NCBI GenBank assembly: GCA_947586205.1
Contig: CANPXO010000006.1
Span: forward strand, 1-38,695
From: an uncultured Bacilli bacterium
GTDB taxonomy: Bacteria; Bacillota_I; Bacilli_A; RF39; UBA660
Length of the DNA stretch: 38,695 nt
Direction: 5' to 3'
Shown here: positions 1 through 38,695 of the stretch, in pieces
Layout of the letters: each line of letters starts with the position of its first letter
How positions within the stretch are numbered: the first letter of the stretch is position 1
The notes under the pieces: model-generated
Seen by the model: only the letters and a program-made list of their open reading frames with translations
What the model was told of the DNA's origin: nothing
Database searches by the model: none
Made by a program: the position numbers and the translations under genes

Positions 1-557
1 GTTTCAATGGAAAGTAAAATTTCTCCCTTTTCACTTACTCGTACAGTGAATGTTCCCTTTAAAAAAGCAAAGTCTTCGAAACAAGCAAGAACTTCATTAA
101 TCTTGGGATTCATAAGTTCACATTTTTGAATCTCAATCAAATGATGACTTTCTTCTTCATAAAAACCAAAATGCCCGTTTTCCACATGGAAAACCCCTTT
201 ATTTCGATATCCTAAAACAGGACGACTAGGAGTAAAAGTAAAGTCTTCTATTGGAATTTCTTTTTGACGTATTAAATCTTTTATCATTTCTTTTTTGAGC
301 AAAAGAGAGCTTGCTGAACTCACAAAATCATAGACACATCCTCCACACACTATGGCATAGGGGCAAAATGAGGGAATACGCATGTCACTTTTTTCTAAGA
401 GAGTATCTAGTTTTCCTATTGAATAATTTTTTTCTTCTTTTTCAATATGAATCTCCCCAACTTCTTCAGGGAGCATTCTTGAAACAAAAACAACTTTTCC
501 ATCAATGTGAGTGACTCCTCTTCCCTCGTAATCTTGTTTTTCAATTTTTACTTGCAT
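1..557 (-). CDS. 23S rRNA (uracil-5-)-methyltransferase, RlmD/RumA/TrmA family (N-terminal part, truncated by window edge)
   Basis: Not in the ORF track because it runs off the left edge. Manual minus-strand translation gives MQVKIEKQDYEGRGVTHIDGKVVFVSRMLPEEVGEI...CPYAIVCGGCVYD...GYRNKGVFHV: TRAM-like N-terminus plus CPxxxxCGGC cysteine motif. Confidence 0.8.
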   Translation of the reverse strand, partial: MQVKIEKQDYEGRGVTHIDGKVVFVSRMLPEEVGEIHIEKEEKNYSIGKLDTLLEKSDMRIPSFCPYAIVCGGCVYDFVSSASSLLLKKEMIKDLIRQKEIPIEDFTFTPSRPVLGYRNKGVFHVENGHFGFYEEESHHLIEIQKCELMNPKINEVLACFEDFAFLKGTFTVRVSEKGEILLSIE

Positions 558-654
558 ATCAAACACCTACTTTTATTTTAAAACAAAACAAAGGAAATGT
601 CGATTTATTTTAGTTTTATGTTTAAAACACAAAAACTGCATCATACTAAAAACG

Positions 655-2100
655 GTGAAATTTATGAAAAATAAAATCGTCGAAAGAATTCAAAAAGAAT
701 TTTCCAAAAGTGTCGACCTCATTATCAAACCGATTCATTTAAATGCTTTACAAACTGTTTACATTGTTTATTTAGAAAGTGTCACAGGAAGTAATAAAGT
801 CAATGATTATGTTTTAAAAAATATGTCTCTTATCGCCTCTTCCCCAAATCAAAAATTAAAAGATTTAGCAAGTTCGATTCCAGCACCAAATACAGTGGTG
901 ATTGAGGAACTAGACCAAATCGAATACTATATCACGAATGGTTTTACAATTGTGATTAAAGGCACAGAAGTTCTTGCTTTAGAAACCAAAGCCGACATTA
1001 ACCGAAGTGTCCCAGAACCTCTAACCGAACAAGCAGTATTTGGACCCAAAGATGCTTTTACTGAAAATATTCAAATTAACTTAGGACTAGTCAAACGTCG
1101 TATTAAATCAAAAACTCTAAAATCAGAAAGTATGGTGATTGGAAGAAAAACTTCCACTGCCATTAATGTCTTATATTTTGAGGATATCGCGGAAAGTGAT
1201 TTAGTAGATGCTGTCAAAGAAGAAATTCAAAAAATAGATGTTGATGGTATTTTAGATTCTGGAACTTTAATGGAATACTTTCAAAGAGAAAATAATACAC
1301 ACTTTCCTACTGTCATCCGAACCGAAAGACCAGACCATGTGGCGAATGCTTTAATGGAAGGAAAAATTGTTCTTTTAGTTGACACCACTCCTTTTGCTTT
1401 AATTCTTCCCGCTTTCTTCGCGGATTTCATGAATCCTATTACCGATAACTATAATAAAAGTAATAATATTAATTTATTAAAAGTGATACGATTTCTTTGT
1501 TTTTTTATTTCGATGATGGCTCCTGCCATTTACATTGCTTTAATTAATTATAATCCAGAGACGATTCCCACTTCTCTTCTCATTAACTTTGCGATGCAAC
1601 GGGATAACGTCCCGTTCCCAGCAATTATTGAGGCCCTTCTCATGCTTTTCATTTATGAAATTTTAAGAGAAAGTGACATTCGGTTTCCAAACTCTTATGG
1701 AAGTGCCATCTCGATTCTCGGGGCTCTGATTTTAGGAGAAGCTGCGGTAAACGCGGGGTTTGTAAGCCCTATTATGATTATTGTCGTGGCCTTCACATTT
1801 ATTACAAGTCTTATTTTTACCGAACAAGAAATCGTCGATGCCATAAGGTATGCAAGACTCATCTTTATCACCGCGGCTGCTTTATTTGGTCTTTATGGCA
1901 TTGTTATAGCTTTCCTATATTACCTCATTCATATGGTTGAATTAAAAAGTCTTGGAAAACCATATTTTTATCCCATTGCTCCTTTTGATAAAGTTTATTT
2001 TATGAAAGGTCTTTTAAAATCAAAATCTTGGAAAAGTATTTATCGTAGTAAAATGCTTACGGATAAAAACTTCCGTCGTCAAAGGAGGAACGAACCATGA
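655..2100 (+). CDS. Spore germination protein, GerA/SpoVAF (GerAA) family
   Basis: Typical GerA-family sequence (SVTGSNKVNDYVLKNM, RPDHVANALMEGKIVLLVDTTPFALILP, membrane-spanning C-terminal half); first gene of a ger-type operon. Confidence 0.92.
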   Translation: MKFMKNKIVERIQKEFSKSVDLIIKPIHLNALQTVYIVYLESVTGSNKVNDYVLKNMSLIASSPNQKLKDLASSIPAPNTVVIEELDQIEYYITNGFTIVIKGTEVLALETKADINRSVPEPLTEQAVFGPKDAFTENIQINLGLVKRRIKSKTLKSESMVIGRKTSTAINVLYFEDIAESDLVDAVKEEIQKIDVDGILDSGTLMEYFQRENNTHFPTVIRTERPDHVANALMEGKIVLLVDTTPFALILPAFFADFMNPITDNYNKSNNINLLKVIRFLCFFISMMAPAIYIALINYNPETIPTSLLINFAMQRDNVPFPAIIEALLMLFIYEILRESDIRFPNSYGSAISILGALILGEAAVNAGFVSPIMIIVVAFTFITSLIFTEQEIVDAIRYARLIFITAAALFGLYGIVIAFLYYLIHMVELKSLGKPYFYPIAPFDKVYFMKGLLKSKSWKSIYRSKMLTDKNFRRQRRNEP

Positions 2101-3194
2101 AAAAAAGAATGATTTTCCTTTTACTTATCCCCTTTTTCTTTACCGGTTGTTATGATTATCAAGAATTAAATAATCTTGCCATTATCTCAGGAATTTCGAT
2201 TGATTATATGGATCATGAGTTTGTTGTTTCTTACGAGGTATTAAATAGTAAAAAAAGTGAAGGAAGTGAGCAAGGTTCTTCTAGTAAAGCTTATTATGTT
2301 GAAGGATCTGGGACCACAGTCCAAGAAGCATTTGTAAACGCCAATTTAAGTATTAGTAAGGAACCCTATTTTGCTCATGTAAAAGTGATGCTATTCAGTG
2401 AAGAAGTCGCGGATGAAAAAATGGCATCGGTGATTGACTTTTTAATACGTAATCCAAATATCAGGAATATCTTTGTTCCAATTCTTGCAATAGGAAGTCC
2501 CGCGAAGGAGATTTTAAATACTCCTACAACCGAAAACCCTGTCACTTCTGAATCGATTCGAAACATGATTGAAATGAGTAAATCTTATGAAAATATTGCT
2601 ATTAAACAAGATTTTGAAACATTTGTGGATCTTCTTATAGGCTCCCGAAGAGATGCTTATATGAATACTATAGAAGAAAAAGATGATGCCATTACTTTAA
2701 CAGGAATTGGAGCATTCAAAAATAGCAAATTAGTGACTTTGTTAGAGAAAGAAGACTCTGGTATCTTTAATGTTTTAAATAATACTTCTTATAATCACTA
2801 TGTTACTTTAGAATGTGATGATCAAAAAGAAAAATATACCATTATTGATTTATATGACAATCACCACTCCGAAATTGAAATAGAAGATAACAAGATTAAA
2901 ATCAAAAGTAATTTAGAAGCAAGTATTATTTCCGATGAATGCCATTATAACTTTAGAGAAACAAAAAGTTATCAAGAACTAGAAAGTAAATTTAATACGG
3001 TTGTTGAACAAGAATTTCGTAAAGTTTTTCAAAAATTAAAAACTTATCAAACCGATATACTAGGCATTAATGATTTATATTATAAAAAAAATAGAAAGGA
3101 TTTATCCAATTGGTATCAATATCCTGTGGAGTTTGAGGTCAATGTAAATATCAATAAAAATGGATTAATATTTCAGGTGACGAATGATGAATAA
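2097..3194 (+). CDS. Ger(x)C family spore germination lipoprotein
   Basis: Lipobox-like FFFTGCYDYQELNNLAIISGISIDY; overlaps the gerA-like gene by 4 nt. Confidence 0.92.
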   Translation: MKKRMIFLLLIPFFFTGCYDYQELNNLAIISGISIDYMDHEFVVSYEVLNSKKSEGSEQGSSSKAYYVEGSGTTVQEAFVNANLSISKEPYFAHVKVMLFSEEVADEKMASVIDFLIRNPNIRNIFVPILAIGSPAKEILNTPTTENPVTSESIRNMIEMSKSYENIAIKQDFETFVDLLIGSRRDAYMNTIEEKDDAITLTGIGAFKNSKLVTLLEKEDSGIFNVLNNTSYNHYVTLECDDQKEKYTIIDLYDNHHSEIEIEDNKIKIKSNLEASIISDECHYNFRETKSYQELESKFNTVVEQEFRKVFQKLKTYQTDILGINDLYYKKNRKDLSNWYQYPVEFEVNVNINKNGLIFQVTNDE

Positions 3195-4206
3195 TCTTAA
3201 AACTTTTTCTCTTTCTTATTTTTTAGGAAGAGCTTTCTTCTTAGGATTTGGTTTTTCTTTACTTGCCAAATTATTAGATAAAGATGCCTGGATTGCTTGT
3301 CTCTTAGGTATGCTCTTTGGCTCCATGATTATTTTCTTATTTCAAACAGCCAAAGATAAATTAAAGGGAAATTTCAATGATACAAAGTCATGGACTAAAT
3401 GGCCTTTAAAAATTCTTTTCTTTCTCTTTAATCTATTTATTTATTCTCAGATTGTTTTTATTTTTCAAACATTTGCAAGTTCCTTCTTTTTAATCAAATC
3501 TCCTGTATTTTTTATCGTTCTTCCCATACCTTTTATTATTTACCGTATTTGTAAGTCAGGATTTACGACTATTGCTAAAGTAGCTGAAGTTCTCATGCCC
3601 ATTTCCCTTTTCTTATTTTTGTTTGGTATTTTAGGACTTACTCAAAACTTTAAGTTAGATTACTTTACCCCAGTGCTTACTCATTCCCCACAAGACATTC
3701 TAAGTGGAAGCCTCTTCTTTGCTTTTTACTCTACTGCCCCTTTTCTTCTGATGCTAAATATTCCAACAGAAAAAAATAAATTTGTTTTCAAATATTTGAT
3801 GACTTGTTTATCTATTCTTCTATTATGCTTCTTTATTATTGGTATTCTAGGGTCAAATTTAATGCAAGTCTATCGTTATCCAGAATACATGACATTAAAA
3901 AAATTAAGAGTCTTTAACTTTATTGAAAAAGTCGAAAATATTATTTCCATTGCTTGGCTATTTGATTCGTTTGTTACTTTATCCGTCACAGGAAACAATC
4001 TAAAATTAAGTTTACCAAAAAAACACCAAAATATTTATTTCATCATTCTCCTTGTAATTCTTTATGGATGGTCCATCTTAAGCAGTATTTATTATCAAGA
4101 AGGTCTGATTGTATACCATGTTTTACCAATCATTTTAGGTGTTTTTGAAGTTTTTCTACTTGCGTTGCTATTGATTCCTAAATGGAAAAAGAGTCCTAAA
4201 CTCTAG
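3184..4206 (+). CDS. GerAB/spore germination permease family membrane protein
   Basis: Multi-TM protein, third gene of the ger operon, overlaps the gerC-like gene. Confidence 0.85.
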   Translation: MMNNLKTFSLSYFLGRAFFLGFGFSLLAKLLDKDAWIACLLGMLFGSMIIFLFQTAKDKLKGNFNDTKSWTKWPLKILFFLFNLFIYSQIVFIFQTFASSFFLIKSPVFFIVLPIPFIIYRICKSGFTTIAKVAEVLMPISLFLFLFGILGLTQNFKLDYFTPVLTHSPQDILSGSLFFAFYSTAPFLLMLNIPTEKNKFVFKYLMTCLSILLLCFFIIGILGSNLMQVYRYPEYMTLKKLRVFNFIEKVENIISIAWLFDSFVTLSVTGNNLKLSLPKKHQNIYFIILLVILYGWSILSSIYYQEGLIVYHVLPIILGVFEVFLLALLLIPKWKKSPKL

Positions 4207-4216
4207 GATTCTTTTT
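4186..4216. terminator. Bidirectional intrinsic terminator between convergent genes
   Basis: AAAAAGAGTCCTA-AACTC-TAGGATTCTTTTT inverted repeat across both stop codons. Confidence 0.7.
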
Positions 4217-5054
4217 CATTTTTTAATGCTTCAACTTCTTTGATGGATAGGCCAGTAACTTCTGAAATGTAGGAAACATTAGATTTATCAAGCATCGCTT
4301 TGGCAATTTTAACTTTTTCGTCATCTTGTCCTTCTAAATAAGCAGCTCGTTTTTGAAATTCTTCTTTGTTATAGAATAATCTCTCGTCAAAATCTCCTGA
4401 TAATTCTTTCATTTTCTCCCCAACTCTTTCCATCATTTCATTATCTTGATATATTTTTTGTCTTAAATTCTTATCTTTACATACAAATACATAAAGTAGC
4501 CACTTTAAATCTTCTTCATTTAATTTAGCAATTTCAGTATAATCTAAAGAAACAAGAAAATCAAGATTAATGTCCACAATTTCAAATAAATCATCATGTT
4601 TCAAATGATATTTTTCGCTCATCACAGTACTGTGATAAATAAAATCATTTTTCCCATAATAATCAAAATTGTTGAGATTAATTTGCCAAACCTTTTTAAT
4701 ATTTTTGTAAGGTTCATTAGGTTTTGTTTGACGAATAACTAAATGTAACACATACACTGTATTTTTAATTTTCCCTTCTTTGTAACTATTGTAGTTTACT
4801 TCAATGTTGATGTAACCATCAGGAATTTCAAAAATACTATCTGCTTCTGAATGTTTTTGTTTAATGTTTTCAAAAAGTTTTCCATTATAGTATTCTAAAT
4901 TTTCCATGACATACTTTTTATCAAGACCAATGGTAAGAGCAATGATACTTGCTACATAATCTTTATGATTTGGATCACCTAAAATCATGGTTGCAATATC
5001 ATCTCGTAAATACATTTTATCTTCATCTTTTACTTTCTGGGCCAAGACATTCAC
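4203..5054 (-). CDS. Rpn/PD-(D/E)XK nuclease family transposase-type protein
   Basis: Typical family sequence (LRDDIATMILGD...SEADSIFEIPDGYINIEVNYNSY; C-terminal AKAMLDKSNVSYISEVTGLSIKEVEALK). Confidence 0.75.
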   Translation of the reverse strand: MNVLAQKVKDEDKMYLRDDIATMILGDPNHKDYVASIIALTIGLDKKYVMENLEYYNGKLFENIKQKHSEADSIFEIPDGYINIEVNYNSYKEGKIKNTVYVLHLVIRQTKPNEPYKNIKKVWQINLNNFDYYGKNDFIYHSTVMSEKYHLKHDDLFEIVDINLDFLVSLDYTEIAKLNEEDLKWLLYVFVCKDKNLRQKIYQDNEMMERVGEKMKELSGDFDERLFYNKEEFQKRAAYLEGQDDEKVKIAKAMLDKSNVSYISEVTGLSIKEVEALKNEKES

Positions 5055-5080
5055 CTCCCGTTTTGAAGAAAGTGATGTCT

Positions 5081-5152
5081 ATTCTATACCAAAAAAGCAA
5101 GTTTTCAAGCAATTCGACAAAAGATATCAAAACTTTCTATTTTTCGACAAAA
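5081..5152 (-). promoter_or_regulatory. Promoter-like region with Spo0A-box-like sites upstream of the 4203-5054 gene
   Basis: TTGTCGAA at 5113-5120 and 5143-5150 (minus), TTGAAA 5103-5108, 16 nt, TAGAAT 5081-5086. Confidence 0.5.
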
Positions 5153-5155
5153 TTC

Positions 5156-5770
5156 TTATTTTTTCACTTTCACGCCTAACATACCGACTAAACTTTCACA
5201 TTGAAACGAATCGACAATCATTCCTTTTAAAGACTCATAATCAAAATAACTTTCGGAAATGTCACAAGATGAAAAATCAACACCATTTAAATTCGTTTTG
5301 ATAAACTCAGTTTGATAAAAATTCACTCTGGAAAATTCGATGTTTTTCATCTTTGTTTCTAAAAATGAACTTTCGGAAAAATCTGATTCTGTCACTTTCA
5401 TTTTTTGAATTCTTGCTTCAGCAAAATTTAAATATTTGGTATTACACTCTTCAAATTGAACATCTTTTATGGAAGCCTCCACAAACGAAGTTCCCACCAT
5501 CTTACAATTTTTAAAAAGAACTCTTGATATCAGTTTCTTATCAAATCGGATGTTGGATAAATCACAATCTTCGAATACAACATCTACAAGATCGACATTT
5601 CCCATATCTATTTTGGTAAAATCAACATGACGAAAGATACAACTATCAAATGTTGTATCATAAACATGGACAGTTTTTGTTGGATTTTCTTTTAGAATAC
5701 AATTTTCAAAATCTTCATCTTCCCAAGTTTTTTCAACACATGTTTTTACTTTTGGTTTTCCTATTTCCAT
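5156..5770 (-). CDS. Pentapeptide repeat protein
   Basis: Repeating A(D/N)LxF-like units (FENCILKE, FDSCIFRHVDFTKIDMGNVDLVDVVFEDCDLSNIRF...). Confidence 0.85.
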   Translation of the reverse strand: MEIGKPKVKTCVEKTWEDEDFENCILKENPTKTVHVYDTTFDSCIFRHVDFTKIDMGNVDLVDVVFEDCDLSNIRFDKKLISRVLFKNCKMVGTSFVEASIKDVQFEECNTKYLNFAEARIQKMKVTESDFSESSFLETKMKNIEFSRVNFYQTEFIKTNLNGVDFSSCDISESYFDYESLKGMIVDSFQCESLVGMLGVKVKK

Positions 5771-5793
5771 AATTCCTCCATGAAAAAAGCATC

Positions 5794-7545
5794 TTATTTT
5801 TCTTCTAAGATAGCTTTAATTCTTCTTACTCCTGCACTTGAAGCTTCTTCTTTTGTAATTTTAAAGTGTCCTAATTCCCTTGTATTTTGAACGTGAGGTC
5901 CTCCACATAATTCTTTTGATACATCACCAATCGTATAAACAGTTACCATATCTGGATATTTTTCAATAAACATACACTCGGCTCCACTTTGAATGGCTGT
6001 ATTTTTTTCCATCGTTTCTTTGGTAACAGGAATACTTTCTTTTATCCAAGTATTTACTAAGTTCTCTACTTCACTTTTTTCATCTTCCGTTAACTTATGG
6101 TCACAAGGAAAATCAAAACGTAAACGTTCTTCGGTAATATTACTTCCCATTTGATGGACTGAAGGACCAATGACTCTTTTTAAAGCAGCATTTAATAAGT
6201 GAGTTGCTGTGTGATAACGAGTTTCAATCTCGGTATTTCCTGAAAGTCCACCTTTAAATTTTCCTGCACTTGCTGTTCTTGATTTTTCTTGATGTTCTTG
6301 AAACATTTTATGAAATCCTTCTTCATCGACTTTTAAGTTTTTCTCAGCAGCTACTTCTTTTGTAAGTTCAATCGGAAAACCAAAGGTATCATATAAATGG
6401 AAAGCGGTTTCTCCATCAATAGAATCAGTATTGGCTGAAACTTTTTCAAAGACTTTTAATCCTTTTTCTAACGTACGATTAAATTTTTCTTTTTCTTGTT
6501 TTAAAACATTTAAAACAACTTCACGGTTTTGTTTTAATTCCACATAATAATCTTGATAAAGTTCGATGAATGTATTTGCAAGTTTTGTATCCCAATCAGA
6601 TAACACATCCATTCCAAGTTTTCTTGCATGACGAATCGCTCTTCGGATGAGTCTTCTTAAAATATAACCTTGATCAGTATTACTTGGCTTAATGCCAGCT
6701 GGATCAGCCGCGATCATGACAGAGGTACGAATATGATCCAATATAATTCGCATCGACTCTTCATTTCCTTCATAAGGCGAGTGGGATAATTCTTCTAAAA
6801 GTTTTCTTGGTTTTTCCCAAACACTTGTTAAGTAGTTATCATCGACTCCTTCAAGGACGGCAACAACTCTTTCTAAACCCATTCCAGTATCCACATTTTT
6901 TTGAGCAAGCTCCGTGACCATTCCATCTTCAGCCTGATAATATTCCATAAAAACATTATTCCAAATTTCAACCCAACGTTCATCTTCTGGGTCAAAATAT
7001 TCAGGAATATCATCTTTGCTACGCCAGTAAAAAATCTCTGTATCGCCTCCACATGGTCCAGAAGACCCAGGAATCCAAAAGTTATGCTCTCTTCCTAGGT
7101 ATGCAATTCGAGACTCTGGAATTCCTAAAGATTTCCAAGTATTTGCTGAAACTTCATCTCTTGGAATTTTCTCGTCTCCTTCATACACTGTAATCGCAAG
7201 TCTTTCAATTGGAATTTCTAAGACTTTTGTTAAAAATTCAAAACTATATTCAATACTTTCTTTTTTAAAATAATCTCCTAGACTCCAATTTCCAAGCATT
7301 TCAAAAAAAGTATGATGTGTCGTATCTCCAATACTATCTAAGTCGGTGAGTCTTACACACTTCTGATAATCACATAATCTTTTTCCATAAGGATGCTCTG
7401 CTCCCATTAAATAAGGAATTAAAGGTTGCATTCCTGCTGTATTAAATAAAACAGATGGGTCATTTTCAGGCACGATCGGCGCGCTTGGAATTTGAGTATG
7501 TCCTTTACTCACAAAAAAATTAATGTATAAATCTTTTAAATTCAT
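5794..7545 (-). CDS. Short alanyl-tRNA synthetase-like protein (catalytic and editing domains)
   Basis: THHTFFEMLGNWSLGDYFKK, GPCGGDTEIFY, MGLERVVAVLEG, editing motifs HTATHLLNAAL and CGGPHV; 583 aa, ends after the editing domain. Confidence 0.9.
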   Translation of the reverse strand: MNLKDLYINFFVSKGHTQIPSAPIVPENDPSVLFNTAGMQPLIPYLMGAEHPYGKRLCDYQKCVRLTDLDSIGDTTHHTFFEMLGNWSLGDYFKKESIEYSFEFLTKVLEIPIERLAITVYEGDEKIPRDEVSANTWKSLGIPESRIAYLGREHNFWIPGSSGPCGGDTEIFYWRSKDDIPEYFDPEDERWVEIWNNVFMEYYQAEDGMVTELAQKNVDTGMGLERVVAVLEGVDDNYLTSVWEKPRKLLEELSHSPYEGNEESMRIILDHIRTSVMIAADPAGIKPSNTDQGYILRRLIRRAIRHARKLGMDVLSDWDTKLANTFIELYQDYYVELKQNREVVLNVLKQEKEKFNRTLEKGLKVFEKVSANTDSIDGETAFHLYDTFGFPIELTKEVAAEKNLKVDEEGFHKMFQEHQEKSRTASAGKFKGGLSGNTEIETRYHTATHLLNAALKRVIGPSVHQMGSNITEERLRFDFPCDHKLTEDEKSEVENLVNTWIKESIPVTKETMEKNTAIQSGAECMFIEKYPDMVTVYTIGDVSKELCGGPHVQNTRELGHFKITKEEASSAGVRRIKAILEEK

Positions 7546-8082
7546 CTAAATTCCTTCTTTCTTCACGATGTCTTTTAAAATCTCTTTCATTTCACTTTCC
7601 GTTTTGTTCTTTATACTATAATCGAAATTTTGATAATTTTCAAGTGCATGTTCTGTTTCATGGCTTGCTTCTTCTTTTGATAAGTCATATGTGTTTTGAT
7701 CATTTACAACATGAATCGTAATAGGATGATATTCTTTCATACCTTCGATTTCTTCTTGGAGACGAACATCACTGATAATCACAACATCCACAAAATGTTG
7801 GTAGATTTCTAAATCATCTTTCATTCGATTAATAAAATAATTAGGATTTTGAGATTCGTGTCTTACATATGTTCCAAAATCTTGTAAAAATTTTCTTGGT
7901 TTTGGTTCCCTTATTCCATCCCAACCTAAAAGCTCTTTGGCAAACATTTTAATGTATTTACTATACTCGGTAATGACTACTTTTTGATTCCTTTTTAATA
8001 TTTCTTCTTTTAATAGATAGGCGGCAAGAGTCTTTCCACTTCTTGCTTTCCCGGCAATTAAAACTAATTTCATGGTACACAC
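7546..8082 (-). CDS. P-loop NTPase, deoxynucleoside monophosphate kinase-like
   Basis: Walker A GKARSGKT, compact kinase-like ORF. Confidence 0.55.
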   Translation of the reverse strand: MCTMKLVLIAGKARSGKTLAAYLLKEEILKRNQKVVITEYSKYIKMFAKELLGWDGIREPKPRKFLQDFGTYVRHESQNPNYFINRMKDDLEIYQHFVDVVIISDVRLQEEIEGMKEYHPITIHVVNDQNTYDLSKEEASHETEHALENYQNFDYSIKNKTESEMKEILKDIVKKEGI

Positions 8083-9279
8083 CTATTCTTCCATAGATGT
8101 ATATTCATTATCTTTAAATAAATTATATTTTTCTTTGAAGAATTTCCAAACGACTTTGGCAAGAGCTATACAAGGAGTTGCTAGAATCATACCGATAATC
8201 CCAAAGAAATGTTCAAAAATAAGTAAACCAACAATAATGGTGACTGGATGAAGTTTCATCGTTTTACTCATCACAATTGGTTGTAAAATATTATTTTCAA
8301 TTAATTGAACCACAACCGCGACAATTAAAGTTAAGAAACCAATCAAAGGACTTTGAGCAAATCCCACAACAACAGCGATGATACCTCCAATATAAGGTCC
8401 AATGTATGGAATTAAATCTGTGATTCCACATAAAAGTCCAAAGAGAATTGGAGCTTGCAATCCAACAACCCAGAAACCAATCCCATCACAAACAAAGACC
8501 ATTAAGGCAACTAAAAGGGTTCCATTGACACTTTTTCTCACTTCTGTTGAAATATTGGTAATTAATAAAGATGCTTCAAAGCGATGTTTTTTAGGTAATA
8601 ATTGAAGGAGATGTCCATTAATCGAATCAAAATCAATTAACATATATAGTCCAATTACAAGTCCAAAAGTGATTGTAATTAAACTTGAGAAAAGAGTTCC
8701 AATAAAATTCATAAGCATTGTTGGAACCGATGTCATGAATCCGTTCATTCCCGTCGTGATCGTCAAAATAATTTGATCTTTTATCGAATTGAAATCAATC
8801 CCTTCAATTTTTCCTAACCGCCCGAAAAGAGAATTAATTAAGCCTTCTAACTCTTTAAAAATACTTGGTAAATTGGCAATTAATACTTGAACTTGTTCAT
8901 AAATAATTGGTATTAAAAAGCGAATAAATAAAGCAAGAATTGCTATGAAAACAGCATATACAATCATTGACCCAGCAATTCTTGGAATTTTTTTCTTTTC
9001 AAGTTTGGTGACTAATGGATTAAAAATCCAAGCTAAAACAAAGCCAATAAAGAAAGGGGCTAAAACACTTAGGATACTAAGTAAAAATTTCCATACTCCC
9101 CATTCTCTTGCAATAATGGTCACGATTAAGACCATGGCAATTACCATAGCAAAATAGAATAATCGTAAGATTTTCTTAGATAAACCTACTACTTCATTTA
9201 CACTTGCCATATCAATTTTATCTGTTTGTTTATTAAATAATTTCATATCATTCGCTTCCTTGTTTGTATTATAGCACAT
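8083..9279 (-). CDS. AI-2E family transporter (PerM-like)
   Basis: Multi-TM with family-typical GLLCGITDLIPYIGPYIGGIIAVVVGF and HPVTIIVGLLIFEHFFGIIGMILATP; likely start at the internal MKLFNK. Confidence 0.9.
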   Translation of the reverse strand: MCYNTNKEANDMKLFNKQTDKIDMASVNEVVGLSKKILRLFYFAMVIAMVLIVTIIAREWGVWKFLLSILSVLAPFFIGFVLAWIFNPLVTKLEKKKIPRIAGSMIVYAVFIAILALFIRFLIPIIYEQVQVLIANLPSIFKELEGLINSLFGRLGKIEGIDFNSIKDQIILTITTGMNGFMTSVPTMLMNFIGTLFSSLITITFGLVIGLYMLIDFDSINGHLLQLLPKKHRFEASLLITNISTEVRKSVNGTLLVALMVFVCDGIGFWVVGLQAPILFGLLCGITDLIPYIGPYIGGIIAVVVGFAQSPLIGFLTLIVAVVVQLIENNILQPIVMSKTMKLHPVTIIVGLLIFEHFFGIIGMILATPCIALAKVVWKFFKEKYNLFKDNEYTSMEE

Positions 9280-9293
9280 TCAAATTAAAATAT

Positions 9294-9320
9294 GAAAAAA
9301 AGAGTGTCAATTGACAACTC
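9294..9320 (-). terminator. Intrinsic terminator
   Basis: Minus strand GAGTTGTCAATTGACACTC followed by a T run, just after the stop of the 9332-10168 gene. Confidence 0.65.
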
Positions 9321-9331
9321 ATTTACATCAT

Positions 9332-10168
9332 TTATTCATTATTTCTTTTTGGTAAATCAATTGTTTTAGGAAGTTCAATCTTTGGAGCTACAGGTTCTGG
9401 AATTTCTTCTTTCTTTGGCATCACGATTGGTTCTTCTTTTTCACGATTTACATACACTGAACTAAATACAGTTGGCATTACTTTTTTCTCTGGTTTTGGC
9501 ATCTCTACTGGAGGTGTTTGTACGTCAGGTTCTATAAATGGTTTCAAAGCAGGTTTTGTTTCTTCTACTACAGAATATTGAAGAGGACGCTCTTCTTCTT
9601 TTTGTAACACAGGTACTGGAGCAGGTTCTTCAGTTTTTTCAATACTTGCTAATTCTTTATTAATAGCATCGGCTAAAGCATCAAAATCAAATTCTTTTTC
9701 TATTTTTGGTTCTTCTACTCTTTCTTCTTGTTTAGGTTCTACAGGGATATTTTCTTTTTGTTCTTCTTCTATTTGACTTAATGCAACACTTGCTAAATCA
9801 GGAACCGCTGATTTTTCTAAAACAGGTTCAGGAATTTCTATAGGTTGAACTGGCTCTTCCATTTCTTTAAAAGGCATCTCAGTCTCTGGTTCCACAGTTC
9901 CCAAAGTAGGAGCTTCTTGAGACATTTCTGTATTTAAAGGTTCTGGAGCTAAAACAGGTTCTGGAATATTTTGATTTGTTGTATCTTCTGAAATACTTTC
10001 TTCTTTAGGATTTTCATGCTCTACATTCTGCGCTTCTAATTTTCTTTTCTTTTCATCTTTCTTTCCAAAGAACAATATGACTAAAAATAAGATGATTAAT
10101 ATTCCTATGGCAATAAATAAATAAATGCCAAAATTTTCAATATTATATAAATTTTCTAATAAATCCAT
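9332..10168 (-). CDS. Single-pass membrane protein with a Pro/Glu-rich tail, function unknown
   Basis: One N-terminal TM (IYLFIAIGILIILFLVILFFG) then a low-complexity acidic/proline region. Confidence 0.6.
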   Translation of the reverse strand: MDLLENLYNIENFGIYLFIAIGILIILFLVILFFGKKDEKKRKLEAQNVEHENPKEESISEDTTNQNIPEPVLAPEPLNTEMSQEAPTLGTVEPETEMPFKEMEEPVQPIEIPEPVLEKSAVPDLASVALSQIEEEQKENIPVEPKQEERVEEPKIEKEFDFDALADAINKELASIEKTEEPAPVPVLQKEEERPLQYSVVEETKPALKPFIEPDVQTPPVEMPKPEKKVMPTVFSSVYVNREKEEPIVMPKKEEIPEPVAPKIELPKTIDLPKRNNE

Positions 10169-10305
10169 ACTTAATTACCCTCTATTCTTTACTCTACAAA
10201 TAGGATATCATAAAAAAAGGTATGAAGTCAATCCTTTTTGTATTCTATATTTCAGTTTATGAGTAAAAATAAAAATTTAATACACAAAAAAAGAGAAAGA
10301 TTCTC

Positions 10306-10533
10306 TTACATATAACGGTTCATTTGATTCATGATTTGACGTACTTGTTTTTGACTTGGCTTTCTTCCCATGCTACTCATCATCGCCTCAATCATTTTTT
10401 CATTAATGGGTGGATTTTTCTTCATGTATTTCTTCATCATGGTTCTTGCCACGAAGAAACCAATCACGAGTCCCACAATTAAACCTAATACTACTAATAA
10501 AATATCTTGCCACATAATAAGGCCTCCTAACAA
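10306..10533 (-). CDS. YneF/UPF0154 family membrane protein
   Basis: LGLIVGLVIGFFVARTMMKKYMKKNPPINEKMIEAMMSSMGRKPSQKQVRQIMNQM. Confidence 0.88.
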   Translation of the reverse strand: MLGGLIMWQDILLVVLGLIVGLVIGFFVARTMMKKYMKKNPPINEKMIEAMMSSMGRKPSQKQVRQIMNQMNRYM

Positions 10534-10595
10534 TATCTATTTTACTAAAGCTTTCTTTATGATGCAAGAAAAAATCAGAATTTTTTTCTGACTTT

Positions 10596-12149
10596 CTATT
10601 TAGCTTCTTCCTGAGCACGACTTTCACGAATAACCACAATCTTAATCGTACCTGGATATTGCATTTCACTTTCAATTTTTTCTTTCATGTCTCTCGCAAT
10701 TTTATAAGACATGGTATCATCGACTTCATCTGGTTTTACCATAACACGGACTTCTCGACCAGCTTGCATTGCATATGTTTTTTCCACTCCCTCAAAAGAG
10801 TTTCCAATGCTTTCTAGTTGTTCGAGTCTCTTAATGTAGTTATCTAAGGAATCGTTTCTAGCTCCAGGTCTTGCAGCTGATAAGGTATCAGCCACTTGTA
10901 CTAAAACAGAGATGACACTCGTTTGTTCTGTATCTCCATGGTGAGATGCAATCGCATTTATCACCACATCATCTTCATGATAACGTTTTGCGATATCAAC
11001 ACCAATATCCACATGACTTCCTTCCACTTCAAAATCAATCGATTTACCTATATCATGTAGAAGTCCTGCTCTTTTTGCTAAGGCAACATTTTCTCCTAGT
11101 TCAGCAGCCATAAGTCCACATAACTCGCCAACTTCTTTTGAATGTTGTAAAGCATTTTGTCCATAACTGGTTCTAAAATGTAACTTACCAATTAAGTTAA
11201 CAAGTTCTGGTTCTACTTTGGTAATTCCTAAAGAATAACACGTTTCATTTCCAAGTTCTGTAATTTTATTATTCATATCTTTACATACTCGGTCATAAAC
11301 TTCTTCAATTCTTGCCGGATGGATTCTTCCATCTTTAATCAAAGTTTCAATGGTAATCTTTGCAATTTCTCTTCGAAGCGGATCAAAAGATGAAATGACA
11401 ATCGCTTCTGGTGTATCATCAATAATTAAATCCACACCAGTAACAGCTTCAATGGTTCTAATATTTCTTCCTTCTCTACCAATAAGTCTTCCTTTCATTT
11501 CATCATTTGGTAAAGTAATTGTACTTACTGTTTGTTCAGTCGCAACATCTTCAGAATAACGTTGCATTGATTCCACAATAATATTTTTGGCAGATTCGTT
11601 CGCAGTTAACTTTGCTTCTCTTTCTTTTTCTTTGACAAAGTCCGCGATTTCTCTTGCCATTTCTTCTTCACATCGCTTCATAATCTGTTCTTTGGCACGT
11701 TCTTTTGTGAATTTAGCGATCTCTTCTAAACGTGTCATTTCTTGTTTCAATAATTCATCCATCTTATCTTGTTTTGCTTGGATTTCTTTTCCACTGGCTA
11801 ATAAATTTTGCTCTTTTTCGTCTAAAGCTAATTCTCTTTTTTGTAAAATTTCATCTCTTTTATCTAAACTGTTTTCTCTTTGTTGCATCCGAGTTTCATT
11901 TTCTTTTAATTCATCTTTCTTTTCTTTTATTTGTTTATCTGTCTCTTGTTTTAATTTAAAACTTTCTTCTTTCAGTTCAAGTAAACGATCTCTTTTTTGT
12001 TTTTCTGCTTCTTTCTTTGCATCTTCTATTAATTTATCAGCTTTTTTAGAAACAGTATTTCCTTTCATAACAGAAATACCATAAGTAACTCCTGCTCCTG
12101 CAGCACATCCAAGAATTAAAGTTAAGATGGCAACCGTCATTGGTTCCAT
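10596..12149 (-). CDS. rny: Ribonuclease Y
   Basis: N-terminal TM, long coiled coil, KH domain GRLIGREGRNIRTIEAVTGVDLIIDDTP, HD domain LLHDIGK. Confidence 0.96.
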   Translation of the reverse strand: MEPMTVAILTLILGCAAGAGVTYGISVMKGNTVSKKADKLIEDAKKEAEKQKRDRLLELKEESFKLKQETDKQIKEKKDELKENETRMQQRENSLDKRDEILQKRELALDEKEQNLLASGKEIQAKQDKMDELLKQEMTRLEEIAKFTKERAKEQIMKRCEEEMAREIADFVKEKEREAKLTANESAKNIIVESMQRYSEDVATEQTVSTITLPNDEMKGRLIGREGRNIRTIEAVTGVDLIIDDTPEAIVISSFDPLRREIAKITIETLIKDGRIHPARIEEVYDRVCKDMNNKITELGNETCYSLGITKVEPELVNLIGKLHFRTSYGQNALQHSKEVGELCGLMAAELGENVALAKRAGLLHDIGKSIDFEVEGSHVDIGVDIAKRYHEDDVVINAIASHHGDTEQTSVISVLVQVADTLSAARPGARNDSLDNYIKRLEQLESIGNSFEGVEKTYAMQAGREVRVMVKPDEVDDTMSYKIARDMKEKIESEMQYPGTIKIVVIRESRAQEEAK

Positions 12150-12287
12150 AAACTTTTTCTCCTTTTCTTTTATAGAAAATTAATAAACTTAATATCTATA
12201 TATTCATTATAAAAGAAAATTAGAGATTTTACAAGTTTGAAATGAAGTTTTGTGTAAATAACAAAAAGAAAGACTCACTCTTTCTCT

Positions 12288-12600
12288 TTAAGACATTGCT
12301 GCACGTAGTTCTTGGATACGTTTGATATCAATTTCTGTGGTATCAGCAATTTCTTTATCACTTTTTCCTTTGGCTATCATTTTTTGAATGATGGCATCTT
12401 CCCCACGTTCAAAGTTCATTTTTCGATCCCATTCATCAAAGTTAAAAAACGCTGGGTCTAACTCCGTATCCATTTTACTTGGAATATCAATACACATACT
12501 CTCCAACACTCCATTTCTTTACTTATTTTTAGAAGCCTTATGTAATCTTCACTTCTGCTACTATTATAATCTACTTTTTCTAAACAGTCAAGTCTTATAG
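12288..12600 (-). pseudogene. C-terminal remnant of an Rpn/PD-(D/E)XK family gene, duplicate of the neighbour at 12635-13468
   Basis: MLESMCIDIPSKMDTELDPAFFNFDEWD and upstream DNA closely match the 3' part of the neighbouring gene, with a deleted stretch. Confidence 0.75.
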
Positions 12601-12604
12601 CCAT

Positions 12605-12636
12605 CATAAAAGAGAAAGATTTGTTCTTTCTCTTTT
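12605..12636 (-). terminator. Intrinsic terminator
   Basis: Minus strand AAAAGAGAAAGA-ACAAA-TCTTTCTCTTTT. Confidence 0.55.
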
Positions 12637-13468
12637 AGCACATTGATGCGCGTAGCTCTTGAATACGACTTATATCAATCTGAGAAATATCTGATATTAA
12701 TTCATCAGGTAATCCTTTTTGAATCATACGTTCCACGGTTGCTTGTTTCTCATTGTTTTCACCAATGGCAATGCCTTCTTTTACAACTTCTTCTCTACGT
12801 GCATCATTGATGAATTTGTCCCATGCATCAAAGTTGAAAAACGCTGGATCTAACTCCGTATCAATTCTACTTGGAATATCAATACACATACTTTCCAACA
12901 CTCCATTTCCTTTACTTATTTTTTCTCGTTCTTCCTGTGTTTCTGCTTTCAAGAATTTTAGAAGTCTTATGTAATCTTCACTTCTGTTACCATTATAATC
13001 CACTTTTTCTAAACAGTCAAGTCTAATAATTATCATATTGACATATTTATTTAATGGCTTTAATGTTAAGCACTGTTCACAAGTACTTTCCATCTCTTCA
13101 CTAACATGTCTTGCAATGTTGATTTGGATAAGTTTTTTCTTTGGGTGATATCGTTCTTGTTTCACTAACTTGTTATTTGAAAGTGTAATAACATAAGCTG
13201 TACTTTTGGAAAATGCTTTTTCATCAAGTAAGCTGTACATTTCAAGATTGTAAAGAATTTCCTCTGTTTCATAGACAATGTCACATCGATTGGTTTTTGA
13301 TTCGATGTTTTCTCGTTCAAGTGTACTTTCAAAAGTAAGTTTTCCATGTAAGCTATTTTCTTCCAAATCAAGTAAGACTTCCAACATGTACTCTAAGTAC
13401 CTTTTGTTTTCTTGTCTTCCAAAGAAATCAGTAAATAAACGATCTTCAGTTAGACTGTGTTCTTCCAT
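12635..13468 (-). CDS. Rpn/PD-(D/E)XK nuclease family transposase-type protein
   Basis: RLFTDFFGRQENKRYLEYMLEVLLDLEENSLHGKLTFESTLERENIESKTNRCDIVYETEEILYNLEMY. Confidence 0.75.
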   Translation of the reverse strand: MEEHSLTEDRLFTDFFGRQENKRYLEYMLEVLLDLEENSLHGKLTFESTLERENIESKTNRCDIVYETEEILYNLEMYSLLDEKAFSKSTAYVITLSNNKLVKQERYHPKKKLIQINIARHVSEEMESTCEQCLTLKPLNKYVNMIIIRLDCLEKVDYNGNRSEDYIRLLKFLKAETQEEREKISKGNGVLESMCIDIPSRIDTELDPAFFNFDAWDKFINDARREEVVKEGIAIGENNEKQATVERMIQKGLPDELISDISQIDISRIQELRASMC

Positions 13469-13574
13469 GAAGTATTTCCTCCTCTCCCTTAATATTTTTA
13501 GAGGTTAGAACACTACCCTCTATTTATATATACAAAAAAAATGTCCGATTTCCTTTTTTTTTACAAAAAAATCG

Positions 13575-13592
13575 CTCGACAAAATTCGACAA
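13575..13592 (-). promoter_or_regulatory. Tandem Spo0A-box-like sites upstream of the 12635-13468 gene
   Basis: Minus strand TTGTCGAATTTTGTCGAG, 10-nt repeat spacing. Confidence 0.45.
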
Positions 13593-13645
13593 ATGCCCAT
13601 TTCATGAGGCTTTTGAAGACATATAAAAAAAGTAAAAATTTCTCT

Positions 13646-13918
13646 TTACTCCATTTTTCTTCCTATTTCGCATAAAATATTTTTCATTATCTTTTGATAT
13701 AAAACAGTACAATAACAATTATTTTGAAATTCTTTTCTTTTTATGATTGCTAAATTATCTATAATCAAATAAGAAACAGATTTTTTAATAAGTTCTTTTT
13801 CACTTGTCCCAATTGCTTTTTCAAAAGCATAAGTAGTTATACATTTTTTATCTTGAAACAAGATACAAACATTTGGATATTTTTTCTTTAGTATTTTAAA
13901 TCTTACTTTTTTACCCAT
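13646..13918 (-). CDS. Uncharacterised 90-aa protein, last gene of the DGR operon
   Basis: Start overlaps the RT stop by 8 nt; KKKYPNVCILFQDKKCITTYAFEKAI faintly resembles a MutS N-terminal segment. Confidence 0.65.
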   Translation of the reverse strand: MGKKVRFKILKKKYPNVCILFQDKKCITTYAFEKAIGTSEKELIKKSVSYLIIDNLAIIKRKEFQNNCYCTVLYQKIMKNILCEIGRKME

Positions 13919-14972
13919 TACTATCTATATAATTTTCTATTTTCTTCTTACTTCCATATTTATAAGAATATAAATAATTATTGATAGAAGAAAAATATTG
14001 TTCAAAAGTAATAAAATCTTTTTGCAAATAAGATTTTATTCTTTTGACATTTTTCTTTAATTTACTATAAGTTTCATTTCTTAAAATACAAATCGTTTTC
14101 TTTTCTTTTAGAAAAAAACGATATCCAAGAAAAATAAATCCTTGTTTGATTGAATATATTTTTGTTTTATTCTGATTTATTTCTAAATAAAATTCCTTCT
14201 TTAATTTTTCAGAAATTAAATTTAAACATTCTTTTAAATAATTTTTATCTTCATGCATAATAATAAAATCATCCATATATCTGACATAATATTTTAAATG
14301 TAAATCATGAACAATAAAATGATCTAAAGAATTTAAATAAAAAACAGATAAAAATTGACTTGTTAAATTCCCAATTGGTAATCCTTTTCCAGGATAATAT
14401 TTAGGAAGTTCTACTTTCATCTTTTTTTCCAATTTTTCTATTTTTTGATTTACATATTCTTCATTTGTACTATCTATAATATGACATAAGACTTTATATT
14501 CTAATTCAGTTAAGTCATTTTTCACTAAATCTTTAACTTTTTGCTGATCAATATTATAAAAATATTTTTTTATATCTAGTTTTAACACATAGAAATGCCC
14601 ATGCTTTTTCATTTTCTCTATATATTTTTTAACAAGCCTTATTCCATAGTCCGTTCCCATTCCAGCTCTGGTCGCGACATTCCGAAAATCTAAATATTTT
14701 TCGAGCTTAGGAATTAAAACATGTCTTGTAAAATAATGGTTGATCAATTTATCATGTATCCCCATTGACATAATCACTCGACATTTTGGTTCATGAACTA
14801 AAAAAATATTATAATTTTGAATTTGATAATTTTCATTCATACATTCTTTTACAAAAAAAAGATTTTCCATTTTATGTCTTTCAAATTGCATTAATCTTTT
14901 TTTGTTTTTTACATTTTTACGAATTTCTGTTTCATATAATTTTAAAATTTTATAAATATCAATATTATCCAT
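13911..14972 (-). CDS. DGR-type reverse transcriptase
   Basis: YVRYMDDFIIMHEDK catalytic motif, GLPIGNLTSQFLSVFYLNSLDH (DGR-like motif 4), YVLKLDIKKYFYNID, KTKIYSIKQGFIFLGYRF; adjacent to Avd and TR. Confidence 0.95.
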   Translation of the reverse strand: MDNIDIYKILKLYETEIRKNVKNKKRLMQFERHKMENLFFVKECMNENYQIQNYNIFLVHEPKCRVIMSMGIHDKLINHYFTRHVLIPKLEKYLDFRNVATRAGMGTDYGIRLVKKYIEKMKKHGHFYVLKLDIKKYFYNIDQQKVKDLVKNDLTELEYKVLCHIIDSTNEEYVNQKIEKLEKKMKVELPKYYPGKGLPIGNLTSQFLSVFYLNSLDHFIVHDLHLKYYVRYMDDFIIMHEDKNYLKECLNLISEKLKKEFYLEINQNKTKIYSIKQGFIFLGYRFFLKEKKTICILRNETYSKLKKNVKRIKSYLQKDFITFEQYFSSINNYLYSYKYGSKKKIENYIDSNG

Positions 14973-15300
14973 TTATTTTTATCCATCCATAAATCATTTT
15001 GGTAATATTTCTTAATTCATCACATAAATTTTTACACAATTTTTCATTAATGTATTGTTTTTTGAGTGATAATTCTAAATAATAATCTATCATACTTATT
15101 TTACTAATAATTCTTCTTTGTTCTTCTATATCTTTTTCTTTTAAATTTGCATAAAAAATCAGTTCTAATGTTTCATATGTTGTATTTTCTAATCGATCAT
15201 GTAAAACTTTTTCTTTTTTAGGAAAATTCATTAAAGCTTTATCTAATAAAAGTATAAACTCTTTCATTTTGGTTAAAATTCTAAATTCAGTTGTATTCAT
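14965..15300 (-). CDS. avd: Avd-family accessory variability determinant (four-helix bundle / S23-like)
   Basis: 111-aa helical protein immediately upstream of and overlapping the RT; LDKALMNFPKKEKVLHDRLENTTYETLELIFYANL...LELSLKKQYINEKLCKNLCDELRNITKMIYGWIK. Confidence 0.85.
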   Translation of the reverse strand: MNTTEFRILTKMKEFILLLDKALMNFPKKEKVLHDRLENTTYETLELIFYANLKEKDIEEQRRIISKISMIDYYLELSLKKQYINEKLCKNLCDELRNITKMIYGWIKING

Positions 15301-15658
15301 AAATAATACTCTCTATTCTTTCTAGAACTTCACATAAAGAACCTGAATCTAAACTATCAATTTTTTTAAATATTTTTTGTAATCTTTCTCCTAAAATATT
15401 TTTATCTTGGGCACTTGCAAGAATTCTAGAATATTGATTTAAATTTTTGAAGTCTTTCACTTCCTCTTGTTCTCCAATAATTTTATAGTTTATTTTATTT
15501 TCTTCTAAAGCATTAATCACTTTATGAATTGCATTTTCAGGAAATCCTACTCTTCCCTTTATTATTTTATAACCTAGCAAGTAACTTAGTATCTGGGCAT
15601 CATCATCGTAAGTATCATAAAACAATGAAGACTTACGAATTGTTAAAAATCTTTTCAT
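15287..15658 (-). CDS. MutS domain-I-like small protein, DGR-associated (track ORF 15287-15703; likely start at MKRFLTIRKSS)
   Basis: SLFYDTYDDDAQILSYLLGYKIIKGRVGFPENAIHKVINALEENKINYKIIGEQ resembles MutS N-terminal domain (FYELF-DDA...GVP...L...GYKVAI.EQ); overlaps avd. Confidence 0.55.
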   Translation of the reverse strand: MKRFLTIRKSSLFYDTYDDDAQILSYLLGYKIIKGRVGFPENAIHKVINALEENKINYKIIGEQEEVKDFKNLNQYSRILASAQDKNILGERLQKIFKKIDSLDSGSLCEVLERIESIIYEYN

Positions 15659-15903
15659 TCTTTCTTTTTTACTCCTTCTAAATATTACTGCTATCATTAT
15701 CATTTTTTTTAAGTTTTAACTTCTCACTCCTTCCAAAATAATTAAGTACTGCTATCATTTTTTGTATGCAGTGTATAGGAAGTTTACGTATAAACCTCCA
15801 TCTGCATAATGAATTTGGGATATACCCTGGATAAATAATGTTCCTTATCACTCTCAAATTATAGCCTTGACCATAAAATCCACGTATTATAAGGAGCTGC
15901 AGT

Positions 15904-16010
15904 ACGGGAGCCACACCGTTGTTGTTGTTGTTGTCGACGTTGTTGTTGTTGACATACCCGTTCGAATTCACATCGAACGCATTGTTGGAGTTAGACGAAT
16001 TCGGCGATTT
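15904..16010 (-). repeat. DGR template repeat (TR)
   Basis: Aligns without gaps to VR1 16300-16406. All 24 mismatches are at T on + (A on the coding strand). Conceptual translation SPNSSNSNNAFDVNSNGYVNNNNVDNNNNNGVAPV is rich in AAC/AAT codons. Confidence 0.95.
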
Positions 16011-16072
16011 ACTAGATATTTACCCTTTATTACTAACACATTCGTGTTGTAACCAAATTTTAAAATATTTTT

Positions 16073-16099
16073 CCAAGTTTTGACAAAGCCAAAACTTGG
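16073..16099. other. Perfect 10-bp inverted repeat between VP1 and TR
   Basis: CCAAGTTTTG-ACAAAGC-CAAAACTTGG. Confidence 0.8.
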
Positions 16100-16185
16100 A
16101 CCCCCTCATCTTTCTACATAGGATTACATAAATATAAAGTCCTCTTTATACTCATGTAAAACTATTTTTTTCACGCCAAGGCGTG

Positions 16186-16218
16186 GAGCCGGGACGACAA
16201 CCCGCCGTCCATCGGCTC
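16186..16218. other. Hairpin/cruciform element downstream of VR1
   Basis: GAGCCGGGACG-ACAACCCGC-CGTCC(AT)CGGCTC, 11-bp stem with a 2-nt bulge; stem sequence identical to 37777-37810. Confidence 0.85.
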
Positions 16219-16220
16219 TG

Positions 16221-17937
16221 TTACTCCGCTTTAAGTACAAATGGATCTTCCACGCTTCCTTGACCGCTCGAGACTTTCACATTCGATGCCAGATACACGA
16301 CGGGAGCCACACCGCGGCAGTTGCCGTCGCCGACGCTGCTGCCGTAGACATACCCGCGCGAACCCACACCGAACGCAACGTCGGAGTGAGACGAATGCGG
16401 CGATATTGTCCATGACCAATCATTTGTTGGTGTTAACCAATCATATTCATAGCATCCACCATCATAATTATATAATTCTGTTTTTAAACATCCAGTTCTT
16501 TTTTCTTTGGTTCCTCCTACTGCATATCCAAAATCACTTGGATATATTAAGCCTACTCTTGCTTTGGTAGTTAAATCCCCCTCTTTTGGCCATGTCGTTG
16601 GTCTCGGTGGAGACGTTTGATATACTTCTGTTCCTCTTTCCTTGTCATACCATTGATTTGCATATAAAGAATCATAGTCATCATAACTAACTCCTCCTAT
16701 GTTCCATACAATATCTTCTGCTATCATGCTTTTTGATTTATCAGTTACTATTTGTTGATAATACTCTCCTTGTTCTCCATCTATTTCATTTAGTTTTTTC
16801 ATTAGACTTGCATTTGTCCAATCGTTTTCACCATTTTCATCCCAAGCATCATCTGCAATTTTACTAGCTTTTATAATTTTCAACCTTTGTTCTATATTAC
16901 CACTTGATGTCTTTACATTGACTAAACCTATAATTCGCCATAGTTCACAATGCTTTCCATCAGCATCACCCTCGGATTTACAATCGTCGTCACTATTAAA
17001 CCATACATAGTTATCTGGATTTGGTCCTGCATATCTTAACTCTGGTTCGGTCCATCCATCTAACTCTGGTTTTACCTCGAAGAGTCCATTTCCATCACTA
17101 TCTGGCTGCCCCCCCCCCCGGGTCTTGATCGTCTTCGTGGATTACACTATCTAAAACATCTTGAGGTAATGGTGAATCACTTCCTGAAGGCTCATCTCCT
17201 TGTTCATTATCACTCGCAAAGGTTGCGTGATTGATAATATGCACACTTGCTTGAAAGCTTTGTCCCATGACTTCATTTCCAGCAGCTTCATCAATCCATA
17301 AATACAAACGATAAGTTACACTTTGTCCTTGATCCCCACCTTGTTTTCCTTTTAAAATTCCACTATCTATAATAATAGATTGGTCTATTTTGTCTGGTTC
17401 AGGTAATTGAGATTTATCTGTATTTATATTTTTTTCTGGATTTTCTTTAGCAAATGTTCCTAAATTTTTTCCTTCCTCGGGTTTATTTGGATCATCATCT
17501 TCAGCATTTACTGTTCCCTCTACTTTTGTAATAGCAAACTTCACTTTATCTGTCATATTATATGAGCTAACCTTTTCCTTGGTATCAGGATTTTCAAACT
17601 GTCCATCCACATCTCCTTTTTGATTGTCTATTGAAGTATTTAAAGTCACAATATAACTATCATCAATCGTACAAGTATTTGTAATCGTAAATACATATGG
17701 TTTCCCTGTTAACCCTTTTTTATCACTTACTGGATAAGTATTCTTTAAATTAATTTGAGTTGTTTCTATGTCTTGATAGTTAATTTTAAAACAACCAACT
17801 TCTACAACATTTTCTTGTTCGGCTACCATATTTTTTACCCATAAAGCATAACTTTGAAAAGTCATTAAACAAACTCCTAAAGATACAGCTATTACAATTA
17901 AACCAATTTTATATCTTAATCGCATAATATCCCTCAT
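16221..17937 (-). CDS. DGR target protein VP1 (secreted/membrane-anchored, probable C-type-lectin-like C-terminal domain), interrupted by a -1/+2 frameshift at an 11-G tract
   Basis: ORF 17098-17937 (signal/TM N-terminus) and ORF 16221-16883 (VR-containing C-terminus). The frame of the latter is open back to the G tract (QPDSDGNGLFEVKPELDGWTEPELRYAGPNPDNYVWFNSDDDCKSEGDADGKHCELWRIIGLVNVKTSSGNIEQRLKIIKASK). Confidence 0.85.
16300..16406 (-). repeat. DGR variable repeat VR1 in VP1
   Basis: Aligns to TR with adenine-only substitutions; encodes SPHSSHSDVAFGVGSRGYVYGSSVGDGNCRGVAPV. Confidence 0.95.
17109..17119 (-). repeat. 11-nt poly-G (coding strand) homopolymer in VP1
   Basis: + strand CTG-CCCCCCCCCCC-GGGTC; coding GACCCGGGGGGGGGGGCAGCC. 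Confidence 0.9.
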
Positions 17938-18099
17938 ATTCTATACATTCCTATGTTAAAATTATACTGATTTTTTTAAACTCGGTCAATAGATTCTTTT
18001 TATTTTTTCTTTTAAAAAAATAAAACCTGTTATTTTGGGTTTTACTTTTCTTTAAAAATGTCTAGTAAATGTAAATGATATTTCTTTTAAATCACATTT

Positions 18100-19536
18100 T
18101 CGATATAAAGACATTCCGACCCACTAAAGACAATAATATATTTTTGAAGTGGTTGATGTAATATTCATCTTCACTATATCTTTCTATTTGTTCTTTTGCT
18201 TCTTTTATTTTTTCCTTAAGTAATTCTTCACTTCTATCACTTACTTTAATATATTTAAATTCAATGATAAAGTTATATTTACATATATCTTCTTTTTTTG
18301 ATTCTTGGATACTCTATATAAACGCTTAATGCAGGATGTCTAAGCAAAGTATAATACATTAATGCGATATATTTTTCATCAAATTTTATAAATACTCGAT
18401 TATCACATTCACTTAACATGCGACTCGCATACATCGTATATTTTTCTAATTTTCCATCATAAAACATATCGTTAATTGCATAATCTCTTTCTTCACTTTT
18501 TATTGTAAAATAAATTAAAAATAATTGTTATAAGCCTCTTTTATAACTTCATTAGGTATAGCAAAAAGATTTTTTGCATGTATTTCATCATATTCTTTCA
18601 TTGTTAAATATCCAAAATAATATAATAAGCTTATGATGTCATCTTGAGTAAAAGAAACTAACAAATTAAAATTATTATTAAGTTCTCCTATAACCATTCC
18701 TTCTTTTAATAATTGTTCTAATATTTCTTCATAATAAGAATTATTTTGTAATTTTAATAAATTTCCAATCTTTCCATAATTTGATACAATATTTTTATCC
18801 ATAAGACTTTCTGGAATGCTTTGGTATCTTTGGTAATAATTTAATAGATACATAACCAATGTGGCATTAAATACTCTTTCATTTGCATCTTTATGAAATA
18901 AATATCCATCATAATTTTCAATCATTAATTGATAAATTTTTTCTCTATCTTTTCCTAATACGACATCATTTAATAATTTCTTTACTTCTTCGTGAGTAAG
19001 TCCTATCATACTATTAAATTCCAAATCATTAGATATATCACTTGCTATGTTAAATCCTGTTGTCATACCTAGTGTAATAGGACATATTCCTGTTGCAAAG
19101 AATCTTTCTACTATACCTTCTTTTACATAAATTTTTATGTTTGCATAAAAAGCTTTAACATCTCCTATCAATCTCTTAAAGTGTTCTGTATTTCCTTCTA
19201 AAATAGCATTTGTAAAATTATCGTATTCATCTACAATAATATAAATTTTATGTTCTAAGTTTAATCCTTTTAAATATTGTAAGAAAGATCTTATAATATC
19301 ATCCGCATCCCCTTCTTTATTATAATTATAGGAAATATGATAATTTTGTATAAAATCATCTATTCCAGTGTTAACACAATTTCTAAAACTTTTCCTTAAA
19401 TCCATTTGGTCTTAAATATGCAGAAATCTTACTTTTACTTTTAAGTATTTCTTCAATAACATCTGTTTTATCTACATAATAATAATTTCCCTCTCTTAAT
19501 TCTTTAAAATTATCTACTCCTATTGGTAGTTTCATC
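18100..19536 (-). pseudogene. Degraded AAA-ATPase-like / PD-(D/E)XK (DUF1703-type) gene
   Basis: Start MKLPIGVDNFKELREGNYYYVDKTDVIEEIL near 19530, main body 18515-19405 (KIYIIVDEYDNFTNAIL), C-terminal pieces 18279-18467 and about 18100-18290 (YNFIIEFKYIKV) are in different frames; the Walker A region is missing. Confidence 0.75.
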
Positions 19537-19616
19537 ATAATACACTTCACTTTCTAATATCATTTTATCAAACGTCATTTTGGAATGCAAGTGTTATTTT
19601 TCTTAAATTATGAGTT

Positions 19617-19679
19617 TTAAAAAGTGTGCAGGCAAAGACTTAAAAAGTGTGCACTCAAGTTCTTAAAAATTGTGCAGGC
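19617..19679. repeat. Three copies of a ~15-nt direct repeat TTAAAAAGTGTGCA at 23-nt period
   Basis: TTAAAAAGTGTGCAGGC / TTAAAAAGTGTGCACTC / TTAAAAATTGTGCAGGC. Confidence 0.85.
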
Positions 19680-19733
19680 TAATTTATTTTAAATTTAATG
19701 GCAAAGAAAAAGAAACTATTTTGCTCTAGTTTC

Positions 19734-20627
19734 TTATTTATCATCTTTCTCTTTCATCGTTTCTTGTAAAACCGTTCCAAATGTTGCAATATTTTGTAAA
19801 TCGGTTGGAACAATAATCTTTGTTGCTTGTCCATCAGCCATTTTACTTAATGTTTCATAAGATTTTAATTGAAGAACAGATTTATCCGCTTTTGCTTCTC
19901 TTAACAAACGTATTCCTTCTGCTTCAGCCGTTTTCATTTTAAGTAAGGCTTCTGCTTCTCCTTCAGCTCTTTTAATTCTAGATTCTTTATCAGCTTCTGC
20001 TCTTAAAATCGCACTTTCTTTTTCACCTTCGGCAATTAAGATTGAAGACTTTTTCTCTCCTTCAGCTTGTAATATTTTTTCACGTCTTTCACGCTCCGCA
20101 CGCATCTGTTTTTCCATCGCTTCTTGAATATCTTTTGGAGGCAAAATATTTTTCACTTCGACACGATTCACTTTAATTCCCCATGGGTCTGTTGCTTCAT
20201 CTAAAATCGCTCTCATCTTTGTATTAATAATATCTCTACTTGTTAAAGTTTGGTCTAATTCTAATTCTCCAATTATATTACGTAATGTCGTTGCTGTAAG
20301 TGTCTCAATCGCACTGATGGGAAACTCAATTCCATAAGTATAAAGTTTAGCATCCGTAATTTGAAAATAAACAACGGTATCAATTTGCATCGTGACATTA
20401 TCTTTCGTAATCACAGGTTGAGGATCAAAATCTCTTACAATTTCTTTTAATAAAACAATATTTACAATTCGGTCCATAAAAGGAGCCAAAAAGTGAACAC
20501 CATGCTCCCAAGTTGTATAATAAGAGCCTAATCTTTCAATCACATAAGACTTTGATTGAGGAACAATTTTAATACAAGGAATCACAACAATAATACATAG
20601 AACAAGTAAGATTAAAAATATTTCCAT
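19734..20627 (-). CDS. SPFH/Band-7 domain protein (paraslipin/stomatin-like)
   Basis: VPQSKSYVIERLGSYYTTWEHGVHFLAPFMDRI...LGELELDQTLTSRDIIN-type motif, Ala/Glu-rich coiled coil. Confidence 0.93.
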   Translation of the reverse strand: MEIFLILLVLCIIVVIPCIKIVPQSKSYVIERLGSYYTTWEHGVHFLAPFMDRIVNIVLLKEIVRDFDPQPVITKDNVTMQIDTVVYFQITDAKLYTYGIEFPISAIETLTATTLRNIIGELELDQTLTSRDIINTKMRAILDEATDPWGIKVNRVEVKNILPPKDIQEAMEKQMRAERERREKILQAEGEKKSSILIAEGEKESAILRAEADKESRIKRAEGEAEALLKMKTAEAEGIRLLREAKADKSVLQLKSYETLSKMADGQATKIIVPTDLQNIATFGTVLQETMKEKDDK

Positions 20628-21166
20628 TATTTCTCACTCGCTTTCTTTTTATTTTGAGGTTTCTTTGTCGTGGTTGTTTTCTTTTTAGTAGTTGTTGTTT
20701 TTTTCTTAGAAGTCGTATTCTTTTTCTTTGGAGTTGGCTTTTCAATAATAACTGGTTCTACAACAAGTTTTACAGATTCAATATGATCTATTTTGACAAT
20801 TTCTCCTTCTTTAATGGATTTAGAAGAAATCGCAGACCATAGTTTTCCATCTACCTTGACTTCTCCTACCGTATTTTTCTTAATAGGAACAGTCACAACT
20901 CCTTCCATTCCAATAATTCTTTCCAAATTTGTTTTTTCTTGTTTTTCTTTTACCATCTTATCTAGCATTGGTTTGGTAAGAATCATAAGAAGAATTCCAA
21001 GACCTACAAAGATGGCAAATTGTACTGGAAAAGAATCAACAAACAACGATACAAACAAGGATACAACTCCACTAAAAATAAACCAAATAGAAACTAAATT
21101 CACTGTTGCAGCTTCCATAAGAACTAATAAAATGACAATGATTAACCATAATACCCAATAACTCAT
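20627..21166 (-). CDS. NfeD family protein
   Basis: TM segments then OB-like domain (GMEGVVTVPIKKNTVGEVKVDGKLWSAIS); paired with an SPFH gene; Lys/Thr-rich tail. Confidence 0.88.
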   Translation of the reverse strand: MSYWVLWLIIVILLVLMEAATVNLVSIWFIFSGVVSLFVSLFVDSFPVQFAIFVGLGILLMILTKPMLDKMVKEKQEKTNLERIIGMEGVVTVPIKKNTVGEVKVDGKLWSAISSKSIKEGEIVKIDHIESVKLVVEPVIIEKPTPKKKNTTSKKKTTTTKKKTTTTKKPQNKKKASEK

Positions 21167-21240
21167 AAATTCAACTTCTTTCTTGAAACTTATTATACTA
21201 TATTTTACTGAAAAAAAATAGAGTCTATTCTTAAAAACTT

Positions 21241-22200
21241 GTGATACAATTATTGATAGAGAGTAAGGGATTTATAATGAAAACAATTTATGAAATTCAA
21301 AAAGAAAAATTAATAGAAACAGAAAGTACTCCAAAAAACTTTTGGATTCATTTAGAAAGTCCTACAAAAGAAGAACTTGAATATACTGCTTCAGAACTTA
21401 AAATTAAACAAAGCGATTTAGAAAAAGCTTTAGATAAATCGGAGTTACCTCATATGGAAAACGAAGAAAATTATTTTTTAGTCATTCTTCATACACCAGT
21501 GAAACAAGAAACTTCCAAGCAAAAATATCGTGTTTATCCAATTGGTCTCTTCTTCTTAAAAAATGGCATTATATCCATTTCTTCCGAAGAAACAAGTCTT
21601 TCTTCTCAAATAGAAGAAAGTATAAGTGAAAAACAAGATTATCAAAATCCCAATTTTTATCCCATTTATTTAATAAGTAAAAATACAAGTCTTTTCTTAA
21701 AATATTTAAATGAAATTCGCGAAGAAATTTTACAAAAAGAAAAAAACTTACTAAAAGCAAGTAACAAAGAATTAGATAGTATGTTAAATCTTCAAAAAAG
21801 TTTATTATATTTTACAACTTCCCTACAAGGAAACCGAACAATATTAGAAAGATTAGAAAATAGTCATTCTCTTTCTTCTATCGAACAAGATTTTTTAAAA
21901 GATGGAATGATTGAATTAAAGCAAGCTTTAGAAATGACGAATATTTATCAAGAAATTTTAGAAAATATCATGAATACATATCACTCTATGATCAGTAATA
22001 ACACAAATGATATTATGAAATTTTTAACTTCGATTACTTTAGTGATTTCTATTCCAACTATGGTTTCTTCTTTTCTAGGAATGAATGTTTATTTAGGAGA
22101 ATTTGGAAAGAATCCTTATTCGTTTCTCCTTATTATTTTAATCTCTCTTCTTATCACAGTTCTCTTATTAATCCTTTTAAAAAAGAAAAATATGCTTTAA
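21241..22200 (+). CDS. CorA family magnesium transporter
   Basis: C-terminal GMNVYLGEF signature followed by a second TM. Confidence 0.88.
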   Translation: MIQLLIESKGFIMKTIYEIQKEKLIETESTPKNFWIHLESPTKEELEYTASELKIKQSDLEKALDKSELPHMENEENYFLVILHTPVKQETSKQKYRVYPIGLFFLKNGIISISSEETSLSSQIEESISEKQDYQNPNFYPIYLISKNTSLFLKYLNEIREEILQKEKNLLKASNKELDSMLNLQKSLLYFTTSLQGNRTILERLENSHSLSSIEQDFLKDGMIELKQALEMTNIYQEILENIMNTYHSMISNNTNDIMKFLTSITLVISIPTMVSSFLGMNVYLGEFGKNPYSFLLIILISLLITVLLLILLKKKNML

Positions 22201-22203
22201 TAT

Positions 22204-22425
22204 TTACTTAAATGCCATCAAAACATTACTAATGATATCCATGTTATCAATGGCATCACTTATTTTATCCGTGGCTCTTTCATGATAAAGTTCTTTCATT
22301 CGTTCGACAAACTCTTTATAGAATGCTGCATCGCGATTTAAATATTTAATATAGTAAGAGTTTTCTTTTAGATGTTCATACATTTTTGGGTTATCGACCA
22401 AAAGTTTTTGAATTTCGAGTTCCAT
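22204..22425 (-). CDS. YlbE-like family protein
   Basis: NPKMYEHLKENSYYIKYLNRD; adjacent to a ylbD-like gene. Confidence 0.7.
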   Translation of the reverse strand: MELEIQKLLVDNPKMYEHLKENSYYIKYLNRDAAFYKEFVERMKELYHERATDKISDAIDNMDIISNVLMAFK

Positions 22426-22428
22426 AAG

Positions 22429-22809
22429 CTAATCCTCAAAAAAATGATTGATTGGTCTTGGGACTTTTGGAACACTTGCCGTTACTGGTGAAGTAGTTTC
22501 CGATTTACCTGTAAGTTCACTTACTAAGTTCAAAGCTTTTTGGGCGGTTTTAATATGTTCTTGAATCGAATTCATATCGATGTTTTTGATTTTATTGGTG
22601 ATGGTTCCTACAGCATCCCCAGCATCTAAGCTTGGAGATGCACTTCGCACATTCAAGTAATTTTGCCAAGCACTTTCTTCTCCACCATAAATGTCATAAA
22701 TTTCATAAAATTTTTGCCATGTCATTTCCCCATTTTTTACATAAGTTACAAGTTCTGGATGAAGTCTTGCAAAGGACTTAAATTCTTCTTTTTTATCCAT
22801 ATATATCAC
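22429..22809 (-). CDS. YlbD-like (putative spore coat) protein
   Basis: KKEEFKSFARLHPELVTYVKNGEMTWQKFYEIYDIYGGEESAW. Confidence 0.75.
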   Translation of the reverse strand: MIYMDKKEEFKSFARLHPELVTYVKNGEMTWQKFYEIYDIYGGEESAWQNYLNVRSASPSLDAGDAVGTITNKIKNIDMNSIQEHIKTAQKALNLVSELTGKSETTSPVTASVPKVPRPINHFFED

Positions 22810-22839
22810 CTATTTTCATTTTATGTGAATTTATTGTTT

Positions 22840-23706
22840 TCATGACCTTGTTTGTTTCTTAATTAATTTGGCATGCACAACAATCCTTCCTCCATAACTA
22901 TCTAGACAAGTAGAAAGTGTTAAGAATTTATCTTCAACTCCAACTTCAACATCGATGGGGGCCACGTTTCTTTCTTTCATTGTTTGAATCCAAATCTCTT
23001 TAGCTGCATCACTTTCAAAATTCGGTATAATATAGTAACCTTCTTTTTCGGTTGTATAAATAGAAAAAATTTGAAAGATGAAATTTTCTTTTAATGTGGA
23101 GAGAAAAATAACATAATTATCACGATTCTTTTGCCATTCTTCTTTTAACACATTTTGTAAAGAACCAAACATGGTATAATCAAGCATCGAATGTCCATAA
23201 ATAATGGTATTTTCATCTAAAGGATCAATATGATTCCGATAATCTAAAAAAACCCATCCCGCATCATTTTCACTTCCATCAAAAGAATGTTTCAAATAAT
23301 ACTCGTTATCCGAAGACTGGACTACAGGATAATGAATATTACTATGATTTAGATGTAAAAATGCGACAGTATCTTTATTTTTTGATAATAAATAAGAAAA
23401 ATCAGCTTCATAAAAAGGAAGAGTTACATAATAATAGTAATCACTTTGTTTGTTACTGGGTGGATTCACAAGCTCTCCTTCCCCATAATGACTCTCGATG
23501 TTTACGTTTTCTTCTAGTTCTTTATGAATTTGTCGATTTTTGTAATGATTTAAAGTCCATTCAAATATAGTATATAGTGAGAAGAGTAAAGTGAAAAGGC
23601 AAAGAGCAAATAAAATGCAGTATACCCATTTTCGTTTTTTCTTCTTCCCATTATTTGCCTTTAGATACTCTTCAATAGTAATGATTTTCTTCATCTTAAG
23701 ATCCAC
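22840..23706 (-). CDS. Class B sortase
   Basis: N-terminal TM, ENTIIYGHSMLDYTMFGSL, TLSTC catalytic motif, late Arg (GGRIVVHAKLI). Confidence 0.93.
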   Translation of the reverse strand: MDLKMKKIITIEEYLKANNGKKKKRKWVYCILFALCLFTLLFSLYTIFEWTLNHYKNRQIHKELEENVNIESHYGEGELVNPPSNKQSDYYYYVTLPFYEADFSYLLSKNKDTVAFLHLNHSNIHYPVVQSSDNEYYLKHSFDGSENDAGWVFLDYRNHIDPLDENTIIYGHSMLDYTMFGSLQNVLKEEWQKNRDNYVIFLSTLKENFIFQIFSIYTTEKEGYYIIPNFESDAAKEIWIQTMKERNVAPIDVEVGVEDKFLTLSTCLDSYGGRIVVHAKLIKKQTRS

Positions 23707-23760
23707 CTCTTTAAAGGAAAAGAATTACTAAAATATTTTTATGAAAAAAAGGAGTTTTTT

Positions 23761-24414
23761 ATGAAAAAAATATTATTTATTTTACTTATTTTTACAACTT
23801 TGTTATTTACTCAAAACGTGTCTGCTGAAACCGCTTATGGAAAAGTAACAGACATTACAAGTGCTGCAGGAGATTCTCTAACCCAAGGTTCTGGAAAATT
23901 AGAAACGAAAGGAAATACAACCACGATTCGTTATGATGCTGCGACATTTAAACTACTTGATGCGGCCGAAGATGCCGCAGACGGAGAAAGACCAGGACCA
24001 GCAGCTTGGATAGGTTTCCAAGTCGATAAACCAACAGACGAAAAAGATGATAAATACAAAGTCACAACCCCAGATAATAAAACAGTCGAAGAAACCAAAT
24101 ATCCATTTAAAGATTATGTGGGAATTACTCCAGAAAATTTAAAAAAAGTTTTATTAAATGGAACGGTTCTTACTTACAAATACGCATTTGATTGGGATGA
24201 AGATAATACGGCGGATCAATATGTCATCATTGAAATTAATCCAAGTGGAATGACATTAGAAAACAAAGAAGGAAAAGAAGAATGGTCTCCTGAGATTGCA
24301 GAAGAAATATTAGAAGAACAAAACCCAGCGACTTCAGATATCAACTTACCTCTTATCATTGGATTATTATTAGTGAGTGCAGTTGGATGTATTTACTTTG
24401 TGAAAAAGGCTTAA
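23761..24414 (+). CDS. Secreted protein with an NPATS sortase-type C-terminal sorting signal
   Basis: Signal peptide MKKILFILLIFTTLLFTQNVSA; C-terminus NPATSDINLPLIIGLLLVSAVGCIYFVKKA. Confidence 0.8.
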   Translation: MKKILFILLIFTTLLFTQNVSAETAYGKVTDITSAAGDSLTQGSGKLETKGNTTTIRYDAATFKLLDAAEDAADGERPGPAAWIGFQVDKPTDEKDDKYKVTTPDNKTVEETKYPFKDYVGITPENLKKVLLNGTVLTYKYAFDWDEDNTADQYVIIEINPSGMTLENKEGKEEWSPEIAEEILEEQNPATSDINLPLIIGLLLVSAVGCIYFVKKA

Positions 24415-24440
24415 TGGTCTTTTTTTTCTTTTGATATCAA

Positions 24441-24465
24441 AAAAACTACTGTATTTCTACAATAG
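24441..24465 (-). terminator. Intrinsic terminator after parC
   Basis: Minus strand CTATTGTA-GAAA-TACAGTAG-TTTTT. Confidence 0.65.
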
Positions 24466-24474
24466 CTTTTCAAA

Positions 24475-26952
24475 TTATAATTTAAAATCATCTATTTGAA
24501 AATCAAGCTGAGTTTGTTCTTCTTTTGTTTCCTCTTTTTCTTCTAGACCTATAAGTTCCACTTTAAGGAAGGAATCAACCAGTGTTTTTTTGGTGATAGT
24601 TGAACCTGTACTTACCGTATCCATAATTGGAATCTCACTATTTTTGATATCAACGGAATTGTCATCAACAATATTTGTAAGGATGTCTCTTGCATCACTT
24701 GCGAATATACTTTGAATTTCATAATTGGTACTCTTTACTTTTTTAAGTAAAGTACTTCCGCGTTTTGCTCTTCCTGTTTCCACAAGTTCACCTGTTTTAA
24801 TTCTCTTTGCAGTTTTCTGATTTGTAAACAACGTAATATATTCTTCTTTTTGTAAATCAATCACTTTCACAACTTCATCTTCTTTTAGGGAAATACCTTT
24901 CACTCCAGAACCACGTACACCGACTAAAGGAACTTCTAATTTATGGAATTTACAGTAATATCCATTTTTAGTCACAACAACTAGGTTTTCATGAGCAAGA
25001 CAAACAGATACCACTTCGTCTCCTTCTTTTAACTTCATAGCAGTCATGGCTTTATTTGTTCTTGTCGCTTCAAAGTCTTTCGCCTTCGTTCTCTTTATCA
25101 TTCCTAGTTTAGTCACAGAAACAATTTCTTCTTGAGGATTATAGATGAATGAGCCAACTACTTTCTCTTCTGGATTTAAAGTGACTACATTGTTAATATG
25201 TTTTCCTAAATCTTTCCATTTTCCTTCCGGAATTTTATGAACTGGTAAGAAAATATAATTTCCTAAATTGGTAAACATCATGATATGATCTTGAGTAGTG
25301 ACATCAAATAGATTTGCTAAGTAATCCCCTGGTTTCATCGCTGGAACTTCAGTATTCGATAAGTAGGCTTTATTGCTTACTCGTTTAATATATCCTTCAT
25401 GAGTAATTAAAACCACCACTTTTTCTTTTGGAATCATACTCTTCATATCAATTTTGATTTCAGTCACTTCATCTTTAACCTCAGTTCGACGAGGATTGCC
25501 ATATTCCTTCTTCATGATTTTAAGTTCGGTTTTCATGACATGCTTTAAAGCATCTTCATTATTTAGTATTTGAGTCCAAATATTCATATTCTTTTGTAAC
25601 TCTTCCATACTCTTTTTGATTTCTTCAATATCAGTATTGGTTAAACGATAAAGTTGTAACTCGACGATGGCTTTCGCTTGTTCATAGGTAAATTCATATT
25701 CTTTACATAAATTATCAATGGCATCGGCTTTATTCTTACTCTTACGAATCGTTGCAATGACTTTATCTAGAATACTAATGGCTTTCATTAAACCTTCTAA
25801 AATATGATAATCAAATTTTGCTTTGTTTAAATCAAATTCACATCTTCTTCGAATGACATTTTTTTGGTGATCGATAAACGCATCTAAGATATCAATGAGA
25901 CCGACAAGTTTTGGCCTGCGATTCACGATGGCAACCATATTAAAGTTATAATTAATTTGTAAATCTGTATTTTTAAGTAAATAATTCAAAACAAGCTCGG
26001 CATTTGCTTCTTTCTTTAAATCAATCACTATACGAGCCATGTTCTCGGCATCCGATTCATCTGTGACATCATTAATACCTTCAATTTTTTTATCGACTTT
26101 AATATCAATAATCTTTTTAATCAGTTGTTCTTTAATAACTTCATAAGGAATAGAATGCACAATAATTTGTTTTTTACTTCCTGTATCGACAATCTCAGTC
26201 TTCGCTTTTACTACAACTTTTCCTTTTCCAGTTGTATAAGCTTCTTTAATGCCATTTTTTCCTTCAATTACTCCACCAGTTGGAAAGTCTGGTCCTGGAA
26301 TGATTTCCATCAAAGTCTCTAACTTACAATTTGGATTATCAATTCTTTTAATCGTTGCATCAATCACTTCACTTAAGTTATGAGTTGGAATATTTGTTGC
26401 ATATCCAGCTGAAATACCTGTAGAACCATTTACAAGTAAGTTTGGAAAAGATGCTGGAAGAACAGTAGGTTCTAACTCGGTATCATCAAAGTTATACGTC
26501 ATTTCGACTGTATTTTTCTTAATAGAGTCCATCATGGTTTCAGCTATTTTAGAAAGTCTTGCCTCCGTATAACGCATAGCAGCAGGACCATCGCCATCAA
26601 TCGACCCATTATTCCCATGGATATCAATGAATACTTCACGCATTTTCCATTTTTGACTCATCCGAATCATTGCATCATAAATTGAGGAATCTCCATGTGG
26701 ATGGAAATTACCCATGATATCTCCAACGGCCTTCGCACTTTTCCGATGTGGTTTATCATGTGTATAATGGAATAAATACATCGCATATAAAATACGTCTT
26801 TGTACTGGTTTTAATCCATCTCTTACATCTGGTAAAGCACGTTCCTGAATAATTTCTTTGGAATATCTTGCAAAACCAGTTTCCATTAATTCTTCTAAAC
26901 TATAGTCATATATTTTTTCAACAATTGACTTTTCTTCTTTTTTCTTTGCCAT
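24475..26952 (-). CDS. parC: DNA topoisomerase IV subunit A
   Basis: GFARYSKEIIQERALPDVRDGLKPVQRRILYAMY, AAMRYTEARLSKIAE; adjacent to parE. Confidence 0.94.
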   Translation of the reverse strand: MAKKKEEKSIVEKIYDYSLEELMETGFARYSKEIIQERALPDVRDGLKPVQRRILYAMYLFHYTHDKPHRKSAKAVGDIMGNFHPHGDSSIYDAMIRMSQKWKMREVFIDIHGNNGSIDGDGPAAMRYTEARLSKIAETMMDSIKKNTVEMTYNFDDTELEPTVLPASFPNLLVNGSTGISAGYATNIPTHNLSEVIDATIKRIDNPNCKLETLMEIIPGPDFPTGGVIEGKNGIKEAYTTGKGKVVVKAKTEIVDTGSKKQIIVHSIPYEVIKEQLIKKIIDIKVDKKIEGINDVTDESDAENMARIVIDLKKEANAELVLNYLLKNTDLQINYNFNMVAIVNRRPKLVGLIDILDAFIDHQKNVIRRRCEFDLNKAKFDYHILEGLMKAISILDKVIATIRKSKNKADAIDNLCKEYEFTYEQAKAIVELQLYRLTNTDIEEIKKSMEELQKNMNIWTQILNNEDALKHVMKTELKIMKKEYGNPRRTEVKDEVTEIKIDMKSMIPKEKVVVLITHEGYIKRVSNKAYLSNTEVPAMKPGDYLANLFDVTTQDHIMMFTNLGNYIFLPVHKIPEGKWKDLGKHINNVVTLNPEEKVVGSFIYNPQEEIVSVTKLGMIKRTKAKDFEATRTNKAMTAMKLKEGDEVVSVCLAHENLVVVTKNGYYCKFHKLEVPLVGVRGSGVKGISLKEDEVVKVIDLQKEEYITLFTNQKTAKRIKTGELVETGRAKRGSTLLKKVKSTNYEIQSIFASDARDILTNIVDDNSVDIKNSEIPIMDTVSTGSTITKKTLVDSFLKVELIGLEEKEETKEEQTQLDFQIDDFKL

Positions 26953-26963
26953 GTTGTCACATC

Positions 26964-28871
26964 CTATCTAAAATCATCTTCAAGTGTAAAGTCGACATTT
27001 TCATTAATCCATTCTTTTCTAGGTGCTACTTCATCACCCATTAAAACATGAATTCTTTTTTCAGCTAAAGCAGCATCGGTAAGATTTACTCGGTGTAAAG
27101 TTCGGTTCTTTGGGTCCATCGTGGTTTCATAAAGCTCATGAGCATCCATTTCTCCAAGTCCTTTAAATCTGCCCACTTTTAAATTTGACTTTCCTTTTTT
27201 TCGTTCGGCAAGTTCTTCATCGGTTGCAATATATTCTTTTCCTTTACTTGTTTCAATGGAATACAAAGGTGGTGTTGCAATATAAAGCATACCCTGTTCG
27301 ATAAGTGGTCTCATAAAACGGTAGAAGAACGTGATTAAAAGAATTTGAATATGAGAACCATCGACATCGGCATCGGTCATGATAATGACTTTTCCATAAT
27401 TACTTTCGGTATAATCAAAGTTTGGTCCAAGTCCTGCTCCAATCGCATATTCAATTTGTTTGAGTTCTTGATTCGCATCAATGTCATTTTGAGATGCTTT
27501 TTCACAGTTTAACACTTTACCACGTAAAGGTAAGATTGCTTGTGTCTCCCTATTACGACATGTTTTTGCTGAACCACCTGCACTATCTCCTTCGACTAAG
27601 AATAACTCATTTTCTGAATAATTTTTACCGGTTGCTTTCACAAGTTTTCCACCAACTATTTTTTCTTTATTATTTTTACTTGTTCCTTTTCTTACTTGTT
27701 CTCTTGCTTTTCTGGCAGCTTCTCTTGCCATCTTACTTTTTTGAGCTTTCTCTAAAATATTTAAAGCGACTTCTTTATTTTCTTCTAAAAAGAATTTTAA
27801 GCCATCATAAGTTACACTTTCTACAGCATTTCTTGCTTCTGGAGTTCCGAGTTTACCCTTGGTTTGTCCTTCAAATTGTAATAAGTGTTCTGGAATTTTC
27901 ACAGCAATAATCGCAGATAAGCCTTCTCTTACGTCTCCTCCATCGAGTCCATCTTTTCCTTTTAAAATTCCATTATTTTTGGCATAGTCATTGAAGGCTT
28001 TCGTAAGTCCTGTTTTAAATCCAACTTCATGAGTTCCCCCATCACTTGTTTTGACGTTATTGACAAAAGATAAAATTTGTTCATTATAAGAATCGGTGTA
28101 CTGCATCGCGATATCAACTTCAATTTCATTTTTGGTATTATCAAAATGAATGACTTTATGAAGGGCTGTTTTATTTTCATTCATGTATTCAACAAAAGAA
28201 ATAATTCCATTTTCATAATGATATTTGGCATTTAAATTATCTTCTTCATCAATCACTTCAATTGTAACATTGGAAAGTAAAAAAGCACTTTCTTGCATTC
28301 TTTCACAAATGGTTGTAAACGAAAAATTACAATTTTTAAAAATCTCTTTATTTGGTAAGAATGTTACAATGGTTCCCGTTTTTTTGGATTCTCCAATTTG
28401 TTTTAAAGGAACGTCTACTTCTCCCCCATTTTTAAATTTAATTTCACTAATCTTGCCATCTTTATAGATAACAACATCCATCCAAGTTGATAAAGCATTG
28501 ACAACGCTTGCACCCACTCCATGAAGTCCACCTGAGACTTTATATCCAGTATTTTCAAATTTTCCACCAGCATGTAAAACCGTATAAACAACTTCTGGTG
28601 TACTCTTTCCACTTTCGTGCATACCAATCGGAACTCCACGTCCATTATCGGCAATTGTAATCGAACCATCTTTATGTAAAAGAATTTTAATATAATCTCC
28701 ATACCCATTAATAATTTCATCAATTGCATTATCAACAATTTCCCAAACTAAATGGTGCATTCCTCTTTTATCTGTAGAACCTATATACATACCAGGACGT
28801 TTTCTTACTGCTTCTAATCCTTCTAATATTTTAATAGAACTTTCATCATATGTGTTTGTGTTTTTTGCCAT
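26964..28871 (-). CDS. parE: DNA topoisomerase IV subunit B
   Basis: LEGLEAVRKRPGMYIGSTDKRGMHHLVWEIVDNAIDE; LVEGDSAGGSAK; MTDADVDGSHIQILLITFFYRFM. Confidence 0.94.
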   Translation of the reverse strand: MAKNTNTYDESSIKILEGLEAVRKRPGMYIGSTDKRGMHHLVWEIVDNAIDEIINGYGDYIKILLHKDGSITIADNGRGVPIGMHESGKSTPEVVYTVLHAGGKFENTGYKVSGGLHGVGASVVNALSTWMDVVIYKDGKISEIKFKNGGEVDVPLKQIGESKKTGTIVTFLPNKEIFKNCNFSFTTICERMQESAFLLSNVTIEVIDEEDNLNAKYHYENGIISFVEYMNENKTALHKVIHFDNTKNEIEVDIAMQYTDSYNEQILSFVNNVKTSDGGTHEVGFKTGLTKAFNDYAKNNGILKGKDGLDGGDVREGLSAIIAVKIPEHLLQFEGQTKGKLGTPEARNAVESVTYDGLKFFLEENKEVALNILEKAQKSKMAREAARKAREQVRKGTSKNNKEKIVGGKLVKATGKNYSENELFLVEGDSAGGSAKTCRNRETQAILPLRGKVLNCEKASQNDIDANQELKQIEYAIGAGLGPNFDYTESNYGKVIIMTDADVDGSHIQILLITFFYRFMRPLIEQGMLYIATPPLYSIETSKGKEYIATDEELAERKKGKSNLKVGRFKGLGEMDAHELYETTMDPKNRTLHRVNLTDAALAEKRIHVLMGDEVAPRKEWINENVDFTLEDDFR

Positions 28872-28932
28872 CTTTTATTCACCTTAATTAAGTATAACAC
28901 AAATTCAAAAGAATCGTAAAGTTTAAAAAGTC

Positions 28933-28961
28933 AAAAAAGTGTCAAGGAAAGACACTTTTAT
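28933..28961 (-). terminator. Intrinsic terminator after the 28978-31542 LRR gene
   Basis: Minus strand AAAAGTGTC-TTTCCTT-GACACTTTTTT. Confidence 0.7.
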
Positions 28962-28977
28962 TAAATTGAATTCTTTT

Positions 28978-31542
28978 TTATATCGTAATTTTTAATTTTA
29001 ATTCTTCTTTTCTTTTCTTAGCTTCTTCTTCTAATTTTCTTTTTTTATATTCAAGAACAGGTTCATAAAATCTAAAATTTTCACCAAGCTCAATGACTTC
29101 TAATGAAGTGGAGTTATAAAATAATTCACGAATAGCAAGAAAACTTTCCAAACTACCCAAACATAAACTATGTAAATGAGAATTAGAATGTAAAAACCCG
29201 ATTCCTACCATTTTTGCTTCAGGAGCGTCAAAATTCAAAATCGAATTATTATGATAACAAAAGTCATTGCCAATGTATTGAACACTTGGTAAGAAAACAT
29301 CTTGAAGGAATTGATTTGAATAACAAAAATGTTCTCCTATTTTTATAACATTAGGTAAAAATAAAGTTTTTATCACTTGATTTTGATAGCAAAAATTATA
29401 TCCAATCTCCTTCACCTTTGGAAAAGAAATCTCTTCAAAAGCATTATTACAGAAGCAAAAAGCATTGCCAATTTTTTCAACGTTTGGTAAATCAATTTGT
29501 TTCATTTGTTCAGTACGGTACAAGAAATAATCTCCAATACGAACTAAATTAGGAGCATAAATTTTTTCAAACAATGGATTATTAGAAAGAAAATTATCGC
29601 CAATTTTTTCAACATAAGGTAAAATAAGTTCTTTTAAAGAAGTATTCCAATCACAAAAATGACTCTCAATAAATTCCACATTTGGTAAAGAGAGTTCTTC
29701 TAAATTTCTATTATCACTAAGAAAAGCATTTCCAATAGAATACACATTCGGTAAAGAAAGACTTTTAAGTTGTTGATTATTATTAAGAAAATCATCTCCT
29801 ACCCTTGCAACATTAGGTAAAGATAAATGTGAAAGCATTTTATTCATACGACAAAAATCATTTCCGATAAATTCTACACAAGGTAATGAAATTTCATCTA
29901 GATATTCATTATAGCAACAAAAAGCATCACCAATGGATTGCAACTGAGGAGCTTCAAAAATTTCAAGTATATGATTACTATTTAAAAAATCATTTCCAAT
30001 AGAGATCACATTTGGCAAAAAAACTTTTTTTATAGAGTAATTATTAGAACAAAATTGATTTCCAATTTGCTCTACTGAAGGAAATGAGATTTCTTTAAAA
30101 GCTTGATTTTGATCACAAAAAGCATCGCCGATTACTTTTAGATTAGGAACGTTTAGCTCTTCTAATTTGGAACAATTATGGCAAAAATCATTGCCAATTT
30201 TTACAACGCTTGGTAATGAAATGGAAGAAAAATTCTCACAAAATCCACAAAAACCATTTCCAATTTCTTTTAAATGATTGAAAGAAATATTTTCCAAAGT
30301 TGTATTTAGAAAACAAAAATTATTTCCAATTTTTTCAACATTTGAAAATTCAATCTTTTTTAAATTCCTATTTTGATAACAAAAATCATTTCCGATTTTT
30401 TTAACATTTGGTAACTCAATCTTTTTTAGAATTCTATTATAGTAACAAAAGCCATTTCCAATTTTTTCAACATTTGGTAACTCAATATCTTCTAACATAA
30501 AGTTATAAAAACAAAAGTCATTGCCAATTATTTTTATTTCATCATTTTTATAAGCAATCATCTGATTATTTTGATTTAAAGTAATTTCTATGTTGTTTTC
30601 ATTTTTTGTTTTTATCATAATTTTTTTCTTATCTTCTTCTTTCACAATTTGAATATTACAAATTGTTTCTATCGTATCAATAAAGCTATCACGCAACTTT
30701 TTATCTAAAAGACAAATCTTTTTTTCTTTCATATCTAGTAAAAAATAATCAAATAAAATATATCTTTCTTTTGGATAAGTTATAACCTGATGATCTTTTA
30801 TAAAAACATTATTTGTACAATAATACTGATGATTCATTTCACGATTATATTTATAGTATTTTCCATTGACCATAACGTAGTTTGGTATTTCAAATTTTTG
30901 AATATTTTCTTGTTTATATCCATAAACTTTTTCAAAAGCATCAGTAAGTCCATCAACAATATTATCCAAGTTATTTCCAAATGTACTATTTGGATTTACT
31001 ACTGTATGATTATATCTATTTTTTATAGATACTTGGTTTGTTTTTCGATCAAACTGAATACTTATCACACTTGTTCCATACTCATCTTGTCTTTCTGGAT
31101 CCTCAAAATTTTCACGTTTTATGGAATCTACATTTTTCTTTACTGCAAAAAATACATAATCTGTCTCTAATCTTCCTCCACGAAAAGTACATAGTTCTTC
31201 TCCTTTAGCATAATATTTTTTAAAACTTTGAATATCTCTTTCAGTTTTACATTCATATAAATCATAACCAACAGAATTTAAAAGTTCTTCTGGAGTTTTA
31301 TCAACATTTTTAAAAACTTGCTTTTCTTCCACAAAACTATAGATATACTGAACAAAATCAGACAAAAGATCATTTTCTTTTAAATCATTATATAATTCAC
31401 GATTTGGATCAAAATGTTCTAGGAGTAAAGAAGATAATAGTCCTTCTGTTTCTAAAAGGGTTGCAAAATGTTCACGACAAAAGTGAGCCATTTCCTCTCC
31501 ATATTTCTTTTTGATAATAAGTAAATCATGATTCATACACAT
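28978..31542 (-). CDS. BspA-type leucine-rich repeat protein, no obvious signal peptide
   Basis: About 20 tandem ~23-aa repeats of type LPNVEKIGNDFCYYNxxLKKIE after a ~340-aa N-terminal region. Confidence 0.9.
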   Translation of the reverse strand: MCMNHDLLIIKKKYGEEMAHFCREHFATLLETEGLLSSLLLEHFDPNRELYNDLKENDLLSDFVQYIYSFVEEKQVFKNVDKTPEELLNSVGYDLYECKTERDIQSFKKYYAKGEELCTFRGGRLETDYVFFAVKKNVDSIKRENFEDPERQDEYGTSVISIQFDRKTNQVSIKNRYNHTVVNPNSTFGNNLDNIVDGLTDAFEKVYGYKQENIQKFEIPNYVMVNGKYYKYNREMNHQYYCTNNVFIKDHQVITYPKERYILFDYFLLDMKEKKICLLDKKLRDSFIDTIETICNIQIVKEEDKKKIMIKTKNENNIEITLNQNNQMIAYKNDEIKIIGNDFCFYNFMLEDIELPNVEKIGNGFCYYNRILKKIELPNVKKIGNDFCYQNRNLKKIEFSNVEKIGNNFCFLNTTLENISFNHLKEIGNGFCGFCENFSSISLPSVVKIGNDFCHNCSKLEELNVPNLKVIGDAFCDQNQAFKEISFPSVEQIGNQFCSNNYSIKKVFLPNVISIGNDFLNSNHILEIFEAPQLQSIGDAFCCYNEYLDEISLPCVEFIGNDFCRMNKMLSHLSLPNVARVGDDFLNNNQQLKSLSLPNVYSIGNAFLSDNRNLEELSLPNVEFIESHFCDWNTSLKELILPYVEKIGDNFLSNNPLFEKIYAPNLVRIGDYFLYRTEQMKQIDLPNVEKIGNAFCFCNNAFEEISFPKVKEIGYNFCYQNQVIKTLFLPNVIKIGEHFCYSNQFLQDVFLPSVQYIGNDFCYHNNSILNFDAPEAKMVGIGFLHSNSHLHSLCLGSLESFLAIRELFYNSTSLEVIELGENFRFYEPVLEYKKRKLEEEAKKRKEELKLKITI

Positions 31543-31677
31543 TTACCCCCTCTTTAGCGAATTATTCTAGCACATTTCATAGATTTTGTCTATATGTGTT
31601 ACATTGTTATTTTGCTGATTCATTTGTGCAGACGCCTTCTGTACTTATTTAAAAAAAAAGAAGACATTATTTTCTTC

Positions 31678-33912
31678 TTAAATTTTTCGAATGAGAGTTT
31701 CATCACTTTTCTCAGTAGACATTTCAATTGCTTGATCAATAACATGATTGATGTTTTCTTTATATAAAAGTAATACTTTTTTTATGACTTCTCTTACTTC
31801 ATCTTCCTCGATTTGTAAAAATTTAGCAATAGATTCTGTAGAAAAATATTTGCCATCAATGTAACCTAATTTTAAAGAAAGAATCACAGCATCTTTCACC
31901 GATAATGTAGTCATCATTTGACCAAATGTTGGGGTTTTTAGTAATTCTAATAATTTTATATAATTTTCTTTTCTTTCTATTTCATTTGAAGATATTTCCT
32001 CTTCATTATTCGTTGCTACTAAAGGTTCTTCTTCTACTTTTTCTTTTATATCTTCTTGAATGCTTGGAAGACAAGTGAATGATTCTTCTTTTGGCATGGA
32101 TAACGAATTTTGTTCTCCTTGTTTTTTCTTTCTTGGCTTTCTAATTTTGTTTGGATTAGCTAATAATCTTTTCATTTTAGGAACTAAGTAACCATAAAAT
32201 TTTCCTTCTTCTTCTTTCGTTAATTTGGATGATACTGGGTGATCTAAGTCACTCCCATAACGAATTGCGATTAAGTTTCTATCTTCCTCCGTTAATTTTG
32301 TGAGCATTTCATCCACTTGTTCTCTAGTATAAATTTTAAAATATTCATATATCGTTTGCAATTTTGACATTTCTTCTTCCCTCTCCTTTTCCTTTTTCTT
32401 GTCTTTCGAATCATTTTGTAAAAATTTTTTATAACGATTTTCTGGGTCACTATATTTTTTTCTTAGTTCTTCTATTCTTTGTAAGGCTTGATTTGGATAA
32501 GATGAATAGACGGCTAAATCTTTGATGTACTTTGACCTTATTAATTTTACAAATCCATTTGCTTCTAATTGACGAACTCTTTCTCTTGTTAAATGCATGA
32601 TTTCACCAACTTCGGCTAACTTCATTGGCTCTTCCCCTGTTAAACCTATTCTTAATGTTAATACGTCCATTTCTTTTGGTTTGAGATTACATTTTTCTAA
32701 TAAACTTCTGACTTCTGTTTTTAAATTTTTGACAATCATTATTTCTTCAGGAGTTTCACTCATAGAAGGTAAAAAATCTTCCAATTCTTTATCTTCTTTT
32801 TCGCCCACGATGAGATTCGTACTTATTGTATCTAATTCTAGTTTATCTAAATTAGCAACTTGAGGAATAGATAACCCCATTTCATTGGCTAATTCATTTA
32901 TTGTAGGAGTTCTTCCTAATTTGTTTTCTAATTCAGTTACTGTTCGTTTATATCTTTTTATTTTTTCATATAAGTGAACTGGAACTCTGACGTTTCTACC
33001 TTTATCTGCAATGGCTCTTGTAATATTTTGTTTTATCCACCAAGTAGCATACGTCGAAAATTTGTTTCCTCTTTTATAATCAAATTTATCCACGGCTTTG
33101 ATTAAACCTATATTTCCTTCTTCTATCAAGTCTAATAAAGGTAAGCCATTGTTTTGAAATTTTCTTGCTATACTTACTACTAATTTTAAATTTCTTTCAA
33201 TAATTATTTGTCTTGCTAATTTGTCTGAATTAGCTAATCTTTCAAATAATTCTCTTTCTTCTTCTCTGGTAAGTAATTCTTTCTCACCAATTTCTTTTAA
33301 ATACATTTTCGTAGAATCATCACAAAAGAAATCATTAAAATCTTCTATATCATCTTCCTTTATAGTGATTTCAATATGATTTAATTCACAATAGGATTCT
33401 ATCGAAGAAAGAAATAAATTATTATCTAATATAGTATCAGCATTGTTACTTTTAATTAAATTTTCTTTTTGTTTAAAAATGATTTCTAGCATTTTGTTAT
33501 AAATTTTATTTTTTTGAATGAGTTCGACTAATAAATCAGGAGTTAAAACATAGTCATAAGTTTCTAAAAAAGCGTCTAATTTTTTAAAATAAGTGAGGGA
33601 AGTTTCATAATCTAAGGTTTTCTTAAATTTGCAATTGATGTAACTATCTATCATATCTATTGCTGTATTAGGATTATTTAACATTTTTCTTGCTATATTC
33701 GATAATTTTATTTTTACTTTTTTTTCTATCTCTTTCTCATAATTTTCTGTACTCTGATCGTTTTCTTGTATTTCTTGGATTATTTTTTTACAAATGTCAG
33801 CAAATTCTTCTTCCTTTAAACCAATGTAACGAAAAGAAAAATAAATTTTCATTAAGGAAGGCTTTAATTTTTGATATTCATCTATTAAGCTTTTTTCTAT
33901 CTCTAAGTTCAT
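31678..33912 (-). CDS. Sigma-70 family RNA polymerase sigma factor with long N- and C-terminal extensions
   Basis: Region 2 (RNLKLVVSIARKF...LDLIEEGNIGLIKAVDKFDYKRGNKFSTYATWWIKQNITRAI), region 3, region 4 (LAEVGEIMHLTRERVRQLE); about 270 aa follow region 4. Confidence 0.92.
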   Translation of the reverse strand: MNLEIEKSLIDEYQKLKPSLMKIYFSFRYIGLKEEEFADICKKIIQEIQENDQSTENYEKEIEKKVKIKLSNIARKMLNNPNTAIDMIDSYINCKFKKTLDYETSLTYFKKLDAFLETYDYVLTPDLLVELIQKNKIYNKMLEIIFKQKENLIKSNNADTILDNNLFLSSIESYCELNHIEITIKEDDIEDFNDFFCDDSTKMYLKEIGEKELLTREEERELFERLANSDKLARQIIIERNLKLVVSIARKFQNNGLPLLDLIEEGNIGLIKAVDKFDYKRGNKFSTYATWWIKQNITRAIADKGRNVRVPVHLYEKIKRYKRTVTELENKLGRTPTINELANEMGLSIPQVANLDKLELDTISTNLIVGEKEDKELEDFLPSMSETPEEIMIVKNLKTEVRSLLEKCNLKPKEMDVLTLRIGLTGEEPMKLAEVGEIMHLTRERVRQLEANGFVKLIRSKYIKDLAVYSSYPNQALQRIEELRKKYSDPENRYKKFLQNDSKDKKKEKEREEEMSKLQTIYEYFKIYTREQVDEMLTKLTEEDRNLIAIRYGSDLDHPVSSKLTKEEEGKFYGYLVPKMKRLLANPNKIRKPRKKKQGEQNSLSMPKEESFTCLPSIQEDIKEKVEEEPLVATNNEEEISSNEIERKENYIKLLELLKTPTFGQMMTTLSVKDAVILSLKLGYIDGKYFSTESIAKFLQIEEDEVREVIKKVLLLYKENINHVIDQAIEMSTEKSDETLIRKI

Positions 33913-33972
33913 AGAATAACCTCCTTAAATGTATTGTTTTTTATTCTATCACTTTTTCTCTTTTATTCAAGT

Positions 33973-35262
33973 TTATTTTTTGTTTTTTAGAATCCTTTCT
34001 CCAGCATATGTTGCTTTTTCTCCTAAGCGTTCTTCAATACGCATTAACTCGTTATATTTACAAATTCTATCTGTTCTAGATAAAGAACCAGTTTTAATTT
34101 GTCCTGTACCAAAAGCAACTGCTAAATGAGCAATCGTCGTGTCTTCCGTTTCCCCACTTCGATGAGATAAAACTGTGGTATAATGATTTTCTTTGGCCAT
34201 CTCTATCGTTCTTATAGTCTCTGTTAATGTTCCTACTTGATTTACTTTAATCAAAATAGAGTTTGCCGTGTTCTTTTTGATTCCTTCTGCAAAAATAGAA
34301 GGGTTTGTGACAAATAAATCATCACCCACTAATTGCACTTTACTTCCAAGTCTTTTGGTAAGTTCGATCCAACCATCTACATCTCTTTCACCAAGTCCAT
34401 CTTCAATAGAGAAAATTGGATATTTATCCACCATTTCTTCGAACCAACGAATCATTTCTTCACTTGTTTTGGTTCCACCCCCACTTTTCTTTAATTCATA
34501 AAGACCCGTTTCTTTATTATAGAATTCACTTGCCGCGACATCCATCGCAAGATAAACATCTTTTCCTGGAATATATCCAGCACACTTAATCGCACTCATG
34601 ATATATTCAATCGGCTCTTCATTATTTTTTAAGTTAGGCGCGAACCCTCCTTCATCACCAACAGACGTAATTTGACCATTTTCTTTTAAAATACTTTTTA
34701 GCGTATGAAAAATTTCACTTCCCATACGAATGGCTTCTTTCATACTCGATGCTCCCACAGGAACAATCATATATTCTTGGAAATCCACTGAACTATCGGC
34801 ATGACTTCCTCCATTTAAAATATTCATCATCGGTACAGGCAATAAATAAGAATCTTTATTTAAGTATTCATAATAAGGACATTGATGCTCTAAAGCAGAA
34901 GCATGGGATACTGCTAAACTAATGCCTAAAATCGCATTGGCTCCATATTTTGATTTATCTTTTGTTCCATCTAACTCAATAAGTGTTTCATCAATTTTTT
35001 CTTGATCACTGACTTCCATTCCTAAAACAACATCTTTTAAAATTGTATTTACATTTTGAACAGCTTTTAGAACTCCTTTTCCTAAATATCTTGAAGAATC
35101 ATTATCTCTAAGTTCTAATGCTTCTCTTTCACCAGTCGATGCTCCACTTGGAACAATAGCTCTTCCTACAAAACCTAATTCCGTTGTCACTTCTACTTCT
35201 ACAGTAGGATTTCCTCTTGAATCTAACACTTCTCTTCCATGAACTTCTTTTATTTTTGACAT
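33973..35262 (-). CDS. eno: Enolase (track ORF extends to 35313; likely start [17 protein letters not shown])
   Basis: [62 protein letters not shown]. Confidence 0.97.
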
Positions 35263-35423
35263 ATTATCACTCTTTTCTAATTCAATTATAAAAAAGAAAG
35301 AAAAAAAAGCCAACTAAAATGAGAATCAGTTGACTTTCATTTGACTAAATAACAGCTTATTGCTTGTTGAAAATAAACTGCCATAAACTTAATTTTCGAA
35401 ATAACAATGAGAAAATTTAACTG

Positions 35424-35753
35424 GTGATAATCATGAATTTTGAAAAAATAAAATATATGCGAGAGTACTATGATTACTCTCAATCTTTTGTTGCTAAAAA
35501 ACTTCATGTAAAGCGTGGAACTTATGCTCAAAAGCTTGTGATGCTTGCAAATTTATTTGAATGTAACGTGGATTATTTAATGGGTTTAAATTTAACAAGA
35601 GAAAAAAATAAATCAAAATTTGATTCTAAAAATGAAAACGGAAAAAACTATCCCACAACTTATACTATATATGAAATTGCTAAGAAATATGTATATTCTC
35701 TAGACTGGATAACAGGAAGAAGTCATAAGAAAAAACTACTCGTTACAGAGTAA
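35424..35753 (+). CDS. XRE/Cro-like small protein with an apparently shortened HTH
   Basis: FEKIKYMREYYDYSQSFVAKKLHVKRGTYAQKLVMLANLFECNVDYLMGL resembles XRE HTH proteins but lacks part of the recognition-helix region. Confidence 0.5.
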   Translation: MIIMNFEKIKYMREYYDYSQSFVAKKLHVKRGTYAQKLVMLANLFECNVDYLMGLNLTREKNKSKFDSKNENGKNYPTTYTIYEIAKKYVYSLDWITGRSHKKKLLVTE

Positions 35754-36624
35754 TTTTACATTTTCCACACTTGCTACAACCATTACAAATAGGTTTACTT
35801 CCACAAGTTTCACATTTTGATGAGAAGAATGGTTTGTATAATTCTTCTTCAGTTAGTTCATTTAAAAACTCATCATAAAGTTTAAAATGAATTTTTTTTC
35901 CTTCGAAGTTCATATTTGACTTATATGCCATTTGCGATTGAATCTTTTTATCTTTTAAAATATATGTTTTGCCATCCTTTACAAAACAAGTTCCCGTTTC
36001 AATAAATGTAAACTTCACATTATATTTTACACATTCTTGTTGTAAACTTTCTACCCATTCAAAATGGCATGGTCTTGCTCCATCATAATTTTCTCCACCA
36101 ACAATCACTTGTTCTAACTCTCCTACTCTCAAATATTTTTCAATGGAAATTAAACCAATAAAGGGAGCACAGAAAATCCCTTTGTGTTTTGCTGGAACAC
36201 GAAGTAAAATAGGAATTCGTTCATCGGCTCTAGTCTGATTTTCACAAGTGACATTTAAGAATACATTTTCATAACCATCTTCCCAATCTTTTGGTAAACA
36301 CTTTAATATTCTATCTGCTCTTTTAGTTAAAAGATAAAAGATTACATCTTTACGAATTCTGATAATATTCCAAACTTCTTCTCGCCATTCATCAGCTTCT
36401 TCTAAGAAAAAATCACTCGACATACATACCCTAATTTGTTCTCCACTTTTAATTTTATAAGTTCCTTCTTTGGTTTTGGATAAGGGATATTTCATATCTT
36501 TGGTTTTATATATCACTGAACCATCTTTATTTCCATGAATTTTATCTAAGTAATACATATAGCAGTGAGCGCATCCCTCACTTATTTTTTTACATCCATG
36601 CCATGGACTCCATATATCGTGCAT
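35743..36624 (-). CDS. DUF5131 (phage Gp37/Gp68) family protein
   Basis: WSPWHGCKKISEGCAHCYMYYLDKIHG; VGGENYDGARPCHFEWVESL; C-terminal Cys-rich tail CETCGSKPICNGCSKCGKC. Confidence 0.85.
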   Translation of the reverse strand: MHDIWSPWHGCKKISEGCAHCYMYYLDKIHGNKDGSVIYKTKDMKYPLSKTKEGTYKIKSGEQIRVCMSSDFFLEEADEWREEVWNIIRIRKDVIFYLLTKRADRILKCLPKDWEDGYENVFLNVTCENQTRADERIPILLRVPAKHKGIFCAPFIGLISIEKYLRVGELEQVIVGGENYDGARPCHFEWVESLQQECVKYNVKFTFIETGTCFVKDGKTYILKDKKIQSQMAYKSNMNFEGKKIHFKLYDEFLNELTEEELYKPFFSSKCETCGSKPICNGCSKCGKCKITL

Positions 36625-36625
36625 C

Positions 36626-37474
36626 TTAAATCACCTTAAAAACCATTTTGTATTTTAAGTCTTGCTTTTCATAGATGGCAATCACTTGTTTTTGAAAAGT
36701 TAAAAAGATTTTTTCTTCTTTCATATTTAAAGAAAGAATATTTCCATTTTCCACAAGACCCTTTTGTTCTTCTGTGATTTCTATTTTAGGATAAGTAAAT
36801 AAATCTTCTAAAGTTTTTAGTGGTGTTTCTTCTGTAATACTTTCTAATTTTAAGCTTTCCTCTAATGAATAATCTCCTTGTTTAGTACGATTAAGTTCCG
36901 TCATTGTCGCGATTGTTCCTAAAGAATGGGCGATGTCTTCAATGAAAGCACGAATATAAGTTCCTTTTGATACTGTAGTTTTAAACTCTATGGTATCATT
37001 TTCTACTTTCAAGATTTCTAAATCATAAATATTCACTTCTCTTTTGGGAAGTTCTACTAAACTTCCCATTCTCGCATATTCATATAACTTTTTACCATTT
37101 ACTTTGACAGCTGAATAAATAGGAACAGTTTGCATATAACTTTGAGGAAACTCCCTAAAACACTTCTCTATTTGTTCTGCACTAAAATGAGTTTCTTCTT
37201 TTTGTAAGATATTCCCTGTGATATCTCCAGTATCTGTTTTGATTCCTAATTTCATTGTAGCAATGTATTCTTTCGAAGTTGTTGTAAGTAAATCAACAAG
37301 TTTCGTATAACGACCAAGACAAACGATTAATAAGCCTGTTGCTATAGGATCTAATGTTCCTGTATGTCCTACTTTTTTAGTGTGATAAATTTTAGATATT
37401 TGATTTACCACATCTCTACTTGTTAAACCCTTTGGTTTATTAACAAATAAAACACCATCTTTCATGACAATCAC
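36626..37474 (-). CDS. truB: tRNA pseudouridine synthase B
   Basis: GVLFVNKPKGLTSRDVVNQISKIYHTKKVGHTGTLDPIATGLLIVCLGRYTKL. Confidence 0.96.
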   Translation of the reverse strand: MIVMKDGVLFVNKPKGLTSRDVVNQISKIYHTKKVGHTGTLDPIATGLLIVCLGRYTKLVDLLTTTSKEYIATMKLGIKTDTGDITGNILQKEETHFSAEQIEKCFREFPQSYMQTVPIYSAVKVNGKKLYEYARMGSLVELPKREVNIYDLEILKVENDTIEFKTTVSKGTYIRAFIEDIAHSLGTIATMTELNRTKQGDYSLEESLKLESITEETPLKTLEDLFTYPKIEITEEQKGLVENGNILSLNMKEEKIFLTFQKQVIAIYEKQDLKYKMVFKVI

Positions 37475-37518
37475 TTCTTTTCAAAACTTATTATAAAGGA
37501 AAAAGAAAAGAATTTCTA

Positions 37519-37593
37519 CTACTTACGGCCAGAAACAATACATGCACATACATCAATAAAAAGGATACAAAACGCAATCCAAATCATACACAT
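37519..37593 (-). CDS. Candidate 24-aa hydrophobic peptide
   Basis: MCMIWIAFCILFIDVCACIVSGRK with upstream AGAGG; not in the ORF track (below length cutoff). Confidence 0.45.
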   Translation of the reverse strand: MCMIWIAFCILFIDVCACIVSGRK

Positions 37594-37622
37594 TCCTCTT
37601 TTATTATAATATATGAATTCAT
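37584..37622 (-). CDS. Candidate 12-aa leader peptide overlapping the 24-aa ORF
   Basis: MNSYIIIKEECV preceded by a consensus AGGAGG (37630-37635) at 7-nt spacing; its TGA overlaps an in-frame ATG of the 24-aa ORF (ATGA). Confidence 0.4.
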   Translation of the reverse strand: MNSYIIIKEECV

Positions 37623-37647
37623 TTAATAACCTCCTGTTTGAATGTGT

Positions 37648-37697
37648 ATTATAAGACTTTAAAAAAGAAATTCAAGCCGTTCGACACCGTTCGACAA
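37648..37697 (-). promoter_or_regulatory. SigA-like promoter with two upstream Spo0A-box-like sites
   Basis: Minus strand TTTGTCGAAC-GG-TGTCGAACGGC TTGAAT-16 nt-TATAAT; boxes 10 nt apart, 4 nt upstream of -35. Confidence 0.6.
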
Positions 37698-37776
37698 AAC
37701 TTTCCTAAAGAATTTTAACCATATTGATTTTTAACCCCCTTAACATTTACCATGAGTTTGTTGATAACTCACCGGG

Positions 37777-37810
37777 GAGCCGGGACGAACATCCGCCCGT
37801 CCAACGGCTC
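37777..37810. other. Hairpin/cruciform element downstream of VR2
   Basis: GAGCCGGGACG-AACATCCGCC-CGTCC(AA)CGGCTC. Confidence 0.85.
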
Positions 37811-37814
37811 ATGA

Positions 37815-38695
37815 CTACCCCGTCGTCAATTGAAACGGTGAACTTGAAGAACCCGTACCGTCTAAGATGCTCACTTTCGATGACAGATAAAGGGCAGGCC
37901 ACACACCGTCGGAGTTGTTAGCGCAGTTGCCGTAGACATACCCGACCGAATTCACACGGAACACAGAGTGGGAGTTAGACGAAGCCGGCGATAACGTCCA
38001 CTTATACCCACTTGCAGGTTTTAACCAATCATTAGTGTTACAATTATTTGCTGTATCCCAATTATATAATTCTTTTGCTAAACATTCTTCTCTGTTTTCT
38101 GCGTTTCCTCCAACTGCATATCCATAATCACTTGGATACATAAGGCCTACACTGTGGAATAATTCAGTATCTATCTGCGATTCTTCTCCTACTTCCGTTA
38201 CAGGTTTCTTTGTATTACTAGAACTCCATGTTGTTTCTCTACCACTTGGTACTGTTGTTCCTCTTTCATATCCATACCAATGTTGAGCTAATCCATTATT
38301 TGCACTTGTATAACTTGCTGTTCCACCAAGATTCCATATAATTTCTTTATCTATCATATCTCTTGCTGATGCTTCCAATCCTTTAGTTCCTGTATCTGTT
38401 CCACTAAAATTAGAAGAAGAGTAATAATATTTATCGTTTAACATTTCCATTAATTGACTATCTGTCCATTCATTGCTTCCATAATCACTTGTTGAACTCC
38501 CTATTCCATTTTTTTTATAATCCCAACTATAATTTCCTATACTTTCATCTCTTATGATTTTTAATCTTTGTTCTACTTGATTATCACTAGTCATAACATT
38601 TACTAAACCTATAATTCGCCATTTCTCACAATGCTTTCCATCTGTACTATCTTCAGATGTACATCCTTCATCACTATTAAACCATACATAGTTAT
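37815..38695 (-). CDS. DGR target protein VP2 (N-terminus beyond window edge)
   Basis: Homologous to VP1 (KHCEKWRIIGLVNV, MYPSDYGYAVGG, VR segment); frame open past M38594 to the window edge (NYVWFNSDEGCTSEDSTDGKHCEKWRIIGLVNV). Confidence 0.88.
   Translation of the reverse strand, partial: NYVWFNSDEGCTSEDSTDGKHCEKWRIIGLVNVMTSDNQVEQRLKIIRDESIGNYSWDYKKNGIGSSTSDYGSNEWTDSQLMEMLNDKYYYSSSNFSGTDTGTKGLEASARDMIDKEIIWNLGGTASYTSANNGLAQHWYGYERGTTVPSGRETTWSSSNTKKPVTEVGEESQIDTELFHSVGLMYPSDYGYAVGGNAENREECLAKELYNWDTANNCNTNDWLKPASGYKWTLSPASSNSHSVFRVNSVGYVYGNCANNSDGVWPALYLSSKVSILDGTGSSSSPFQLTTG
37902..37993 (-). repeat. DGR-like variable repeat VR2 in VP2
   Basis: Encodes SPASSNSHSVFRVNSVGYVYGNCANNSDGVWPA; aligns to TR mostly with adenine-site changes, but 2 codons shorter and with some non-adenine differences. 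Confidence 0.85.

Follow-up and report, generated by a model that had tools for sequence, protein, structure and literature searches.

A chromosomal DGR in an uncultured gut Bacilli bacterium whose lectin-like targets carry putative poly-G switches

Introduction

Diversity-generating retroelements (DGRs) and homopolymer contingency genes tend to be treated apart, as distinct ways of varying a cell surface. Known DGRs, both the Bordetella phage BPP-1 type and cellular ones, combine a template repeat (TR) and a variable repeat (VR) that differ only at adenines, a reverse transcriptase (RT) with an SQ motif, an Avd protein, a VR at the C terminus of the target and a hairpin after the VR. Several paralogous targets and several DGRs per genome are also familiar. 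A hairpin downstream of the VR is mentioned for some DGRs in PMC3521204, and among DGR accessories PMC10053308 names MSL (MutS domain I) proteins. The locus described here shares these points with known systems, the MSL accessory as a candidate only. What sets the system apart is that a poly-G tract interrupts the target gene or stands in its promoter.

Homopolymers in promoter spacers of the Neisseria type are contingency loci. Slipped-strand phase variation at poly-G or poly-C tracts is described, for example, for bifidobacterial pili (PMC9187656). Shared with such loci is a homopolymer that sits within a surface gene or separates its -35 and -10 boxes, and whose length differs between copies and species. 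The difference is that the host here belongs to an uncultured gut Bacilli lineage, that DGR targets account for several of the genes so switched and that the switch is a putative one, read from assemblies. In open-licence papers, we found no description of homopolymer or phase-variable switching of a DGR target. The DGR itself is ordinary; what would be new, provided that sequencing reads bear it out, is that DGR targets also have poly-G switches.

Results

The window contains a complete DGR

We analyzed a 38,695-nt stretch of DNA (the window) from a 1.5-Mb genome with 30% GC, assembled in 104 contigs. The minus strand carries, in order, the target with VR1, a hairpin, the TR, a 138-aa MutS-I-like ORF, an Avd-like gene, the RT gene and a 90-aa ORF. 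The cassette ORFs overlap in an operon-like manner.

17098 to 17937, minus strand: N-terminal half of the target, 279 aa, with a signal/membrane segment and a stalk domain, ending just past the G tract (ORF list)
17109 to 17119, minus strand: G11 tract (C11 on the plus strand) separating the frames of the two target halves (sequence and frames)
16221 to 17140, minus strand: C-terminal half of the target, a 306-codon open frame with the lectin-like/DUF6273-like domain that carries VR1 (frame and paralogue matches)
16300 to 16406, minus strand: VR1, variable repeat (24 mismatches to TR, all at A)
16186 to 16218, minus strand: post-VR hairpin GAGCCG..CGGCTC, directly after the target stop codon (DNA fold z -2.9)
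15904 to 16010, minus strand: TR (TR1), template repeat (alignment to VR1)
15287 to 15703, minus strand: ORF of 138 aa, weakly MutS domain I-like, candidate MSL-type accessory (MutS_I 0.008)
14965 to 15300, minus strand: Avd-like accessory protein, 111 aa (NF033474 8.8e-15, phrog_3206 1.5e-15, bAvd 1.5e-8)
13911 to 14972, minus strand: DGR reverse transcriptase, 353 aa, intact (RVT_1 3.5e-18, phrog_1423 9.9e-67; IGNLTSQ, YMDD)
13646 to 13918, minus strand: ORF of 90 aa overlapping the end of the RT gene (ORF list; a like-sized ORF lies at the equivalent place in the C11 DGR)

The RT motifs IGNLTSQ (SQ, not SP) and YMDD are invariant between this RT and that of the DGR on contig C11. The Avd-like protein scores below the curated NCBIfam and Pfam cut-offs, and its homologues in the C11 and C31 DGRs exceed the Pfam bAvd cut-off. 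The 138-aa ORF sits in the place that matches an MSL accessory, but its own match is weak; its counterpart in the C31 DGR is a 124-aa MutS_I protein beside Avd and RT (E 5.1e-10). Gyrase/topoisomerase subunits, alanyl-tRNA synthetase and enolase, identified by ORF inspection, are encoded in the same window, which points to a chromosome. We conclude that the locus is a complete, canonical DGR on the chromosome of an uncultured gut bacterium of the Bacilli.

The two halves of the target both have intact relatives. The N-terminal half matches the N terminus of the intact C11 paralogue (30%, E 1e-10), and the C-terminal half, which has no stop within its 306 codons, matches the intact paralogues on C11 and C32 (39%, E 3e-66 and 1e-60). 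As to a possible C-type-lectin fold of the target domain, DUF6273 was matched weakly by 8 of 26 target paralogues, the variable domain had no match among PDB sequences, and an AlphaFold model of that domain, built on four sequences only, reached a pLDDT of 33. The lectin-like target may serve in surface recognition.

TR and VR1 differ exclusively at adenines

The earlier note had paired TR with VR1 over 107 ungapped nt, with 24 mismatches that all fall on adenines of the TR. Realignment returned exactly its coordinates and the same 24 differences. The coding strand is the minus strand, and a tally by template base, which that note had proposed, found every mismatch at a coding-strand A of TR and no C, G or T changed (0 of 71 positions). 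Two-thirds of the TR adenines (24 of 36) are altered in VR1, as A>G 16 times, A>C 4 times and A>T 4 times. The chance of all 24 mismatches landing on the 36 A's among 107 positions is about 2.5e-15 (hypergeometric). The mismatches lie at codon positions 1 and 2 only, 12 at each, and the N-rich codons of TR give many different residues in VR1. The alignment stops at 16010, where the next base is a non-A mismatch. VR1 is at the 3' end of its ORF, about 79 nt from the end of the target stop codon (16221), and is the only VR detected for TR1 in the genome assembly.

Assignment of the pair to a DGR holds, with the RT, the Avd-like protein and the MutS-I-like ORF directly downstream. The claim that TR codons cannot become stop codons by substitution of A is correct for AAC, AAT, GAC, GAT and TAT, and fails for a single AAA at the 5' edge, which reads ATA in VR1. 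That the template has been recently active, also proposed earlier, is borne out insofar as this tally, with 24 of 36 A's altered and every other site intact, suggests it.

A conserved hairpin follows several VRs

A 14-nt GGTGTGGCTCCCGT block common to TR and VR1 is a plausible candidate for an IMH-like end. The conserved hairpin after the stop codon is better evidence of a cis-acting target site than this block. It corresponds by position to the post-VR hairpin of known DGRs and has the form GAGCCG-NN-GGACG...CGTCC-CGGCTC after the stop codons of the VR1 gene, the gene with the second VR in the window, and the C11 and C32 genes. The hairpins fold better than shuffled sequences (z -2.2 to -3.1). 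We looked for the hairpin after the C34 and C24b VRs, where it is absent. A 27-nt piece of it occurs at 96% in related genomes, including a copy 120 nt after the VR of the DGR in genome G025. The hairpin may have a role in target recognition.

The genome has three DGRs and about 30 target-like paralogues

Besides the DGR of the window (contig C6), the genome has one on C11 and one on C31. The C11 RT is 71% identical to that of the window, and all 13 mismatches of its own VR are at A. The C31 DGR has a different type of target, a TR upstream of the target, and 20 of 23 mismatches at A. In this DGR (L092:133-4714), we also noted that the TR lies far upstream and that a poly-G promoter stands between TR and target, alongside the MutS_I protein, Avd and RT.

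A search with the target domain gave 31 matches including the TR itself, hence about 30 target-like paralogues. Few of them are VRs of TR1 or TR2, and some VR paralogues have non-A changes and are without the hairpin. One paralogue lies at the end of the window:

37815 to 38693, minus strand: second target paralogue, 3' part, its 5' end lying beyond the contig (43% identity across the C-terminal domain)
37890 to 37992, minus strand: VR of the second target, templated by a TR2-type sequence of another DGR (14 A and 3 T mismatches)
37777 to 37810, minus strand: post-VR hairpin of the second target (sequence and fold)

TR1 was ruled out as the template of this VR by the better fit to the TR2-type template. 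The three T mismatches to TR2 are also found in the C32 and C34 VRs, and therefore imply a further TR2-like template or an older TR2; a search of the assembly for such a further template found none. The same three T differences were read at window positions 37890-37992, at L037:2484-2586 and at L042:1395-1497.

DGR targets carry poly-G tracts at different positions

In the assembly, the target of the window is not a single open frame. The G11 tract, 0.7 to 0.8 kb from VR1, lies between the stalk half and the VR1 half and leaves them out of frame with each other, a splitting that the earlier note overlooked. We counted 12 tracts of at least nine G's in the genome, against an expectation of about 0.3. 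Tract lengths here are taken from single assemblies, in which homopolymers can be miscounted. Tracts are present in or just upstream of 4 of 5 assessable DGR targets, or 5 of 6 counting one inferred contig join. The targets of all three DGRs have one: an intragenic G11 in the window, an intragenic G10 near the start of the gene on C11, and a G9 in the promoter spacer on C31. The VR-bearing gene on C32 has a G10, in frame. Altogether the target tracts occupy non-homologous positions: two leave their gene out of frame, another is in frame, and one or two form promoter spacers. Since positions within the genes differ, the tracts look like separate gains. The C24b target has no tract, which counts against the switch reading, and the C34 target is cut off before the gene start.

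A promoter tract on contig C12 probably belongs to the second target of the window. We rejected a firm join of C12 to the window: the 49-nt overlap is exact but not unique, being present in C24 as well, and the join is only likely.

Further tracts of at least nine G's precede several other paralogues and the gene of an Ig-like surface protein, and one interrupts a glycosyltransferase-like gene. This last gene is split by a G12 at C3:46754 (L090, around 2750-2770) and is likely phase-variable.

Poly-G promoters are a feature of surface genes in the genus

Among named records, the closest are uncultured Bacilli (isolates called 'Lapin') and Candidatus Onthousia. We searched 37 genomes of the genus for the promoter form TTGAC-Gn-TGATAAAAT, in which 8 to 13 G's separate TTGAC from TGATAAAAT. 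There were 48 matches in 13 of the 37 genomes, and the reversed pattern, used as a control, had none in the same 37. In a wider family sample (152 sampled), the form was found in 3 genera besides this one. The spacer from TTGACN to TANAAT is 17 to 24 nt long, with a mode of 20. Where the downstream genes could be read, they mostly encode membrane-anchored surface proteins.

Directly after the -10 of poly-G promoters we observed a palindrome followed by a T run, resembling a terminator or a 5' mRNA hairpin. It was seen in L047, L050, L052, L091 and L094 and in the relatives L119-L147; its form is kept between species and its sequence is not.

About ten TR/VR pairs in relatives have mismatches that are A-only or mostly at A. 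The DGR target of G023 is out of frame at an intragenic G10 at about codon 30; that of G009 has a G11 promoter tract, and that of G008 a shorter G7. No tract was seen in the G011 target or in two Candidatus Onthousia-like DGR targets, and several relatives' DGR targets end at contig ends. Among the 37 genomes, having a DGR RT does not correlate with having poly-G promoters (6 shared, odds ratio 1.2, p = 1). We therefore conclude that the putative switch is a general surface-gene trait in this genus rather than a DGR component, and that DGR targets fall within that repertoire.

We also considered a phage origin and rejected it: viral contigs held only one distant RT (29%), and both the hairpin and the TR pattern are absent there.

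Proposed mechanism and alternatives

We favor, with a probability of roughly 0.7, the view that this is a canonical DGR and that its lectin-like surface targets double as slipped-strand contingency genes, with binding site and expression varying independently. The RT/Avd complex would reverse-transcribe TR RNA with errors at A, and the mutated cDNA would replace VR1, which lies in the lectin-like C-terminal domain of a surface protein anchored in the membrane. Such error-prone reverse transcription and homing to the VR may still take place. The G tract between stalk and variable domain would change length by slipped-strand mispairing, presumably yielding a population of mixed tract lengths, and each change could join the target halves in frame or separate them. 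Other DGR targets of the genome would have a like switch, either within the coding sequence or as the spacer of the -35 and -10 boxes, whose length is expected to affect promoter activity.

The frameshift could instead be a random one in the decaying pseudogene of a plain DGR. The gene is out of frame in the assembly, and decay does occur in the family, as the VR paralogues with non-A changes and no hairpin attest. Nevertheless, VR1 is free of non-A change, the C-terminal half stays open throughout, and other DGR targets also have tracts, at positions that differ and once in frame, in a genome expected to have about 0.3 of them. We consider a pseudogene unlikely. A shade less credible is a plain DGR with a target that is always in frame, the G11 being a sequencing or assembly error. 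Homopolymers are error-prone and the assembly is fragmented into 104 contigs, but even with a miscount about ten real G's would remain in a row in a genome of 30% GC, and promoter-spacer tracts of 8 to 13 G's are found again in 13 genomes, where length and not frame differs. That TR and VR1 are diverged duplicates outside any DGR, with A-biased mutation of other cause, could draw on the many paralogues (31 matches) but is scarcely tenable. The mismatch tally refutes it, unless the RT is unrelated to DGR RTs; RT and Avd adjoin the repeats, and the other DGRs of this genome and of the genus show the same pattern.

If, as we favor, a DGR and a poly-G switch act on one gene, a population would vary both the binding specificity and the display of a surface protein, and diversification would no longer be tied to exposure to phage, host or competitor. 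Such dual action would explain, in a testable way, how a VR can stay free of decay although its target gene reads out of frame in the assembly. An attractive consequence is that the DGR could alter VR1 during an out-of-frame phase, for display later. We extend this to the genus only tentatively, rating it at somewhat less than an even chance: two layers of diversification, in which the retroelement would rewrite the binding site and independently gained poly-G switches would turn the same proteins on and off, with VR variants made in silence and exposed later. With three DGRs and about 30 target-like paralogues in 1.5 Mb, this genome is a compact study system.

Neighboring genes

Downstream of the window DGR is a PD-(D/E)XK transposase-family-like gene (12635-13468, Pfam match), and a similar-looking ORF downstream of the C11 DGR (L031:3921-4838) is, by appearance, a candidate PD-(D/E)XK-like gene. 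An AAA-ATPase_like gene at 18515-19405 of the window is seemingly broken into pieces.
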